Shown: piece by piece, positions 1-64,000 of the stretch | How the letters are laid out: each line of letters opens with the position of its first letter | Position numbering within the stretch: the stretch's first letter is position 1 | Assembly (NCBI GenBank): GCA_024349765.1 | Contig: AP026073.1 | Coordinates: 3,286,001 to 3,350,000 of the forward strand | From: Streptomyces nigrescens | GTDB taxonomy: Bacteria > Actinomycetota > Actinomycetes > Streptomycetales > Streptomycetaceae | Direction of reading: 5' to 3' | Length of the DNA: 64,000 bases | Program-made: the position numbers and the translations under genes | Notes under the pieces: model-generated | What the model saw: only the letters and a program-made list of their open reading frames with translations | Databases searched by the model: none | Told to the model about the DNA's origin: nothing

Positions 1-1
1 C

Positions 2-745
2 CGCCAGTCCGGCCACGGACGGCTGAAGGAGATCTTCACCCGGCACTGGCAGGCGGTGCTGATCTGCATGGGCCTGGTGCTGCTCTACAACGTCACCAAC
101 TACATGGTGACCTCCTACCTGCCGACGTACATGACCGAGACCCTCGGCGAGGACCCCCTCACCGCGCAGCTGCTGGTGCTCGGCACCATGATCGTCGTGG
201 TGCTCACCATCACCACCGTCGGCCGCACCTCCGACAAGTGGGGCCGACGGCCCGTCTTCATGGAGGGCAGCGCCGCCCTGATCCTGCTCGCCGCGCCCGC
301 GGTGCTGCTCATCCGGGCCGGCGGCATCCTGCTGCCCGCCTTCGGATGCCTGATCCTGGGCCTGCTGCTGGTGTGCTTCGCGGGGACGTCGGCCTCGACG
401 CTGCCGGCCCTCTTCCCGACCCGGCTGCGCTACGGAGCACTGTCGATCTCCTTCAACATCTCCGTCTCGCTCTTCGGCGGTACGACACCGCTGTTCGCGT
501 CCGCGCTGGTGCAGGCGACCGGCAGCGCCATGGTCCCGGCGTACTACCTGATGGTGGCCGGCCTCATCGGGCTGATCGCCACCTTCTTCCTGCACGAGAC
601 CGCGGGCAAACCGCTGCGCGGCTCCGGACCGATGGTGGAGACCGAGGAGCAGGCCCAGGCACTCGTGGCCAAGAGCCGCACCGAGGCCGGTCGGCGGGCC
701 CGGGACATCTGGATCCGGCTGCGGCACCCGTGGGCACGGCACTGA
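2..745 (+). CDS. MFS transporter, MHS (metabolite:H+ symporter) type, C-terminal part
   Basis: The open frame is already running at base 2 and ends with TGA at 743-745, so only the C-terminal ~247 residues are here and the true start lies upstream of the window. Several long hydrophobic stretches are visible, together with an MFS loop motif (residues SDKWGRRP, near base 231) between membrane segments, which is the conserved G-x-x-x-D/S-x-x-G-R-R-x loop of the major facilitator superfamily. The PALFPTRLRYG stretch is typical of ProP/shikimate/citrate-type MHS symporters. The charged tail after the last membrane span is cytoplasmic in this family. Substrate cannot be told from this half. Confidence 0.85.
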   Translation, partial: RQSGHGRLKEIFTRHWQAVLICMGLVLLYNVTNYMVTSYLPTYMTETLGEDPLTAQLLVLGTMIVVVLTITTVGRTSDKWGRRPVFMEGSAALILLAAPAVLLIRAGGILLPAFGCLILGLLLVCFAGTSASTLPALFPTRLRYGALSISFNISVSLFGGTTPLFASALVQATGSAMVPAYYLMVAGLIGLIATFFLHETAGKPLRGSGPMVETEEQAQALVAKSRTEAGRRARDIWIRLRHPWARH

Positions 746-801
746 GGGTGGGCCTCGTGCCGTGCCCCGTCGTCACCCCGTCGGCGCATTCACCCTGGAC
801 T

Positions 802-1719
802 TCATCGGCGAACGCTGCTGTCCCAGCGCCAACTGGTGCGACGAGGGTGCCCCGGTAGGGCACGGCGTCCGGTGGCCCACAACAGGACGGCCCAGGGGCC
901 GGGGGACGACGAGGCTTCCGCGTCACCCGAATCACCCGGATGACCCGGACCGCCCGGATCACCCGGACCGCCCGGGTCACCCGGCTCACCCGGACCGTTC
1001 AGACCACCCGGGGCGTCAGGAAACAGCCGGGCCAGCACCCGTGCGCACAGGTCGGCGGGCGGCTCCCAGGTCAGCCCCAGCCCCTCGGCCAGATCGTGGG
1101 TGTGGACCAGGGTCTCCACCGCCCCCATCGCCGCGAAGCCCTCCGGGTCCGACGCCCCGAACACATGGTGAGCCCGGACCTCCGGAGACGTCGTGCGCAC
1201 CATGGCGACCAGCAGCGCACCGCACGCCTCCAGCACCTGCAACAGCCCCGCCGGCCCCGCCGCGCGGTCGGCATGCACGGCGTTCGCGGGCCCGCCCGGC
1301 CGCCGGCTCTCCCACACGAAGGGCACCTCACCGCCCAACGGCGGCTTTCTGGGCCCCAGTTGGACGGCGTAAGCGAAGAGGTCGTCGCTGAGGTGCTCGA
1401 CCGTCTCCCAGCAGTCCCACTCCAGCGATCCGGCTTTCCGCTGCCACACCTCCGCGGGCGCCTCGCGCAGTACGGCCACCGCGAGCTGCACGCACCGGTC
1501 GAGGTCGTCCGCGGTGACGGTGAGGGAGGACGGGGACGGGGAGGACGGGGACGGGGATACGGACGCGGACGCAGGAGACTCGGAAGCGGCGCTGGAACCG
1601 GAACTCGAACCGGAACTCGAACCGGAACTCGAACCGGAACTCGAACCGGAACTCGAACCGGAACCGGGATCGGAACCCGAACTGGAACTGGCGCTGGAAC
1701 TGGGTGTTGACCGGGACAT
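802..1719 (-). CDS. DinB/maleylpyruvate-isomerase-like protein with Ser-Gly repeat head and collagen-like tail
   Basis: A 305-residue protein. Residues ~1-55 are almost only Ser/Gly/Pro, encoded by a 12-bp tandem repeat; residues ~65-215 look like the mycothiol-dependent maleylpyruvate isomerase N-terminal (DinB-like helical bundle) fold, with the typical DWDCWETVEHLSDDLF-like first metal-site region and a later HTHDLAEGLGL histidine pair. The C-terminal third holds a Gly-X-Y collagen-like run (GEPGDPGGPGDPGGPG type) caused by a second low-complexity DNA tract near 920-1010. I chose the ATG at 1719; a start 8 codons further upstream at 1743 is possible. Family members act on thiol-linked substrates or in small-molecule detoxification, but no substrate is indicated. 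The repeats are probably strain-variable. Confidence 0.75.
   Translation of the reverse strand: MSRSTPSSSASSSSGSDPGSGSSSGSSSGSSSGSSSGSSSGSSAASESPASASVSPSPSSPSPSSLTVTADDLDRCVQLAVAVLREAPAEVWQRKAGSLEWDCWETVEHLSDDLFAYAVQLGPRKPPLGGEVPFVWESRRPGGPANAVHADRAAGPAGLLQVLEACGALLVAMVRTTSPEVRAHHVFGASDPEGFAAMGAVETLVHTHDLAEGLGLTWEPPADLCARVLARLFPDAPGGLNGPGEPGDPGGPGDPGGPGHPGDSGDAEASSSPGPWAVLLWATGRRALPGHPRRTSWRWDSSVRR
1598..1657. repeat. 12-bp tandem repeat, five perfect copies
   Basis: Unit CCGGAACTCGAA repeated five times without a mismatch, then degenerate copies to about 1705. It lies inside the N-terminal coding part of the minus-strand gene and encodes a Ser-Gly-Ser-Ser unit, so copy-number change stays in frame. 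Confidence 0.95.
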
Positions 1720-1831
1720 GAAGGGACCGTATCTCGCGAACACGCGGATGACGGGAACGGCCGCCGAGGAAACACCCCACAGGTGGCCTCCTGGTGGCTG
1801 CCGTCCCTAACTGACGGTCTATCGTGGGCTC

Positions 1832-2767
1832 ATGTCCGCCCCAGAACTGATCCGTATCGTCTCCCGCGACTCGCCGATGGCACTGGCCCAGGTGGAGCGG
1901 GTGCGCAGCGAACTCGCCGCCCTCCACCCCGGCATCGCCACCGAGGTCGTTCCGGTCAAGACCACCGGTGACCGCTGGATGGGCGCGCTCTCCCAGGTCG
2001 AGGGGAAGGGGGCGTTCACCAAGGAGGTCGACGCCGCCCTGCTGGCCGGTGAGGCGGATCTCGCGGTGCACTGCGTCAAGGACATCCCGGGCGACCGCCC
2101 GCTGCCGGCCGGTACGACCTTCGCCGCGTTCCTGGAGCGCGATGACGTCCGCGATGCGCTGATCGACCCGGGCGGCCGCACCCTCGACGAGCTCCCCGCA
2201 GGCACCCGGATCGGCACCTCATCGGTCCGGCGGATCGCCCAGCTCGCCGCCTCGCACCCGCACCTCCAGTGCGTGCCGATGCGCGGCAACGCCAACCGCC
2301 GCATGGAGAAGCTCGCGGCCGGCGAGGCGGATGCCCTGCTGCTGGCCGTCTCGGGTCTCGAGCGCATCGGCCGTACGGACGTGATCACCCAGATCCTCTC
2401 CGTCGAGGAGATGTGCCCGCCGATCGGCGCGGGCGTGCTGGCGCTCCAGTGCCGCGAGGACGACACCGACACCATCGACGCGGTCAGCGGTCTGGGCCAC
2501 CCCCAGACGTTCCAGGAGACCACCGCCGAGCGCATGCTGCTGCACGTCCTGCAGGGGCACTGCAACAGCCCGATCGCCGGTTACGCCACCACCGACCGGC
2601 GCGGCGAACTCTCCCTGCGCGCCTGCGTCTTCACCCCGGACGGCAAGACCGTCCTCAACGCCCACGAATGGGCCGGCCCGCTCACCCCGGAAACGCTCGG
2701 CACCTCCGTCGCCGTGGCCCTGCTGCGCCAGGGCGCCCGCGAACTCATCGACGGCATCCCGCACTGA
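1832..2767 (+). CDS. hemC: Porphobilinogen deaminase (hydroxymethylbilane synthase)
   Basis: Joins four porphobilinogen units into hydroxymethylbilane in tetrapyrrole synthesis; a soluble monomer of 311 aa, the usual length. The catalytic Asp sits in HCVKDIP (residues 80-86, D84), the phosphate-binding GTSSVRR stretch is near 128-134, RGNANRR near 151-157, and the dipyrromethane-cofactor cysteine is C244 in [10 protein letters not shown]. The gene stands alone: no hemA, hemB or hemD nearby, so it is either a second hemC beside the usual hem cluster or a relocated single copy. Start ATG has no strong Shine-Dalgarno, but the N-terminus matches the family well. A hairpin just after the stop may end transcription. 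Confidence 0.95.
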
Positions 2768-2786
2768 GCACCGAGCCGGAACGCCC

Positions 2787-2803
2787 GGGGGCCATCGGCC
2801 CCC
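2787..2803 (+). terminator. Possible hairpin terminator after hemC
   Basis: Perfect 7-bp GC stem (GGGGGCC/GGCCCCC) with a 3-nt loop, 20 bases after the hemC stop. No T-tract follows, which is common in Streptomyces. It is followed by two copies of CCCTCACCAAGAT. Confidence 0.5.
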
Positions 2804-2853
2804 ACCATGATCCCCCTCGCCTAGATCCCTCACCAAGATTCCCCTCACCAAGA

Positions 2854-3291
2854 TCAAAGATGAGCGGATGACGCCCGCCGGTCCGATGGCGTGTCGCCGC
2901 CTGCCTTCTGCCGGGGTACGACCACGACCTGGTCGTCGTCCTCGTAGATGATGCGGCCCGGATCGGTGGACTCCAGCCGTTCGCACGGCACGCCGTGTGC
3001 GGCGAGTAGGTGCAGGTAGCCGTCCACCCGGTCGATGAGGTGGGTTGCGGTGATCTTGAACCAGGCCACCGCGCCCGGGTTCCGCTGCCGGTCGTAGACG
3101 AGTGGGTCGGTGTCCGACGGATTGGGGTAATGGGCGTCGTACCAGTCGTTGCCGGCGCGCCAGAAGCGGTACTGCTCCTTGCTCAGCCTGCCGTCCCGCG
3201 CGAGCCCGTTGGCGAGGGCGAAGACGCCGGGGAAGTGGCCGTGCGGGCTGCGCGTCGTGCCTTGGAAGCGCACGTAACGGGCCTGGGCCAT
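2854..3291 (-). CDS. Conserved hypothetical protein, 145 aa
   Basis: The frame stays open far upstream, but the family-like part begins at the ATG at 3291 (MAQARYVRFQG), which has GGAGG about 10 bases upstream. The body is rich in aromatic and charged residues (WYDAHYPNPSDTDPLVYD, residues ~49-66) and ends in a disordered basic tail. No signal peptide or membrane span is seen. I do not recognise a characterised family; proteins of this look (small, soluble, several Trp/Tyr) occur in actinobacteria. It converges with hemC and diverges from the MmpL gene 170 bases away. Confidence 0.65.
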   Translation of the reverse strand: MAQARYVRFQGTTRSPHGHFPGVFALANGLARDGRLSKEQYRFWRAGNDWYDAHYPNPSDTDPLVYDRQRNPGAVAWFKITATHLIDRVDGYLHLLAAHGVPCERLESTDPGRIIYEDDDQVVVVPRQKAGGDTPSDRRASSAHL

Positions 3292-3461
3292 GGTGGTGAC
3301 CTCCGTGGGGTGAAGGGGAGCGGGGTGATCGTAGCGGGGCGTGGACGGGAGCCGGGACGTAGTTCTGGTCCGCCCTTCATGGTGCGCCATCCGTTCCATG
3401 TGTGTGTCCGGTGACGGCGCGTCAGCTCTGTCCGTCCGTAGGTCGGCCGGACCATGGCGCG

Positions 3462-5921
3462 ATGGGCAAGGGAAGCGGCGCGACGGGCCGGTGGGGGGTC
3501 GCGGAGTGGGGGGTGCGGTTTCCGCGGCGGGTGCTGGTGGTGGCGGGGGTGTTAAGTGTCCTCTTCGGGTGTGCGGCCTCGGGACTGGCCGATCGGCTGT
3601 CCGTCGGCGGACTGGCCGCGTCGGGGACGCCTTCGGCGCGGGCCGAGGCCTGGGCGGCTCGCTACGGTGCCGGCAGTCCGGAACTCGTGCTGGTGGTACG
3701 GCCGGTATCGGCGCGGAATGCGCTGGACGGTCCGGCGGTGCGCGTCGCGGGACGGCGTCTGACGGAGCGGCTGGCCGCTGAGGGAGGGGTGGCCGGGGTC
3801 CGCTCGTACTGGGCGGCGGCGGACGGGGGCGGTCCTCCCGGCCCTCGTGGTCCTCTCGGTGGTGATCTTGCTCGCGGTCCTGAGCGCGGTCGTGCGGCGG
3901 GGTTGCGGTCGTTGGACGGGCGGGCCGCGCTCGTGCTGGTCGATCTGGAGGGGAGCGAGACGGACACGGCGCGTACGGCCGAGCGGGTCGTGCCGCGCTA
4001 CACCGGGGAGGTCGGCCCGTTCGCGATCCGGGCCACCGGGCCGGCGTGGAGCCTGGCGCAGTCGACCGTGCAGGCGCGTACGGACCTGCTGCGGGCCGAG
4101 CTGATCGCCGCACCGCTGACCTTCGTGATCCTGGCCCTGGCGTTCCGTTCGCTGGTGGCGGCCCTCCTGCCGGTGCTGGTCGGCGGGGTGTCGGCGGTGG
4201 GGGCGCTCGCGGTGCTGTGGGTGCTCACCGCCGTCACGGACGTCTCCGTTTTTGCGGTCAACCTCATCGGTGCGCTCGGGTTCGGACTGGCGGTGGACTA
4301 CGCCCTGTTCATCGTCGCCCGGTTCCGCGAGGAGCAGGCCCGTGGGCGTGGCGCGGAGGACGCGGCGCGGGCCAGTGTGGTGACGGCCGGCCGTACGGTC
4401 GCGGTGTCGGCCGGTACGGTCACCGCGGCCCTGGCGGCGCTGTTGGTGTTCCCCTTCTCGTTCCTGCACTCGATGGCGTACGCGGGCATGGTGGTGGTCG
4501 TACTCGCCGCTGTCACCGCCGTGTTCGTGCTGCCGGCGGTACTGGTCCGCTGGGGGAGCCGGGTCACGGCGCTGGATCCCCTGGGGCGGTTCCGGTGGGC
4601 GCCGGCGCCGACGATCGGCGGGGACAGTCCGCTGTGGCGCACGGTCGCGCGGGCGGTCACCCGGCGGCCGGTGTGCTGGGGAGCGGCCTGCATGGTGGTG
4701 CTGGCGGCGCTGGTGCTGCCGTTCGCGCACGGTCGTCCCGGGCTCGCCGATGAACGCATCCTGCCGGCCGGCGCCGCCTCGCATGCGACCGCCGACCTCG
4801 TACGCAGGGGGTGGGGGACGTCCGCGGAGGGCACCCTGGTGGCGGTCCTCCCACGGGTCGATCCGGTGGCCGACCGGGCGGCGCTGGATGCGTACGGGCG
4901 CAGGCTGTCCGCGCTGGCCGGGGTACGGGGGCGGGCGACGGTGACCGTGCCCGCGACGGGACGGTATGCGGGCGGGCGGCGAGTGGGGGACGGGGGAGCG
5001 TACACCCCTGAGGCGGGCGGGGGAGCGTACGCTCCGGGGCTGGGCGCGGCAGCCACCGGGCGTGTGGTGCGGGGCACGGTGGTGACGTTGCCGCTGCGGC
5101 CCGATCCTCAGTCGGAGCGTGCCGCCGCGCTCGTGCACGCGGTCCGCCGGCTGCCGGCGCCCGGTGGCGCGCTGCATCTCGCCGGTTGGGCCGCTCAAGT
5201 CGTCGATGCACGGGCGGCGTTGGCGGACCGGCTTCCGCTGGCGCTGGGGCTGATCGCCGCCGGGACCATGACCGTGGTGTTCCTGTTCACCCGCAGTGTG
5301 CTGATTCCGCTGAAGGTGCTCGCGGTGGCGGCCCTGAGCCTCACCGCTGCCCTCGGCGGCATCGTCTTCGTCTTTCAGGACGGTCATCTACGGTCGCTGC
5401 TCGGCGACTTCACCGTCACCGGCACGATCGACATGACCATTCCGCTGCTCCTGTTCAGCGTGGCATTCGGCCTGTCCGTGGACTACGAGTTGTTTCTGCT
5501 CTCCCGTATCCAGGAGTACTACCGGGCGACGGGCGACAATACGGCGGCGATCGTCCACGGCATCTCGCGGACCGGACGGCTGTTCACCGCGGCGGCGCTC
5601 GCCGTGGCCGTGGCGATGGGCGCACTCGCCTCCTCGGACGTGCTGCTGCTCAAGGAGCTGGGGGTCGGCCTGGCACTGGCCGTCGTGGTCGATGCCACGG
5701 TGGTGCGAGGGGTGCTCGTCCCGTCGGTGATGCGGCTGGCGGGGCGGGCCAACTGGTGGGCACCGGGGCGCGGCTCTCGTCAACCCGAGACCGGTCCCCG
5801 GGGCGCCACCCCCTGTTATGACGGACCGTCAGTCAAATCCGGTCACATCGAGGGGACGGGTTCCCCCCTCGACTCCGGCCTCAACCCCGGCGCCCTCAGC
5901 CCCGACCTCGATCGCGGGTGA
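3462..5921 (+). CDS. MmpL/RND-family membrane exporter
   Basis: An 819-aa protein with the MmpL layout: one N-terminal span (~residues 14-35), an extracytoplasmic loop, five clustered spans (~190-360), a second periplasmic loop with low-complexity Gly-Tyr-Ala repeats (~500-530), and a second cluster of five spans (~600-765). Typical RND motifs are visible: GFGLAVDYALFIVARFREE in the first cluster and AFGLSVDYELFLLSRIQEYY in the second, whose Asp-Tyr pairs carry the proton relay. Such proteins export lipids or polyketides. The convergent neighbours (ACP, acyl reductase, ketosynthase) suggest a lipid cargo, which is inference. ATG at 3462 was chosen because upstream in-frame starts precede the first span by an atypical basic extension. 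Confidence 0.9.
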   Translation: MGKGSGATGRWGVAEWGVRFPRRVLVVAGVLSVLFGCAASGLADRLSVGGLAASGTPSARAEAWAARYGAGSPELVLVVRPVSARNALDGPAVRVAGRRLTERLAAEGGVAGVRSYWAAADGGGPPGPRGPLGGDLARGPERGRAAGLRSLDGRAALVLVDLEGSETDTARTAERVVPRYTGEVGPFAIRATGPAWSLAQSTVQARTDLLRAELIAAPLTFVILALAFRSLVAALLPVLVGGVSAVGALAVLWVLTAVTDVSVFAVNLIGALGFGLAVDYALFIVARFREEQARGRGAEDAARASVVTAGRTVAVSAGTVTAALAALLVFPFSFLHSMAYAGMVVVVLAAVTAVFVLPAVLVRWGSRVTALDPLGRFRWAPAPTIGGDSPLWRTVARAVTRRPVCWGAACMVVLAALVLPFAHGRPGLADERILPAGAASHATADLVRRGWGTSAEGTLVAVLPRVDPVADRAALDAYGRRLSALAGVRGRATVTVPATGRYAGGRRVGDGGAYTPEAGGGAYAPGLGAAATGRVVRGTVVTLPLRPDPQSERAAALVHAVRRLPAPGGALHLAGWAAQVVDARAALADRLPLALGLIAAGTMTVVFLFTRSVLIPLKVLAVAALSLTAALGGIVFVFQDGHLRSLLGDFTVTGTIDMTIPLLLFSVAFGLSVDYELFLLSRIQEYYRATGDNTAAIVHGISRTGRLFTAAALAVAVAMGALASSDVLLLKELGVGLALAVVVDATVVRGVLVPSVMRLAGRANWWAPGRGSRQPETGPRGATPCYDGPSVKSGHIEGTGSPLDSGLNPGALSPDLDRG

Positions 5922-5958
5922 GGCGGAGCGGGGAGAGTGGAGGGCGGTAACCGCTCGG

Positions 5959-6267
5959 TCACGTACTGGACGCGGCAGTCACGGCGGACGTGGGGTGCGC
6001 GGCCGGGGAGTATGTGTCGACGAGTGCTGTCGCCTCGGCCAGCGTCATGCCTGGACGCAGCTCGGTCTCCCCGGTCACGCCGAGGCGTTCGCCCATGACG
6101 AGGGCGAATTCCAGGAGGGCGAGGGAATCGACGTCGAGTTCCTCGAACGTCGCGTCAGGATGCAGCTCGGCCGTGTCGATGCCGAAGGTCTCGTGGAGGG
6201 CCGTGCAGATGACGGTGTAGGTGGCGGAGGAAGCAGGGGGAGTGTGCGTCGGGCGGGGATCAGACAC
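5959..6267 (-). CDS. Acyl carrier protein, stand-alone
   Basis: A 102-aa carrier protein. The phosphopantetheine attachment motif is FEELDVDSLALLE with Ser48, preceded by the acidic helix-I side (TFGIDTAELHPDATF) as in type II fatty-acid and polyketide carriers. Its GTG start overlaps the stop of the upstream acyl reductase by 8 bases, so the two are translationally coupled. With the ketosynthase further upstream it forms a three-gene type II set on the minus strand. It should hold the acyl thioester that the ketosynthase extends and the reductase releases; chain length and starter are unknown. Confidence 0.9.
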   Translation of the reverse strand: MSDPRPTHTPPASSATYTVICTALHETFGIDTAELHPDATFEELDVDSLALLEFALVMGERLGVTGETELRPGMTLAEATALVDTYSPAAHPTSAVTAASST

Positions 6268-7510
6268 GAGCCGTCACGGCTCCCTTCTGTGCCGAGGGGG
6301 AAGAGGAGGAGGGAGAGGGGGAAGGGGCGGAGAACCCCGACGACGAGGGCGTGCTCATGCCCGCGCGGACGTACTCCCCGGACAGCTCCGGTGGAGGTGC
6401 CAGGCCGGCCGTCGCGGCCTCCAGGCGGGTGCGGTCGTAGTGGCGGCGGGACCACCAGTGCGGAGTCAGCCCGGCGGCCAGGCGGATCAGGAACCGCTCC
6501 AGCGGCCGCATGCCGTCGGCCGTCACCTCCGGGTCGAGCGTGACATCAAGCCAGTCACACCCGCTCAAGGCGGTCCGCACCAGCTCCTGCACCGAGCAGT
6601 CGTGAGGGTGTGTCACGTGGTACGTCTCCACCGGTGACTCCGGTTCGACCGTCGTCCTCGCGGTGCGGGCGGCGGCGCAGCGCAGCATGGCCGCCACCGC
6701 CCAGTCGACCTGGAGCAGGTTGACCAGGGCATCCGGCCGTCCCGGCACGTGCGCCGTATAGGGGAAGGTGATGTCGTCGCCGGCCAGACCGGCGGCGCGC
6801 AGGACGAACGCCGGATCCTGTCGCTCCAGCATGCTGATCCGGGCCGCCTGGACCGCCAGCCAGTGGCGCGGCTCACCCGCCTGGGGCGGCCGGTCGGTCA
6901 CCAGCAGACTCGGGCGGAAGACCACCGCCGGCCGGCCCTCGGCCCGCGCCCATGCGCGCACCAGGCTCTCGGCGCGGAACTTGGACTCCTCGTACAGGGT
7001 GGCAAATCCGTACTGCTCGTCCAGTGTGTCCTCGTACACCAGGCCCGTTCGGCGCCTGCCCGCGACGAACGCGGTGCTGATGTGGAACAGCCGCGCGGTA
7101 CGCCCGCCGGCGCTGAGCAGTTCCAGGACGCGGCGGGTGCCCTCCACGTTGGTGCGGTGGAGGGCCGCCGCCTGGCCCAGCGGGCTGGTGTCGGCGGCGC
7201 AGTGCCACAGTTCCTGGGTGCGCCGAGCCAGTGCCGCGTGTTCCGCCTCGGACAGTCCCAGTCGCGGGGCGGACAGCTCGATGCGTACGGGGGTGACCCG
7301 CCGGTGGAACTCGTCGGCGTTCCACGCGGCCCGGGATCCGGCTTCCGTCCCGGGTCCGGTGCCTGTGCTGCGTACGGCCCTCAGCAGTCGTTCGCGGGCC
7401 GAGACCGGATCACCCCGGACCAGGGCGCAGACGGGACGGTCGTCCCTGCGCAGCAGGGAGGCGAGGAGCTGTGCGCCGAGAAAGCCGGTGGCACCGGTGA
7501 TCGTGATCAA
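6260..7510 (-). CDS. Thioester-reductase / fatty-acyl-reductase-like extended SDR
   Basis: About 416 aa. The N-terminus is a Rossmann ATP/NADP site, TITGATGFLGAQLL, and the catalytic set of the extended SDR family is present: Ser/Thr in FHISTAFVAG and YEESK further on (Tyr and Lys separated by three residues). This is the arrangement of reductase domains that release acyl thioesters as aldehydes or alcohols in carboxylic acid reductases, NRPS/PKS R domains and bacterial fatty acyl reductases. I propose a TTG start at 7510, which has AAGGAG seven bases upstream and directly precedes the glycine loop; an ATG at 7588 would add a non-homologous 26 residues. The C-terminus is a Ser/Pro-rich tail. 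Coupled to the ACP gene. Confidence 0.82.
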   Translation of the reverse strand: MITITGATGFLGAQLLASLLRRDDRPVCALVRGDPVSARERLLRAVRSTGTGPGTEAGSRAAWNADEFHRRVTPVRIELSAPRLGLSEAEHAALARRTQELWHCAADTSPLGQAAALHRTNVEGTRRVLELLSAGGRTARLFHISTAFVAGRRRTGLVYEDTLDEQYGFATLYEESKFRAESLVRAWARAEGRPAVVFRPSLLVTDRPPQAGEPRHWLAVQAARISMLERQDPAFVLRAAGLAGDDITFPYTAHVPGRPDALVNLLQVDWAVAAMLRCAAARTARTTVEPESPVETYHVTHPHDCSVQELVRTALSGCDWLDVTLDPEVTADGMRPLERFLIRLAAGLTPHWWSRRHYDRTRLEAATAGLAPPPELSGEYVRAGMSTPSSSGFSAPSPSPSSSSPSAQKGAVTARV

Positions 7511-7599
7511 CGACTCACTCCTTCGACCGCGCACCGGCCGCGGCGCGGTAGCGTCCGCACCGCGGGCCCGCACTGTGGCATGGGGCACTGACGTTATTC

Positions 7600-7645
7600 C
7601 TATTTATCGGAATACTTCGCAGTATGTCGAAGTGTCAGGGATCAG
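7600..7645 (-). promoter_or_regulatory. AT-rich promoter/operator region before the acyl reductase
   Basis: In a 230-base gap between ketosynthase stop and reductase start there are two adjacent inverted repeats: ATTCC-tatttatc-GGAAT and ACTTCG-cagtatgt-CGAAGT. Read on the minus strand, TTCGAC followed 17 bases later by GATAAA resembles a sigma70-type promoter. The low GC of this island is unusual for the region, supporting a regulatory role; the exact start of transcription is inferred only. Confidence 0.45.
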
Positions 7646-7740
7646 AAGCCCCGGCGCACCGGCGCACCGTTGCAATACGAGCATTCGCGTGACCTCCGGC
7701 CGCGTCCGTGCGCCCCCACCGGCCCCACGGCGGAACGGCT

Positions 7741-8967
7741 CTACGGCACCGCGCGGAAGACCAGTACGGCGTTCTGGCCCCCGAAGCCGAACGCATTGCT
7801 CACCGCCGCCGCCATCGGCAACGGCCGTGGCACCTTCGCTACCACATCGAGCTCGATCTCGGGATCCTGCCGCCGCAGATTCGCCGTCGGCGGGATCACC
7901 TGCTCCACAAGCGTCAGCACCGTGCAGGCCGCCTCGATCGCCCCGGCACCACCGGCCGAGTGGCCCAGGGCCCCCTTCACCGCGGTCACCGGCGGCGGCC
8001 GCCGGAAGACCTGCCGCAGCGCCAGCGCCTCCGCCCGGTCGTTGAGGACCGTCGACGTGCCGTGCGCATTGACGTGGTGGACGTCGCCCGGCTCGATCCC
8101 CGCGTCGTCCAGCGCGGCCGACAGCGCCTCGGCCGCCCCACGCCCTTCCGGATGCGGCGCGGTGAAGTGGTACGCGTCGCACGACGCCCCGTAGCCGGAC
8201 AGGTAGGCGCGGGGGCGGGCGCCGCGGGACCGGGCGTGCTCCAGCCGCTCCAGTACGAGCACCCCGGCCCCCTCCGCCAGGACGAACCCGTCACGGTCCG
8301 CGTCGAAGGGGCGGGACGCGCCCGCGGGATCGTCCGCCCGCCGGGACAGCGCGCCCATCTGGTGGAAGCAGGCGGCCGGCACCCGGCTGCACAGCGATTC
8401 GCTGCCGCCCGCCACCACCACATCGCAGGCATCCGTGAGCAGCAGCTGGCGGGCCGTCCCCAAGGCCGTGGCCCCGGACGCGCAGGCCGTACTGACCGTC
8501 AAGTTCGGTCCCCGCACCTGGAGGTCCATCCCCACTTCGCCGGCCACCATGTTCGGCACGCTGCGCGGAATGGCCAACGGGGAGATGTCCGTGGCCCGTC
8601 CCTCGGTGAGCTTGGTGAACTCCGCCTCGTAGCGCTCCATGCTCGCCGTACCCACCCCGAGGACGACTCCCACCCGTACGGGATCCCAGTTGCCCGCGCC
8701 CAGTCCGGCGTCCTTCACCGCCTCGCGGGCGGCCACCAGGGCCATGGCCGCGCACCGGTCCAGACGCCAGGAGAGCCGGCGTCCGAGCTGCTCGGCAGCG
8801 TCGAAGTGGGGCACCCGGCAGCAGAAGTCGACCGGGAGGCCGGCGAGTGACGGCTCGGTCGCCGCGGTGGATTCGCCCCTCAGCAAGCCCTGCCAGGTGG
8901 CGGCGGCCCCCACCCCCGCGGGCGTCACCAGCCCCAGCCCCGTGACGGCCACCTCTCGCGCGCTCAT
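7741..8967 (-). CDS. Beta-ketoacyl-ACP synthase, FabF/KAS II type
   Basis: A 408-aa condensing enzyme with the complete triad: nucleophile Cys162 in STACASG, His302 in NAHGTS and His336 in GHSAGG. It opens with VTGLGLVTPAGVG as in FabF and ends with the FGFGGQNAVLVF signature. The active-site Cys means it is a true extending enzyme and not a chain-length factor. No partner chain-length factor, ketoreductase or dehydratase is nearby, so it must either share those of primary fatty-acid synthesis or do a single condensation. It is the first gene of the ketosynthase-reductase-ACP set; the 230-base gap after it contains a likely internal promoter. Confidence 0.93.
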   Translation of the reverse strand: MSAREVAVTGLGLVTPAGVGAAATWQGLLRGESTAATEPSLAGLPVDFCCRVPHFDAAEQLGRRLSWRLDRCAAMALVAAREAVKDAGLGAGNWDPVRVGVVLGVGTASMERYEAEFTKLTEGRATDISPLAIPRSVPNMVAGEVGMDLQVRGPNLTVSTACASGATALGTARQLLLTDACDVVVAGGSESLCSRVPAACFHQMGALSRRADDPAGASRPFDADRDGFVLAEGAGVLVLERLEHARSRGARPRAYLSGYGASCDAYHFTAPHPEGRGAAEALSAALDDAGIEPGDVHHVNAHGTSTVLNDRAEALALRQVFRRPPPVTAVKGALGHSAGGAGAIEAACTVLTLVEQVIPPTANLRRQDPEIELDVVAKVPRPLPMAAAVSNAFGFGGQNAVLVFRAVP

Positions 8968-9448
8968 TCGGCCCCCGCTCTCCGCACCCGCGCCTCAGCG
9001 ATTTCCGGCATGCGCTCAGTATTGGCAGCCGCCCGCCCACCCCGGGCGCGCCAAGCCGCAGCGTCCCCCGACCAGCCGCAGCGTTCCCGGGCACGGGCGG
9101 CGAGCGCGGGATCGTGGGTGCTCCGGCGGGCACGCACCGTGCCCCGCCCCGGCCCGGTGAGCCGTCCGCGCGTACCCTCCGTACGCACAAACCGTGCGTT
9201 CGACCATCAACGGTGATCAACGGTCTCAGGCTCTGGGATGATCTTTGCATGCTCGCCAGGCGCATGACACGATGGCCAGCGCCGCACGGGGGAGCGGTGT
9301 ATCAGTGGGGACAACCTCCCTTTGCGCACCAAGGTTTCAGTCGACCCGCCGGGGCCGGCTGACCCCACCGGTGCTCCCTTCTTCCCGGGGCGGCGAATAC
9401 CTACCGAGCCGAACCAGCGTCAGTAAACGGAACGAAGGAACCACCGAC
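8968..9448. other. Non-coding stretch, 481 bases
   Basis: No gene is supported here. It separates the divergent ketosynthase (minus) and the 54-aa plus-strand gene. A plausible promoter toward the latter is TTGCAT at 9245-9250, 17-base spacer, CACGAT at 9268-9273, which would leave a leader of about 170 bases. No known riboswitch fold was recognised in that leader. Confidence 0.5.
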
Positions 9449-9613
9449 ATGACCACCGCCACGCAGTCCTCCAGCACCACGCCCATCTACGAAGAGCTGG
9501 TCGAGAAGCACGGCGATGTCCTCGCCGAAATCCGTGAGGCGGCGGAGCATTCCCAAATCAAAGCGAACCAGGCCCTGGACTGGAGCGATCTGCGTCGCCG
9601 TCACCATGGCTAG
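9449..9613 (+). CDS. Small orphan protein, 54 aa
   Basis: ATG with AAGGAA eight bases upstream opens a 54-codon frame. The product is a short charged helix-rich peptide: a Ser/Thr-rich head, then IYEELVEKHGDVLAEI, then a basic C-terminus RRRHHG. No Cys, no signal peptide and no membrane span. Similar-looking short proteins occur across Streptomyces but I cannot name a function. The length, good ribosome site and long upstream leader make it a real gene more likely than chance; no modifying enzyme that would mark it as a peptide precursor lies next to it. Confidence 0.6.
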   Translation: MTTATQSSSTTPIYEELVEKHGDVLAEIREAAEHSQIKANQALDWSDLRRRHHG

Positions 9614-9653
9614 GTAGCCGTCGCGAGCCGGTCACTCGACCACTCGTTCTCGA

Positions 9654-10004
9654 TTACGCGTTCCTGCTCGGGCGGAAGCTGTCCAACAGCCTGGCCGGGG
9701 CGGCCTGCTTCCAGGAATCCACGAGGATGTCCCGGAGTTCCTCCAAGTCCTCCAGTTCGGCCAGCCGGACTCGCACCCAGTGAGAACCTGCCTCATGCGG
9801 CGGCACCCAGAATTTGCGCGGTTCCGCGGCGATCAGCTCTTGCCGTTCGTGGATGGGGCAACGCACGGCACATGACGTCTCGTCGTCGGGAACGGTGACG
9901 AACATCTTCCCCGCCACCCGGAACGTGGGCATCTCCCAGGCTTCCTTCTCCACCGTTTCCGGGAGGGACAGGGCGATACGGCGGACGTCGGAGGAATCGA
10001 TCAC
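9654..10004 (-). CDS. MmcQ/YjbR family DNA-binding-fold protein
   Basis: 116 aa, the full YjbR (CyaY-like double-wing) length. The family pattern is visible: an N-terminal helix followed by LSLPETVEKEAWEMPTFRV, a central KMFVTV strand, then a Trp-containing HWVRVRL strand and a C-terminal helix with W. GTG start at 10004. YjbR proteins are thought to bind DNA, but no physiological role is established. It is convergent with the 54-aa gene and 39 bases downstream of the K+ channel gene on the same strand, so the two may be co-transcribed. Confidence 0.88.
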   Translation of the reverse strand: MIDSSDVRRIALSLPETVEKEAWEMPTFRVAGKMFVTVPDDETSCAVRCPIHERQELIAAEPRKFWVPPHEAGSHWVRVRLAELEDLEELRDILVDSWKQAAPARLLDSFRPSRNA

Positions 10005-10043
10005 GTCACCACTTTAGCCCCGTCGACCACGCTCCTGAAGCGG

Positions 10044-10541
10044 TCAGGAAGGCGCGGTCGGACCGCGACCCCTGATCAGGTTCTCGACGTGGTCGAAACG
10101 CGCATGCAGTGTGCGCAACTCCGCCCGCAGTGCCTCCGCGTCCTCCCGCGCATGGCTGCCGATCGCCTTGCCCAGCCGGATCGCGTCCCGTTCCGCACGG
10201 CCGACGAACCAGGTGGCGAGGGCCGCCGTGACGACGCCGAAGGCCGTAATGGCACCCAGCATCAAAAGGGACGCAATGACCCGGCCCCACACCGTCACCG
10301 GATAGAAATCCCCGTACCCCACCGTGGTCGCCGTCTCGATCGACCACCACAGTGCTTTCGGGTACGACGTGATATTCGCCCGCGGCGCGCCTGATTCGGC
10401 GATGACGGTCAGAGCGGCGCCGGTGAGCAGCAGCGCGCCCATGCCCACGGTCACCCAGAATGCGGCCCGTGCGTGCAGCCGACGCCATGACTCGTTCCGG
10501 AAGAGGCGATTCAGGGCGGACGCGAGAAACGACGGCACCAA
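10044..10541 (-). CDS. Two-helix potassium channel
   Basis: 165 aa. Two membrane helices (~27-48 and ~89-112) flank a pore helix and the K+ selectivity filter TTVGYGDFYPVT (TVGYGD at residues 73-78). This is a 2TM (KcsA-like) channel with no voltage sensor. The C-terminus, from residue ~118, is a charged coiled-coil-like helix (EDAEALRAELRTLHARFDHVENLI) that probably drives tetramer assembly. No RCK nucleotide-binding domain follows, so gating is by pH, voltage or membrane state. Located in the cytoplasmic membrane. Confidence 0.92.
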   Translation of the reverse strand: MVPSFLASALNRLFRNESWRRLHARAAFWVTVGMGALLLTGAALTVIAESGAPRANITSYPKALWWSIETATTVGYGDFYPVTVWGRVIASLLMLGAITAFGVVTAALATWFVGRAERDAIRLGKAIGSHAREDAEALRAELRTLHARFDHVENLIRGRGPTAPS

Positions 10542-10594
10542 CGCGGGTCATCACCTTCCATTGCCGGCCTGACCGGAATGCAGATCTGCCGTGC

Positions 10595-10632
10595 GGAAAA
10601 CCGGCTCTCCGTCGGAAAGCCGGTTTTCTTGC
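10595..10632 (-). terminator. Rho-independent terminator of the serine protease gene
   Basis: Strong inverted repeat: 11-bp perfect stem GAAAACCGGCT/AGCCGGTTTTC around an 11-nt loop, A/T-rich at the stem base. It lies 41 bases past the protease stop (reading minus) and before the channel gene, so it separates those two transcripts. Confidence 0.85.
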
Positions 10633-10672
10633 GACATTGCCGAGATTAACAGGGGGCGCTGCCGAGGCCTTG

Positions 10673-11713
10673 TCAGGAGGAGGGAGTGCGGGGTGCGGCC
10701 GGAGTGTCGCCGCGCACGGCGTGCAGGTAGAGCGCCAGCGTGTCGAGGGTGAAGTACGAACTGTAGGAGACGTCGGGGAAGTCGCCGCCGGTGTGGTAGC
10801 CGCCGATGACCCCGATCAGGGCGTAACCGGTGAAGTCCCGTACGAGGAACGGCCCGCCGGAGGTGCCGCCGATATAGCCGGCGCAGGCGATCTCCAGGAA
10901 GTCGCCGGGAGCGGCCGGGTCGGTGCTGGTGTAGCGGTGCGTGGACGACGTGCAGTCCAACGGCTTGGGGTGGGTGGTGTCACTGTTGCCCGGGTAGCCG
11001 ATGAGCCGCACGTTCCGGTGGTCGTACCCGGGATAGGGGACGAGGTCGTACCCGCCGGTGACGTCCTCCACCTCGGCCCCGTCGGCGCGCGCCCCGAGTC
11101 GTACGACCGCGTAGTCCCAGCGCGCGCCCCCGTCCGTACCGAGGTCGTAGTAGCGCTGGTCGAGGTAGATCCGGTCGACGGGGTAGATCCCGTGGGGCTT
11201 CAGGCCGTCGTGGTACTGCGGCACGAACGACAGGTGGCGCTTCGGATCGGGCGCGCGCAGGCAGTGTGCGGCGGTGACGACGAGGTTGCGCAGCGGGCTG
11301 CGGACGACCGTCCCCCCGCAGAAGCGGCCGGTGTTGGTCCCGTCCGTCCAGAAGAACGTGCCGACTTGTGGCAGGCCGTCGAACGGGTGGCTGGGCGGAA
11401 CCGGGTCCGCCTCCGCCGACGGGCGCGCCGCGCGGAGGCTGTTCCTCCCCGCCCGGCCACCCGTGTCGCCCGCGACCGGCTCGGCGGCCGCCATGCGCTG
11501 CGGGGTCCAGTACGCGTCGTCGTCCGAGGCTGATGGGGATGCCGGTGTCGACGCGGGTGACAGTCTTGCCGGCGCTGGATGAGGAGTGCTGGTTGCGTGC
11601 GCGACGGGGGTGAAGGGGGCCGGCGGGACGGTGAGCGTCAGTCCGGCGAGCCCGAGGACGAGGGCGGTGAGCAGGAAGGGGCGGCGGCCGCGTACGGCGA
11701 TCGGTCTGTGCAT
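10673..11713 (-). CDS. Secreted trypsin-like serine protease (V8/S1 fold)
   Basis: 346 aa. A Sec signal peptide (basic MHRPIAVRGRR, hydrophobic 13-30, Ala cleavage region ~38-40) is followed by a Pro/Ser-rich propeptide and the protease domain. The catalytic triad is complete: His150 in VTAAHC, Asp200 in WDYAVV, Ser286 in GGTSGGPF. Cysteines next to His150 and near the Ser loop should form the usual disulfides. The ATG at 11713 is preceded by GGGAGGA at good spacing. Exported, likely scavenging extracellular protein or processing a secreted partner. Confidence 0.92.
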   Translation of the reverse strand: MHRPIAVRGRRPFLLTALVLGLAGLTLTVPPAPFTPVAHATSTPHPAPARLSPASTPASPSASDDDAYWTPQRMAAAEPVAGDTGGRAGRNSLRAARPSAEADPVPPSHPFDGLPQVGTFFWTDGTNTGRFCGGTVVRSPLRNLVVTAAHCLRAPDPKRHLSFVPQYHDGLKPHGIYPVDRIYLDQRYYDLGTDGGARWDYAVVRLGARADGAEVEDVTGGYDLVPYPGYDHRNVRLIGYPGNSDTTHPKPLDCTSSTHRYTSTDPAAPGDFLEIACAGYIGGTSGGPFLVRDFTGYALIGVIGGYHTGGDFPDVSYSSYFTLDTLALYLHAVRGDTPAAPRTPSS

Positions 11714-12019
11714 GATCGGGGTCCTCCCGAGAGATGCCGGCCGAGCGTGGAGAGCCGAGGGTGTGGGTGGGGATCGGTCCGCGGTGCACGGCATGCGGAT
11801 GACGGGCTTCGTGGGTCCGAGCGGGCGAGCCATGGTCCTACGGGGAGGCCCGGTGTGGCGAGAGGGCGTGTGGATGAACTTGGTCCGGGCGGTGTGCCGG
11901 GTGCGTTCGGGCCTGCGTTTCGCGGGGCCCGCCCGGGGAGTGACGGAATCTGCTGCTTGCTGCTGCCGCGCAGCGTGTTGAAATGGTCTCAACAGGCTTG
12001 AGAGGTACGGGGGTTGAAG
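11714..12019. promoter_or_regulatory. Divergent intergenic region with a promoter-like palindrome
   Basis: 306 bases between divergent genes. Near the plus-strand gene, GTTGA-aatggtc-TCAAC forms an inverted repeat at 11977-11993; TTGAAA at 11978-11983 with a 17-base spacer and AGAGGT at 12001-12006 reads as a promoter overlapped by that repeat. The remainder shows no coding signal. Confidence 0.45.
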
Positions 12020-12496
12020 ATGGTCAAGGTGCGTGATGTGGTCCGCGAGGTGGTGGCGGAGCGTGCGGCGCACGAGCTGCCGCTCGTCGACAGCCTGCGG
12101 CAGTTCGACGACGATCGGGTCGTGCGGACCCTCAGCCGGCAGGGGCAGCGGGAAGTGCCGCTGGGCTTCGGCTATGCGGAAGTGGTGTCCCTGGTCACCC
12201 CGGTGGTCTGGCTCGTCCTCGACCAGGCGGCCCGGCGCGGGGTCGATATGGCCACGGAGAGCGCGCTGGCACGGGGGCGGGCGGGTCTGCGCAGGCTGCT
12301 GCGCCGTGCTCCCGCCGGGCCGGACCGCGTACTGGTCGAGCTGGCGCGCGATGAGCTGGCACTGGTGCGTACGCACATCCTCGAGCGCGCCACCGAGCGG
12401 GGCATGGCGCGCGAGGAGGCGGAGGCGCTGGCGGACAGCGTCGTGGCGCGGCTGGCGACGGCGGCGCACCCGGCGCAGGCCGACCAGGCCGAGTGA
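12020..12496 (+). CDS. Hypothetical protein, 158 aa
   Basis: Soluble, strongly helical and Arg-rich; one hydrophobic patch VVSLVTPVVWLVLDQAA (~residues 55-71) could be a buried helix or short membrane contact. The C-terminal half (ELARDELALVRTHILERATERGMAREEAEALADSVVARL) reads as an amphipathic helical bundle. I recognise no domain. ATG at 12020 was preferred over the TTG six bases earlier. Third-position GC is high through the whole frame, supporting that it is coding. It precedes the GH15 gene by 160 bases on the same strand, but no link is evident. Confidence 0.65.
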   Translation: MVKVRDVVREVVAERAAHELPLVDSLRQFDDDRVVRTLSRQGQREVPLGFGYAEVVSLVTPVVWLVLDQAARRGVDMATESALARGRAGLRRLLRRAPAGPDRVLVELARDELALVRTHILERATERGMAREEAEALADSVVARLATAAHPAQADQAE

Positions 12497-12657
12497 AACC
12501 GGGGGCGTGATCGCGGCCCCGGTGCCCGTCCGGCCGCCGCCTGGGCCCGTCATCCGTTGCCCTCTGCAACATTCCCCGCCCGTCAACGCTCGCAGTGCGT
12601 CACGGCCCGGAGGTACCCTGAACCGAGCCCTCCTGCCCCCAGTGCCGGGGAGGTCAC

Positions 12658-14493
<1,836 letters not shown>

Positions 14494-14580
14494 CGACCGT
14501 CCCCGGCGAGGGCATCCCGGTGACGGCACCGCCGACGGCCCCGCCTACCGTAGGGCGCTGCCGTTGATGCCGGGAGAGGT

Positions 14581-15999
14581 ATGACCATCGAAGATTCCGT
14601 GTTCCGTGGGCGCATGCCCGGACGGGCCGGGGACCTGGCGGTCGAGGGGCACGGCATCGAGCCGGTGCCCGAGAGCAACCGCTACGGGACGCCGGCCCGG
14701 CTGTTCACCGTGTGGTGTGCGCCGAACCTGACCATGACCGGGGTCTTCACCGGCACGGTGGGCGTCTCGCTGGGGCTGGATTTCTGGACGGCGCTGGTCG
14801 CGATGGTGCTCGGCACGGTGGCCGGCGCGCTGCCGGCCGCGTACCTGTGTACGTGGGGCAGCCGGACCGGCACCGGGCAGTTGCCGCTGGCGCGGCTCGC
14901 GTTCGGCGGCGGGGTGGTGCTGCCCGGCGTCCTGCAGTGGCTCACCTCCGTCGCCTGGGACGCCCTCATCGGGCTCTTCGGCGGGGAGGCGCTGGCGCAG
15001 CTGCTCGGCTGGCCGTTCTGGCCGGGCGCACTGGTGGTGCTGCTCCTGCAAGGCGTCGTCGGGGTCTTCGGGTACGAGGTCCTGCACCGGCTCCAGACCG
15101 TGATGACCTTCGTGCTGGGCGCGGCCTTCCTGGTCATCGGCGCCAAGCTGCTGACCGGCGTGCCGCTGCCGGTGCCGGGCACCGCGCACGGCGCCGACCG
15201 GGCCGGCGCCTTCGTGCTGACCAGTACCGTGGCGCTCAGCCTGGCCCTCTCGTGGGCGCCGTACGCCTCCGACTTCAGCCGCTATCTGCCGCGCAGCACC
15301 TCGCGGCCGCGGATGTTCTGGTACTCCCTGCTCGGCATGGTGCTCTCCTTCGTCTGGGTGCAGACGCTGGGACTGTGGGGAGCCGGGCTGTTCACCGACC
15401 AGACCGCCGCCGGGGTGCACGGTCTGCTGGGCGGCGGGGTCCTCGGCGCCTTCGGCCTGCTCGCCATCGCCGCCGCGGCCGTGTGCAGCAACGCGATGAA
15501 CGACTACAGCGGCTCGCTGGCCCTCCAGGCGGCCGGCCTGCGGGTGCCCAGGCCGCTCGCCGCCGCGGCCGCCGCCGTCCTCGGCTTCCTGCTCGTTCTG
15601 TGGCTGCATGCCGCGAACACCACCGTCCGCTTCCAGAACCTGCTGCTGTTCGTCGGCTACTGGATTCCCGGTTTCGTGGGCATCGTGCTCGTGGACGCGC
15701 GGGTACGGGCCAGGGCCCGGCGCGGGACGCCGATCGACGTCGCGGCCGAGTTCGCCCGACCGCAGCCGTGGTGGCCGGCGTGCGTCGCCTTCCTCGCCGC
15801 GTTCGCGGCCGCCGTGCCCTTCATGAACACCTCCCTCTTCACCGGCCCGGTCGCGGCCGCCCTGCACGGCGCCGACCTCGCGTACTACGTGGCCTTCGCC
15901 GTGTCGGTGGCGGTGTACGCGCCGCTGCGGTGGGTGCTGCGGCACCGGAGCGCGGGGGCGCCGGAGCCTGACGCGGCGGTGCAGGGAGCACGCGGCTGA
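14581..15999 (+). CDS. NCS1-family purine/cytosine permease
   Basis: 472 aa with about twelve hydrophobic spans. The cytoplasmic head contains HGIEPVPESNRYGTPARLFTVWCAPNLT, the NCS1 N-terminal signature; WAPYASDFSRYLP (near residue 225) and NAMNDYSGSLALQAAG (near 305) are the conserved stretches of the cytosine permease branch. It imports a nucleobase, hydantoin or related heterocycle by cation symport. No deaminase or hydantoinase lies alongside, so the substrate is open. 87 bases downstream of the GH15 gene, same strand, start preceded by GGGAGAGG. Confidence 0.88.
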   Translation: MTIEDSVFRGRMPGRAGDLAVEGHGIEPVPESNRYGTPARLFTVWCAPNLTMTGVFTGTVGVSLGLDFWTALVAMVLGTVAGALPAAYLCTWGSRTGTGQLPLARLAFGGGVVLPGVLQWLTSVAWDALIGLFGGEALAQLLGWPFWPGALVVLLLQGVVGVFGYEVLHRLQTVMTFVLGAAFLVIGAKLLTGVPLPVPGTAHGADRAGAFVLTSTVALSLALSWAPYASDFSRYLPRSTSRPRMFWYSLLGMVLSFVWVQTLGLWGAGLFTDQTAAGVHGLLGGGVLGAFGLLAIAAAAVCSNAMNDYSGSLALQAAGLRVPRPLAAAAAAVLGFLLVLWLHAANTTVRFQNLLLFVGYWIPGFVGIVLVDARVRARARRGTPIDVAAEFARPQPWWPACVAFLAAFAAAVPFMNTSLFTGPVAAALHGADLAYYVAFAVSVAVYAPLRWVLRHRSAGAPEPDAAVQGARG

Positions 16000-16020
16000 G
16001 CACGCCGGCCGGGGCGACCG

Positions 16021-18327
16021 TCACACGGCGGGCGGGGCGCTCAACCAGTGGCGGCCCCGCGCGCTCCAGCCGAGGAAGCGGCGGGCCCGGCCGCCCCGCG
16101 CCGTGCCGTCGGGCCCGAAGCCGCCGCCGTCGGCGACCAGGCGCAGGCCCGCAACGGCGGGCGCCAGCCGGGCGGCCACATGCCACGGATGGCGGGCCGT
16201 CTCCTCGTCCAGCCAGGCCAGCACCCGGGCCTGCTCGCCCGGGTCGCACAGCGCCAGATGGAACACCAGGTGCCGCCAGGCGTACGCCGCGTCCTTGATC
16301 GTCGCCAGCGGCCTCGGGTGGTGCTGCACCCGGGCCGTCAGCCGGCACACCGTACGGAAGCAGCGCCGCGCCAGATCGGCCGGGCCCGGCTCCGGGGCGA
16401 TGCCGACCCGGCCGACCAGCGTGGCCAGATTGTGCGTGGTCAGGATCTGCGCCTGCTCGATCACCGCACCGCACTCCGCCACCGAGCCGTGCCCGGACAC
16501 CCCGGCCCGCTCGGTGCACAACCGGGCGAAACCCGGCGACGTCCGGGGCTGGTAGCCGCTGACCAGTGCGGTGCTCGTCTCGACGATCGCCAGATTGCGC
16601 AGCGCCGCGTAGTCGATGCCGTAGTAGCGCGCGTAGAGCGTGCCGCCCAGCAGTTCACCGGCGATCCGCGCCGCCGTGAGGAACTTGCGGGAGAACGTCC
16701 CCATGAAGATGTCCGCGGCGAGTTCCTCCACCAGAGGGGCGTCGAGGTCCGCCTGGCGGGCCAGCGACCCGAGCTCACGGATCAGCGGGTTGGGCAGGAG
16801 GGTGCCCGGGAAACCCTGGACGGCCAGCTCGCCGAGGTGCCGCAGCGTGGTGAGCGCTTCCTCCTGGGCGGCGTCCGCCGCCCGCTGTCCGGCCACCGCC
16901 CGCACCCACGGCAGCTCCTCGACCCGCACCTGCCGCTCCAGATTGAGCAGCAGCAGCGAACGGCGGCGCGCGAACGCCCGGTAGTGCGCGGCCATCAGCC
17001 GGCGCAGCGCCGCGTCCGGATAGGCCTGCGCGGTCGTCGCGGCCACCAACTGGGGCACCAGCTCGGCCAGTACCTCCGCCGACGGCACCACACCGCGCTC
17101 GATGAGCGTGCCGACCGGGGCACTCAGGGTGGACTCGACCAGCTGCCGGATCGCCGCCGGAACCGCGGCTCCCACGGGCAGGCCGGTTTCCCGGTGCTCC
17201 TCCTCCGTCACCGCGACGACCAGCGGCGCGACATCGGCCGCCCCCACCTCCTGGGGCAGCCCGCCGAGCCGGCGGAGCACCAGCTGCGCCAGCGCGTGGT
17301 GGGACGGCAGCGCCGCCTCGGCCGCCTGCCGCGCCCGCAGCGCCGTATGCGGAACGGAACCGGGGGCTCCGCGCCGCCGCACCATGGAGGACACGGCATG
17401 CCGCAGCAGACCGAGCCGGCGGGCATCGAGGGGACGCCCGGCGACGGTGGTCTCCAGAGAGGCCCGCAGGATGGCGAGGTTCTCCTTGGGCTTGCGGTGC
17501 TTACCGCAGCGGGTGTGGGCCGCGGCCAGCTGCCGGTAGCGGTCCAGCAGCACGGCGCCGCGCGCGAGCCAGTCCTCGCCGGGGGTGCGGACCAGCACCC
17601 GGTCGCCCTCGGCGGTCTCCAGCCAGTGGGCCAGCAGCTCATCGGCGAACGGCTGCCAGACCGTGAGCGCCTCACGCTGCGCCTCGACCGCCGCATGCGG
17701 CCGGCGGCGCGCCAGGGACTGCCCGGCCTCGGCGACCGTCCGGCGGTGCACCGCGGAGGCACCCGGCGCGGGCGCCGCCGCCGGCCGCGGCGTGAACCGC
17801 AACCGCCCGGCGAACGGCTCCAGTACGTCGACGAGTTCCAGCGCCTCGGCCACCTGCCCGGAGCGCACCAGCCAGGCCACGGTGAGCAGCGCGGCCTCCT
17901 CGGGCACCGCGATGTCGTAGCACCCGTCGTCCAGCAGTCGGCACAGTCCGGCCAGCCCGGCCTCGGTCAGGGAGTACGCGAAGAGCGCCCGGCGGTCGGC
18001 CGGAACGCCCGCCCGGCGCGCCGCGTCCCGCTCGTGGGGGAGGAGCGGACCGCCGGCGCTCGCCACACCGGTCGCGAAACCGCCGCGGACGACCTCCGGG
18101 GTCACCCAGGCCGGCAGGCCCGCCACCGGGGTCCGCGACCCCACGGCCAGGCGGCCGGTGGCGACTCCGTCGAGCACGCTCCGCCAGCGGCGGATCCGCT
18201 CCTCGGCGCGTCGGCGGGTGGCGGCGTCCTCATGGGTGAGCGCGGTGCCGAAGGCCCTGGCCAACTGCGCCTGGGCGTACGGCGGGCCGCTGGTGAAGGG
18301 AAGCTGCTGCTCAGTGTCGTCGTTCAT
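16021..18327 (-). CDS. Large conserved hypothetical protein, 768 aa
   Basis: No catalytic motif is recognisable. The protein is helical, rich in Ala, Arg and Leu, with several Trp/His clusters (for example GGTLYARYYGIDYAALRNLAI near 560 and TIKDAAYAWRHLVFHLAL near 690) and no signal peptide or membrane span. Helical-repeat (HEAT/TPR-like) architecture is a guess. The ATG lies only three bases after the last nucleotide of a tRNA-like cloverleaf and has no Shine-Dalgarno, so it would be translated from a nearly leaderless mRNA if the RNA is processed there. It diverges from another ~757-aa protein, the DUF4132 gene. Confidence 0.8.
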   Translation of the reverse strand: MNDDTEQQLPFTSGPPYAQAQLARAFGTALTHEDAATRRRAEERIRRWRSVLDGVATGRLAVGSRTPVAGLPAWVTPEVVRGGFATGVASAGGPLLPHERDAARRAGVPADRRALFAYSLTEAGLAGLCRLLDDGCYDIAVPEEAALLTVAWLVRSGQVAEALELVDVLEPFAGRLRFTPRPAAAPAPGASAVHRRTVAEAGQSLARRRPHAAVEAQREALTVWQPFADELLAHWLETAEGDRVLVRTPGEDWLARGAVLLDRYRQLAAAHTRCGKHRKPKENLAILRASLETTVAGRPLDARRLGLLRHAVSSMVRRRGAPGSVPHTALRARQAAEAALPSHHALAQLVLRRLGGLPQEVGAADVAPLVVAVTEEEHRETGLPVGAAVPAAIRQLVESTLSAPVGTLIERGVVPSAEVLAELVPQLVAATTAQAYPDAALRRLMAAHYRAFARRRSLLLLNLERQVRVEELPWVRAVAGQRAADAAQEEALTTLRHLGELAVQGFPGTLLPNPLIRELGSLARQADLDAPLVEELAADIFMGTFSRKFLTAARIAGELLGGTLYARYYGIDYAALRNLAIVETSTALVSGYQPRTSPGFARLCTERAGVSGHGSVAECGAVIEQAQILTTHNLATLVGRVGIAPEPGPADLARRCFRTVCRLTARVQHHPRPLATIKDAAYAWRHLVFHLALCDPGEQARVLAWLDEETARHPWHVAARLAPAVAGLRLVADGGGFGPDGTARGGRARRFLGWSARGRHWLSAPPAV

Positions 18328-18330
18328 AAG

Positions 18331-18402
18331 CCGACGTGGCGGGTGCCGCCCCCGCGCCCTCCGGGTCCCGAGCCCGGTGCTCTGCTGTTGAGCTACACGT
18401 CG
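18331..18402 (-). tRNA. tRNA-like cloverleaf, CGG (proline) anticodon, degenerate D and T loops
   Basis: Reading minus strand from 18402, 72 bases fold into a full cloverleaf with every stem perfectly paired: acceptor CGACGTG/CACGTCG, U8-A9, D stem GCTC/GAGC, anticodon stem CCGGG/CCCGG with loop CTCGGGA (U33, anticodon CGG, G37), 5-base variable loop, and T stem GCGGG/CCCGC. However the D loop (AACAGCA) lacks the GG pair and the T loop (GGCGGCA) lacks TTC and A58, so the canonical elbow cannot form; discriminator is G and no CCA is encoded. It could be a divergent tRNA-Pro, a pseudo-tRNA or a cis-acting tRNA mimic in the leader of the 768-aa gene, whose ATG starts at 18327. Confidence 0.55.
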
Positions 18403-18412
18403 ATGATCGGGG

Positions 18413-18442
18413 AGCGTAGGCGGCCCTGAAGCCGTCGGGCAA
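18413..18442 (-). promoter_or_regulatory. Sigma70-like promoter for the tRNA-like RNA and the 768-aa gene
   Basis: Read on the minus strand: -35 TTGCCC (18442-18437), 18-base spacer, -10 TACGCT (18418-18413). Transcription would begin around 18405, about three bases before the 5' end of the cloverleaf, so the RNA would start with the tRNA-like fold. Confidence 0.55.
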
Positions 18443-18462
18443 ACGGATTTCCGGGGAGCGGG

Positions 18463-18560
18463 AGAGGCGCCCGGTGCGGCCGAACCGGCTGGACGGAGGC
18501 GGGTCGCGGGAGAGGCATCCGATGCGGCCGAACCGGCTGGGCGGAGGCGGTCGGTGCGGC
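18463..18560. repeat. Imperfect ~48-bp direct repeat, two copies
   Basis: Two neighbouring copies share the core GCGGCCGAACCGGCTGG followed by CGGAGGCGG, with GAGAGGC at their left ends; a third partial copy (TGCGGCCG) follows. Non-coding, in the divergent region between the two large genes. Confidence 0.7.
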
Positions 18561-18624
18561 CGGGTTCACGGGCTGCGGTGCAGGTCAGGGGGCGTTGTCA
18601 GACCCTGCGGCTACGGTCGTCGAC

Positions 18625-20898
18625 ATGAACGAACTGTCACCGCACGCGGCCCAGTTGCGCGCCGCGATGGCCGGACCGCCGCAGGACGCGGCATGGTCCG
18701 GCGGCCTCTGGGCCGCGTGTGCCCAGCTGACCCCGGCGGAGCTGGGCATGCTGCTGCCGGTCGCGTACCGCACCCTCGCCGACGAGGACGCGCCCGACCA
18801 TGCCCGCCAGGTCGCCCGCGAGGTCACCTGGGCGAAGGTGCAGCCCTCGTTCACCGCCTGCGCGCTCACCGAACTCTTCCTGGCGCTGGCCGAGTCCCCG
18901 CGGCCCCGCGATGTGCGGTTCGCGGCCGGCGGCCTGCTGCGCTGCACCGAGGCCTGGGACGCGGAGGCGCTGGGGAAGCCCGCGGCCGTCCTGGTGGAGG
19001 TCGCCGGGCGCAAGGTCGACGAAACGGCCGATGCCGCCCTGGCGGTGGCCGCGCTGGCCGGCCCGGATGCCGAACGCGAGCTGGCCGGGCGCCTGCAGGA
19101 GCTGTACGCCGACAGCCCGTTGCGCTCGGCGGAGGTCGAGGTGCTGCTCGCGACGGGCCCCCGCGAACGGGCCCTGATCGCCGAGGATCGGCGGTACCCA
19201 CCGCTGACCGGCGAGTGGCCGCTGCTGACGGGCGCCGCGCTCGGGCCGTCCGCCGAGGAACTGCACACCGAGCTGGCCCGCCAGGTGCTGAGCACCGCGG
19301 CCGACCACCTCGCCGCCGTGCACGCCGGCCGGATCCCGTACGCCGCCGACAAGGCCTTCACCGCCGCCGACGCCGACACCCTGTGGCGGGCGGCCCGGCA
19401 GGCCCTGCGGCGTGACGAACCATGGGCCGGGGAGCTCTTCGCGACCCTGCTGCCGCACAGCGCCGTGGCGCCGACCACCGCCAAGACCCTGCCGTCGCAG
19501 GCCGCCTGCATCGGCCTCGCCCAGGCCGTCGAGGCCCACCCGACCCCCGAATCCGTCGCCGCACTGCGCGAGGCCCGGCGCGTCGTCCGGCACGCCGGCG
19601 TCACCAAGAAGCTCGACCGTATTCTGCGACGCGCCGAGCGCAACCTCGCCCGCCGCCCCGAACTCGCCCTCCGGCTACCCGACTTGGGCCTCGATGCGGA
19701 CGGTACCCGACGCCTCCCCTGCGGCCCGTACACCGCCGTGCTCACGGTCGGCGAGGAAGCCACCCTGGCCTGGGAGAGCGCCGGCGGCCGGGCGCTGAAG
19801 TCCGTGCCGGCCGCCGCCCGGCGGGACCATCCCGACGAGGTCGCGGCCGCCCGTGACCTCCTGGCGAAGGCACGCGCCCAGATACGCACGCTGATCCGCG
19901 GAGTGGAGGGCGGCTATCTGGAGGGCACCGTCAATCGGTACGACCGCTGGCGCGATGCCCTCGACCGGAGTGCCGTGGTCCGTGGCGCCGCGCAACGCCT
20001 CATCTGGGAGGTGGAGTACGCGCCCGGGGAGTGGCGGGCCGTCCTGCCCGCCGCAGGGTCGGCCGACGACGCCCCGGAGCCGGCCGGATCCGCCGCGGTC
20101 CGGCTCTGGCATCCGGCCCGCGCCACCGCCGCCGAACGGCACCATTGGCGCGACCGCATCGCGGAGCTGGGGCTGCGCCAGCCGTTCCGCCAGGCGTACC
20201 GGGAGCACTACCGTCCCGAGGGCACCGGAGACGAGGGCGCCGGGGGCGGCACCACCGGAGACTCCGCCCACTCCACGACCATGTTCCACGGTCACCTGCT
20301 CCGGATCGAGGCCGTCCTGGGGCTGGCCGTGCGCCAAGGGTGGAACATCGAGGACGACGTACTCGTCCTGCCGGTGGGCGAGTTGACGGCCTGCTTCGTG
20401 ATCGCCGGGTCTCTCTACCCCGGTGCCAGTGGCTGGGCGGAGGCCATGGAGGTCAAGCTCTTTCGCGCCGACGGAGGTCCCCAGCCCCTGGCGGAGGTCG
20501 ACGCCGTACGGCTCTCGGAGATCCTGCGCGCCGTCGACCTGCTCGTCAGCGCCGGCAGCTTCGGCTGGTGCGAGACCCACGCCCACGAACCAGGCGCCTG
20601 GCAACAGCTGAACCGCCTCTACGCCCAGCCGTTGGGCGAGGGCGCACGAATGCGCCGGGAGGCGCTGCGCCGCATCCTGGCGGCGCAGATAGCGTCCGGC
20701 CGGGTCGAACTCGGCGCCCGGCAGCTGCTGTTGGACGGCCGTTACGCCATCCACCTGGCCACCGGACGGGTCAGCCGCGACGGCGATCCGGTGGAGATCA
20801 GCCTGCCGACGGGGCGACGGGCCGTCCCGCTGCCGTTCCTGCCGTACGACGAGACGTTGCTGGAACGCGTGGTGCGCACGGTGGAGCACCTCATGTGA
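18625..20898 (+). CDS. DUF4132 domain protein
   Basis: About 757 aa. The C-terminal ~300 residues carry the DUF4132 pattern WRDRIAELGLRQPFRQAYREHY (near residue 520), followed by FHGHLLR and a tail with VRTVEHL. The N-terminal part is helical repeat-like. Members occur widely in actinobacteria and some are linked to toxin-immunity or stress contexts, but no activity is proven. ATG at 18625 was chosen; TTG at 18595 would add ten residues and has a poorly spaced GGGGG upstream. No signal peptide. Divergent from the 768-aa gene, with a repeat-bearing 297-base region between. Confidence 0.82.
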   Translation: MNELSPHAAQLRAAMAGPPQDAAWSGGLWAACAQLTPAELGMLLPVAYRTLADEDAPDHARQVAREVTWAKVQPSFTACALTELFLALAESPRPRDVRFAAGGLLRCTEAWDAEALGKPAAVLVEVAGRKVDETADAALAVAALAGPDAERELAGRLQELYADSPLRSAEVEVLLATGPRERALIAEDRRYPPLTGEWPLLTGAALGPSAEELHTELARQVLSTAADHLAAVHAGRIPYAADKAFTAADADTLWRAARQALRRDEPWAGELFATLLPHSAVAPTTAKTLPSQAACIGLAQAVEAHPTPESVAALREARRVVRHAGVTKKLDRILRRAERNLARRPELALRLPDLGLDADGTRRLPCGPYTAVLTVGEEATLAWESAGGRALKSVPAAARRDHPDEVAAARDLLAKARAQIRTLIRGVEGGYLEGTVNRYDRWRDALDRSAVVRGAAQRLIWEVEYAPGEWRAVLPAAGSADDAPEPAGSAAVRLWHPARATAAERHHWRDRIAELGLRQPFRQAYREHYRPEGTGDEGAGGGTTGDSAHSTTMFHGHLLRIEAVLGLAVRQGWNIEDDVLVLPVGELTACFVIAGSLYPGASGWAEAMEVKLFRADGGPQPLAEVDAVRLSEILRAVDLLVSAGSFGWCETHAHEPGAWQQLNRLYAQPLGEGARMRREALRRILAAQIASGRVELGARQLLLDGRYAIHLATGRVSRDGDPVEISLPTGRRAVPLPFLPYDETLLERVVRTVEHLM

Positions 20899-20951
20899 GG
20901 CGGTGGTGTGACGAGATGCGGGAGGGGCGTCGGCCGCGGCCGGAACGGCGA

Positions 20952-20985
20952 CGTCCCCGCGCAGCCGCGGATCTGCGCGGGGACG
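20952..20985. terminator. Bidirectional hairpin terminator
   Basis: Perfect 12-bp stem CGTCCCCGCGCA/TGCGCGGGGACG with a 10-nt loop, placed 53 bases after the DUF4132 stop and between convergent genes, so it can serve both strands. Confidence 0.7.
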
Positions 20986-21017
20986 ATCGTTGAGGTGCGG
21001 ATGGTGCGCTCGTAACT

Positions 21018-21094
21018 ACCGGTGGCCTACTGGTGGCTTAGCGATGGGCCACCGGTGGCTTACCGGTGGCCCACTGGTGACCTACCGGCGTCTT
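21018..21094. repeat. Seven tandem 11-bp repeats
   Basis: Consecutive 11-base units of consensus ACYGGTGGCYT: ACCGGTGGCCT, ACTGGTGGCTT, AGCGATGGGCC, ACCGGTGGCTT, ACCGGTGGCCC, ACTGGTGACCT and ACCGGCGTCTT. The array is non-coding and ends 7 bases from the stop of the secreted small protein. The half-palindrome inside each unit (CCACCGGTGG across units) means it can also fold. Confidence 0.9.
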
Positions 21095-21101
21095 GAGCGG
21101 C

Positions 21102-21428
21102 TTAGAGCGGACGGGCCCACAGGTCCCACATGAGGCCCGAGCCGTCGCAGAAGGGGTCGGCCCACTTGCCGCTGGCGACCAGGTCCGTGCCGGCCGCCTG
21201 GCAGCCGCTGAGGGTCCAGAACTTCTTGCCGGTCCACACCGTTCCGGGCGGACCGTCCATCGGCCGGACCTGGTGCCGCACGGAGGCGGCGGGCTCGGCC
21301 GCGGTGACGTGGGACGGCGTGGCGGTCTTGGCGTCGGTGGTGGCGTGGGCCTGGGCGGCGCCGCCCAGACCGGCGACCGTGAGCGCGGCGGCCGCCAGCG
21401 CGGTGGTGAGAACTCCCCTGTTACGCAC
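21102..21428 (-). CDS. Small secreted protein, 108 aa
   Basis: GTG start. Signal peptide: basic MRNR, hydrophobic LTTALAAAALTVAGLGGA, cleavage probably after AQA (residue ~27). The mature part of about 80 residues has two cysteines (in LSGCQAAG and PFCDGSG) likely to pair, several Trp residues and ends WDLWARPL. No enzyme motif is seen. Streptomyces secrete many such small disulfide proteins of unknown role. The gene ends in TAA 7 bases from the 11-bp repeat array. Confidence 0.8.
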   Translation of the reverse strand: MRNRGVLTTALAAAALTVAGLGGAAQAHATTDAKTATPSHVTAAEPAASVRHQVRPMDGPPGTVWTGKKFWTLSGCQAAGTDLVASGKWADPFCDGSGLMWDLWARPL

Positions 21429-21562
21429 GTGTTGTCCTTTCCCCGTAGGTCCGGGCCCGGTGCGGGCCCGTCACTCCGTACACGGAGAAGGGCACTTCGC
21501 CGTATGACACCCCACTGTGTGACCTGAGTCACATGCGGGAGGGGGGCTCTCCGTGGTGTGGG

Positions 21563-22111
21563 TCAGCGGCCGATGGTGCCGTCGAGGCGCTCGCGCAGCA
21601 GATCGGCATGGCCGTTGTGCCGGGCGTACTCGGCGATCATGTCCACAAGGATGCTGCGCAGCGAGACCGGTTCGCCCGTTCTCTTCCGGATCCCGGTCTC
21701 CTCCAGTGATGCCGCGGCGGTGACGATCTGCCGTGACCGCTCGCACTCCGCCCGCCAGACGGCGAAGGCCTCGTCGGGATCTCCGTCGAGAGCGGTGAAG
21801 TCCTGGTGGGGGTCGTCGTCGGAGTAATACAGCAAGGGCAGGTCCTCGCCGGCGAACTGGATCCGGAACCACCACCGTTCGACGCCGGCCAGATGCCGGA
21901 CCATGCCGTGCAGGGAGAGCTCGGACGGCGGCACCGCCATCCGGGAGAGCTGCTCCGCCGACAGGCCGGCGCACTTCAGGGCGAAGGTCGCGCGGTGCCA
22001 ATCCAGCACCGCACTCAACGTCTCCCGCTCACTGCCCGTCGCGGGCGTCGGGCGGCGGGTGTCGCTGTCCAGCTGGGGGGAGTAGTGCGCAGGGGTGGAT
22101 CGGTCGGTCAT
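21563..22111 (-). CDS. DinB/DUF664 family protein
   Basis: 182 aa forming a four-helix DinB-like fold. The three metal-site histidines of the superfamily appear in the expected order: LHGMVRHLAGVERWW (residues ~67-81) and DMIAEYARHNGHADLLRE (~157-174), with the ending GHADLLRERLDG typical of DUF664. Family members in actinobacteria are probable mycothiol- or bacillithiol-linked transferases; the substrate is unknown. ATG start at 22111. Confidence 0.88.
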   Translation of the reverse strand: MTDRSTPAHYSPQLDSDTRRPTPATGSERETLSAVLDWHRATFALKCAGLSAEQLSRMAVPPSELSLHGMVRHLAGVERWWFRIQFAGEDLPLLYYSDDDPHQDFTALDGDPDEAFAVWRAECERSRQIVTAAASLEETGIRKRTGEPVSLRSILVDMIAEYARHNGHADLLRERLDGTIGR

Positions 22112-22289
22112 CGTCTGGCTCCCATCGTCGGGCTCCTGGTGCCGGGCTCTCGGTGTCGGGTCCCGGCCTCCCGGTCGTGCCCTCTCGGACGCGGACGGTC
22201 CCCGATGTGGATACCGCCGAGTGTGTCAGGGACCACTGACAATCGCCGCTGACCTGCGCATTTCCCGCCCTGCCGCACCTCCACCACCA

Positions 22290-22331
22290 CCCCTCCCCTC
22301 CCAGGTTCTTGAGCAGTCGGGGAGGGGAGGG
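22290..22331. terminator. GC-rich hairpin, first of a pair
   Basis: CCCCTCCCCTCCC pairs with GGGAGGGGAGGGG across a ~16-nt spacer. The plus strand carries a run of G-tracts that could also form a quadruplex. It lies in the 5' region of the DinB gene and 3' of the M64 gene (both minus strand). Confidence 0.55.
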
Positions 22332-22353
22332 GGGCCTCACGGCCAAAGCTCCA

Positions 22354-22390
22354 GGGGTCAACCACCGCCCAGCGGACGGTGGTTGACCCC
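22354..22390 (-). terminator. Terminator of the M64 peptidase gene
   Basis: Perfect 14-bp stem GGGGTCAACCACCG/CGGTGGTTGACCCC with a 9-nt loop, 8 bases beyond the peptidase stop codon. One of the strongest hairpins in the window. Confidence 0.85.
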
Positions 22391-22398
22391 GAAGCCTG

Positions 22399-23778
22399 TT
22401 ACGGCGCGATCTTCCAGCTCAGCACGCCCGACATCACCCGGCGCAGGGCCGGGTCGCGGACCGCGCCGGTGCGGTCCGCGGCACGGGCGGTGACGGTGTG
22501 CCGGCGGCCGTCGGCCGGGACGCCCAGGGCCCGGGGCACGACCGTGGTCCGGCCGCGCGCGGACTTCCGCTCCCGGCCGTCGACGTACCACTTGAGCTGC
22601 GCGGACGCCGGCACGGTGACACGGATGCGGGTGCCGCGGGTGAGTGCCCGGTCGGTGGCCAACGGGCTGCTGAGCACGCTCCCGAACCGGTAGAAGCCCG
22701 CGATCATCGCCTCCCGGCCGGGGAGATTGAACTCCCGCCCCAGGCTCCGCATGATCGAGTTCTCGGTGGGGCGGTTGAGCCCGTACTGGTAGTAGCCGCC
22801 GCCCTCGTAGGCACCCACGGGACCGCCGTCCGGGGATTCCTGGCCCAGCCAGCGGTACCACTTCTGGCGCTGTGCGGCCATCTGGTCGGCGGAGAGGGTG
22901 GTGAGGTTGGCCTGCTGGGGTTCGGGGCCGGAGTAGGTGCCGGACTCGCCGTAGTCGTACTCGTCGGCGAGCTTCCCGAGCGAATGGCCGGTCTCGTGCA
23001 CCGCTATCTGGTCGGACCGGTCGTTGTCCGAGGAGGCGGTGGCGATCCCGTCGTAGCCGACCTGGGAGGAGATGTCGTTGTAGCCCGCACCGCCGTACTT
23101 GGTGGAGTTGGAGAGGACGACGACCAGGTCGGCGGCCGGGGCCTTGGCGGCGTACGCCTCGACCTTTCCGGTGTCGACGCAGAGCAGCCGCTCGGTCCCG
23201 TCGCAGAAGAACGCGGAGCCGAGGGCGGTGTTCCGGACCACGTCCTGGGTCGGGTCACCGGAGACGCCGGAGTCGTGAGAAACGGCGTCCACCGCCCAGA
23301 CGTTGAACTGACCGGCGTAGGACGCGTACGGCTCCACGGCACTGATCTTCGCCCACTTGGCGCGGACGTCGGCGTGGAAGTCCTCCTGCTGGGCGGAGGT
23401 GTAGCCGTCGCCGATGAAGACGACGTCCAGTTTGCTGCCGACCGGGCCGTTCTGGACGATCGGCGTGACATCGCCGTCGCCGGCGGCGATCGCCGTCTTC
23501 TGCGAGCGGGACAGCGGCTTCGGTGCCGCCACGGAGGTGTGCCGGGGGTGGCCGCCCGGGCCGGTGAAGTACTCGACGTGCTGGGTGCGTTGGGCCTGCG
23601 GGGAGGGGGCCGGGGTGGTGACGCCCTGTGCGGTGCTCGCGGCGACCGTCGTGGCGGCCAGCGCGGCGATGGCCAGCGCGCCGGAGACGGAGGTGCGCAG
23701 CGACGGGCGGCGCGGGCCTTGTCCGGTGGCACCACGGTGCCGACCGGTGCCGGGTATGGAGGGGGAGCGTCTGAGCAT
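22399..23778 (-). CDS. Secreted M64-family metallopeptidase (IgA-peptidase type)
   Basis: 459 aa. An N-terminal basic stretch and hydrophobic segment (~33-50) form the export signal. The M64 zinc motif HETGHSLGKLADE (residues 261-273, HExxHxxGxxxDE) is intact; the preceding VVFIGDGYTSAQQEDF block (~119-134) is the other family signature. A C-terminal immunoglobulin-like segment (~370-459) with WYVDGRE probably binds substrate. Extracellular endopeptidase; natural substrate unknown. The hairpin 8 bases after the stop closes the unit. Confidence 0.92.
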   Translation of the reverse strand: MLRRSPSIPGTGRHRGATGQGPRRPSLRTSVSGALAIAALAATTVAASTAQGVTTPAPSPQAQRTQHVEYFTGPGGHPRHTSVAAPKPLSRSQKTAIAAGDGDVTPIVQNGPVGSKLDVVFIGDGYTSAQQEDFHADVRAKWAKISAVEPYASYAGQFNVWAVDAVSHDSGVSGDPTQDVVRNTALGSAFFCDGTERLLCVDTGKVEAYAAKAPAADLVVVLSNSTKYGGAGYNDISSQVGYDGIATASSDNDRSDQIAVHETGHSLGKLADEYDYGESGTYSGPEPQQANLTTLSADQMAAQRQKWYRWLGQESPDGGPVGAYEGGGYYQYGLNRPTENSIMRSLGREFNLPGREAMIAGFYRFGSVLSSPLATDRALTRGTRIRVTVPASAQLKWYVDGRERKSARGRTTVVPRALGVPADGRRHTVTARAADRTGAVRDPALRRVMSGVLSWKIAP

Positions 23779-24010
23779 GGGGGGTTAGTCCTTCCGAACG
23801 TCGCCGCCGGAGCAGCGAGTTGAGCCTGATTCAGGCGCCGCTCAACGTAGAGGGTCGGAAGGGCGAGGGCAACGGGAAAGCTCAGGGACCACGGGAAATG
23901 CCAGGAATAACGGAAAACCCCACAGGTAACGGGAAGGCCGCCACGGCCTCGCGGACCGTGACGGCACCCTGGTCACCCCTGGTCATTCCGAACCGACGGA
24001 CGGGGACGGC

Positions 24011-24925
24011 TCAGACCTCGATGACCAGCTTCCCCCGTACATGGCCCGCCTCGCTCAGCTCCTGGGCCTTGGCGGCCTCGGCGAGCGGGAAGGTCTCGAC
24101 GACCGGCACGGACAGCCGGCCCTCGACGGCGAGCCGGGCGTGCCGGGCCAGGCCCGCGCGCACCTGCTCCGACGGCGTACCGCCCGCCGAGAACGGCACG
24201 CCGTGCTCGGCCGCGTTCGGATCGGCGATGGTGACGATGCGGTCCGTCGTCCCGCCGCGCAGGGCGATGGAGAGCGGCAGCACGTCATGGCCGGCCGCGT
24301 CGAAGACGGCGTCCACACCCTGCGGGGCCGCGGCCCGGACCCGGTCGGCGAGCCCCTCGCCGTACGCCACCGGTATCGCACCGAGCGCCCGCAGGAAGTC
24401 GTGGTTGGCCGGCGACGCCGTGCCCACCACCGTGGCGCCCAGGGCCACCGCCAGTTGGACGGCCACCTGGCCGACCGCCCCCGCGGCCGCGTGCAGCAGC
24501 AGCGTCTCGCCCTTGGCCAGGCCCAGTTCGTCGAGCACCCGCTGCGCGGTCTCCCCGGCGACGGGCAGCGCCGCCGCGGCCCGGAAGGACAGTTCGGCGG
24601 GCTTGGGCACGATGTCGCCGGCGAGGGCGTACTCGGCGTAGGCACCGGTCGCGGTCCAGCCGAAGACCTCGTCGCCGACGGACACCTCGTGGTCACCCGG
24701 GCCGAGCGCGTCCACGATCCCGGCGAACTCCAGACCGGGCACCGCGGGGAACGTGGTCGGGTAGTGCTGCTCCACCCAGCCGTAACGCCGCTTGTAGTCC
24801 AGCGGGTTGACGCCGACCGTCACCACCTTCACCCGGACTTCCCCCGGGCCCGGTTCGGGCTTCTCGGTCTCCCCGAACGTGAGCACTTCCGGGCCGCCGA
24901 AGCTGTGGTAAATGATCGCCTTCAT
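24011..24925 (-). CDS. NADP-dependent quinone-oxidoreductase-like enzyme (MDR superfamily)
   Basis: 304 aa. GroES-like N-terminal domain opening MKAIIYHSFGGPEVL, then the Rossmann domain with LLLHAAAGAVGQVAVQLA (residues ~141-158), the AAxGxVGxxxxQ motif of zinc-free quinone reductases. No catalytic zinc cysteines are present. It probably reduces a quinone or activated alkene with NADPH in the cytoplasm. Start ATG with GGGGAGA upstream. It is divergent from a LuxR-type regulator 150 bases away, which is the natural candidate for its control. Confidence 0.92.
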   Translation of the reverse strand: MKAIIYHSFGGPEVLTFGETEKPEPGPGEVRVKVVTVGVNPLDYKRRYGWVEQHYPTTFPAVPGLEFAGIVDALGPGDHEVSVGDEVFGWTATGAYAEYALAGDIVPKPAELSFRAAAALPVAGETAQRVLDELGLAKGETLLLHAAAGAVGQVAVQLAVALGATVVGTASPANHDFLRALGAIPVAYGEGLADRVRAAAPQGVDAVFDAAGHDVLPLSIALRGGTTDRIVTIADPNAAEHGVPFSAGGTPSEQVRAGLARHARLAVEGRLSVPVVETFPLAEAAKAQELSEAGHVRGKLVIEV

Positions 24926-25075
24926 GGTGCATCTCCCCGTGGTGGTGTGAGAACGCTGGTGGTTGAGGGCTCCAGCCTCGCCTCCGGGGGAGCGCCCGGT
25001 CCCCGGCCATCGGGCCAGTCCTCCCTGGCCAAAAGTCCAGCGCCCGTTCCGCCGCGCCTGGCTAGGCTGACGACC

Positions 25076-26335
25076 ATGGAGCTGACCGGAGCCGTGCCCG
25101 CCCTGACCGCCGCCTACGAGGTGATCCGCCAGCCGCTGGGGGACATCCTGCCGCGGCTCTCCGAGGTGCTGTCCGAGGTGGTCCCGCACCGTGCGGCGGC
25201 CGAACTCTCCACGCACTGCGCGCACTCACCGTTCAAGACGGCCGGCGACCCGGAGATCACCGGACGGCTCTCCACCGCCGACCTGGCTCCGCTGCTCGCC
25301 ACCGGCACCCCGGGCCGGCCGTGGCAGGGGACGCTCGACCTGGCCGGGGCCGAGCGTCCGGTGCTCGCGGTGACCAGCCATGCCACGCCCCGCGGCGCGG
25401 TCCTGCTGCTGGTGCGCGACGCGGGGGCGACACCGGTCGACGAGAGCGGCACCGCGCTCGTCCAGGCCCTGTGGGACATCGTCACCAGCCACTTCGAACG
25501 GCTGGCGGCGGAGGCCATGCCCGGTGCGCTGGCCCGTTCGCGGACCGCGGCGGGCACCCGGGCGCGGGTGATCGCCGAGCTGGGCGAGGCCTACTCGGCC
25601 GCGCTCACCGGCGTACTGGGCGTCCTGCGCAGCCGCGCCCTCGACGATGCGGCGGCCCGCGCCACCGCCACGGACCTGGCGGTCTCCGCCCTGGTCGAAC
25701 TGCGGGCCGAGGCCGAACGCGACCAGCAGATCGCCGAGGAACCGGCCGACCAGGCCTTCGCCCGGCTCGCCGAATCCCTCCGGCCGATGGTGCGCTACAG
25801 CCCCGTACGGCTCGAACTGGGCACGCCCGACTCCGTGCGCACCCTGGCCGCCGACGTCGCCCACACCGCACGGGCGGTCGTCCGGGCCGTGCTGATGAAG
25901 GCACTGGAACAGGAGGCCGTGACCCGGGTGCACGTCTGCTGGCAGATCAACGACGACGAACTGCGTGCGACCGTACGGGACGACGGGCCCGGCACCCTCA
26001 CCCCCGAAGCGCTGGCTCCCGGCCGGGTCCGGGACCGGCTCGACGTCCTCAAGGGCCGCCTGGACGTCGACGCGGTGCCCGGCTGGGGCACGACGGTATC
26101 GGCGACGATCCCGCTGCGGGTCTCCCAGGACCCCGCGCCCGACCCCCTCACGGCCCTGGGCGAACGGGAGTTGGAGGTTCTGGCGCGGCTCGCGCTCGGG
26201 CACCGCAACCGGGCGATCGCCCAGGAACTCCACATCAGCGAGTCGACGGTGAAGTTCCACGTCGCCAAGATCCTCACCAAACTGGGCGTCGAATCCCGGG
26301 GCGCGGCGGCGGCGCTCTTCCACGCCGTGGCGTGA
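25076..26335 (+). CDS. LuxR-family regulator with an internal histidine-kinase-like ATPase domain
   Basis: 419 aa. The C-terminal ~65 residues are a clear LuxR/NarL helix-turn-helix: ALGERELEVLARLALGHRNR, then HISESTVKFHVAKIL. Ahead of it (~200-345) is a GHKL-like ATPase segment, with DDELRATVRDDGPG and GTTVSATIPLR matching N and G2 boxes of NarL-pathway sensor kinases, and N-terminal helices before it. No phospho-acceptor receiver domain is seen. So the kinase core and DNA-binding output are in one chain, unlike the usual two-component split. Likely controls the divergent oxidoreductase gene. Confidence 0.88.
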   Translation: MELTGAVPALTAAYEVIRQPLGDILPRLSEVLSEVVPHRAAAELSTHCAHSPFKTAGDPEITGRLSTADLAPLLATGTPGRPWQGTLDLAGAERPVLAVTSHATPRGAVLLLVRDAGATPVDESGTALVQALWDIVTSHFERLAAEAMPGALARSRTAAGTRARVIAELGEAYSAALTGVLGVLRSRALDDAAARATATDLAVSALVELRAEAERDQQIAEEPADQAFARLAESLRPMVRYSPVRLELGTPDSVRTLAADVAHTARAVVRAVLMKALEQEAVTRVHVCWQINDDELRATVRDDGPGTLTPEALAPGRVRDRLDVLKGRLDVDAVPGWGTTVSATIPLRVSQDPAPDPLTALGERELEVLARLALGHRNRAIAQELHISESTVKFHVAKILTKLGVESRGAAAALFHAVA

Positions 26336-26365
26336 GCGGCACGGGCGCGGCTGCCGCTGCGCGCG

Positions 26366-27082
26366 TTACGCGAGGTGCTTGCCGTTGCCCACGTGCCGGG
26401 CCTCGGGCACGCCGCTGAACCGCGCCGCCTGCCCGGCCGGTGCCGCGCGCATCGCCCGTTCCGCGCGGGCCCGGCGCTCCTCGCTCTCGTTCACCGGGCT
26501 CACCTCGCTCCAGTAGATGTCCAGCATCGTGCGCAGCGACATCGGCTCGTTCGCCGGCCCTATCGGGACGGTGATCCGGTCCAGGGTGCGCCAGAGTTCG
26601 TAGTCGGCCTGGTCGGCGATGCCACCCGACCGGGCGTGCGCGGCCTGGTGGCGGTGCACCGCGCAGGCGAGGTCGCGCAGCCGGTCGCGGTGGTTCTGCG
26701 CGACCTGGTGGTTCATGGAGCGGTTGAGCTCCTTCTTCGCCTTGTTGATCTCCGACAGGGCGTTCTGCACCGTCCGGCTGAAGTTCGCCGCGCGGTGCCG
26801 CCAGGCGTCGTACTCCCGCTTCGAGGCGAACCACTCCTGTTTGCCGGCCGGTCCGCGGGCGAAGCACTCCAGGCGGAACCGCTCGCGCTCCTCCCGCCGC
26901 TTGCGCAGCACCGACGAACTCCGCTGGAAGAGGGTGTTCAGGGCGTCGCGGGTGCGGTCGATGAGTGCCGGGTCGAGCAGGGCCGCCCAGACCTCCGGGT
27001 CACGTGCGGGCGGGTGGGCGTTGTCGAGGACGAGTTGTTCGTAAGCGTCGTCGTCGAGACGGGACAGGCGGCCTGCGTCCAT
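26366..27082 (-). CDS. Hypothetical protein, 238 aa, coiled and basic
   Basis: ATG at 27082 opens a soluble frame with a long charged helical middle (RSSSVLRKRREERERFRLECF, residues ~55-75, and NALSEINKAKKELNRSMNHQVAQNHRDRLRDLA, ~108-140). No membrane span, Cys pair or enzyme motif. A single Cys (ACAVHRHQAAHA) lies near 143. It resembles actinobacterial proteins of unknown function; a nucleic-acid or scaffold role is only a guess from the basic helices. Convergent with the LuxR-type gene (30 bases between stops). Confidence 0.65.
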   Translation of the reverse strand: MDAGRLSRLDDDAYEQLVLDNAHPPARDPEVWAALLDPALIDRTRDALNTLFQRSSSVLRKRREERERFRLECFARGPAGKQEWFASKREYDAWRHRAANFSRTVQNALSEINKAKKELNRSMNHQVAQNHRDRLRDLACAVHRHQAAHARSGGIADQADYELWRTLDRITVPIGPANEPMSLRTMLDIYWSEVSPVNESEERRARAERAMRAAPAGQAARFSGVPEARHVGNGKHLA

Positions 27083-27245
27083 CAGTCGGCCTCCAAGCCG
27101 GTTGTGGGCTGCACCGCCCCATGGTGGCGGCTGGGTGTGACGCCCGACAGGGCGCACTCGGGCCGCCGGGAATGCGCCCGTGGCACGTTCCGGGCGCACG
27201 GTCGGGGTGCTCGGGGGGCGGGGCGCGCGGTGGTGACGCGCCGGC

Positions 27246-28061
27246 TCACTGCGGATACGGGGTACGGGTGAGCACCTCGCAGCCGTCCTCGGTGACCAGC
27301 GCCGTGTCGGAGCACGCGTAGGTGCCCAGCCGCTCGTCCAGGAGCCAGGACTGGACGTGGAACGTCATCCCGGCGCGCAGCCGCAGCGGGTTGCCGGGCC
27401 GCAGGGTGCGGGTGCCGCCCATCCAGCTCGGCGGGAAGCCGATCCCGACGAGGTACCCGCAGTGGTGCCGGCGGTACGGCCGGCCGATCGCCTCCTCGAC
27501 GACCGCCCGCCACGCGCCGAAGACCTGCTCGGCGGTGCGGTCCGGGCGCAGCGCCGCGCACAGGGCCCGCATCGCCTCCTGCGAGGCCTCGGCCGCCGGG
27601 CGGTGCCGGGCCGCGTCCCGGGGGTCGAGGTGGTGCAGCCGGGCGAGGGGTGCGTGGTAGCGCCCGTAGGCGGCGGACAGCTCCAGGAAGACGCCGTCCC
27701 GGGGCCCGAACTCCCGCCGGGTCCAGGTCAGATGCTCCTGGTCGAGCCGGTCGGTGCTGCGCACGAGCGGGGCGAAGCCCGGCAGGTCACCGCCGGCCCG
27801 GAACATGGCGTCGTGCACCGCGGCGGCCACCGCGTTCTCCCGCGCCCCGGCGGTGACCGCGAAGTGCCCCTGGTGGTTGAGGCCGCAGTGGTAGTGGATG
27901 TCCTCGGGCGCCGTGACGAGCAGCAGATCCAGCCCGTCGCGCGCCATCGCCTCCCGTGTACCGGCCAGCCGCTGGGCGTACTCCTCGGGCGGGAACCCGG
28001 GTTCGGGGAGGCCGCGGGGTGGGTCGGGCTGCTGGGGCGGCTGGGGAGGGAGATGCGGCAT
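27246..28061 (-). CDS. M24-family (ectoine-hydrolase/creatinase-like) protein, internally shortened
   Basis: 271 aa against about 390 in DoeA/EutD-type ectoine hydrolases. The N-terminal creatinase-like piece is present only as PEEYAQRLAGTREAMARDGLDLLLVTAPEDIHYHCGLNHQGHF; the chain then jumps directly to the C-terminal pita-bread domain (HDAMFRAGGDLPG, EHLTW, GVFLELSAAYGRYHAPLARL, GYLVGIGFPPSW). Roughly 120-130 residues between these blocks are missing in frame. The catalytic domain lost part of its first half, so activity is doubtful; it may be a decaying gene or a repurposed binding protein. ATG start, Pro-rich head. Confidence 0.75.
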   Translation of the reverse strand: MPHLPPQPPQQPDPPRGLPEPGFPPEEYAQRLAGTREAMARDGLDLLLVTAPEDIHYHCGLNHQGHFAVTAGARENAVAAAVHDAMFRAGGDLPGFAPLVRSTDRLDQEHLTWTRREFGPRDGVFLELSAAYGRYHAPLARLHHLDPRDAARHRPAAEASQEAMRALCAALRPDRTAEQVFGAWRAVVEEAIGRPYRRHHCGYLVGIGFPPSWMGGTRTLRPGNPLRLRAGMTFHVQSWLLDERLGTYACSDTALVTEDGCEVLTRTPYPQ

Positions 28062-28096
28062 ACGCCCAGTCTGCCCCGGATGACGCCATGACTCTC

Positions 28097-28138
28097 ACCG
28101 GATCTGACCTCCCCGGAACCGGATCTGACCTCCCCGGA
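28097..28138. repeat. 21-bp perfect direct repeat upstream of a small gene
   Basis: Two adjacent identical copies of a 21-base unit (ACCGGATCTGACCTCCCCGG plus A). They lie 106 bases upstream of the 112-aa gene and 36 bases from the divergent M24 gene start, a position fit for a regulator-binding repeat. Confidence 0.8.
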
Positions 28139-28243
28139 TCCGACGGGAAGATCTGGCGGGAAGTGAACGCCCGCGGGCCGACGCCCGTATCTTCCGGCAA
28201 CCGTGCCCCACCGGGGCATGGGCCGACGACGTGAGGAGCGCCC

Positions 28244-28582
28244 ATGACCGACGCCGGGAACCCGCAGCTCCAGGCCATGCCGGACGGTGACGCCCAAGTG
28301 TCGCTGGTGGTACGCCTCCAGTGGGAGGACGTCGCCGCCCTCGGCCAGGAGGCCACCCGGCTCGCCGCCCGGTTCAAACGCCCGGTGACGCTGGACGAGG
28401 CGGCGGCCCACCGGCTGCGGATCCGGCCGCCGGCCCCGCCCGTCAAAACGGTGCCCCAGGAACGGACGCCCCCCGCGGTCACCTCCACCACGGTGTCCCC
28501 GCTGCCCGCCCGCTCCCCTCAGGAACAGGCCCGGCAGGCGATCGAGCGGATCAACGGCACGGCCGGTCACGAGACGGCGTAG
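28244..28582 (+). CDS. Hypothetical protein, 112 aa
   Basis: ATG with GAGGAG seven bases upstream. The N-terminal half (VSLVVRLQWEDVAALGQEATRLAARFKRPVTLDEAAAHRL) looks like a small folded alpha/beta domain; the second half is Pro/Thr-rich and probably disordered, ending in a short helix QEQARQAIERINGT. No export signal, no Cys. Not recognised. Convergent with the GH114 lipoprotein gene. Confidence 0.7.
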   Translation: MTDAGNPQLQAMPDGDAQVSLVVRLQWEDVAALGQEATRLAARFKRPVTLDEAAAHRLRIRPPAPPVKTVPQERTPPAVTSTTVSPLPARSPQEQARQAIERINGTAGHETA

Positions 28583-28635
28583 GAGGGACCGCCGACCGGG
28601 GCTGGACGGCCCGTGGGTGGCTGCCCGACCCGCCG

Positions 28636-29478
28636 TCAGCAGTGCCGGTCGACGTACCCCTTGGTGCCCGACGGCCGGAGGTCCCGGTCGCGCAGGGTGA
28701 CGGAGAGCCTCGGGCCCCAGGTGCGGCAGGCGGCGGCGAAGTCCTGCGCGCGGTACTCGATGACGAAGATCCGGTCGTCGTAGGCGTCCGCGAAATCGCC
28801 GCATTCCTCGTAGCGGGCGCATTCCTCGACGACGGCGAAGTCGAAGCCGATGGACCGGCGGCGGGGCAGCAGATCGGCGGTGTTCTTCTGCGCGACGGCC
28901 AACCGCCGCTGGTGGGCGCGGCGGGCCAGCAGCCGGGCGAAGGCCGCCGCGTCCCCGGCGGTGAGCCGGCCGTCCGCGCGCTCGTAGGAGTCGAGGTTGT
29001 CGGGTTCCACCGCGTCGTAGCCGGCCTCGGCGCAGCCGTCGATCCACGGCCCGACGATGTCCATGAGTGCCGTGCGCTTGGCGGCCGTGGAGATGTCGAA
29101 CAGCGGCTCGTCCCAGTCCTCGTCGACGACCGGCCTGCCGTCCCCGTCGCGGAGCAGCAGGTCGGGGTGGCGCCGCTGCCAGGTGCGGGTCTCGTCCGGC
29201 TGGGCCTGGAAGGCGTTGACGTAACAGACGTTGTAGCGGCCGGGTACGGGCTTCGCCGTGCGGTCGCGGGAGACCGCGCGGACGCCGCGGGGCGGCGGGT
29301 ACGGGCCGCCGAGCTGGTAGTCGAACTCCGCGTCGGCGGCCGGCGGTCGCACCGCGCGGGGCGTCGCCGCGCCGGTGTCCTGCGGGTCGCGGCCGGTGGA
29401 GCAGCCCGCGCCCAGCGGCAGCACCAGGACGAGTGCCAGGAGGAGGGCGCGGGTGGGGCGGGAAGGGCGAAGCTGCAC
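28636..29478 (-). CDS. Lipoprotein, GH114-like endo-alpha-1,4-polygalactosaminidase family
   Basis: 280 aa. Lipoprotein signal: basic start, hydrophobic TRALLLALVLVLPL, lipobox LGAGC. The mature part has the GH114/TM1410 barrel pattern: FDYQLGGPYPPPRGV at the start, CYVNAFQ, then a WRERHPDLLL-like loop, FDISTAAKR, a catalytic-type acidic cluster GYDAVEPDNLDSY, and FDFAVVEECARYEEC. It is anchored to the outside of the membrane and probably cleaves a galactosaminidic or related amino-sugar polymer. GTG at 29478 was chosen since it directly precedes the signal sequence; the frame stays open to 29544 and no Shine-Dalgarno decides. Confidence 0.88.
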   Translation of the reverse strand: MQLRPSRPTRALLLALVLVLPLGAGCSTGRDPQDTGAATPRAVRPPAADAEFDYQLGGPYPPPRGVRAVSRDRTAKPVPGRYNVCYVNAFQAQPDETRTWQRRHPDLLLRDGDGRPVVDEDWDEPLFDISTAAKRTALMDIVGPWIDGCAEAGYDAVEPDNLDSYERADGRLTAGDAAAFARLLARRAHQRRLAVAQKNTADLLPRRRSIGFDFAVVEECARYEECGDFADAYDDRIFVIEYRAQDFAAACRTWGPRLSVTLRDRDLRPSGTKGYVDRHC

Positions 29479-29547
29479 GAAGTGGATCTTAGGTGCGAAG
29501 CCGATGTTCCGTGCCGCCGCGCTGCGTTCGGTGACCAACAGCACAGG

Positions 29548-29559
29548 TACTGACCAGTA
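29548..29559. promoter_or_regulatory. Palindromic operator candidate
   Basis: TACTG-AC-CAGTA, a perfect 5-2-5 inverted repeat between the divergent lipoprotein and CoA-lyase genes, about 97 bases before the lyase start. Sites of this shape are typical for TetR-family repressors. Confidence 0.5.
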
Positions 29560-29655
29560 GCGTTACCGGTCCGCGGGCCTAGAGTGAGGGCCCGATGGCG
29601 CCGCCGGACAGCCGGCGGCGGCCCGCACCCCTCTTTCTCCGACCAGGGAGACTGC

Positions 29656-30717
29656 ATGCGCTCTCCGAAGGACTTCTTCCGCCCGCTGGCCGTCGGTGCA
29701 CCGGCACCGGTGCGCGAAGTACCCTTCCGGCCGTCCCGGATGATCCACTTCTTCGACCCGGGCAACGAGAAGATGGCGGCCAAGGTGCCGGACATCGCGC
29801 CGACCGTGGACGTGCTGCTCGGCAATCTGGAGGACGCCGTCGCCGCCGACCGCAAGGAGGCGGCCCGCTCCGGCCTGGTGAAGGTCGCCAAGGCGACGGA
29901 CCTCGGCGACACCCAGCTCTGGACCCGGATCAACAGCCTGGACTCGCCCTGGGCGCTGGACGACCTGCTGACGCTGGTCACCGAGATCGGCGACAAGCTG
30001 GACGTCATCATGGTGCCGAAGGTGGAGGGCGCCGAGGACATCCACTACGTCGACCGGCTGCTCGCCCAGCTGGAGGCGAAGGCCGGCATCCAGCGGCCGA
30101 TCCTGGTGCACGCCATCCTGGAGACCGCCACCGGCGTCGCCAACGTCGAGGAGATCGCCGGCGCCAGCCCCCGGATGCAGGGCATCTCGCTCGGCCCGGC
30201 CGACCTGGCCGCCAGCCGCCGGATGAAGACCACCCGGGTGGGCGGCGGCCACCCCGGATACCTCGTACGGGAGGACCCGCACGGGGCGGACGGCAGCGCG
30301 CCGCGGGCCACCTTCCAGCAGGACCTGTGGCACTACACCCTCGCGCGGATGGTCGACGCCTGCGCGGCGCACGGCATCCTGCCGTACTACGGGCCGTTCG
30401 GCGACATCAAGGACACCACCGCCTGCGAGGACCAGTTCCGCAACGCCTTCCTGCTCGGCTGCGTCGGCGCCTGGAGCCTGCACCCGGTGCAGATCGCCAT
30501 CGCCAAGCGGGTGTTCTCCCCGTCCCCCGCCGACGTCGCCTGGGCCCGCAAGGTCATCGACGCCATGGGTGACGGCACCGGCGCGGTGATGATCGACGGC
30601 AAGATGCAGGACGACGCCACCTACAAGCAGTGCCAGGTCGTCGCCCAGCTCGCCGACGCCCTCGCCGCCCGCGACCCCGAGCTGCGCGACGCCTACGCCG
30701 CGGCAGAGAAGGAGTAA
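29656..30717 (+). CDS. HpcH/HpaI-CitE family CoA-ester lyase (malyl-CoA/beta-methylmalyl-CoA lyase type)
   Basis: 353 aa, the longer Mcl1-like form. Hallmarks of the CitE/Mcl TIM barrel are present: [12 protein letters not shown]-type start, [18 protein letters not shown] (metal-site Asp/Glu), [26 protein letters not shown] (catalytic Glu on the metal) and the C-terminal [14 protein letters not shown]. It cleaves or forms malyl-CoA-type esters (malyl-CoA to acetyl-CoA and glyoxylate; methylmalyl-CoA to propionyl-CoA and glyoxylate), as in the ethylmalonyl-CoA pathway. ATG preceded by AGGGAG. Followed after 5 bases by a second lyase. Confidence 0.9.
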
Positions 30718-30722
30718 GTCCC

Positions 30723-31598
30723 GTGTCCGACGCGATCCTGCGGCCGCGCCGCTCCGTGCTCTACATGCCGGGCGCCAACGAACGCGCCCTGGAGAAGGCC
30801 AAGTCGCTCCCCGCCGACGCCCTCATCCTCGACCTGGAGGACGCGGTCGCCCCCGACGCGAAGACCGACGCCCGCAAGCGGGTCGCGGCCGCCGCGGCCT
30901 CGGGCGAGTACGGCCACCGCGAGGTGACGATCCGGGTCAACGGGCCGGGCACCGCATGGCACGCCGACGACCTGCGGGCCGCCGCCGAGGCCGGCCCGGA
31001 CGCGGTCGTCGTCCCCAAGGTCGAGTCCGCGGCGACCGTGCGGGAGGTCGAGCGCGCACTGGAGGCGGCCGGCGCCCCGGACCGCACGGCCATCTGGGCG
31101 ATGGTCGAGACCCCGCGCGCGATGCTGGACGCCCGCGCGGTGGCCGCCGCCAGCGAACGGCTCACCGTACTGGTCATGGGCACCAACGACCTGGCCAAGG
31201 AACTGCACGCCGAGCACGTCCCCGGCCGGGCCCCGCTGCTGACCGGGCTGTCGCTGGCGCTGCTGGCCGCCCGGGAGTCCGGCAAGGTGATCCTGGACGG
31301 GGTCTACAACGACGTGAAGGACGCCGCCGGATTCGAGGCGGAGTGCGTCCAGGGACGGCAGTTCGGCTTCGACGGGAAGACCCTGATCCACCCCTCGCAG
31401 CTGGAGCCGTGCAACCGGGTCTTCGCCCCCTCGGCCGAGCAGGTCGAGCGCTCCCGCAGGATCATCGACGCCTTCGACGAGGCCACCCGCGAAGGGCGCG
31501 GCGTGGTCACCGTCGACGGCCGGCTGATCGAGAACCTGCACGTCGAGGACGCCCGCCGGATCCTCGCCCTCGCCGAGGCGGTCGCCGGCCGCGACTAG
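30723..31598 (+). CDS. Second CitE-like enzyme (malyl-CoA thioesterase or lyase)
   Basis: 291 aa, short CitE form: RRSVLYMPGANERALEKAKSLPADALILDLEDAV (substrate and metal site), RVNGPGTAWHADDL, VVVPKVES, WAMVETPRAMLDA, and GKTLIHPSQLEPCN near the end. GTG start with AAGGAG at good distance inside the end of the preceding gene. In the Rhodobacter pathway Mcl1 is the lyase and the shorter Mcl2 a malyl-CoA thioesterase; this tandem matches that pair, so one may condense/cleave while the other hydrolyses. No ethylmalonyl-CoA mutase or crotonyl-CoA reductase is in this window. Confidence 0.88.
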   Translation: MSDAILRPRRSVLYMPGANERALEKAKSLPADALILDLEDAVAPDAKTDARKRVAAAAASGEYGHREVTIRVNGPGTAWHADDLRAAAEAGPDAVVVPKVESAATVREVERALEAAGAPDRTAIWAMVETPRAMLDARAVAAASERLTVLVMGTNDLAKELHAEHVPGRAPLLTGLSLALLAARESGKVILDGVYNDVKDAAGFEAECVQGRQFGFDGKTLIHPSQLEPCNRVFAPSAEQVERSRRIIDAFDEATREGRGVVTVDGRLIENLHVEDARRILALAEAVAGRD

Positions 31599-31690
31599 CG
31601 GCCGACGGCACCCTGTCGCGCGCCCGCCCGTGGACCACCGAGCCCACGCGGCGGGCGCCGGCGCGCCGGGTCACACCCCGCCCCCGCCCG

Positions 31691-32920
31691 TCACAGCACC
31701 GGCTCGCGGCGCGACCGGCCCAACCGCAGCCGGCCCCGGAGCTTGTCCACCAGCGGATACCTCTCCCGCTGCTCACGGGACTGCCGGTCCAGCTCCTCCA
31801 CCAGCCGCTGGGAGCGCTTCTCCACGTCCAACTCGTCCAGGATGCGGTCGATCTCGGCCAGCAGCGCGCCGTGCAACTGCCACTGCCGCGGATGCTCCTG
31901 CACCTCGTCGAGCAGCAGATGCGCCACCGTCTCGCGGCTCTCCCGACTGGCGGCCAGCTCCTTGACCAGCCGGTCCTCCGCCTTGTCCGCGTTCGCGCTG
32001 ACCTGCGTCGTGATCAGCACGGCGAAGCTGTCCACCGCGCGGGCCATGTGCCGGAACAGCTCGCTCAGGGAAACGCCGATCCGCGACGAGAACAGCGACT
32101 CCTCGGTCCGGGCCTTGGCCAGGTCGGTCAGCGTCCGGCAGACCGTGCGCAGCACCACCGCGGAGATCTCCAGCGTGTCCAGACCGGTCCGCAGCACCAC
32201 CCGGGAGAGCAGTCCTTCCTTGACCCGGGGATTGAGCCGCAGACTGTCCTCGGCCTGCCGCAGCGCCGCGTCCACCTGCACGATGTCGTGGTCCAGCCGC
32301 CGCGCCTCGTGCAGCCGGGCCGCGGCCTCCACGACCGGCGTATGGCCGACCACCTCGTCGCTGAGGCTCAGCAGCAGCACCCGCATCCGGCCGGCCAGCC
32401 CCTCGATCGCCTGGCTGGCGGGCTGCACCAGCACCGGCGGCACGAACAGCACGTTGAACAGCAGCCCGACCACCGCCCCGATCAGCGTCTCCAGCACCCG
32501 GTCCCAGGCCGTCGCCGCCACCCGCGTCGTCGTCACCCCGAGCACCAGCATCGCGCTGATCGCCACCTCGGGGACGAACTCGCCGGCTTTCACGAACCGG
32601 CCGATCACCAGCGAGGCGAGGATGATCAGCCCCAGGCTCCACCAGGTCAGACCCACCAGCGAGCTGAAGCCGATGGCGATGACCACCCCGACCACCACCG
32701 AGTTCACCCGGCGCACGCTGGTGGTCAGCGTGGTGTAGAGGGTGACCTGGACGACGAGCAGGGCCGTCAGGGGTGCGGTCAGCGGCGCCGGTTCGCTGCT
32801 GACCATCAGCGCGACGACGTACGAGATCACGGCGGCGATGGTCGAGCGGAGCGTCTGCGCGACGACGGGCTCGCTGTGCCGCCGGACGAGATCCAACAGC
32901 GGATCGGTTACTTCACGCAC
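31691..32920 (-). CDS. Aromatic-acid-exporter/FUSC-like inner membrane protein
   Basis: 409 aa. N-terminal block of about six close hydrophobic spans (residues ~25-190), with RSTIAAVISYVVALMVSS and NSVVVGVVIAIGFSSLVG, then a long cytoplasmic helical half (~200-395) ending in a basic tail. This is the FUSC / ArAE half-unit plan: a membrane module plus a soluble helical domain, proposed to export aromatic acids. A GTG at 32920 with GGAGG upstream is favoured; upstream in-frame starts up to 33016 would prepend a basic segment. Not obviously linked to the Hpg cluster 3 kb away, though an aromatic exporter is suggestive. Confidence 0.8.
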   Translation of the reverse strand: MREVTDPLLDLVRRHSEPVVAQTLRSTIAAVISYVVALMVSSEPAPLTAPLTALLVVQVTLYTTLTTSVRRVNSVVVGVVIAIGFSSLVGLTWWSLGLIILASLVIGRFVKAGEFVPEVAISAMLVLGVTTTRVAATAWDRVLETLIGAVVGLLFNVLFVPPVLVQPASQAIEGLAGRMRVLLLSLSDEVVGHTPVVEAAARLHEARRLDHDIVQVDAALRQAEDSLRLNPRVKEGLLSRVVLRTGLDTLEISAVVLRTVCRTLTDLAKARTEESLFSSRIGVSLSELFRHMARAVDSFAVLITTQVSANADKAEDRLVKELAASRESRETVAHLLLDEVQEHPRQWQLHGALLAEIDRILDELDVEKRSQRLVEELDRQSREQRERYPLVDKLRGRLRLGRSRREPVL

Positions 32921-33080
32921 TCTCCTCCCCCTTCCCGCTTTCCGTACCGAGAGCAACATGCGTGACCGCCCTACCCGCATTCGGACCCCTGCGGTCGTCC
33001 GGCCGGCCGTCGCCACGGATGATCGTCCGGAGAGGACGGACCGGCCCGGTCAGGGCCCGGCGGCGCACGGGAGTGGTGCG

Positions 33081-34694
33081 ATGAGCGGCGGCGACGGGGA
33101 CCAGGAGGCGCACCCGCGCGCGCCGCGCGACGGCGACGCCGGCCGCGCCGACGGGCCCGGCGGCCTGGTCCGGCGGCACTTCCTCGGGGCCGCCGCGGCC
33201 GGCGCCGCCGGACTCGCCCTCGCCACGGCCACCGGCTGCGACGCCCCCTCCGGCACGAACCCCGGGCCCGTCCGAGGCACCCGCCCCGACGACCTCACCG
33301 CGGAACGGGCCCGGGCCGGCAGCCCCGACTGGCGGCTGCGCGCGCCCGGCCCGCCCGAGGCCGTCGAGGGCTACACCGACCGGGTCAGCGTCCGGCCGGG
33401 CGAGGAATTCGGCCTGTACGTCTCCACCACCGCCCCCGGCTTCCGGGTCTCGGCCTACCGCGTCGGCTGGTACGGCGGCGCCCAGGCCCGGCTCGTCTGG
33501 CACTCGCCGCGGGTCGCCGGCAGCCGCCAGCACCGCCCGCGACTGCTGCCCGGCACCCGGACCGTCCGCGCGGACTGGCAGCGCACCCTCGCCGTCCGCA
33601 CCACCGGCTGGCCACCGGGCGCGTATCTGCTCCGGCTGGACGCGGACCACGGGCACCAGCGGTACGTCCCGCTGGTCGTCCGGTCCGCGACCGCCGCCGG
33701 CCGGACCGTGCTGATGCACGCCGTGACGACCTGGCAGGCGTACAACCGGTGGGGCGGCCACAGCCTCTACGCCGGCGAGGACGGCTCCTACGGGACGCGG
33801 TCGCTGGCCGTCAGCTTCGACCGGCCCTACGAAGCGAACGGCGCCGAGAAGTTCCTGGTCTACGAGCGCGCCGTGGTCGTCCTCGCCGAACGGCTCGGCC
33901 TCCCCCTGGCCTACACCACGTCCGTGGACGTCCACCGCTCCCCGGCGGCGTTGAGGGGGGCCACCGCCGTCCTCTCGCTCGGCCACGACGAGTACTGGAC
34001 CCCGCAGCAGCGCGCGCACGTCACCCGGGCCCGCGACACCGGCGCCAACCTCGCCTTCCTCGGCGCCAACGCCTGCTTCCGCCGGGTCCGGCTGGACCCC
34101 GGCCCGGCCGCCGCGCTGCGCACCGTGACCTGCTACAAGACCGCCTACCGGGACGACCCGTCCTTCGCGGACCACCGCGAGCCGCCCACCCAGGACTTCC
34201 GCCTGCCACCCGCCGCCGACCCCGAGTCGTCCCTCACCGGCGTCTTCTACGAGGGCTATCCCACCGACGCCCCCTACGTCGTCCACCAGCCGGACCACTG
34301 GCTCTTCGCCGGGACCGGAGCCGGCCGCGGGGCGTCGTTCGACCACCTCGTAGGCGTGGAGTACGACCGGGTCACCCCCGAGGCGCCCACGCCGGAACAG
34401 CTGGAGATCATCGCCCACTCACCGCTGGTCTGCGCGGGCCGCAGCAGCCACGCGGACTCCGCGTACTACACCGTGGCGAGCGGCGCCGGGGTCTTCGCCA
34501 CCGGCACGATGCGCTGGGTCGAGGCGCTGATGGCCGGTACCGGCGACGACGGCCGCGACCACGGGATGGACGCCCGGACCAGGGCGTTCGTCACCCGTAC
34601 CACCGAGAACCTGCTGCGCGCCTTCGCCCAGGGGCCGGCCGCCAGGACCCGGCCCGCACCGCGGAACAACGTGGCCGCCGTCTACGGCACCTGA
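33081..34694 (+). CDS. Tat-exported N,N-dimethylformamidase-beta-subunit-like protein (DUF6605)
   Basis: 537 aa. Tat/lipoprotein signal: LVRRHFLGAAAAGAAGLALATATGC with the twin-arginine pair followed by a lipobox Cys. The mature protein shows the DMFase large-subunit-like fold: LYVSTTAPGFRVSAYRVGWYGG, TWQAYNRWGGHSLYAG, AVLSLGHDEYWTPQQR (a glutamine-amidotransferase-like core) and FLGANACFRRVRL. Actual dimethylformamidase needs a small subunit, which is absent. So it is an extracytoplasmic protein of this family with unknown substrate. ATG at 33081; divergent from the FUSC-like gene. Confidence 0.88.
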   Translation: MSGGDGDQEAHPRAPRDGDAGRADGPGGLVRRHFLGAAAAGAAGLALATATGCDAPSGTNPGPVRGTRPDDLTAERARAGSPDWRLRAPGPPEAVEGYTDRVSVRPGEEFGLYVSTTAPGFRVSAYRVGWYGGAQARLVWHSPRVAGSRQHRPRLLPGTRTVRADWQRTLAVRTTGWPPGAYLLRLDADHGHQRYVPLVVRSATAAGRTVLMHAVTTWQAYNRWGGHSLYAGEDGSYGTRSLAVSFDRPYEANGAEKFLVYERAVVVLAERLGLPLAYTTSVDVHRSPAALRGATAVLSLGHDEYWTPQQRAHVTRARDTGANLAFLGANACFRRVRLDPGPAAALRTVTCYKTAYRDDPSFADHREPPTQDFRLPPAADPESSLTGVFYEGYPTDAPYVVHQPDHWLFAGTGAGRGASFDHLVGVEYDRVTPEAPTPEQLEIIAHSPLVCAGRSSHADSAYYTVASGAGVFATGTMRWVEALMAGTGDDGRDHGMDARTRAFVTRTTENLLRAFAQGPAARTRPAPRNNVAAVYGT

Positions 34695-34719
34695 CCCGCC
34701 GGGCGCGCACCGGGCCCGC

Positions 34720-35385
34720 TCAGTCCTCGGCGCGCTGGGTGACCGGCGCCTCGGTGCGGTCGCCGAGGAACTCGTACCACCGGCGCTGCAGACAGACGTA
34801 GCGGGCGTCCGCCTCGACCAGGCTGAGGAAGGCCCTGACGGTCTCGGCGAGCCGCTGCTGCAACCCGGAGTCGGCCAACTGCCCGTCCTCCGTGAAGCCT
34901 TGGTGTGCGGCGGCGAGACTGAACATGTCCGGGTAGACCCGGGTGCCGAGGTGCTCCAGCGGCACCCGCAGCGCCCACAGTCCCCGGTTGCCGCCGACCA
35001 GCGACGGGGAGGCGGAGACCAGCAGCGCGTGCTTGGTCTTGAACGGCTGCGGCCGGACCCGTGAGACCCAGTCGATCGCGTTCTTCACCACGCCCGGCAC
35101 GGAGGCGTTGTACTCCGGTGAGGCGATGACGAAGGCGTCGGACCGCTCGATCCGGTCCCGCAGCTCCAGCGCGCCGGCCGGCAGCCCCTCCGCCACCTCC
35201 AGGTCCCCGTCGTACAGCGGCATGCCGAAGTCCCGCAGCCCCGCGAGGTCGACCGTGGCGCCGGCCTCGGTCATCATCCGGGCCACGAGCGCGGCCAGCC
35301 GGGCGTTGGCCGACTCGGCCCGCAGCGAAGCACCGAGGACCAGTACGCGCAGCGGGCCGGGGTGGGCGTCCGCGGGCAGGGCCAT
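34720..35385 (-). CDS. NADPH-dependent FMN reductase family protein
   Basis: 221 aa, flavodoxin-like fold: VLVLGASLRAESANARLAAL (phosphate-binding loop), then SDAFVIASPEYNASVPGVVKNAIDWVSR, the hallmark SPEYN...P..KN.IDW of NADPH-dependent FMN/quinone reductases. Supplies reduced flavin or reduces quinones. Stops 25 bases past the convergent dimethylformamidase-like gene; ATG at 35385 has GGA at useful distance. It follows the WhiB-like and prephenate dehydrogenase genes on the same strand, so it may be the tail end of that unit. Confidence 0.88.
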   Translation of the reverse strand: MALPADAHPGPLRVLVLGASLRAESANARLAALVARMMTEAGATVDLAGLRDFGMPLYDGDLEVAEGLPAGALELRDRIERSDAFVIASPEYNASVPGVVKNAIDWVSRVRPQPFKTKHALLVSASPSLVGGNRGLWALRVPLEHLGTRVYPDMFSLAAAHQGFTEDGQLADSGLQQRLAETVRAFLSLVEADARYVCLQRRWYEFLGDRTEAPVTQRAED

Positions 35386-35495
35386 GACTTCCGTCCTTTC
35401 CGCACCCGGGCAGGGCCGCCCGGTGCGGGGGCAGCGTATCCGCGGCACGGCCGGAAACCCGGCACCCACCGGGCACCGCCGTGCCACGTCACCGC

Positions 35496-35753
35496 CTACG
35501 AGGAGTTGCTGCGGGCCCGCCGGCGGGCCATCCGGCGCCGCTCGGCGCGCCGCTCCTCCTCGTCCAGGCCGCCCCAGATGCCGTTGTCCTGGCCGGAGGC
35601 GAGGGCCCACTCCCGGCACTCGTCCATCACCGGGCACTGCCGGCAGACGGCCTTGGCCTCCTGGATCTGCAGCAGCGAGGGGCCGGTACTGCCGACCGGG
35701 AAGAAGAGTTCCGGGTCCTCGTCCCGGCACCGGGCACGATGACGCCAGTCCAT
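35496..35753 (-). CDS. WhiB-like [4Fe-4S] transcriptional regulator
   Basis: 85 aa, complete Wbl domain: four cluster cysteines C9, C37, C40 and C46 (RARC, AVCRQCPVMDEC), the GIWGG turn (~63) and a basic C-terminal tail RRAERRRMARRRAR for DNA contact. The short length and DWRH start resemble the WblE/WhiB1 branch. Wbl proteins act with the main sigma factor as redox- or NO-responsive regulators. Sitting 148 bases downstream of prephenate dehydrogenase, it could govern the aromatic amino-acid cluster, but a global role is equally likely. Confidence 0.92.
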   Translation of the reverse strand: MDWRHRARCRDEDPELFFPVGSTGPSLLQIQEAKAVCRQCPVMDECREWALASGQDNGIWGGLDEEERRAERRRMARRRARSNSS

Positions 35754-35901
35754 GGGGGTACCTCCGTTCCGCGCTACGGAGCGCGGTCGATGTCCGCTGC
35801 GGGGGGCGGGCGGGCCGGGCCGCACACCGGTCGGCAACTTCCGCACCGGTACGCCCCGTTGTGGTCGGGTGCCCCGTGCCGCCGCGGCAATGCGCCGGAA
35901 C

Positions 35902-36996
35902 TCAGCGGACCGCCCAGCCCCGGTCGCGGAGCGCGTCGGTGAGCGGGCGCGCCACGTCCCGGGCCACCCACAACTCGACCGCGCCGTCCGTCGCGTCCGG
36001 GACCGCCGGTGCCTCCGGGAGCACCATGCCTTCGAGGTCCACCCGGGCCTCGGCCACATCGCCGAGCAGCCGCTCCAGCTGCCGCTGCGGACCGCCGACG
36101 GCTATCGAGAGCACCTTGTGCCGGTCCGCGCCCGCCGGCCCGTGCGGGGCGGCGATCCGCGCCCGTCCCGCACTGCCGCGGCGCAGCACCCCGGTCAGTT
36201 CCGCCAGGGCGGCGGTGTGCTGCTCCGGGACGTCCTCGGTCAGCCGGGCGAGCGCCCGGGCCGCCGTCGTCAGGTCCCGGCCCAGCTCGGCCAGCAGCGG
36301 GCCGAGGGCCGCCGCGTTGGCCGCGAGGATGTCCGTCCACAGCCCGGCGTCACCGGCCGCGGTCCGGGTGACGTCCCGCATGCCGCGGCCGGCCAGCCGG
36401 ACCGCGTACTCCTCGCCGTCCACCAGCCGGGCGGCGGTCAGACTCGCCATCAGGTGCGGCAGATGGGACACCAGCGCGACGGCCCGGTCGTGGTCGGCCG
36501 GCGGCAGCAGGACCGGCACCGCGCCGCACAACGAGACCAGCTCCAGCACCCGGTTGAGCGCGCTCTCCCGGGACTCCGGGGTGGGGGTGAGTATCCAGTG
36601 GCGGTCCTGGAAGAGGTCGGCGCGGGCCGTCAGCGGGCCGGAGCGCTCCCCTCCGGCCATCGGATGCCCGCCCACCAGACCGGTGGTGTCACAGCCGAGG
36701 GCCAGGCACTCGGCGTGCACCAGCGCCTTGACGCTGGACACGTCCGTGTACACCTGGGCCAGTTCGGCCTTCTGGTGGTCCGCGATGGTCCGGGCGACCT
36801 CCGACGGGGGGACCGCGATGACCGCGACGTCCACCGGGGCCGGCGGGGGACCGGGGACCCCGGCACCGAGTGCGGCGGCGATCCGCACGCTGTCCGGGTC
36901 GCGGTCGATCAGATAGGTGGTCACTCCCCGGCCGGTGAGTGCCAGGGCGATGGAAGTACCGATGAGACCCGTGCCGACGACGCAAGCGGTATGCAA
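35902..36996 (-). CDS. Prephenate dehydrogenase (Hpg-cluster supply enzyme)
   Basis: Oxidatively decarboxylates prephenate to 4-hydroxyphenylpyruvate. 364 aa: Rossmann ACVVGTGLIGTSIA (residues ~4-17), VDVAVIAVPPSEV, TDVSSVK, and the GGHPMAGGERSGP catalytic-histidine block. A C-terminal ACT-like region (RHKVLSIAVGGPQRQLERLL) with HKV gives tyrosine-type regulation potential. TTG start at 36996 with GGAG seven bases upstream. In glycopeptide-antibiotic clusters an extra copy feeds 4-hydroxyphenylglycine production; here it follows the Hpg operon after a hairpin. It is most likely the dedicated supply enzyme and not the housekeeping tyrA, though that cannot be excluded. Confidence 0.9.
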   Translation of the reverse strand: MHTACVVGTGLIGTSIALALTGRGVTTYLIDRDPDSVRIAAALGAGVPGPPPAPVDVAVIAVPPSEVARTIADHQKAELAQVYTDVSSVKALVHAECLALGCDTTGLVGGHPMAGGERSGPLTARADLFQDRHWILTPTPESRESALNRVLELVSLCGAVPVLLPPADHDRAVALVSHLPHLMASLTAARLVDGEEYAVRLAGRGMRDVTRTAAGDAGLWTDILAANAAALGPLLAELGRDLTTAARALARLTEDVPEQHTAALAELTGVLRRGSAGRARIAAPHGPAGADRHKVLSIAVGGPQRQLERLLGDVAEARVDLEGMVLPEAPAVPDATDGAVELWVARDVARPLTDALRDRGWAVR

Positions 36997-37036
36997 GAGA
37001 ACGCTCCTGGGCCGTGAAGGGGGAAGGCGGACACAT

Positions 37037-37071
37037 CCGGGCCCGCCCGACAGGGGAACGGGCGGGCCCGG
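37037..37071 (-). terminator. Strong hairpin between the exporter and prephenate dehydrogenase genes
   Basis: Perfect 13-bp GC stem (CCGGGCCCGCCCG/CGGGCGGGCCCGG) with a 9-nt loop in the 93-base gap. It would end or attenuate the hmaS-hmo-PhyH-hpgT-EamA transcript before prephenate dehydrogenase. Confidence 0.7.
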
Positions 37072-37089
37072 AGGGTCCTGGGGGAGGTA

Positions 37090-38034
37090 CTACCGGTCGG
37101 CCGGTGCCTGGGCCGGGGTTGCCGGCTCCGTCGCCTCGGCCGGCCTGCCGATCAGCCGCCGCAACAGCGCCGGATTGGTCAGCATCACCGCGTTGCCGAT
37201 CAGGATCAGGGCGACGCCCACCAGGTCCCGCACCGTCCAGTGGAAGCTCTCGAACACCGTGGACAGCAACAGCGCCACGATCGGGAAGAGCACCATGGCG
37301 TACGCGGCGCGCTCACCGCCGATCCGGCCGAGCAGCGTGAGGTACGCGCCGAAGCCGACCACGGAGCCGAAGACGGCCAGATAGACCAGCGAACCGGTGT
37401 ACTTCAACGACGGGTCGAAGGCCGCCCCGCCACCGAAGACCAGCGCGAACGGGGCCGTGAGCAGCGCCCCGTAGGCCATCGCGAAGCCGGTGCCCTGCAC
37501 CACCGGAATGCCCGCGGCCTGGGTCTTGCCGGAGACGACGTTGCCCAGACAGAAGACCAGGGTGCCGAGGGCGGAGAGCACGATGCCCTGGCCCGACCCG
37601 GACGACAGCCCGAAGTTCTGGAACTCCGGCCAGAAGACGGTGACGATCCCCAGCAGCCCGATCGCCCCGCCGAGCAGCATCTTCCTGGTGATCGTCCGCC
37701 GGAAGAAGACCCGGGCGAAGACCATGTTCACCAGCAGCGACATCGCGAAGATGATCGAGACGAGGCCGGTGGTCAGATGCTGTTCGGCGAAGTAGAAGCA
37801 GACGAAGTTGGTGGAGAACATCAGCGCGCCCATCAGGACGAACTGCCCGTGCACCCGCAGGGGATAGCGCAGCGGCAGCCCGCGCAGCCGGGCCCAGGCC
37901 AGCAGGATCACCGCGGCCAGCGCGAACCGGTAGGCGACGGACACCGTGGGGTGCACATCGCCCAGCTGGCCCTTGATGGCCAGCCAGGTCGAACCCCAGA
38001 TCAGCACCGTCACCACGTAGAGGACGGCGTTCAC
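37090..38034 (-). CDS. EamA/DMT-family exporter of the Hpg operon
   Basis: 314 aa with about ten hydrophobic spans in two repeats of five, the drug/metabolite transporter pattern; NAVLYVVTVLIWGSTWLAIKGQ is the conserved start (GSTW motif). The GTG start overlaps the aminotransferase stop by four bases (GTGA), so production is coupled to that enzyme. DMT proteins export amino acids and small metabolites; encoded here it is the obvious exit route for Hpg or its derivative. The frame continues upstream of 38034, but the overlap and the family start decide. Confidence 0.92.
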   Translation of the reverse strand: MNAVLYVVTVLIWGSTWLAIKGQLGDVHPTVSVAYRFALAAVILLAWARLRGLPLRYPLRVHGQFVLMGALMFSTNFVCFYFAEQHLTTGLVSIIFAMSLLVNMVFARVFFRRTITRKMLLGGAIGLLGIVTVFWPEFQNFGLSSGSGQGIVLSALGTLVFCLGNVVSGKTQAAGIPVVQGTGFAMAYGALLTAPFALVFGGGAAFDPSLKYTGSLVYLAVFGSVVGFGAYLTLLGRIGGERAAYAMVLFPIVALLLSTVFESFHWTVRDLVGVALILIGNAVMLTNPALLRRLIGRPAEATEPATPAQAPADR

Positions 38035-39350
38035 AGGCAGCTCCGTTCCAGCAGACCCACCAGCCGGCGGGCCCCCTCGGCGACCTGTTGGGGCGTCAGA
38101 TAACTCAGGGAGAGCCGGAGCTGGCACCGGCCCCCCTCACTGTCCGGGTAGAAGTAGTTCATCGGTGTCCAGATCACTCCGTGCTCGCGGGCGGACTCTT
38201 CCAGCAGCGCATTGTCCGCCGGCACGGGGAGGGTGAGGGTCAGGAAGAACCCTCCGTCCGGCACGTTCCAGCCAATGCCGGCCGCCTCCCGCCGCTCGCG
38301 CGGCAGCAGCCGCTCCAGACTCTCCAGCAGGACCGCCAGGTTCTCCTGGTAGAAGTCGGCGGCCGGCTTGTTGGCCTCGCGCAGCCGGAAGTCATGGGTG
38401 AGCAGCATGCCCCCGATGACCGCCTGGCTGAGCGCCGGGGTGTTCACCGTCACCATGCCCTTGAGCTTGGACAGTTCGTCCGCCAGCAGGGTGCGGCGGC
38501 CGTCCGCGGCCTCCACCTCCTGGTCGGCGACGACATAGCCGACCCGGGCGCCCGGGAAGCAGGTCTTGGCGAACGAACCCAGGTAGACCACCCGCCGCCG
38601 CTCGTCCAGCGCCTTCAGCGTGGGCAGCCCGGTGCCGGTACGGGTGAAGAACCCGTAGGGGTTGTCCTCCAGGAGGATCAGGTCCTCCTCCTCGGCCAGC
38701 TCCAGCAGCCGCCGGCGGGCCTCGACCGGCATACAGGTCCCGGTCGGGTTGGCGAAGTCCGGCACGACGTAGAACGCCCGCGGGCGCTTCCCGGCCGCCC
38801 GCAGTTCGGCGACCGTACGGCGCAGCACCTCCGGGTCCGTTCCCTGCGGGCCCTCCGGGACGTGCGCGACGGACAGGTCCAGCAGCCGGGCCGCCCCGGT
38901 GATCCCGACGTAGCACGGGGACGGCACCAGCAGCACGTCCGACGGATCGGCGAACAGCGCCCGCAGGACCAGGAACATGCCCTCCTGGCAGCCCACGGTC
39001 ACCACCAGCGACTCCGGCGCAGCCTCGATGCCCTCGTCGTTGCGCAGCGCCCGGGCCACCAACTCGTGGATCTGGCCGTTGGTGCGCCCGTACTGGAACA
39101 GCAGGGTGCGCACCTCGTCCGGGGTGCGGCCCAGGTCTTCCACGAGGTGGCGCTGGTAGGCCGCGAGGTACTCACCGATCCGCTCGACCTCGAAGAGCCC
39201 TTCGTACGGGCGTCCCGGGCCGAAGGAGATCGCCTCCGGATAGCGGGAGGTGATCTCGTTGAGGAAATTCATCACCTCCATCAGGGGGTCGCCGAGCGAG
39301 CCGTGCAGCTCGCCGGCCGGAAGTACGGTGGGGGTGGAGCCGTTGGTCAC
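38031..39350 (-). CDS. hpgT: 4-Hydroxyphenylglycine aminotransferase (HpgT-like)
   Basis: Fold-type I PLP aminotransferase of 439 aa: NFLNEITSRYPEAISFGPGRPYEGLF at the start (HpgT/PglE style), YVVPDFANPTGTCM, D229 in LLEDNPYG that contacts the PLP pyridine, and Lys262 in GSFAKTCFPGARVGY. It converts 4-hydroxyphenylglyoxylate to L-4-hydroxyphenylglycine, taking the amino group from tyrosine and so regenerating 4-hydroxyphenylpyruvate for HmaS. GTG start overlaps the upstream dioxygenase stop by 4 bases (GTGA). Assignment to Hpg rests on the adjacent hmaS and hmo genes. Confidence 0.9.
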   Translation of the reverse strand: MTNGSTPTVLPAGELHGSLGDPLMEVMNFLNEITSRYPEAISFGPGRPYEGLFEVERIGEYLAAYQRHLVEDLGRTPDEVRTLLFQYGRTNGQIHELVARALRNDEGIEAAPESLVVTVGCQEGMFLVLRALFADPSDVLLVPSPCYVGITGAARLLDLSVAHVPEGPQGTDPEVLRRTVAELRAAGKRPRAFYVVPDFANPTGTCMPVEARRRLLELAEEEDLILLEDNPYGFFTRTGTGLPTLKALDERRRVVYLGSFAKTCFPGARVGYVVADQEVEAADGRRTLLADELSKLKGMVTVNTPALSQAVIGGMLLTHDFRLREANKPAADFYQENLAVLLESLERLLPRERREAAGIGWNVPDGGFFLTLTLPVPADNALLEESAREHGVIWTPMNYFYPDSEGGRCQLRLSLSYLTPQQVAEGARRLVGLLERSCL

Positions 39351-40264
39351 CGGGGGTCCTCCCAGAGGACGGGGCAGAAGTCCGGGTCGGTGTAGTCGGG
39401 GTTGCCGTGCGCGTCCGTGCGCACCAGCACGTCATTGTTGTAGACGACGAGGTCGCCGGACGACAGCTCGTAGGGCCGCCACTGGTTGGTGCGGTCCTGG
39501 AGGTGCAGCGAGATGGCGCGCCGCGGACGGTCGCTGAGGTTGTACCCGCTGCCGTGGTAGGTGCGGCAGTGGTGGAAGCTGATGTGGCCCTTGGGGATGT
39601 TCACCGGGACCTTGACCACCTCGGAGTTGTTGAACGCGGCGTTCTCCGCGAGCATGTCCTCCAGCTCCGACCGGTCCCGCTCGGCGAAGTGCCGGCTGGT
39701 GGTGTCGTCCCCGCCGGTCTCCTTCCAGCGGTGGCTGCCGTCGACCATCGTGATGGTGCCCATCTCCTCGCCACAGTCGTGGAACGGGATGAACGCGGTC
39801 AGCATCTCGTCGGAGGAGCAGGTCTGCCAGTAGTGCCGGTCGAAGTGCCAGGGCACGATGTTGCGCTCGTCGTCCGCGCGCTGCGGCTTGTGGATCAGGG
39901 TGCTGTTCCACAGCCGTATCTGGCTGGTCTCCGCTATCCGCGCGGCGACCGCGCCGATCACCGGCTTGGAGAGGATGTTCCGGATGGTCTCGTCCTCGTA
40001 GAAGATGTAGTCGTTGTGCCGGTGGACGTCGCCCTTCTCCGGCTCCCAGTACGCCAGCCGCGGCGGCCGCTTCGGCAGGGTGCGGTCCCGGTGGCCGGCG
40101 TAGAAGCGGTCGGCCGCGGCGTTGAGCGTGTCGACCTCTTCGTCGGTCAGCAGCTTCTTCGACAGATACCAGCCGTGCTCCTGGTAGAACTGCACCTCGT
40201 CATCGGTCGGCAGCAACGCCTGTTCGGCGGCGGTCAGCGGGCGCGGGGTGTCATTGCGAGTCAT
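39347..40264 (-). CDS. Phytanoyl-CoA-dioxygenase (PhyH)-like Fe(II)/2-oxoglutarate enzyme
   Basis: 305 aa. The iron-binding facial triad is visible: His140 and Asp142 in PWHFDRHYWQ, and His237 in HCRTYHGSGYN; Arg248/249 in DRPRRAISLH binds the 2-oxoglutarate carboxylate. Such enzymes hydroxylate, halogenate, epoxidise or desaturate small molecules; none is part of canonical Hpg synthesis, so this gene is the unusual member of the operon. It sits between hmo and hpgT with 4-base overlaps on both sides, which implies it works in the pathway, perhaps on Hpg, on an intermediate, or on a conjugate. No halogenase-type Ala/Gly swap is seen in the HxD (Asp is present), so hydroxylation-like chemistry is favoured. 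Confidence 0.88.
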   Translation of the reverse strand: MTRNDTPRPLTAAEQALLPTDDEVQFYQEHGWYLSKKLLTDEEVDTLNAAADRFYAGHRDRTLPKRPPRLAYWEPEKGDVHRHNDYIFYEDETIRNILSKPVIGAVAARIAETSQIRLWNSTLIHKPQRADDERNIVPWHFDRHYWQTCSSDEMLTAFIPFHDCGEEMGTITMVDGSHRWKETGGDDTTSRHFAERDRSELEDMLAENAAFNNSEVVKVPVNIPKGHISFHHCRTYHGSGYNLSDRPRRAISLHLQDRTNQWRPYELSSGDLVVYNNDVLVRTDAHGNPDYTDPDFCPVLWEDPR

Positions 40265-41472
40265 GCCATATCCCTGTCGTTGGTGAGGAGGGGCTGGGAA
40301 AGGTGGTCGGGGGAGAGGTGGGGAAGGCCGGCGGCGGGTGCCGTCGCGGCGGGGGAGAGGTGCAGCAGGTCCGGGGCGATCGCGTCGAGGGCGGGGCGGC
40401 CGGTCAGGGCCATCGCGTCCGTCAACTCCGCGCGGAGGGTGGCCAGCACCCGTTCGGCGCCGGCCGCGCCATCGACGGCCAGGCCCCACAGGACCGGGCG
40501 GCCGACCAGCACCCCACGGGCCCCCAGCGCCAGCGCCTTGAGCACGTCGGTGCCGCGCCGGATGCCGCCGTCGACCAGCACCTCACAGGTCTCCGGTACC
40601 GCGGCCACGACCTCCGGCAGCGCGTCCAGCGCCGCGATCGCGCCGTCGAGCTGCCGGCCGCCGTGGGTGGACACGATCAGGCCCTCGACGCCCAACTCGG
40701 CCGCCTGCCGCGCGTCCTGTCCGGTCAGTACGCCCTTGAGGACCAGCGGCAGGCTGGTCAGCGAGCGCAGCCAGGCCAGGTCCTGCCAGGTGAACGCGGC
40801 GTCGTGGTGCCGCGCGGCGTGCTCGGCCAGGGTGGAGCTGCCGGCCCGGCTGCCGTGCAGACCGCCGGACTGGCCGTCGTCGAGGTTCACCGGCCGGATG
40901 TGCGGCGGAAGGCTGAAACCGTTCCGCAGATCGCGCTCCCGGCGCGCCATCCGCGGCGCGTCGACGGTGATCACCAGCGCCCGGTAGCCGGCCGCCTCGG
41001 CCCGGCGCACCAGCGACTCGGTCACCTTCCGCTCGCGCAGCACGTACAGCTGCAGCCAGAGCGGTCCGGACGCCGCCCGGGCGGTCTCCTCGATCGTCCG
41101 GCTGGCGAAGGTGCTGGTGACGGTGAGCGCGCCGACCGCACCGGCGGCCCGGACGGTCGCCGTCTCGCCCTCCGCGTCGACCAGGCGGTGGTACGCCATC
41201 GGCGCGACACCGACAGGGAAGGACACCGGGGAGCCGAGCAGGGTGGTGCCCGGATCGCAGTGGGAGACGTCGACCAGGGTCCGCGGGCGCAGCCGGTAGC
41301 GGTCGTACGCCGCGCGCTCGCCGCGCAGCGTCACCTCGTCCCCGCTGCCGCCGGCGATGAAGTCGTACACCGCCCGGTCCAGTCGGGCGCGGGCCGCCGT
41401 CTCGTAGTCCTCCGGCGACAGCAGCACCTCCCCGGCGTCGGTCCCGGGCTCCCGGCCGGCCCGCGCGGTCAT
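40261..41472 (-). CDS. hmo: 4-Hydroxymandelate oxidase (Hmo), FMN-dependent
   Basis: Oxidises 4-hydroxymandelate to 4-hydroxyphenylglyoxylate. 403 aa, alpha-hydroxy-acid oxidase barrel: YDFIAGGSGDEVTLRGERAAYDR, VDVSHCDPGTTLLG, PVSFPVGVAPMAYHRL, LQLYVLRER, VITVDAPRMARRERDLRNGF, VLKGVLTGQDARQA and VSTHGGRQLDG (the catalytic His, substituted S-T-H in place of the frequent S-N-H). ATGA overlap with both upstream hmaS and downstream PhyH gene. Function assigned mainly by neighbours: other family members act on lactate or glycolate, and glycopeptide-cluster Hmo has this sequence style. An Ala/Pro-rich tail of about 35 residues is added. Confidence 0.92.
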   Translation of the reverse strand: MTARAGREPGTDAGEVLLSPEDYETAARARLDRAVYDFIAGGSGDEVTLRGERAAYDRYRLRPRTLVDVSHCDPGTTLLGSPVSFPVGVAPMAYHRLVDAEGETATVRAAGAVGALTVTSTFASRTIEETARAASGPLWLQLYVLRERKVTESLVRRAEAAGYRALVITVDAPRMARRERDLRNGFSLPPHIRPVNLDDGQSGGLHGSRAGSSTLAEHAARHHDAAFTWQDLAWLRSLTSLPLVLKGVLTGQDARQAAELGVEGLIVSTHGGRQLDGAIAALDALPEVVAAVPETCEVLVDGGIRRGTDVLKALALGARGVLVGRPVLWGLAVDGAAGAERVLATLRAELTDAMALTGRPALDAIAPDLLHLSPAATAPAAGLPHLSPDHLSQPLLTNDRDMA

Positions 41473-42605
41473 ACGCCGGCCTTCGCGGGCGCGCCGGCGG
41501 GGACCGCGTCGCGCGGATCGTCGGCCTCGTCGGTGCGTGCCCGCTCGCGCTCCACGGCTTCGTACAGCGCCTTGATGTTGCCGCTGCCGAAGGTCCGGGC
41601 GTCGAGCCGCTGGATCAGCTCGAAGAACACCGTGCGCCGGGCGTAGGGGGACCGGGTGAAGACCTGGACCAGCTGGCCCCACTCGTCCCGGTCGGCGAGC
41701 AGGCCGAGGTCCTGCAGCACCGCCGGGTCGATGCCCACCTCGATGCCGCGCTCCGCGAGCGAGGCGTAGTAGCCGGCCGGGGTGGAGAGCAACTCCACGC
41801 CGGACAGCCGGAGTTCACGGGCGGCGTGCACGATGTCGTCGGTGCCGTAGGCGACGTGCTGGACGCCCGGGCCGTCGAACCCGTCGAGGAAGTCGTTGAG
41901 CTGCCCGCGACCGGCGACCGGGTCGGGCTCGACCATGGTGAAGGTGATGCCCCGGGTCTCGTCCTGGACGACCTTCGAGGCCATCGCCTGGCCGCCGACG
42001 ACGATGTACTCGTCGTAGGTGTGCTTCAGGCCCAGCGCCCGCTGGTAGAAGTCGACCATGGTCTCCAGCGAACCGGCCCGCAGGCAGAGGGCCAGGTGGT
42101 CGACCGAGCGGAGCAGGGCCGGGCCGGACGCCTCGGCGCCCTCCGCCGCCGGCCGGTACCGCCCCGGCAGGAAGTGGGTGGTCGCCTCGTCGTCCCCGTC
42201 GCGCTGGACGAAGCTGTGGACCAGGTCGTTGGTCGCGGCGACGGTGGCGCGGACCACCCGCACCCCGTCCTCCTCGAACGTCTCCGGCCCGGACACCGGC
42301 TCGGCCCCGGCGGCCAGCGCCTGCTCGAAGTCCGCGACGGCATCGGTCGACCGCAGGGCCACGTCCCGTACGCCGTCGCCGTGCCGGTGGACGAAGCGCG
42401 CGGCCCGGTGGTCCGCGTGCAGGGCGGAGGTCAGCACCAGGCGGACGCCGCCGTGCGCCAGGACCAGCGACCGGGCGCCGGCGAAGCCGGTGAGCGGCCC
42501 CGCTTCGGCCACCACCCGGAAGCCGTAGGTCCCGCAGTAGTAGTGGGAAGCCTGGTTGACGTCCCCCACATAGAACTCAACGTGGTCGATGGAGTGGGCG
42601 GTCAC
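41469..42605 (-). CDS. hmaS: 4-Hydroxymandelate synthase (HmaS)
   Basis: Fe(II) dioxygenase of the HPPD fold converting 4-hydroxyphenylpyruvate to 4-hydroxymandelate; 378 aa. Iron ligands: His170 (SVDHLALCL), His250 (GVQHVAYGT) and Glu329 (TVFFELIQR). HMS-type features separate it from HPPD: EYIVVGGQAM, a FTRSP where HPPD has FTKP, and ARTFGSGNIKALYEAVE where HPPD has MGFGKGNFKALFEA. GTG start at 42605, no clear Shine-Dalgarno; first gene of the overlapped operon and 109 bases downstream of dhaL. It fixes the committed step to Hpg. Confidence 0.93.
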   Translation of the reverse strand: MTAHSIDHVEFYVGDVNQASHYYCGTYGFRVVAEAGPLTGFAGARSLVLAHGGVRLVLTSALHADHRAARFVHRHGDGVRDVALRSTDAVADFEQALAAGAEPVSGPETFEEDGVRVVRATVAATNDLVHSFVQRDGDDEATTHFLPGRYRPAAEGAEASGPALLRSVDHLALCLRAGSLETMVDFYQRALGLKHTYDEYIVVGGQAMASKVVQDETRGITFTMVEPDPVAGRGQLNDFLDGFDGPGVQHVAYGTDDIVHAARELRLSGVELLSTPAGYYASLAERGIEVGIDPAVLQDLGLLADRDEWGQLVQVFTRSPYARRTVFFELIQRLDARTFGSGNIKALYEAVERERARTDEADDPRDAVPAGAPAKAGV

Positions 42606-42714
42606 AATGATCCAATCTGTTGCTCGGGAGGTGGGAGCGGCACGCAGCGGCACACCGCGGCTCGGCACGGCGCCGGAAGCGTGCGGCGACGGAGCAAGGG
42701 GCAAGGGGAGCGGC

Positions 42715-43383
42715 CTAGCGGAGGGGACCGGACGCCTCGGCAAGTGAGCGGAAAATGGCGGCGGTTGAGGTGGCGCCGGGATCCTGGTGGCCGATGCTGC
42801 GCAGCCCCAGATACGCCGCCCGGCCCTTTCTGGCCTGCAGCGGAACGGTCTCCCGCATCCCGGCCTCGGCGGCCTCGGCCGCGGCGTGCGCCGCCGTGGC
42901 GAACGCGGCGCCGGACTCCGCGGCGGCCCGGAAGGCGTCGACCGCGGGAGCGTATGCGTCGATCATGGTCTTGTCGCCCGGCACCGCCGCGCCCAGCTGC
43001 TGGATCTTCGCCAGCGCCGCGGCGAGCCCGGCCGAGAACCGGCGGGCGTCCACCTCGGAGGAGGAGCCGAGCGCCGCGCCGAGGGCCCGGAACGCGCCGC
43101 CGAACAGCGGTCCGGACGCGCCTCCGACGACCGAGACCAGACAGTTCCCGGCCCGGACGAGGATCTCGCCGGGCGCGTCGGTGCCGTCCGGCGCCGCGAC
43201 GAGTGCGGAGGGCACGAGCCCGGAGCGGGCCAGGCCGGTCTGTACCGCGGTGAACCCCCGGGCCATGTTCGCCCCGTGGTCACCGTCGCCGATGGCGGAG
43301 TCCAGGCGGGTGAGCAGGTCCCGGTCCCGCTGCATGGCCGAGGCGACGTGCTGCATCCAGCCGAGGGCGAGCGCCGCGTCCAC
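42715..43383 (-). CDS. dhaL: Dihydroxyacetone kinase subunit DhaL
   Basis: 222 aa ADP-binding helical barrel subunit: LLTRLDSAIGDGDHGANMARG (residues ~24-42; D33, D35 and H36 in the nucleotide/Mg loop) and GDKTMIDAYAPA, GHQDPGATST at the end are DhaL signatures. It phosphorylates dihydroxyacetone bound covalently by DhaK, with phosphoryl groups coming from DhaM. GTG start at 43383 with GGAGGA upstream. No dhaK is in the window, so this DhaL lacks its normal partner gene. An IclR operator sits 272 bases upstream, and hmaS follows 109 bases downstream, raising the possibility of co-transcription with the Hpg operon. Confidence 0.92.
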   Translation of the reverse strand: MDAALALGWMQHVASAMQRDRDLLTRLDSAIGDGDHGANMARGFTAVQTGLARSGLVPSALVAAPDGTDAPGEILVRAGNCLVSVVGGASGPLFGGAFRALGAALGSSSEVDARRFSAGLAAALAKIQQLGAAVPGDKTMIDAYAPAVDAFRAAAESGAAFATAAHAAAEAAEAGMRETVPLQARKGRAAYLGLRSIGHQDPGATSTAAIFRSLAEASGPLR

Positions 43384-43818
43384 CGCTACTCCTCCGGTTC
43401 TGCCGATCGTGCTGCACCGGCCGGGTCGTGCCGTCCGGCCGGTCCGGTGGCCGCCGGTATGAGCGTCCGGGCCGCCCGGCCGCCGTGGCGGGGTTCTCGT
43501 TGACGCGTGGAACCCCGGCCCCGGCATCACCGGCCCGGACAACACTAAGTTGTCGGTCTTCTCCGCAGGCTTCCGCATGGCAGGCGCTCCTTCGTTGCCC
43601 CGGGTGCCCGCAACCTTGAGGGCGAGTCGGATAACTAACGCTTTACCGAAAGCTGTTCGGCATTGCCGAATGGCCATAGAGAGCAAAACGCAGCGACCCC
43701 GGCCCCGTCAAGGGCTTCGGCGCATTGGCAACGCAGGCAACACAATCGCGGGGCAAGCGGCCCCTGAGCACGGCGAGTTGATGAACCCGTGATGAAGTCG
43801 CGCGGTCTTCCGCGCACG
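43384..43818 (-). other. 435-base gap before dhaL with promoter/operator and an orphan start codon
   Basis: No full gene is supported. An ATG at 43578 with a good AAGGAG eight bases upstream starts a Pro/Arg/Gly-rich frame (beginning MRKPAEKTDNLV) that runs in frame into dhaL, so it is either a 65-residue N-terminal extension, a leader peptide or a deletion scar where dhaK once stood. Upstream of it lies an IclR-type palindrome at 43656-43670. Confidence 0.55.
43656..43670. promoter_or_regulatory. IclR-type operator copy 1
   Basis: Perfect 7-1-7 palindrome TTCGGCA-T-TGCCGAA upstream of dhaL. It shares its layout with the copy in the iclR-dhaM intergenic region, indicating a common regulator. 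Confidence 0.75.
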
Positions 43819-44595
43819 TCAACCGGCGGCGCGCAGCCCCGCGTTGCGCGGCGCGCCGAGATCCCGCGACAGGCTGCGGGCGACCTCGCGGACCGCGATC
43901 GCACACTCCTGGCGAGCGGTTTCGGCCAAGATTCGCTCGACCGGTCCCACCAGGCCGAGCCCACCCACCACCTCGCCGCTGCGGTCGAACACCGGCGCCG
44001 CGATACCCCCGTCGCCGAGCGTCAACTCGCCTTCCTCCAGGGCGTATCCGGTCTCCCTGGCGCGGTCCAGCTGGGTCGCCAGCCAGCCCGGGTCGTCGAT
44101 GCTGGCCCCGGTGACCCGGGCCAGCTCGCCCGCGAGCAGCTCGCCGCGCCGCTCGGCCGGCAGGAACGCCGCGATCGCCTTCCCGATGGCGCAGGCGTTC
44201 CAGGGCAGGCTGGCCCCGGTCTCCAGCACCTGCACCGACCCGCCGGGCCGGAACGCATGGTGGATGACCAGAACCTGACTGCCCGTCAAAATGCCCACCC
44301 AGACGGCCGCACCGGCCTGGTTGGCCAGCAGGTCCGCCCAGGTCACGGCGCGGGTGCGGAGCTCGTGCGAGTCCAGATAGGCGTTGCCGAGGGTCACCAG
44401 GCCCGGGCCCAGCCGGTACTTACCGGTCTCCCGGTCCTGGACGACCATGCCCTCCGATTCCAGCGTGCGCAGCAGGGCGTGGACGGTCGGCTTCGCCACC
44501 CCGATGCGGTCGGCCAGCTCGGTGACGCCCAGGCGCGGCGTCGCCGTGGCGAGCTCCCGGAGCACGTGGATCGCCCTGTGCACAGCCTGGACCAT
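43819..44595 (-). CDS. IclR-family transcriptional regulator (GylR-like)
   Basis: 258 aa: N-terminal winged helix (AIHVLRELATATPRLGVTELADRIGVAKPTVHALLRTLESEGMV, residues ~8-52) and C-terminal effector-binding domain with GASLPWNACAIGKAIAAFLPAE and FDRSGEVVGGLGLVGP, the IclR hallmark. Same family as Streptomyces GylR, the glycerol regulator, consistent with a dihydroxyacetone/glycerol kinase locus. A palindrome 13 bases upstream of its ATG suggests autoregulation and control of the divergent dhaM; the second palindrome puts dhaL, and maybe the Hpg operon, in the same regulon. Confidence 0.92.
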   Translation of the reverse strand: MVQAVHRAIHVLRELATATPRLGVTELADRIGVAKPTVHALLRTLESEGMVVQDRETGKYRLGPGLVTLGNAYLDSHELRTRAVTWADLLANQAGAAVWVGILTGSQVLVIHHAFRPGGSVQVLETGASLPWNACAIGKAIAAFLPAERRGELLAGELARVTGASIDDPGWLATQLDRARETGYALEEGELTLGDGGIAAPVFDRSGEVVGGLGLVGPVERILAETARQECAIAVREVARSLSRDLGAPRNAGLRAAG

Positions 44596-44607
44596 CGATC
44601 AACTCCT

Positions 44608-44624
44608 GTTCGGTATTGCTGAAC
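44608..44624. promoter_or_regulatory. IclR-type operator copy 2, with dhaM promoter
   Basis: GTTCGGTATTGCTGAAC, the same palindrome as upstream of dhaL with two mismatches, in the 57-base iclR-dhaM region. A promoter for dhaM (TTGCTG 44616-44621, 17-base spacer, TAGAGT 44639-44644) overlaps its right half, so binding should repress dhaM; the short distance to the ATG at 44653 implies a near-leaderless mRNA. Confidence 0.75.
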
Positions 44625-44652
44625 GGCGTTCCGGCCACTAGAGTCCTCGTTC

Positions 44653-45048
44653 ATGACACCGCTGGTTGGCATCGTACTTGTGTCGCACCGTGCGGAGATC
44701 GCCTTCGGCGTACGGACCCTCGTCGAGCAGATGGCCGGCCCCGGAGTCGTCGTCGCCCCGGCCGGCGGCACCGATGACGGCCGTACGGGCACGAGTTACC
44801 CGCGTATCCTGCGCGCGCTGCGCACCGCCGCCACCAGCGAGGCCGGCGCGGTGGTCCTGCCCGACCTGGGCAGCTCGGTCCTCGCCACCCGGCTCGTGCT
44901 GACCGACCACCCCGGCATCCACGCCGTCCTGGCCGACGCCCCCTTCCTCGAAGGAGCCGTGGCGGCCGCCGTCACCGCGGCGAGCGGCGCCGCCCTCCCC
45001 ACCGTTCTCAAAGCGGCCGAAGAGGCCCGCCACACCTCCAAGTTCTGA
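44653..45048 (+). CDS. dhaM: Dihydroxyacetone kinase phosphotransfer subunit DhaM
   Basis: 131 aa EIIA(Man)-like domain. The phospho-accepting His12 is in VGIVLVSHRAEIAFG (usual form VSHS.E.A.G), and LPDLGSS is the second family signature. It carries phosphate from HPr to ADP bound on DhaL. Only the EIIA-like domain is present, as is usual in actinobacteria (no fused HPr or EI part). Its genes dhaL and dhaM are split on opposite strands around the regulator, and dhaK is absent here. Confidence 0.9.
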   Translation: MTPLVGIVLVSHRAEIAFGVRTLVEQMAGPGVVVAPAGGTDDGRTGTSYPRILRALRTAATSEAGAVVLPDLGSSVLATRLVLTDHPGIHAVLADAPFLEGAVAAAVTAASGAALPTVLKAAEEARHTSKF

Positions 45049-45069
45049 CCGGATCCGACCGGTCGCGGC

Positions 45070-46890
45070 TCATCCCCGGAAGCCGCGGACGAGGAGTTCG
45101 GTGTTGCGGTCCGCCGGCCGGCCCGCCATCTCCTCCAGCACCCCGCCCGCCATGCCGTCGGCCAGCCCCGGGGCGTTGTACGACAGCTCGCGGTACAGGG
45201 ACGCGAGCCCGACCGCGGACAGATCGCCGAGGTCGGCCCGGTGCGGCGCGGCGGACTCGATGAGCGTGGTGAACAGCGACACCGTCCCGTCGTGGTTGTC
45301 GACCAGCTCCAGCAGCCGGGCGTGCTGCGGATAGTCCACGTGCGAGGCGGTGTTGACCTCCCAGAAGGACCGGGCCGGCGTCGGGTGGGGATGCGGGGTG
45401 ATGCGGTTGACGTGGCTGTGCCCGTTGATCCACGCCACCACGTTCGGGAACCGGTTCAGCAGCGCGATGACCTCGGCCCCGTCGTGCCGCGGCGCGTCCG
45501 TGCGGGCCGCGTCCGGTCGCCGGGTCATGCTCGGACTGTGGTGGTGGCTGAAAACCAGAACGTGGGCGTCCGCCGCGCCCGGGTTGCGCACCGGGCGGCC
45601 GTCCGCGTCGAAGTATCGGGAACTGTGCGCCGCCAACGTCCGCTCCAGCCAGCCGAGTTGCTCACTGTCCAGGGACCCCTCGAAGTGGCCGCTGCGGTAC
45701 GTCGTGTCGAGGCTGATGCCGAGCACGTTCTCGGCGACCGGGAACGTGTAGTACATGCGCTCGCCGTCGAGGTGGTTCTCGGTGTAGCCGTGCCCGGCCG
45801 GCCCCGCCCCGGCGTGGACCGGATCCAGATGCGCGCGCAGATACGCCCGCGGGGTCACCATCCGCCGCCGCTCATCGGCCACCACACTGCGCGCCCCGGC
45901 GGAATTGCGCTGCAGAACTTCCTTCAGCACCGCGCTCTTGGGATCGTCACCGGTGTTGAGCACCCGGGCCAGTGCGGCCACATCGGCGTCCGGGACGGAA
46001 AAGATTTTGCGGCCCCCGGCGATGTAGTCGCACAGCCAGGGGTCGGCCGGATTCAGGCACCCGCCCGGCAGGTCGTCGTGGTTGCCCGGCGTCGAATACC
46101 AGGGAATGCGCAGCCCGGGGCTGGTCACCGGGCGGATCGCGGCGTCGAGGAATCCGGGGATCTCCGGAAGCCCGCGCCGCTTGTCCTGGTCGCGCAGGCC
46201 GGCGTCCGGATGCCAGTAGAGCGGGAGCCCGGAATTCTGGACGCCCTCGTACGACGTCGGGGCACCGGTATTCGGCGTGATGCGGCCCCCGCTCATCAGC
46301 GTGAGGAACCACTCCAGCTCCACCGTCTCGTGATTGTCGATGTTGTCGCCGGTGGACATCGCGAAGGCCGGCGCCCGCCCGGTGTGCGGTCCGCCGCGAA
46401 TCGCGTTGACCTGTTCCACCAGCGAGACCGCACCGGCCACCGACAGCGCCTCCTGCACCCGCCAGGACCCCGGCGATCCGGCGCGCAGGAACTCGGTGCG
46501 CAGCGGGCTCTGGACGTCGGCCACGTGCAGATCGGTGAGCTGGACGAAGCAGGCCAGCGGGGTCCGCCGGTCCTGCCGCCGGGGCCCGGCCGAGGCCAGC
46601 TCGTCCCGTACGACCAGGGGCCAGCCCGGCCCGGAGGCCAGACGCCGGTAGCCGCTCGTGCCGGTGAGCCGGGCGGTGGTCTCCAGAGTCGTGACGCCGT
46701 ACGGCGCCGGGCGACCGGATGCGGGGCGGGCCGGCGACGGCACCGAGCCGGTCCGCGCGGGTCCGGGATCCGCGGCCGCGCTGCTCCGGCGCTGGCCGGG
46801 CAGTGCCCATGCGGCGCCGGCCCCGGCGACGGCGGCACCGGAGGAGAGAAGGAATCGACGACGGTTGGTGGGGGTGTGCAAACCGGCCAT
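45070..46890 (-). CDS. Tat-exported metallophosphoesterase
   Basis: 606 aa. Tat signal NRRRFLLSSGAAVAGAGAAWAL at the N-terminus. Calcineurin-like di-metal core: QLTDLHVADVQ (D, H), STGDNIDNHE (GDN...), STPGNHDD (GNHD), and the later HHHSPS and NGHSHVN motifs (GH-x-H). All metal-binding motifs are intact. This large branch (TIGR03767-like) hydrolyses phosphoesters outside the membrane; substrate unknown. ATG at 46890 with a GGAGG-like run upstream; convergent with dhaM. Confidence 0.9.
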   Translation of the reverse strand: MAGLHTPTNRRRFLLSSGAAVAGAGAAWALPGQRRSSAAADPGPARTGSVPSPARPASGRPAPYGVTTLETTARLTGTSGYRRLASGPGWPLVVRDELASAGPRRQDRRTPLACFVQLTDLHVADVQSPLRTEFLRAGSPGSWRVQEALSVAGAVSLVEQVNAIRGGPHTGRAPAFAMSTGDNIDNHETVELEWFLTLMSGGRITPNTGAPTSYEGVQNSGLPLYWHPDAGLRDQDKRRGLPEIPGFLDAAIRPVTSPGLRIPWYSTPGNHDDLPGGCLNPADPWLCDYIAGGRKIFSVPDADVAALARVLNTGDDPKSAVLKEVLQRNSAGARSVVADERRRMVTPRAYLRAHLDPVHAGAGPAGHGYTENHLDGERMYYTFPVAENVLGISLDTTYRSGHFEGSLDSEQLGWLERTLAAHSSRYFDADGRPVRNPGAADAHVLVFSHHHSPSMTRRPDAARTDAPRHDGAEVIALLNRFPNVVAWINGHSHVNRITPHPHPTPARSFWEVNTASHVDYPQHARLLELVDNHDGTVSLFTTLIESAAPHRADLGDLSAVGLASLYRELSYNAPGLADGMAGGVLEEMAGRPADRNTELLVRGFRG

Positions 46891-47041
46891 GGGGCCCTCC
46901 GTAGACGGCGGCCGGAATGGCGGGCCACCGCGGTGTCACCAAACGGAATATCTCGTTCTGAAGAGTGCGCGGGATGCGTGGCCGGAAGTTGAACGGGCCC
47001 GGAACGCGGAACACCCATCGCCCGTCGATTCGGAGACGCAA

Positions 47042-47089
47042 AAATACCCCGCGACGAATTGACGTCCGGGGTATTTCTCTGCGTATATT
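47042..47089 (+). promoter_or_regulatory. Promoter with inverted repeat before helD
   Basis: TTGACG at 47059-47064 and TATATT at 47084-47089 (19-base spacer) form a promoter. A perfect 9-bp inverted repeat AAATACCCC (47042-47050) / GGGGTATTT (47068-47076) flanks the -35, the right arm lying in the spacer; it could be an operator or a terminator-like hairpin for the upstream side. Confidence 0.55.
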
Positions 47090-47164
47090 GGGGGCTTCTG
47101 TGTCTTGATTGCGCAAGAACACTACCCAACGTTCCAAAGCAAACTGTACTTGAGCGGAGTCGAA

Positions 47165-49420
47165 TTGTCAAACGAGGAATTGCGGCAGGAGCAGGAATTC
47201 ATCGACCTGCTCTACGAACGCCTCGCGGAAATGCGGGCCGAAGCGGCGACCGCGGTACGAAAGGCCCTGGCGCTCGCGGGGAACAACGCCCAGGCGCGCC
47301 TGGAGCGCGATGTCGCGGTGGCCGAGCAGTCCGGCGTACTGGCCGCCGTCGACGCGGGGGAGTCCGGGCTCTGCTTCGGCCGGCTGGCCTTCCGCGACGG
47401 CCGCGACCACCACATCGGCCGGATCGGCATCCGCCGCGACGACGCCGACCACACCCCGCTCGTCCTCGACTGGCGCGCCGAGGTCGCCCGCCCCTTCTAC
47501 CTCGCCACCGGCCACACCCCCATGGGCCTGCGGCGCCGACGCCACATCACCACTGAGGGCCGCCGGGTCACCGCCCTGCACGACGAGATCCTCGACCTCG
47601 CCGACACCGTCCGCACCGGACACGAAGGCGCCGACGCGGACGCCGTGCTGCTCGCCGCGCTGGACACCGCGCGCACCGGCCGGATGCACGAGATCGTGCA
47701 GACCATCCAGGCCGACCAGGACCGCATCATCCGCGCGCCGCACCACGGCGTTCTCGTCGTCGAGGGCGGTCCCGGCACCGGCAAGACCGTCGTCGCCCTG
47801 CACCGCGCGGCCTATCTGCTCTACGCCCACCGGGAACAGCTCGCCCGCCGCGCCGTGCTGATCGTCGGTCCCAACCCCGCCTTCCTCAGTTACATCGGCG
47901 AGGTGCTGCCCGCGCTCGGCGAGACCGGCGTGCTGCTGGCCACCCCCGCGGAACTCTTCCCGGGCGTGACCGCGACCGGAACCGACACGCCCCGGGCCGC
48001 CGAGGTCAAGGGCGCCTCTGCCATGGCCGAGGCGCTCGCGCGGTTCGTCCAGGACCGGCAGACCCTGCCCGACCCGGAGATCGTCATCGAGCACGACGAC
48101 GGCGAACTGCGCCTGGACGCACAGATGGCGATGGAGGCCCGGCGCCGGGCCCGCGAGACCCGGCTGCCGCACAACCTCGCCCGCCCGCACTTCGCGTTCC
48201 GCATCATCGACGCCCTCACCGCCCAACTGACCGACCGGCTCGGCACCGACCCCTACGGCGGCCCCAACCTGCTCGGCGCCGACGACATCGCCCAGCTCGG
48301 CAAGGCCATCGCCACCAGCCGCGAAGTGCACCGCGCCATCGAGGAGTTGTGGCCCGCCCTGACCCCCCAGCAGCTGGTCGCGGACTTCCTCGCCGAGCCC
48401 GTCCACCTCCCGGAGGCGGACGCCGAGGCGATCCGGCGGACCGGCGGCGAGTGGACGCCCGCGGACGTCCCGCTGCTCGACGAGGCGGCCGAACTCCTCG
48501 GCGAGGACGACTCGGCGGCCCGCGCGGCCGCCGAGGCCGAGCGCCTGGAACAGATCGAATACGCCCAGGGCGTGCTCGACCTGTCCTACGGCTCCCGCAC
48601 CCAGGAGTTCGAGGACCGCGACGACGAGGACTCGGAGGTGCTCGGCGCGCACGACCTGGTCGACGCGGAACTGCTCGCCGAGCGGCACGAGGAGGCCGAC
48701 CACCGCAGCGCCGCCGAACGCGCCGCGGCCGACCGCACCTGGGCCTTCGGCCACATCATCGTCGACGAGGCACAGGAACTCTCCGCGATGGCCTGGCGGC
48801 TGCTGATGCGCCGCTGCCCGACCCGCTCGATGACCCTGGTCGGCGACCCGGCCCAGACCGCGGAACCGGGCGGCTGCGGCGCCTGGGAGACGATCCTCGC
48901 CCCGTACGTCGGCGACCGCTGGCACCACGCCCGGCTCGGCGTCAACTACCGTACGCCGACCGAGATCATGCAGGTCGCGGCGCACGTGCCGCGGTCCCTG
49001 GACCCGGGCTTCGCACCGCCCCGCTCGATCCGTTCCACCGGCGTACGACCCTGGGCGCGGCGCGCCGGCGACCTCGCGGGCGCGGTGGCCGAGGCCGTCG
49101 CACAGGAGAGCCGGGAGGACGGCCGACTCGCGGTGATCGCCCCGCGCTCCCGGCACGCGGACCTGCTGCCGCTGCTCCCGTCCGCGTCCGCCGGACCGGC
49201 CCCGGACCTGACCCGCCCGGTGGTGCTGATCGATCCGCGGCAGGCCAAGGGCCTGGAGTTCGACACCGTCCTGGTGGTGGAGCCGCAGGAGCTGGGGACC
49301 AGCGATCTGTACGTCGCACTCACCCGGGCGACCCAGCGGCTGGGCGTGCTCCACACCGGGCCGCTGCCGGCCGGGCTCGCGGCGGCGCTGCCGGCGGAGG
49401 CCACCGCGGCCGACCGGTGA
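47165..49420 (+). CDS. helD: HelD-like RNA polymerase recycling ATPase
   Basis: UvrD/Rep-type superfamily-1 ATPase, 751 aa. Coiled N-terminus LRQEQEFIDLLYERLAEMRAEA (the part that enters the RNA polymerase secondary channel), Walker A VVEGGPGTGKTVVALHRAAYLLY near residue 200, Walker B-like HIIVDEAQELSAMAW near 530, and later NYRTPTEI and AKGLEFDTVLVVEP (motifs IV-VI). This matches HelD, which frees stalled RNA polymerase and in Streptomyces and mycobacteria can protect it from rifamycins. TTG at 47165 with GGAG five bases upstream is preferred over an upstream GTG-like start at 47105. Confidence 0.9.
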   Translation: MSNEELRQEQEFIDLLYERLAEMRAEAATAVRKALALAGNNAQARLERDVAVAEQSGVLAAVDAGESGLCFGRLAFRDGRDHHIGRIGIRRDDADHTPLVLDWRAEVARPFYLATGHTPMGLRRRRHITTEGRRVTALHDEILDLADTVRTGHEGADADAVLLAALDTARTGRMHEIVQTIQADQDRIIRAPHHGVLVVEGGPGTGKTVVALHRAAYLLYAHREQLARRAVLIVGPNPAFLSYIGEVLPALGETGVLLATPAELFPGVTATGTDTPRAAEVKGASAMAEALARFVQDRQTLPDPEIVIEHDDGELRLDAQMAMEARRRARETRLPHNLARPHFAFRIIDALTAQLTDRLGTDPYGGPNLLGADDIAQLGKAIATSREVHRAIEELWPALTPQQLVADFLAEPVHLPEADAEAIRRTGGEWTPADVPLLDEAAELLGEDDSAARAAAEAERLEQIEYAQGVLDLSYGSRTQEFEDRDDEDSEVLGAHDLVDAELLAERHEEADHRSAAERAAADRTWAFGHIIVDEAQELSAMAWRLLMRRCPTRSMTLVGDPAQTAEPGGCGAWETILAPYVGDRWHHARLGVNYRTPTEIMQVAAHVPRSLDPGFAPPRSIRSTGVRPWARRAGDLAGAVAEAVAQESREDGRLAVIAPRSRHADLLPLLPSASAGPAPDLTRPVVLIDPRQAKGLEFDTVLVVEPQELGTSDLYVALTRATQRLGVLHTGPLPAGLAAALPAEATAADR

Positions 49421-49640
49421 CGCCCGGCGCGGGCGGCGTGGGACGGGGGAGCGGCGGCGGCATGCCCGCGCCGGTCCGCCGCCCCACGCCGTCCCCGCGC
49501 GCCGGTGATGCCCCGTCAGGCCGGTGGACCGGGGCATGAACGCGCCCGCCTCCGGCCAGGCACTCCGCGCCCCTCGCGCACCGCCCGGCGAGCGGGCCGT
49601 TCGAGGTCACGGTCCCGTTCCGCAGAGGGGGAGTTTCGGC

Positions 49641-50195
49641 ATGCCCGGAGCGCACGGCAAGCGTCCGCACCACGCCCGGCGGGGGAGGCGTCCGCGCCAC
49701 GCCCCGGCCCTTGTGCTCGCCGCCACGGTCGTCGCCCTGCCGGCCGGCCCGGCGGCCCTGGCCGCGCCGGCCCCCGTTGCTGTCGAGCGCCCGTCCGCCG
49801 GGTCCGTACGGCAGGCCGTCGACCAGGTCATCCGGCTGGTGAACGGGGAGCGGGCGGCGCACGGCTGTCCGCGGGTGCGGTGGAACGCGGCGCTGCAGCG
49901 GGCGGCACAGCGCCATGCGGACGACATGGCCGCCCGCCGGTTCTTCGGCCACACCAATCCGGACGGTGCCGATCCGGGAGCCCGGATCACCGCGGCCGGC
50001 TACTCCTGGTCCGCGTACGGCGAGAACATCGCGGTGGGCCGGCCGACGCCGGCCGCCGTCATGAAGGACTGGATGAACAGCTCCGGCCACCGCCGCACCA
50101 TCCTCCAGTGCGACCTGAAGGACATCGGCGTCGGCATCCGGGAGGGCACCGGCGGGCCTTGGTGGACGCAGGACTTCGCCGCCCGTGGAGATTGA
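49641..50195 (+). CDS. Secreted CAP-domain (SCP/PR-1) protein
   Basis: 184 aa. Export signal in the first ~45 residues (basic HGKRPHHARRGRRPRH, then hydrophobic ALVLAATVVALPAG). CAP domain: AQRHADDMAARRFFGHTNPDG, GYSWSAYGENIAVG, then SSGHRRTIL and PWWTQDF. Cys residues (HGCP, LQCD) may pair. ATG with GGGGGAG seven bases upstream. CAP proteins of bacteria are secreted and of unsettled function (possible protease- or lipid-related). The 3' end overlaps, tail to tail, the gene on the other strand. Confidence 0.88.
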   Translation: MPGAHGKRPHHARRGRRPRHAPALVLAATVVALPAGPAALAAPAPVAVERPSAGSVRQAVDQVIRLVNGERAAHGCPRVRWNAALQRAAQRHADDMAARRFFGHTNPDGADPGARITAAGYSWSAYGENIAVGRPTPAAVMKDWMNSSGHRRTILQCDLKDIGVGIREGTGGPWWTQDFAARGD

Positions 50196-50874
50196 GCGCG
50201 GTGCGGAGGTCGGCGGTCCGGTCGAGCGAGGCGGTGACCCGGACGTCCAGCAGCCGGGTACCGCGGGTGAACGCCTTCGTCGCGAGGGCCTTGTTGAGCC
50301 GCTCGGCGGCGGACGCGGACAGGGTGACCGGGGCCTTGAGGCGCAGCACCCGGGTCCTGGTGTCCAGCGCGGACCTGAGATCGGCGCGGGGGAAGCTGCC
50401 CAGCGTGATCCGGGTGCCGCGGCCGGTGCCGGCGCTGAGCGTGCCCTGGCCGAGCTCGGCGGTGAAGCGGGTGAGCCGGACGGTCTTGTGGGCCTTGGCG
50501 TGCACGAGGGCCAGTCCGGCGGCGCCGAACCGCAGTTCGCCGCCGGCCTTGCCGCCGCTGTTGGTGACCGCACCTCCCGAGAGGCGCAGGCTCAGCGTGC
50601 GGCTGCCGTCGTGTGCGGTGTGCGGGCCGAGTGCCCCCTTGGTGCCGAGGGCCTTGGGGACCACACCGCGGGCGGCGAGCCGGGCGAGCAGGGCGGCCGG
50701 GACACGGAAGCGGGCGGTGCCCCGTTCGACGGGAACCTCGGTGCTGCCGGCGGGCTGCCCGGCGGTGGTCCGGATGCCGGGCGGGGGCGCGGTGCCCGGC
50801 GGGGGAGCGGCGCCGACGAGTGCGGTGGTCGCGAGCGCGAGAGCGGCGGCGGTGGCGAGACGGCGAGCGTGCAT
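50059..50874 (-). CDS. Secreted hypothetical protein of a Streptomyces adhesion-like family
   Basis: 271 aa. Sec signal MHARRLATAAALALATTALVGA, ATG with AGGA upstream. The mature part has two similar beta-rich segments (FRVPAALLARLAARGVVPKA..., then VTLSASAAERLNKAL), a pattern seen in many exported Streptomyces proteins with HtaA-like cousins. The last ~40 residues are low-complexity Arg/Cys/Ser-rich and translate the antisense of the CAP gene end, so the original stop may have been near 50195 and was lost. Function unknown. Confidence 0.65.
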   Translation of the reverse strand: MHARRLATAAALALATTALVGAAPPPGTAPPPGIRTTAGQPAGSTEVPVERGTARFRVPAALLARLAARGVVPKALGTKGALGPHTAHDGSRTLSLRLSGGAVTNSGGKAGGELRFGAAGLALVHAKAHKTVRLTRFTAELGQGTLSAGTGRGTRITLGSFPRADLRSALDTRTRVLRLKAPVTLSASAAERLNKALATKAFTRGTRLLDVRVTASLDRTADLRTALNLHGRRSPASTKARRCPPGCRRRCPSGRTGGWCGGGRSCSSSPS

Positions 50875-50969
50875 GCAGGTCCTCGCTATGTCATGTGATG
50901 TACCGATCTGCCACATTACGTTCCCGCCGGGCGGCCGCGACTGAACGGCGCCGTCCGGCTGACGGCCGG

Positions 50970-52319
50970 TCAGTGCCGGCCGGCCGGAAGGGCCGCACCG
51001 TCCTCGGCCGCGGTGGCGGCGGACACGGTGAACTCCGGGTCCGGCTCCAGGAACCGGATCGCGACCGCGGTCAGGAGGTGCAGTCCGGCGAAGATCCAGA
51101 CGATCCCTTCGATCCCGAACGGTCCCAGGGCGAGCGCGACGACGGCCGGCCCGGCGAAGGTGCTGAGCCCCGCGCCGAGGTTGAGCGCGGACATCGCCTG
51201 CCCCTTGTGGCGCGGCGCCAGCGCCGGCACGAGCGCCGAGATCGGTACGTAGCCGGCCAGCGCGATGCCGTAGAGGGCGGCGGCCACCGCGGACGCGGCG
51301 AACGACGGGCCGGCCACCAGCGGGACGTAGTACAGCGCGAGGCAGGTCAGTGCGCAGGCCACGGCACCGAACCAGGTCATGGTGCGCTGCCAGCCGAGCC
51401 GGTCCCCGACGGCGCCGAAGAAGAGATTGGCGAAGATGTTCGCGGTGAACATCACGCTGAGCAGCCGCAGCCACTCCGAGGTGCTGAATCCGGCCGTCTC
51501 CGTGAAGAAGAACGGCATGCAGACCAGGAACCCGAACTGGGAACCGGTGCTGACGACGCGTACCGCGGCGCCGACGGCGACCCGCGGACGGCGCCGCATG
51601 ATCGAGACGCTGCCCGCCAGCGTCGCCAGCGGCCGTTCACCGGCCGGCGCGAGCCGGGACCATCCGGTGGGCTCGCGCACCAGCAGCAGGGCGAGCAGTC
51701 CGCCGAGCGTCACCAGTCCGAGCGCGAGCCAGAGTGTGCGGTACGAGCCGACCTGCGGGATCGTCACGCTGGCGAGCAGCGAACCGAGGGTCGGCAGGCC
51801 GCCGGTGAAGGCGAACCAGTACCAGCCGACCGCCGTGCCCAGCCGGTGCGGCGGGGTCGCCGCGGTCACCCACACCAGGAACCCGTAGGCGAACAAGGGG
51901 TAGCCGAAGCCGCGCAGCCCGTAGACGAGCAGCAGGAGCGGAAAGTTCATCGCCGGCAGCGCGACCGACAGCAGGAGCAGCTGGAAGACGAGCCAGATGG
52001 CGAACCCGGCGGTCATCACGCGCCGCGGCCCCCAGAGGTCGGACAGCGCTCCGGAGAGCCAGGCGCCGACGGCGACGGTGATGCCGTAGACGGCGATGAC
52101 GACCGCCGCATCGGCCTTGGCCAGGCCGTGGTCGGCCAGGTACTTCGAGAAGAACCCGGTCTCCACGCCGTCGCCGGTCATGAAGAGCAGCACGCCGACG
52201 AAACCCCAGGTGAGAGCCGGGGGTATGCCCAGTCGTACGAGGCGGGAGCGGGCGGCTGCCGGCTGGTGCGCACCGGCCGTGGTCCGGGCCGGGCTCGACG
52301 ACGGGGCGGGGCTGCTCAT
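50970..52319 (-). CDS. Polyol permease, MFS (RbtT/DalT-like)
   Basis: 449 aa, about twelve hydrophobic spans. The first loop motif SGALSDLWGPRRVMTAG and the D-x-x-x-x-G-R/K-x-R type conserved glycines match MFS; FGYPLFAYGFLVWVTAATPPHRLGTAVGWYW and GDGVETGFFSKYL are characteristic of the polyol permease group that imports ribitol, arabitol or similar sugar alcohols by proton symport. The divergent neighbour is a zinc polyol dehydrogenase and next a DeoR regulator, together a catabolic set. ATG at 52319; longer in-frame upstream extensions overlap the dehydrogenase and are rejected. Confidence 0.88.
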   Translation of the reverse strand: MSSPAPSSSPARTTAGAHQPAAARSRLVRLGIPPALTWGFVGVLLFMTGDGVETGFFSKYLADHGLAKADAAVVIAVYGITVAVGAWLSGALSDLWGPRRVMTAGFAIWLVFQLLLLSVALPAMNFPLLLLVYGLRGFGYPLFAYGFLVWVTAATPPHRLGTAVGWYWFAFTGGLPTLGSLLASVTIPQVGSYRTLWLALGLVTLGGLLALLLVREPTGWSRLAPAGERPLATLAGSVSIMRRRPRVAVGAAVRVVSTGSQFGFLVCMPFFFTETAGFSTSEWLRLLSVMFTANIFANLFFGAVGDRLGWQRTMTWFGAVACALTCLALYYVPLVAGPSFAASAVAAALYGIALAGYVPISALVPALAPRHKGQAMSALNLGAGLSTFAGPAVVALALGPFGIEGIVWIFAGLHLLTAVAIRFLEPDPEFTVSAATAAEDGAALPAGRH

Positions 52320-52496
52320 GGGCCCTCCAGGGCGGAGAAGGAAGGGGACGCGGGTTCCACCGCCGCGTCGGCGGAGCCGGAAGATGCCGCCGAACGGTGG
52401 ACCGGCCGCAAAGTCTTCTCGTATTTTGTGCGAAGTCAAGCCTGCTCTGCTAAAAAAGAGCGCACATCCTCGAAGACCCAGGGAGCCGTGCCCGCC
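52320..52496. promoter_or_regulatory. Divergent promoter region of the polyol catabolic set
   Basis: 177 bases with an unusually AT-rich centre (52415-52465). It holds TTGTGC followed by TAAAAA on the plus strand, TTGACT on the minus strand, and an imperfect inverted repeat GCTCT-gctaaa-AAGAGC, likely DeoR operator territory. Exact promoters not resolved. Confidence 0.45.
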
Positions 52497-53546
52497 ATGA
52501 CCACCACCTCCGCCAAGGCCGAGATCCCCGCCACCATGCGCGCCGCCGTCCTGCACGGCCCCGAGCGGCTGACGCTCGAAGAACGCCCCGTCCCCACCCC
52601 CGGGCCTGGGGAGGTCCTGGTCCGCGTCGAAGCGGTCGGCACCTGCGGCTCCGACGTGCACTACTACCGGCACGGCCGGATCGGCGACTTCGTCGTACGG
52701 GAACCCCTCGTCCTCGGCCACGAGGCGGCCGGCACCGTGGTCGCCTGCGGACCGGGCGTGGACCCTCGGCGGACCGGCCGGCGCGTCGCCATCGAGCCCG
52801 GCACCCCGTGCGGCGCCTGCGGTGAATGCCGGGCGGGCCGCTACAACCTCTGCCCCGGCATGCGCTTCCTCGCCACACCCCCGGTCGACGGCGCCTTCTG
52901 TGAATACCTGGCCGTCCACCAGGACTTCGCCCACGACGTCCCCGACTCCCTGTCCACCGAGGACGCCGCCCTGCTGGAGCCGCTCTCGGTCGCCGTCTGG
53001 GCCTGCCGCAAGGCCCGCGTCGCCCCGGGGGACCGGGTACTGATCACCGGCGCGGGACCGATCGGCCTGGTCGCCGCCCGCACCGCACGCGCCTTCGGCG
53101 CCCGGGAGGTGCTCGTCACCGACGTCGTCCCGCACCGCCTGGAACTCGCCCGCGCGGCCGGCGCCAGCGCCCTCGACGTCTCCCGCACCCCGCTGCCCGA
53201 CGCCGGGTACACCCCCACCGTGCTGCTGGAGTGCTCGGGCGTCCCCGCGGTGACCGGCGAGGCGATCCGCACCGTCGGCCGGGCCGGCCGGGTCGTGCTC
53301 ATCGGCATGGGCGGGGACGAGATCCCGCTCCCGCTCAGCCGGGTGCAGAACCACGAACTCGAACTCACCGGCACCTTCCGCTACGCCCACACCTGGCCCA
53401 CCGCGATCGCGCTGGTGGAGTCGGGTGCGGTCCGGCTCGACTCGCTGGTCTCGCACCGTTACGGTCTTGCCGAGGCCGAGCACGCACTGACCGTCGCCGC
53501 CAAGGACGCGACCGCGGTGAAGGCCGTCATCCATCCGCAGCGGTAG
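52497..53546 (+). CDS. Zinc-dependent polyol (sorbitol/xylitol-type) dehydrogenase
   Basis: 349 aa medium-chain dehydrogenase. Catalytic zinc: Cys in GTCGSDVHYYRHGRIGDFVV, His in LGHEAAGTV and Glu in the following stretch; structural zinc cysteines in CGACGECRAGRYNLC. Rossmann motif ITGAGPIGLVAARTARAFGA near residue 180. Oxidises a sugar alcohol to ketose with NAD+. Adjacent polyol permease and DeoR regulator support that. ATG at 52497; a GTG nine bases upstream is possible. Confidence 0.92.
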   Translation: MTTTSAKAEIPATMRAAVLHGPERLTLEERPVPTPGPGEVLVRVEAVGTCGSDVHYYRHGRIGDFVVREPLVLGHEAAGTVVACGPGVDPRRTGRRVAIEPGTPCGACGECRAGRYNLCPGMRFLATPPVDGAFCEYLAVHQDFAHDVPDSLSTEDAALLEPLSVAVWACRKARVAPGDRVLITGAGPIGLVAARTARAFGAREVLVTDVVPHRLELARAAGASALDVSRTPLPDAGYTPTVLLECSGVPAVTGEAIRTVGRAGRVVLIGMGGDEIPLPLSRVQNHELELTGTFRYAHTWPTAIALVESGAVRLDSLVSHRYGLAEAEHALTVAAKDATAVKAVIHPQR

Positions 53547-53588
53547 GCGCGCCGCTGCCGCTGTGCGACCGGGAAAGGGGCGGCCCCG

Positions 53589-54377
53589 ATGGCTTCCACA
53601 CGGTCGTCGCTGGCCGAGGTCGACCGGCGACGACAGGACGTACTGGCCTTCGTCGTCGAGCGCGGAGAGGTCCGGATCGACGAACTGGCCCGGCACTTCG
53701 GGGTCAGCCTCGCGACCATGCACCGCGACCTGGACCAGCTCGCCGAACGCCGGCTGCTGCGCAAGGAACGCGGCCGGGCCGCACCCTTCCCGACCCTCAC
53801 CATGGAAACCGCCACCCGCTTCCGCATCGGCGTACAGCGCCCGCTGAAGGAGGCGCTGTGCGCCGCGGTCGCCGACGAGATCCGGCCCGGCAGCACCGTC
53901 GTCCTGGACGACTCGACCACGTCGTTCCCGCTCGCCGCGCGGATCGCCCGGACCGAGGCGGTCGCCGTGGTCACCAACTCCCTCGGCGTGGCCCGGCTGT
54001 TCGACGAGACGCCCGGCGCCGAGGTCACCCTGCTCGGCGGCCGCTACCGCGGCGAGTTCGGCTCCTGCGTCGGCCCCGACGTCCTGCGCGCCCTCGGCCG
54101 GCTGCGCGCCGACCTCGCGGTGATGTCGGCGGTCTCCGTCCTCGGCGGCCGGCTCTTCCACCCGATCCGCGAGTACGCCGAGATCAAGGAGGCCATGCTG
54201 GACTGCGCCCAGCGCTCCCTGCTCCTCGTCGACCACACCAAGTTCGGCAAGACCGCCACCCACGCGTACGGCGACGCCGGGCGCTACGACCGCATCGTCA
54301 CCGACCGCGCCACCCCCGCCGCCGAACTCGCCGCCCTGCGCGACCGCGGCGCGACGGTCGACGTGGTGGACGCCTGA
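53589..54377 (+). CDS. DeoR/GlpR-family transcriptional regulator
   Basis: 262 aa. N-terminal DeoR HTH: RRQDVLAFVVERGEVRIDELARHFGVSLATMHRDLDQLAERRLL (residues ~14-57). C-terminal sugar-phosphate-sensing domain with VVLDDSTTSFPLAARI, TNSLGVARLFDE, LLGGRYR and LLVDHTKFGK, a typical GlpR-type effector pocket. Expected to repress the polyol permease and dehydrogenase until a phosphorylated sugar alcohol appears. 42 bases after the dehydrogenase, probably the same operon. Confidence 0.93.
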   Translation: MASTRSSLAEVDRRRQDVLAFVVERGEVRIDELARHFGVSLATMHRDLDQLAERRLLRKERGRAAPFPTLTMETATRFRIGVQRPLKEALCAAVADEIRPGSTVVLDDSTTSFPLAARIARTEAVAVVTNSLGVARLFDETPGAEVTLLGGRYRGEFGSCVGPDVLRALGRLRADLAVMSAVSVLGGRLFHPIREYAEIKEAMLDCAQRSLLLVDHTKFGKTATHAYGDAGRYDRIVTDRATPAAELAALRDRGATVDVVDA

Positions 54378-54405
54378 CCTGTTCTTGCGCGCAGCGGCAC
54401 GGCCG

Positions 54406-55323
54406 TCACTCGCCGCGAGGCGGGCCCTCCGCGGACGCCGGTGCGCGGCGGCCGGTGCGGGTGGCGCCGATGCCGGCGAGGACCACGCAGACGACCCCGG
54501 CGGCCGGGCCCGCGCCGGGCAGCTGGCCGAGGGTGACGGCGCCGATGACGAGGGCGATGGCCGGTTCCAGGCTCATCAGGGTGCCGAAGGCGGTGGTGGA
54601 GAGCCGGCGCAGGGCCAGGAATTCGAGGCTGAACGGGATGACCGGGTGCAGCACCGCCAGCGCCAGACCGGTGAGCACCAGCGGCCAGGTCACCGACCCC
54701 AGGGCGGACGGTCCGGCGAACAGCGTGGCGACCAGGGCGGCCACCGGCATCGAGACGGCCAGGCCGTTCAGACCGGTGACCCGGTCACCGACGCGCTGGG
54801 TCAGCAGGATGTACCCGGCCCAGCAGGCCGCGGCGGCCAGCGCGAGCCCGAGGCCGACCGGGTCGCTCCCGCCGTGCCAGGGCTCGGTGAGCAGCACCAC
54901 CCCCACCGCGGCCAGCGAGGCCCACAGCTTGCGGCCGCCCCTCGCCCCGAACATGGCCACGCCGAGCGGCCCCAGGAACTCCAGTGCGCTGGCCGTCCCC
55001 AGCGGAATGCGGGCGACCGCGCACATGAAGAGCAGCATCAGCCCGGCCGTCACCACCCCCAGTCCGAGGCAGGCGAGCAGGTCCCGGCCGGTGAAGTCGG
55101 AGCGGCGCGGGCGGACGAGGACCAGCAGGAGCACCCCCGCCCACGTCAGGCGCAGCGCCGTCGTTCCCACCGGCCCGAGCTGGTCGAAGAGCCGCACCGA
55201 GAGCGCGAGTCCCAGCTGGACGCAGCTCATCGAGGCGAGGGCCATCAGGACACCGGCATCCGTCCCGCGGAGGGCGGGGCGACGGGCGGTGGCGGGGGAC
55301 GTCAGGGCGGGTGGCGCGGTCAT
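54406..55323 (-). CDS. EamA-family (RhtA-like) exporter
   Basis: 305 aa, ten hydrophobic spans. Conserved EamA stretches: [44 protein letters not shown] (RhtA-type) and [23 protein letters not shown]. RhtA members export threonine, homoserine and other amino acids. Divergent from a LysR regulator 76 bases away, which is the likely activator. Convergent with the DeoR gene. This is a second EamA transporter in the window, only distantly alike to the Hpg-operon exporter. Confidence 0.9.
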
Positions 55324-55399
55324 GGCCGCCAGTAGACGGTCTCGGCATCGTTGCCGTCCACGTGCCGATCATGGACATTCCGTTCGGGAAAGCTGAACA

Positions 55400-56356
55400 A
55401 TGGCGCGCATGGAGACCAGGCGCCTGGAACTGCTGGCCGAATTGTCCCGGCTGGGGTCGATGCGTGCCGTCGCCGAGGCCCTCGGGACGACCACCTCGAC
55501 GGTCTCGCAGCAGATCGCCGCGCTCGCCCGTGAGACGGACACCACGCTCATCGAGCCGGATGGGCGCCGGGTCCGGCTGACCCCGGCGGGCCGGCGGCTG
55601 GCCGACCACGCCGTGACGATCCTCGCCGCGGTCGAGGCGGCCCGGCTCGACCTGGGGCCCGGGGCCGAGCCGCACGGCACCCTCAGGGTCGCCGGATTCG
55701 GCACGGCGATCCGTGCGTACCTGCTGCCGATCGTCACCGAGCTCGCGGCGAGCCACCCCCAGGTGCGGGTCCTCATCCGCGAGCACGAGCCCGCCGAGGC
55801 CCTGCACGCCCTCGCCGCCGACGAAACGGACCTCGCGCTCACCTACGACTACAACCTCGCACCGGCCACCCTCGACCCGTCCGTCGGCGCGACGCCGCTG
55901 TGGACCACGGAATGGGGCCTGGGCGTCCCCGCCGGTACGCAGGTCCCCGAGGGCACGGCCCTGGACGTCGTCACCCACTTCCGCGCGGAGAACTGGATCG
56001 TCAACTCCCGGAATTCCGCGGACGAGGTGGCCATCCGCACGCTCGCCTCGATGGCGGACTTCACGCCCCGGGTGACCCATCAGGCCGACAGCCTCGACCT
56101 GGTGCAGGCGATGATCGCCGCGGGGCTGGGCGTCGGGCTGCTGCCCGGGGACCTCGCGCCTTTCCCCGGCGTCCGCATCGTCCGGCTGGCGGCACCGCGG
56201 GTCGTCCTGCGCGCGTACGCCGTGGCCCGCCACGGCAGCATCAACTGGCCCCCGCTGGCGCTGGTGACCGACCTCCTCGCCCGCCGGACCGGTGCGGACG
56301 CCCAACGGACCGGTACGGACCCCCGCCCGCCGGGCCGCCCGCCGCCGGGTCAGTAG
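55400..56356 (+). CDS. LysR-family transcriptional regulator
   Basis: 318 aa. HTH at the N-terminus: LELLAELSRLGSMRAVAEALGTTTSTVSQQIAALARETDTTLIEPDGRRVRLTPAGRRL is the classic LysR helix-turn-helix with wing, followed by the periplasmic-binding-like effector domain (RVAGFGTAIRAYLLPIV, AEALHALAADETDLALTY, GLGVGLLPG). Divergent from the RhtA-like exporter, so probably its regulator, sensing the exported amino acid. ATG at 55400; one three codons later is possible. The Pro-rich tail overlaps the next minus-strand frame by 7 bases. Confidence 0.93.
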   Translation: MARMETRRLELLAELSRLGSMRAVAEALGTTTSTVSQQIAALARETDTTLIEPDGRRVRLTPAGRRLADHAVTILAAVEAARLDLGPGAEPHGTLRVAGFGTAIRAYLLPIVTELAASHPQVRVLIREHEPAEALHALAADETDLALTYDYNLAPATLDPSVGATPLWTTEWGLGVPAGTQVPEGTALDVVTHFRAENWIVNSRNSADEVAIRTLASMADFTPRVTHQADSLDLVQAMIAAGLGVGLLPGDLAPFPGVRIVRLAAPRVVLRAYAVARHGSINWPPLALVTDLLARRTGADAQRTGTDPRPPGRPPPGQ

Positions 56357-56571
56357 CCGCTGCCCTCCGGTGGGGCGAGGCGGATGCCGGTGCCGTCCGC
56401 GCCGGCCGTGACCACGATGTCGTCCGTGATCACCACGTCGCGGACGGCCCACGCCTCGCACCAGGTGCCCTCGGCGGGCCGCCGCGCCTGTATGGCGTGG
56501 GCGAAGGCCTCCAGCTCCGGAAGCGTGTCCTTGACTCGCCTCGGGATCATGACCGCTCGATAACCGGTCAT
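56350..56571 (-). CDS. Small hypothetical protein, 73 aa
   Basis: The body (IPRRVKDTLPELEAFAHAIQARRPAEGTWCEAWAVRDVVITDDIVVTAGADGTG) reads as a compact alpha/beta protein with a helix then strands. ATG at 56571; the second Met, at 56550, is an alternative. No close family is recognised. It is convergent with the LysR gene, overlapping its stop by 7 bases. High GC3 supports coding, but a false call is possible. Confidence 0.5.
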   Translation of the reverse strand: MTGYRAVMIPRRVKDTLPELEAFAHAIQARRPAEGTWCEAWAVRDVVITDDIVVTAGADGTGIRLAPPEGSGY

Positions 56572-56650
56572 ATCCGGACACGAACGTCCTCGTGCGCTCG
56601 GGTGCCTTCGGGGGAATGCCGGTCCGCGGGCGTTCGAGAACCGCTGTGGG

Positions 56651-57919
56651 GTGATACCACCTCTGGGTAGGCACGGGCGCGCGGAGGGCGGTGGCGGCCA
56701 GGTGCGGAACCGACCCGGCAGGAAGCGGGAGAGCGCGTCCGGCGCCCCGGGGAGCGGCGACCGGCGGCGCGGTGCGGGCACCGTACTGCGGACCGGCCCC
56801 GCCCGGCGGGTCGTGATCGTACGCCGGACGGCGGGCGGGGCGCCGGAGCACGGCCCGGCCGAACCCGCCGGGCTGTCCCCGATGCTCCGGGCCGCCGCCG
56901 CGTACGGATGGCGCCTGATCATCGTGGGTGCGGTCGTCTACGCGGTCTTCGTGGCGCTGGGCAAGTTCCACCTGGTGACCCTGGCGGTCTTCCTGGGGCT
57001 CGTCCTGACGGCCCTTCTGGAGCCGCTGACCAGCCTGCTGAACCGCTGGATGCCCCGGTCGGTGGCGGTCGCGTCCGGTCTGCTGCTCGGCATCGTGCTG
57101 CTCTTCGGCGTGCTGAGCCTGATCGGCGCGAACGTCGCGGGGGAGTGGGCGGGCCTGCGCCGGGAGTTCGACGGCGGTGTGGCCAGGATCGAGCGATGGC
57201 TCCAGGGCCCGCCGGTCCACCTGAGCCGCGACACCCTCGCACATCTGCAGACCTGGGTCCGGCGGTTCGTCTCCACCCACCGTTCGGCGCTGATCAGTAC
57301 GGCGCTGAGCGGCGTGGACCGGATCGTCGAGGCCGCGACGGTGGGCGTGCTCGCACTGTTCTGCTCGGTCTTCTTCCTGCACTCCGGCAGCCGGATGTGG
57401 CGCTGGTTCGGCGGCCAGCTGCCCGGCGCCCGGCGCCGCCCCGTTCGCCTCGCGGGGCGCGCCGCCTGGACGACGTTCACCGGATACACCCGCGGGATCG
57501 TCCTGGTCGCCGCGATCAACGCCGTGCTCGTGGGCGTCGCGCTGTTCATCCTGGGGGTGCCGCTCGCCGTCCCGCTGGCCGTGCTGGAGTTCTTCGCCGC
57601 CTTCATCCCGCTGGTCGGCTCGCCGGTCGCGCTGGCCGTGGCCGCCGTGGTGGCGCTGGCCGCCAAGGGCCCGGTGATCGCGCTGATCGTCGTGCTGCTG
57701 ATCGTGGTCATCGGTCAGATCGAGGGCCATGTGCTGCATCCGCTCGTGATGAGCCGCGCGGTCCAGCTGCATCCGGTCGTGGTGGCGCTCTCGGTGGTCT
57801 GCGGCGCGGTCACCGCCGGCGTGGCCGGCGCGATCGTCGCGGTACCGCTCGTTTCGGTGGTGTGGTCCGTCTACGGCGTACTGCGCGCGCTCCCCGCCGC
57901 GTCCTTCCGTACCCCCTGA
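56651..57919 (+). CDS. AI-2E family membrane protein
   Basis: 422 aa. After a ~75-residue charged leader come hydrophobic spans in the AI-2E (TqsA/PerM) order: YGWRLIIVGAVVYAVFVAL, then VTLAVFLGLVLTALLEPLTSLLNRW, SVAVASGLLLGIVLLFG, and a C-terminal cluster including FFAAFIPLVGSPVALAVAAV and GQIEGHVLHPLVMSRAVQLHPVVVAL, the family signature. Members of this family transport ions or small molecules, formerly linked to the AI-2 signal; the substrate is unknown. GTG start uncertain: a start nearer the first span (56882) would shorten it. Confidence 0.85.
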   Translation: MIPPLGRHGRAEGGGGQVRNRPGRKRESASGAPGSGDRRRGAGTVLRTGPARRVVIVRRTAGGAPEHGPAEPAGLSPMLRAAAAYGWRLIIVGAVVYAVFVALGKFHLVTLAVFLGLVLTALLEPLTSLLNRWMPRSVAVASGLLLGIVLLFGVLSLIGANVAGEWAGLRREFDGGVARIERWLQGPPVHLSRDTLAHLQTWVRRFVSTHRSALISTALSGVDRIVEAATVGVLALFCSVFFLHSGSRMWRWFGGQLPGARRRPVRLAGRAAWTTFTGYTRGIVLVAAINAVLVGVALFILGVPLAVPLAVLEFFAAFIPLVGSPVALAVAAVVALAAKGPVIALIVVLLIVVIGQIEGHVLHPLVMSRAVQLHPVVVALSVVCGAVTAGVAGAIVAVPLVSVVWSVYGVLRALPAASFRTP

Positions 57920-57979
57920 GCGCGGCGCGCGCCCGGACGCCGATTGCGGCCGCCGCACCGTCCGGGGCACTCTTGCGTC

Positions 57980-58255
57980 ATGTCATACGTGCGGCTCGAA
58001 GCCTGGATCGGTGGGGAGTGGCTGGAGGTGGACTCGGTGAGCGTGAGCCTCGTGGAGTCCGCCCTCACGCTCTCCTTCGAGCACCAGCGGACCGAATCCG
58101 GCTACCGGGACCTCATCTGGGAACCGCTGGAGAAATTCCTCCGCGAGTACCGCGACGAACCGCTCGTCGTCGTACCGCGGCGACGCAATCTGCCGGTGAT
58201 GTTCGGCCCCGGCGCCGCGGGGCCGTTCCGGCTCGCCGAGGTGTCGGACGGCTGA
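57980..58255 (+). CDS. Hypothetical protein, 91 aa
   Basis: ATG at 57980. Short beta-rich sequence MSYVRLEAWIGGEWLEVDSVSVSL followed by a helix (YRDLIWEPLEKFLREYRDEPLVVVPRRR). No motif recognised; no signal peptide. Codon usage is strongly GC3, so it is likely a real gene. Confidence 0.6.
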   Translation: MSYVRLEAWIGGEWLEVDSVSVSLVESALTLSFEHQRTESGYRDLIWEPLEKFLREYRDEPLVVVPRRRNLPVMFGPGAAGPFRLAEVSDG

Positions 58256-58539
58256 CCATCGCTGACACCCCGTCAGAGGAGGCGTATTTCACGGCCATCT
58301 ACGGCACGGCAGAGGGAATGCTCTCCTAGGGGCCCCGGCGCCGTGCCGTCAGACCGAACGTACCGGGTCGGCAGCTACGTTCTCACCGCATTTCCGTCAA
58401 GAGGATCGTCGGAAACGAGCAAAACTGGCAACTATTTGACCGGACTGTCGCGTCCTCCGTGCAGAGTCATCAGGTGGGGGCTCCCGTCACCACACCGCCA
58501 CCGCGGCGGGTGGGAACCGGGTCTTGTAAAGGAGAAAGC

Positions 58540-58731
58540 ATGCGACCGTTTGCGTTGAGCTACGCCCGGCCGGCGGTGACGCCGTCGACCGCCGCTCCGT
58601 ACACCTATGACGCCACGCGGCAACTCAACGTACTGCCCGACGGACGCCCGGCCACCTCCAGCCGGGCCGTGCTGCTGGCCACCGGCACCACCGCGTCCAC
58701 GGCCGGCTCCAAGACCCACTTCGACGACTGA
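58540..58731 (+). CDS. Graspetide (ATP-grasp RiPP) precursor peptide
   Basis: 63 aa, ATG with AAAGGAG seven bases upstream. Leader MRPFALSYARP and middle YDATRQLNVLPDGRPA are the pattern of putative ATP-grasp-modified RiPP precursors (TgmA-like); the C-terminal core region has Thr/Ser residues followed by Asp (TTASTAG, KTHFDD), the substrates for omega-ester or amide macrocycles. The ATP-grasp gene follows 6 bases later. Expected modification: ester/amide crosslinks between core Thr or Ser side chains and the terminal Asp pair. Which residues are joined cannot be told here. Confidence 0.85.
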   Translation: MRPFALSYARPAVTPSTAAPYTYDATRQLNVLPDGRPATSSRAVLLATGTTASTAGSKTHFDD

Positions 58732-58737
58732 GCGTCC

Positions 58738-59664
58738 ATGACCGTCCTGGTCCTCACCTGCGAGGAGGACTTGACCGCGGACATGGTGGTCACGATCCTC
58801 CACGACCGCGGTGTCCCGCTCGTCCGCCTCGACCCGGCCGACCTGCCGGGCCGGGTCGCCCTGTCGGCGGACTACGCCCACCACTCCTTCCACGGTTACC
58901 TGAAGGCGGGCGAGCGCATGGTGAGCCTGCGCAGTCTGCGGTCGATATGGGTCCGCCGGCCCGGGACCCCCGGCACCCACGCCGCGGAACAGTCCGCCTG
59001 GCTCGCCGGGGAGGCCGAGCACGCCCTCTACGGCATGCTCACCTGCACACCGGCGCGCTGGATGAACCACCCCGTCGCGGCCGCGCAGGCCCGCTACAAG
59101 CCCTGGCAGCTGCACCTCGCCCAGCAGAGCGGTTTCACCATCCCGCCCACCCTGATCACCACCTTCCCGTCCGACGCCCGGCAGTTCGCCGCCACCCACC
59201 GCGACCTCGTGGTGAAGTCGGTCTCCGGCAAACACCCCGGCGAACCCCCGATGGTGCTGCCCACCACGCGCATCGGCCCGGACGTGGACTTCACCGGAGT
59301 GGCCGCCTCCCCCACGCTGCTCCAGCGCCACGTCCACAAGCAGGCCGACATCCGGCTCACCTGCGTCGGCGGCCGGCTCTTCGCCGCCCGCAAGCAGGCC
59401 GATCCGGACGAGGTCGACAGCCGCTTCACCCAGAACGCCGCCTGGAAGCCCACCGAGGTCCCCGACACGGTCCGGCGCTCGGTCGCCACGTACCTGCGCC
59501 TCGCCCAGATCTCCTACGGCGCGTTCGACTTCGCGGAGGACCGGGAGGGGGCCTGGTGGTTCCTGGAATGCAACCAGGGCGGCCAGTTCGGCTTCGTCCA
59601 GCTCGAGACCGACCAGCCCATCGCCCAGGCCATCGCCACCTGGCTGGCGGAGGAACCGGAGTGA
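58738..59664 (+). CDS. ATP-grasp RiPP maturase
   Basis: 308 aa ATP-grasp ligase of the MvdD/TgmB style: start VLVLTCEEDLTADMVVTILHDRGV, then RYKPWQLHLAQQSGFTIPPTLIT, DLVVKSVSGKHPG (phosphate-binding Lys), LLQRHVHKQADIRLTCVGGRLFAAR and metal-binding EDREGAWWFLECNQGGQFGFVQ with E and N in the final block. Activates Asp/Glu side chains of the precursor with ATP and forms macrocyclic esters or amides. Immediately after the precursor gene; no methyltransferase or protease partner is nearby. Confidence 0.9.
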   Translation: MTVLVLTCEEDLTADMVVTILHDRGVPLVRLDPADLPGRVALSADYAHHSFHGYLKAGERMVSLRSLRSIWVRRPGTPGTHAAEQSAWLAGEAEHALYGMLTCTPARWMNHPVAAAQARYKPWQLHLAQQSGFTIPPTLITTFPSDARQFAATHRDLVVKSVSGKHPGEPPMVLPTTRIGPDVDFTGVAASPTLLQRHVHKQADIRLTCVGGRLFAARKQADPDEVDSRFTQNAAWKPTEVPDTVRRSVATYLRLAQISYGAFDFAEDREGAWWFLECNQGGQFGFVQLETDQPIAQAIATWLAEEPE

Positions 59665-59884
59665 CACCGGTACCTTCCACACCGGGCTCCGCGGCCTCGA
59701 ACCGGGTCCCGGAACGACGGGCTCAGCGCGGCGGCAGCGCCCCGGCATACGGCGATTGTCGCCCGTACGGGGCGCTGAGGGGGGTGGGGCGGTACGGCGA
59801 GTGTGCCGGGGCGGCGTGCCACCCGGTGCGAAATCTCCCGCGCAGGTCGTCTAGGGTCGTCGCGGCACCAATGAGGGGAGCGGT

Positions 59885-60814
59885 ATGGCCGGCTGGCCGG
59901 TGACACTCGACCGGGCGGGGATCACGGACCCGTCGCTGCGGCGCGACTACACCGAACAGCGCCGCCTGGTCGCGCGGTTCGCCCGCGCCGAATACACCGC
60001 GGTGCGGCTGCTGCTCCCCCCTGCGCTGGTCCCCGATGTCCTCGCCGCCACGGCCTTCATGCACCACACGGACGACCGGATCGACCAGGGGCCCGTGGCG
60101 GAGCGTGCCGCGGCCCTCGCCGAATGGGACGGACAGGTACGAACGGCGCTCGCGGGCGGCCCGGCGGACGAGCCGTTGTTGCGCGCGCTGCGGCACACCG
60201 TCACCCGGCACCCCCAACTGGAGCCGTACGTAAGGGCGTTCCTGGCCGGGGCGGCCGCGGACCTGGACTGGGCAGGGTTCGCCACCGAGCGGGACTTCCA
60301 GGACTACATCGACGCCTATTCGTTGCCCGCCTTCATGCTCCTCACCTGCCTGCTCGCGCCCGAGACCGGTACGGAGGCGTACGTGGCGGGCTGCCGCAGC
60401 TTCATCGAGGCGATGCAGCGCCTCGACTTCCTGGACGACATCGCCGAGGACCTGCCGCAGGGGCGGCTCGGCATCCCCCAGGACGCCCTGGCCCGGCACG
60501 GGCTCACCCACCACGACCTGACCGAGGCCGGTCCCGCCGCCCGTACCGCCTTCGCGGCCCTGGTGCCGGAGCAACTGGCGCTGGTCCGGACCGGGTTGTC
60601 GGCCTCGTGCGACCTGGTCGAGCGGGTGGCGGCACCCGGCCGGCCGCTCGTCCGCGCGCTGCTCGCCCTGCAGGAACTGCGGGTGCGCACGGTGCAACGG
60701 AAGGGCGCGGCCCTGCTCGCCGGCGCCACCCGGCCGCCGGTCGCCGGTGCGCTCGGGGTCCTGGCCCGGGAATACCGGGCGGCGCGCAACCGGCGGCTTC
60801 CCGTGCGGGTCTGA
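59885..60814 (+). CDS. Squalene/phytoene synthase-like prenyl condensing enzyme
   Basis: 309 aa, all-helical trans-prenyltransferase-like fold. First Asp-rich site HHTDDRID (D63, D64, D67 of DDxxD), second site RLDFLDDIAEDLPQGR (D181, D184, D185, D189). These bind Mg2+ and the two prenyl diphosphates. Such enzymes join two C15 or C20 units head to head into squalene or phytoene. No carotenoid or hopanoid genes lie next to it, so the product is unknown. ATG at 59885 with GGGGAG-like sequence. Confidence 0.82.
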   Translation: MAGWPVTLDRAGITDPSLRRDYTEQRRLVARFARAEYTAVRLLLPPALVPDVLAATAFMHHTDDRIDQGPVAERAAALAEWDGQVRTALAGGPADEPLLRALRHTVTRHPQLEPYVRAFLAGAAADLDWAGFATERDFQDYIDAYSLPAFMLLTCLLAPETGTEAYVAGCRSFIEAMQRLDFLDDIAEDLPQGRLGIPQDALARHGLTHHDLTEAGPAARTAFAALVPEQLALVRTGLSASCDLVERVAAPGRPLVRALLALQELRVRTVQRKGAALLAGATRPPVAGALGVLAREYRAARNRRLPVRV

Positions 60815-60837
60815 GAGAGCATCGTCCAAAGGGGCGG

Positions 60838-61404
60838 CTACCGCAGCAGCCATTTCGCGGTCATCCCCATCACCTCCGCGCGGCTGTGCGGGCCGTGGTC
60901 GGCGGCGATGAAGTGGTTGCCGATCCGCAGCGAGAAGGCGAGCAGGCTGCGTACCTCGACCTCGACCTCGTCCTCGTCGGCGCAGAGCGGGCCGAACAGC
61001 GAACGCAGGTACGCCATGCGCCGGTTGTCGACGCGCCGCAGCCGCCGGGCGACGGCCTCGTCGCGCCGGGCCCAGTCGCGGACCGCGAGGTCGGCCGCGG
61101 TGCCCCGCAGTGGCCCCTCCGTGGACGACGAGGCGATCGCGAACAGCCGCTCCAGCTTGGCCCTGGCGTCCCCGCCTCCGCTCTCGACCTGCTCGATCAC
61201 CTCATCGGTGACCGCGCGCTCCCAGGCGTCGAGCATTTCGGTGAGCAGGGCCTCCCGATTGCTGAAGTACCCGTAGAAGCCGCCCTTGCTGACGCCGAGG
61301 GCCTGTGCCAAGGCCTCGATCCGGACGGCTTCGGGGCCGCCCGCGGAGAGCGCGCGCAGTCCTTCCTCGATCCACTTGCCGCGCGGCGTGCGGGTCACGC
61401 CCAT
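60838..61404 (-). CDS. TetR-family regulator
   Basis: 188 aa. HTH GKWIEEGLRALSAGGPEAVRIEALAQALGVSKGGFYGYFSNREALL with SKGGFYGYFSNRE recognition helix; the ligand domain follows. ATG at 61404; upstream are two 20-bp palindromes TCTATACG-nnnn-CGTATAGA in the gap to the divergent DUF2867 gene, so it represses both. Predicted to respond to a hydrophobic small molecule. Confidence 0.92.
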   Translation of the reverse strand: MGVTRTPRGKWIEEGLRALSAGGPEAVRIEALAQALGVSKGGFYGYFSNREALLTEMLDAWERAVTDEVIEQVESGGGDARAKLERLFAIASSSTEGPLRGTAADLAVRDWARRDEAVARRLRRVDNRRMAYLRSLFGPLCADEDEVEVEVRSLLAFSLRIGNHFIAADHGPHSRAEVMGMTAKWLLR

Positions 61405-61432
61405 GCTGCGTCTCCTCTCACTTCTCGCCCGG

Positions 61433-61488
61433 TCTATACGGAGCCGTATAGACCGGTGCTAGCCTAGATCTATACGCCACCGTATAGA
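61433..61488. promoter_or_regulatory. Two TetR operators in a divergent promoter region
   Basis: TCTATACGGAGCCGTATAGA at 61433-61452 and TCTATACGCCACCGTATAGA at 61469-61488, 36 bases apart centre to centre. Arms of 8 bp are identical in both copies. Confidence 0.92.
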
Positions 61489-61500
61489 TAGGGGCCGGCC

Positions 61501-62085
61501 ATGAGACTCCCCAGCACCGCGCACACCTCCCGTCCCTGGCGCATCCATGAGATCGCCGGGGACTTCCAGGTCGAGGACGTGTGGGCGCTCCCCACGCCCG
61601 GCGGTCCGGACGATCTCGCGCGCCTGGTGCGCCAGTTCAGCGGCGGTGCACCCGAACGCGGGGCCCACCACTTCTCCCTCGTACCGCGGGCCCTCTTCGC
61701 CGCGCGGTGGGCGCTCGGACACCTCTTCGGGTGGGACAAGCCGGTCGCCGGTCCCGGCAGCCGGAAGTGGACGCTGCGGGACCGGCTGCCGGCCGACCTC
61801 CGCGACGGCCCGCGGGGACCCGACCTCCGCGCGGTGCCGTTGACCTCCGTCTACCTGACGCACGACGAGTGGGTGGCCGAGATCGCCAACCGGACCGTGC
61901 GGGCGGTGATGCACATCGGCTGGGTCCCGGACGGAGCCGACGGCTACCGCGGGCAGATGGCCGTCCTCGTCAAGCCCAACGGGCCGTTCGGCACCCTCTA
62001 CATGGCGGCCATCAAGCCCTTCCGCTACCTGGGCGTCTACCCGGCGCTGTTCCGCGGGACCGGCCGCAGGTGGCAGGAGAGCTGA
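61501..62085 (+). CDS. DUF2867 family protein
   Basis: 194 aa. Begins TAHTSRPWRIHEIAGDFQVEDVWALPTPGG and continues with HHFSLVPRALFAARWALGHLFGWD, the DUF2867 pattern, ending MAVLVKPNGPFGTLYMAAIKPFRYLGVYPALFRGTGRRW. Some family members carry a NAD-binding partner; here it is alone. ATG at 61501, 12 bases after the second operator; tightly regulated by the TetR gene. Function unknown. Confidence 0.85.
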   Translation: MRLPSTAHTSRPWRIHEIAGDFQVEDVWALPTPGGPDDLARLVRQFSGGAPERGAHHFSLVPRALFAARWALGHLFGWDKPVAGPGSRKWTLRDRLPADLRDGPRGPDLRAVPLTSVYLTHDEWVAEIANRTVRAVMHIGWVPDGADGYRGQMAVLVKPNGPFGTLYMAAIKPFRYLGVYPALFRGTGRRWQES

Positions 62086-62112
62086 CGCACCGGACCTCGC
62101 GCGGACGCACCG

Positions 62113-63309
62113 TCAACCGCCGTGGCGCGGCCCGGCGGTGCGGTCGCGCCGGGCCGGGACGAGCGCTGCCAGCATCAGGACGGCGGTGACCGCGAAGGCC
62201 GCCGGATAGCCCGTCCACCCGGCGAGCACCCCGAAGCCGGCCGCGCCCACGCCCATGCCCGCGTCGTACGCGACGTTCCACAGCGCGCTCACCGTGCCGT
62301 AACCGGAAGCGGGCACGTGGGCGAACATCAGCGTCAGGGTGGCGTTCTGCGCGATGCCGAATCCGGTGCCGAAGACGGCGACACCGGCGAGCACGGCGAC
62401 CGGGCTGTCCGTCAGCGCGAGGCCGAGCGTTCCGGCGGCGGACAGCAGCAGACCGGGCAGCACCAGCCGGGAGGGCCCGTGCCGGTCGCCGTACCTGCCG
62501 GCGACCCAGCGCGCGACGACCGCGGCGAGCGGCTGGACGAACAGCGCCACTGCGACCACGCCGGCCGAGCCGGACGCCACGGCGAGCGGCAGGAACGTCA
62601 CGATGATCCCGGCCGCGAGCGCGGTGGTTCCGAAGACCGCCGCGGGCCGCAGCAGCGCCCCGTCGCGCAGCCCGGCGACCACACCCACCGACGGCCCCGC
62701 CGTCACCTCCCGGTCGGGCAGTCCGGGCACCGCGGCGACCGACACCAGCGCGACCAGCCCGGCGGCCACCGCGACCGGGCCGTACCCCACCTGCGCCACC
62801 AGCCACACGCCCAACGGCAGGCCGCACAGCGACGGCACCGCCGAGACGACGCCGACCAGCGCCAGCCCCTCCCCGCGGCGCGCGGCCGGTATGAGCGAGG
62901 CGGTCAGCGCGCCACCCGCGACGACGGCCGCCGCGAACCCCAGCCCGCGCAGGAAACAGACGACGACGATCCCCGCCATTCCGCCCGAGAGGGGCAGTAC
63001 CAGCGCGGGTGCCCCCAGGAGGAACAGGCCACCGCCCAGTACCACCCGGTAGCCGAAGCGGCCCACCAGGCGGGGAGTGGCCAACTCCCCCAGGACCGTG
63101 GCCAGCATCAGCGTTCCGGTGGCCAGGCCCGGCGCCCCGCTGCCCCCGCCGGACGCCTCGGCGTACCGCGGCACGACCGGCAACAGCAGGAAGAAGCTCG
63201 CGGAGGCACCGACCATGCTCACGAAGCGCAGCAGCAGCGCGCGGGTCACCAGCCGCGGCCGCACACCGGCCGTGCTGTCCGGGCAACGGGGGTCCATCGA
63301 TGTGGTCAT
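62113..63309 (-). CDS. MFS transporter
   Basis: 398 aa, twelve hydrophobic spans. TPRLVGRFGYRVVLGGGLFLLGAPALVL after span 2 is a loosely conserved MFS loop, and the second half has ARWVAGRYGDRHGPSRLVLPG, the loop-8/9 repeat. Exporter-like (drug or metabolite efflux) by sequence style, without narrow substrate prediction. ATG at 63309, divergent from a MocR-type regulator start at 63356 with 46 bases between. That regulator is the expected controller. Confidence 0.88.
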   Translation of the reverse strand: MTTSMDPRCPDSTAGVRPRLVTRALLLRFVSMVGASASFFLLLPVVPRYAEASGGGSGAPGLATGTLMLATVLGELATPRLVGRFGYRVVLGGGLFLLGAPALVLPLSGGMAGIVVVCFLRGLGFAAAVVAGGALTASLIPAARRGEGLALVGVVSAVPSLCGLPLGVWLVAQVGYGPVAVAAGLVALVSVAAVPGLPDREVTAGPSVGVVAGLRDGALLRPAAVFGTTALAAGIIVTFLPLAVASGSAGVVAVALFVQPLAAVVARWVAGRYGDRHGPSRLVLPGLLLSAAGTLGLALTDSPVAVLAGVAVFGTGFGIAQNATLTLMFAHVPASGYGTVSALWNVAYDAGMGVGAAGFGVLAGWTGYPAAFAVTAVLMLAALVPARRDRTAGPRHGG

Positions 63310-63325
63310 GGGGCGACGCTAAAGT

Positions 63326-63347
63326 CCGGGTGGACCCCCGGTAAGCT
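63326..63347. promoter_or_regulatory. Short divergent promoter/operator between MFS and MocR genes
   Basis: Inverted repeat CCGGG-tggacc-CCCGG at 63326-63341 and a -10-like TAAGCT at 63342-63347 just before the MocR-type GTG, in the 46-base gap. Confidence 0.4.
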
Positions 63348-63355
63348 CCAATTCC

Positions 63356-64000
63356 GTGCCGCCACAGTGGTCCGGTCTGTCGCCCGATCTCCTGGTAGCC
63401 GTCGACCGGAACAGCGGCGAACCGCTGCGCTCCCAGGTGGAACGCCAACTGCGGGACGCCATCCGCACCGGCCGGCTCCAGGTCGGCGAACGGCTGCCCT
63501 CCTCCCGCCAACTCGCCCACGAGGCCGGGCTGTCCCGCGGCCTGGTGCAGGACTGCTACGCCCAGCTCCAGGCCGAGGGCTACCTCGTGACCCGGGTCGG
63601 CTCCGCCACCAGGGTCGCCGCCGGCGCCTGCGTACCACCGTCGCCGGCCCCGCCGTCCCACCCCGAACCCCCGCGCCTGCTGGCCGACTTCCGCTGGGGC
63701 GTCCCCGACCTCCGGTCCTTTCCGCTCGGCGACTGGCTGTGGGCGATGCGCGAGGCGGGGCGCACCCTGCCCACCGCGGAACTCGACTACGGCGACCCGC
63801 GCGGCAGCGCCGTGCTCCGCGACGTCCTCGCGGGCTATCTGCGCCGGGTACGGGCCGGCGCGGCCGCCCCCGAACGGCTCGTGATCTGCTCCGGCTACGC
63901 CCAGGGCCTCGGCCTGGCCCTGCGCGCCCTGGCACGGGCCGGCATCCGCACCGTCGCCCACGAGGACCCCGGCTCACCGGCCACCCTCACCGCGGCCGCG
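63356..64000 (+). CDS. MocR-family regulator (GntR HTH + aminotransferase-like), N-terminal part
   Basis: Open frame from GTG at 63356 to the window end (215 codons, incomplete). N-terminus has the GntR winged helix: PLRSQVERQLRDAIRTGRLQVGERLPSSRQLAHEAGLSRGLVQDCYAQLQAEGYLVTRVGS. After a linker (~100-118) the fold-type I aminotransferase-like domain starts (DFRWGVPDLRSFPLGDWLWAMREA, YGDPRGSAVLRDVLAGYLRRVRGA-like, and VICSGYAQGL). MocR proteins use PLP and amino acids as effectors. Divergent from the MFS gene, so likely its regulator. Confidence 0.88.
   Translation, partial: MPPQWSGLSPDLLVAVDRNSGEPLRSQVERQLRDAIRTGRLQVGERLPSSRQLAHEAGLSRGLVQDCYAQLQAEGYLVTRVGSATRVAAGACVPPSPAPPSHPEPPRLLADFRWGVPDLRSFPLGDWLWAMREAGRTLPTAELDYGDPRGSAVLRDVLAGYLRRVRAGAAAPERLVICSGYAQGLGLALRALARAGIRTVAHEDPGSPATLTAAA

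Follow-up and report, generated by a model that had tools for sequence, protein, structure and literature searches.

Positions 35902 to 42605 of the window, the 64,000-nucleotide stretch of the Streptomyces nigrescens genome analyzed here, contain six genes on the minus strand, whose families were assigned with Pfam and NCBIfam profiles. The first, hmaS (41469-42605; 378 aa, GTG start), encodes a protein resembling (S)-4-hydroxymandelate synthase. It is followed by hmo (40261-41472; 403 aa), which encodes an FMN-dependent 2-hydroxy-acid oxidase; by the gene for a PhyH-family Fe(II)/2-oxoglutarate oxygenase (39347-40264; 305 aa), here called PhyH; by hpgT (38031-39350; 439 aa), the product of which resembles 4-hydroxyphenylglycine (Hpg) transaminase; and by an EamA/DMT-family transporter gene (37090-38034), the start of which overlaps the hpgT stop (GTGA). 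These five reading frames and their four 4-base stop/start overlaps were found as an earlier note on this DNA had described them, and so was a hairpin followed by a prephenate dehydrogenase gene (35902-36996; 364 aa), to which we assigned a TTG start because any later start loses the N-terminal GTGLIG motif. The GC-rich hairpin (minus strand, 37029-37078, main stem 37036-37072) was computed in the 93-bp gap between the EamA and dehydrogenase genes as a 14-bp GC hairpin of -50.7 kcal/mol (z -3.57; 0 of 200 shuffles equally stable). Terminator prediction reported no terminator-like site there.

Hpg is a known building block of nonribosomal peptide synthetases (NRPSs) that make vancomycin-type antibiotics, and the glycopeptide, CDA and nocardicin clusters supply it with HmaS, Hmo, HpgT and prephenate dehydrogenase. 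The window operon has the same four enzyme families, its HmaS matching 2r5v, but differs from those clusters in the PhyH gene between hmo and hpgT, in the coupled EamA transporter, and in the lack of a nearby NRPS. The route from prephenate to L-Hpg is established and is carried over to the window enzymes by homology only: prephenate dehydrogenase would yield 4-hydroxyphenylpyruvate, HmaS would convert this to (S)-4-hydroxymandelate, Hmo would oxidize the latter to 4-hydroxybenzoylformate, and HpgT would transaminate that to L-Hpg.

Whether the first enzyme is instead a 4-hydroxyphenylpyruvate dioxygenase (HPPD), which would make the operon part of tyrosine degradation, was decided at two diagnostic places in an alignment with 3zgj, 2r5v and 1t47, where T-x-I/V and N-I...Y mark the HmaS type and P-x-N and N-F...F the HPPD type. 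The window protein (FTMVEP and FGSGNIKALY) agrees with 2r5v and 3zgj in both motifs; these two are also its best matches among solved structures (263.5 and 266.5 bits), ahead of 1t47 (214.6 bits). We take 3zgj and 2r5v to be HmaS enzymes, the latter presumably from A. orientalis; their depositors' names are HPPD and PCZA361.1. The window protein also passes TIGR01263 (4HPPD; 312.6, cut-off 277), one annotated orthologue is named hppD, and two HpcH/HpaI-family genes, members of a family that includes aromatic-degradation aldolases, lie 4-6 kb off. A further structure deposited as HPPD, 7yvv, scores 252.6 bits, but itself has HmaS-type residues at both places, and the genome already has a separate HPPD-type copy at C1:512345 (FPINEP/FGKGNFKALF, as in 1t47). 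On these residues and this separate copy the HPPD reading was rejected and is very improbable; the window protein has hydroxymandelate-synthase-type residues. Among its relatives the first motif is variable, being V-x-L in about 20 loci, with the motif partial or unread in some.

Hmo belongs to the FMN-dependent 2-hydroxy-acid oxidase family (PF01070, 439 bits) and scores higher against lactate/glycolate oxidases (318-339 bits) than against the solved Hmo 5zzp (290 bits); it is probably a 4-hydroxymandelate oxidase, its specificity being named by context only. HpgT (PF00155, 98 bits) is homologous to aminotransferases adjoining HmaS and Hmo at other loci. The dehydrogenase scores 382 bits against NF005112 (cut-off 294), and EamA matches PF00892 in two stretches (100.7 bits) and TIGR00950 below its cut-off (90.6 against 230.2 bits).

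We sorted 93 distinct loci in which PhyH accompanies HmaS into five kinds of neighborhood (types A, A2, B, C and D): exporter-only, MFS/dehydrogenase, ATP-grasp ligase, type II polyketide synthase (PKS) with a diazotase-like ligase, and NRPS. The five-gene order of the window recurs without an NRPS in 16 distinct type A loci, with overlaps of -4 kept at HmaS>Hmo (16/16), Hmo>PhyH (14/16), PhyH>HpgT (16/16) and HpgT>EamA (15/16), a count that used the start codon nearest -4 and so favors that value. This recurrence argues against chance. Prephenate dehydrogenase was found in 13 of the 16 loci and is absent from view in 3, so that of the six-gene order previously proposed the five-gene core stands and the dehydrogenase drops out as a fixed member. 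All six genes are under purifying selection (dN/dS 0.09-0.32 against NRRL S-337; 0.13-0.40 against S. noursei). In the HpgT tree the window protein falls in a clade made up of 12 type A rows. Type A as a whole is not one clade, since three changes are needed, with L112/L113 branching apart and L163 elsewhere; this is a quick tree with several weak branches and ten rows under half filled.

Genes for IclR and DhaL proteins occur together in 10 of the 16 type A stretches, and were not found in the other 6; they were therefore rejected as module parts and treated as neighbors. Dak1 (DhaK) has a single match in the genome, at C1:2540710. A CHMI-like isomerase, present in 9 of 14 type A loci besides the window and L228, was likewise set aside as accessory; it was not found in the window, L098, L103, L112, L113 or L163, and L228 has an annotated isomerase at the corresponding position. 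In one annotated type A record the genes are named hppD, phytanoyl-CoA dioxygenase and DMT transporter, names under which the operon is easily overlooked.

For the families searched, we confirmed that neither NRPS nor carrier-protein nor halogenase genes lie within ~25 kb of the operon. The nearest Condensation domain is at C1:3383789, ~55 kb from the operon; the nearest carrier protein, at ~6073-6210 of the window, is 29.7 kb off, near a ketosynthase gene at 7741-8967; and PF04820, the one halogenase family searched, has no match inside the 64-kb window. The arrangement of canonical clusters, with an Hpg-activating NRPS within the cluster, was not found. At 1e-15, similarity to one 2500-aa NRPS piece, one ATP-grasp protein and one CreD protein was found in none of the 16 type A stretches (mostly ~10 kb each side of PhyH) and in none of five duplicate records.

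The operon could still provide L-Hpg for an NRPS encoded far away. Condensation-domain matches number 40 in the genome, and one adenylation (A) domain, at C1:5623578, 2.3 Mb from the operon, has the code DAYHLGALC, which we take to be Hpg-like from a code rule and reference fragment. It lies in an NRPS gene (C1:5621892-5626115) read as T-C-A-T plus a thioesterase-like end, the simplest candidate recipient, so that the objection raised in the earlier note, a co-regulated Hpg-activating NRPS elsewhere in the genome, holds in part. This NRPS, however, has an HmaS of its own at C1:5629832, ~4 kb away, and a second complete Hpg/PhyH operon lies ~24 kb beyond that HmaS region (~C1:5.655-5.660 Mb). 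For seven other operon genomes (the seventh, G725, checked for its type), 123 A-domain matches were listed, of which we retrieved 30; four had unreadable codes, and the sole Hpg-like one, L231, is the orthologue in G194 of the DAYHLGALC domain, the one close orthologue of it seen among the 7 genomes. With four candidates scored per genome, the operon HpgT was the sole HpgT found (E<=1e-70) in 5 of 7 sampled genomes (G146, G366, G175, G090 and G219); G194 and the present genome, G000, have two each. Since no NRPS or ATP-grasp similarity was found in any of the 16 stretches and HpgT is alone in 5 of 7 genomes, supply of a distant NRPS by the operon is unlikely, with a small chance for the one at C1:5.62 Mb.

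The earlier note gave PhyH no special weight among the six genes, whereas by comparison of loci it is the gene that defines the group. PhyH (PF05721, 85 bits) has an intact metal triad and distal arginine (H140-x-D142, H237 and R248), all four residues being invariant across 50 aligned sequences, as in PhyH-family Fe/2OG hydroxylases. Fe/2OG halogenases carry HxG/A in place of HxD; the Asp of PhyH thus argues against that type. HmaS lies at most two genes from PhyH in every one of the 80 named loci and, in a partly overlapping set, in 25 of the 33 genus loci; of 207 relatives matched, 80 were examined. In a set of 20 HpgT loci chosen for their lack of PhyH, the gene was missing from all 20, and HpgT is 49-59% identical in the 19 of them other than L208. 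Across 392 genomes of the genus, PhyH was found in 32 (1e-40) and HpgT in 135 (1e-70). For four relatives, L091-L094 (55-58% identity), the 20 kb fetched contain no HmaS, and none of the genomes they come from (G099, G365, G327 and G075) is among the HpgT-positive ones, which indicates a different substrate for members of the wider family.

A Foldseek search with the AlphaFold2 model of PhyH (mean pLDDT 88.6, pTM 0.90) placed SnoN and SnoK best and, lower down, MysH, GriE, H11 and EctD. PhyH has the fold and HxD...H...R site of SnoN/SnoK, GriE and EctD but only 16-24% identity to them, and differs from them in its constant linkage to HmaS. Because SnoK and the Fe/2OG epimerase SnoN are its nearest matches in both sequence and fold, PhyH might be a radical epimerase, with D-Hpg, or else plain Hpg, exported by EamA. 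Identity to SnoN, however, is just 23-24% in the fold search, a superfamily-level match, and we consider this reading unlikely, though not negligible. The occurrence of the free-amino-acid hydroxylases GriE and H11 among the fold neighbors was counted for oxidation of Hpg or an intermediate.

Mean identity to the window in types A, A2, B, C and D was 86, 82, 71, 68 and 62% for PhyH, 82, 68, 61, 57 and 56% for HpgT, 76, 61, 57, 57 and 53% for Hmo, and 79, 50, 47, 47 and 44% for HmaS, in loci gathered by PhyH similarity, which favors PhyH; 14 duplicate loci were left out of this comparison and of the tree. In type B, ATP-grasp ligase genes lie beside HmaS/Hmo/HpgT sets in 5 of 5 loci. In type C, HmaS-PhyH pairs have type II PKS genes and a diazotase-like ligase as neighbors in 61 of 63 loci; 21 of these 63 stretches yielded Hmo and 11 yielded HpgT, so that a full Hpg module is seen in a minority. 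The earlier claim that the Hpg set always feeds an NRPS is thus not supported, whereas the reading of a dedicated NRPS-less operon with a coupled DMT transporter, conserved across genomes, is.

Type C resembles the ava and cma clusters, which make avenalumic and p-coumaric acid, depend on diazotization and, in PMC10777205, were gathered by their 3,4-AHBA synthesis genes. It has ketosynthase genes in 62 of 63 loci, an AvaA6-like ligase in 61 (that of L079 at 501 bits, below the cut-off of 975) and nitrosuccinate lyase in 9. In contrast to those clusters, PF01959 is missing from 9 of the 10 genus genomes of type C tested; it is present in G080, 22 kb from PhyH, and in 2 of 5 type B genomes. None of these genes belongs to type A, the operon of the window. 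Because related modules adjoin assembly enzymes in types B and C, the operon might belong to a larger pathway with assembly enzymes elsewhere in the genome, EamA protecting from or importing a compound. Diazotase-like, CreE, CreD or ATP-grasp markers, however, were found in 0 of 15 type A and 0 of 6 type A2 loci, and we regard this as improbable.

We give about an even chance to an NRPS-free Hpg operon in which L-Hpg is made, PhyH uses O2 and 2-oxoglutarate to oxidize it or an intermediate of the pathway, and the resulting small molecule is exported by EamA, the gene of which is translationally coupled to the operon. The oxidation step is suggested by the constant HmaS linkage and the intact metal/2OG site, and the export step by the coupling of EamA to hpgT; an oxygenase and an exporter with no peptide-building machine nearby point to an oxidized small molecule that is probably made and exported. 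Outside the cell the product might, speculatively, act as a free amino-acid-type metabolite, such as an antimetabolite or signal. We counted against this interpretation the Hmo scores, the division of type A in the HpgT tree, the Hpg-type NRPS in the genome, L091-L094, and the small share of type C stretches with Hmo and HpgT.

Somewhat short of even is the broader proposal that PhyH carries out an undescribed 2-oxoglutarate-dependent change of Hpg or an intermediate, yielding a new amino-acid-type block. This block would be exported here and feed ATP-grasp ligases, NRPSs or type II PKSs in relatives, replacing 3-amino-4-hydroxybenzoate as the amine source where diazotase-like ligases occur. 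The open-licence PubMed Central literature searched yielded no Hpg operon that includes a PhyH enzyme and no Hpg exporter. If the interpretation is true, Hpg in actinobacteria would also be made for ends other than an NRPS building block, and an unstudied PhyH oxygenase would mark these routes. Knowing its chemistry would inform the reading of the 93 distinct PhyH-HmaS loci and may extend to others among the 207 relatives.

The minus strand of the window carries, between positions 35902 and 42605, a six-gene set encoding HmaS, Hmo, the oxygenase PhyH, HpgT, EamA and prephenate dehydrogenase, within a 9.33-Mb genome of two contigs (G000), of which the window covers C1:3286001-3350000. Open reading frames and family profiles agreed with the earlier note's description: 4-base stop/start overlaps join the genes from HmaS to EamA, and a 14-bp GC hairpin, in which no terminator-like character was found, separates the EamA and prephenate dehydrogenase genes. 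The operon genes are under purifying selection. Elsewhere in the window, DhaL and DhaM-like (EIIA-man) genes lie with an IclR regulator at 42715-45048, without DhaK; the sole Dak1 match of the genome is at C1:2540710. A ketosynthase gene (7741-8967) and a carrier protein (approximately 6073-6210), 30 kb from the operon, give the stretch 6073-8967 the look of a type II PKS.

The earlier note held that evidence of HmaS really being HPPD, the enzyme of tyrosine degradation, would refute its reading. Among solved structures, the protein scored higher against 3zgj (266.5 bits) and 2r5v (263.5 bits), both of which we take to be HmaS, than against 1t47 (214.6 bits). The depositors named 3zgj HPPD and 2r5v PCZA361.1; 7yvv, also deposited as HPPD, scored 252.6 bits and carries HmaS-type residues, so deposited names are no guide by themselves. 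According to PMC3720870, which cites the Hms crystal structure as 2RV5, HmaS and HPPD can be told apart by conserved residues. At two sites where HmaS and HPPD alignments diverge, the window protein reads FTMVEP and FGSGNIKALY, and a separate copy in the genome at C1:512345 reads FPINEP and FGKGNFKALF, as in 1t47. The lower 1t47 score, the HmaS-type residues at both sites and the separate HPPD-type copy argue against HPPD, and the window enzyme is predicted to be of HmaS type, with the corresponding activity. Hmo belongs to the FMN oxidase family and owes its name to gene context only, since lactate and glycolate oxidases score higher than solved Hmo.

The core order HmaS-Hmo-PhyH-HpgT-EamA (type A) was found in 16 distinct loci: the window, ten named Streptomyces genomes (L098-L107, including S. 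noursei, S. piniterrae and S. diastatochromogenes), S. netropsis (L112), S. morookaense (L113), Wenjunlia vitaminophila (L163), plasmid p1 of S. angustmyceticus (L228) and locus L069. Prephenate dehydrogenase was not found in three of the 16 (L112, L113 and L163). Twelve type A rows of the HpgT tree, the window among them, form a supported clade; L112 and L113 occupy a separate branch and L163 falls elsewhere, so the arrangement may have more than one origin.

As the earlier note had claimed, no NRPS lies nearby: the nearest Condensation domain is approximately 55 kb from the operon, a motif scan found no A domain in the window, and NRPS, ATP-grasp or CreD similarity was found in none of the 16 type A stretches. 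That note held that a co-regulated Hpg-activating NRPS elsewhere in the genome would count against it; an NRPS whose A domain (C1:5623578) bears an Hpg-like code does exist, in a second Hpg region (C1:5615001-5675000; stretches L045-L047). Another HmaS lies there approximately 4 kb from the NRPS gene, and approximately 24 kb farther on (about C1:5.655-5.660 Mb) the region has a complete operon of its own in the order HmaS-Hmo-PhyH-HpgT-PDH. With this Hpg-type A domain as the query against seven other type A genomes (G725, one of them, was confirmed as type A), 123 matches were listed and 30 of these retrieved; an Hpg-like code was read from one, the G194 orthologue, and code extraction gave nothing for four. 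Scoring four HpgT candidates per genome, we found two HpgT each in G000 and G194 and a single one, the operon's own, in each of five type A genomes of the genus (G146, G366, G175, G090 and G219). Among 20 control HpgT loci without PhyH, picked non-randomly down the ranking of HpgT matches, only seven had NRPS similarity inside the stretch, so that NRPS absence within 10 kb alone is a blunt test. Twelve contained a gene trio of approximately 389, 242 and 449 aa, read from size and order as putative DpgA-C, and nine a protein of approximately 800 aa covering Hmo and HpgT.

PhyH was present in 32 of 392 genus genomes (E<=1e-40) and in 7 of 394 genomes of the class search (1e-80). HmaS lay within two called genes of PhyH in 25 of the 33 genus matches fetched outside G000; L087 has a fragmented HmaS adjoining PhyH, and no HmaS was found in the stretches fetched around PhyH in L091-L097. 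The scan of named genomes matched 207 PhyH relatives, and in all 80 examined HmaS was at most two genes away, with Hmo anywhere in the stretch in 37 and HpgT in 33. Fourteen genus loci duplicated named ones and were excluded from later counts. Ninety-three distinct loci were sorted into types A (15, without L228), A2 (6), B (5), C (63) and D (4). Across types, PhyH identity to the window drops least, in a collection assembled by PhyH, which favors it; PhyH is the constant element of these loci. An HpgT 79% identical to that of the window (L208:9713-11032; G089, a 5.7-Mb genome), with HmaS, Hmo and PhyH not found in the fetched 20 kb, is perhaps a remnant.

Type A2, modeled on the second operon of G000, has alcohol dehydrogenase, PhzF-like, MFS and RidA-like genes in place of EamA. 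ATP-grasp genes occur in all five distinct type B loci, apparently NRPS-free peptide clusters; the sole annotated one, L075, has three ATP-grasp ligase genes and a luciferase-like monooxygenase. Stretches L073-L076, L081, L115, L116 and L118 show Hpg/PhyH modules adjoining such ligase genes. Type C, from Micromonospora, Kribbella, Dactylosporangium, Actinokineospora, Streptomyces and other hosts, contained KS in 62 of 63 loci, an AvaA6-like ligase in 61, E1-alpha-like genes in 42 and CreD-like genes in 9; Hmo (21) and HpgT (11) were counted within the fetched stretch only. In L079, L120, L123, L130 and L173, for example, a type II PKS with the AvaA6-like ligase accompanies HmaS-PhyH; some type C loci have a nitrosuccinate lyase, and others DUF3050 and E1 alpha/beta genes. 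The ava/cma clusters depend on 3,4-AHBA (PMC10777205). In contrast, no gene of PF01959, a family associated with 3,4-AHBA synthesis, was found in nine of ten type C genus genomes tested, a hint that the Hpg/PhyH module might supply an amine there. The four type D loci include L086, which encodes NRPS domains as well as a pyridoxal decarboxylase; part of this gene set recurs in L087 and L089.

The metal/2OG residues of PhyH (H140, D142, H237 and R248) were invariant in 50 sequences. Its confident AlphaFold2 model matched SnoN, SnoK, MysH, GriE, proline hydroxylase H11 and EctD in Foldseek, which places it in an oxygenase family with free-amino-acid hydroxylases among its members and says nothing on substrate. 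For the PhyH relatives in L091-L094 (55-58% identity) neither HmaS in the fetched stretch nor HpgT was found, so their substrate must differ; these loci have a common neighborhood, with B12-binding radical SAM, ATP-grasp and MFS genes in L092. A cyanobacterial relative (42% identity; L229:3692-4666, Planktothrix agardhii plasmid p1) has asparagine-synthase-related and aminotransferase genes at a distance of 5-8 kb.

The earlier note's observation is confirmed, and the analysis shows the gene order, families, conservation, the missing local NRPS and the HmaS-type residues. The note's interpretation has partial support and is to be re-centered on PhyH, which it listed simply as a member of the six-gene set. 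The most probable reading, to which we give an even chance, is that the operon produces and exports an oxidized Hpg-type metabolite; the enzymes would then have their predicted activities, with PhyH as the presumed oxidizing enzyme and EamA as the putative exporter.
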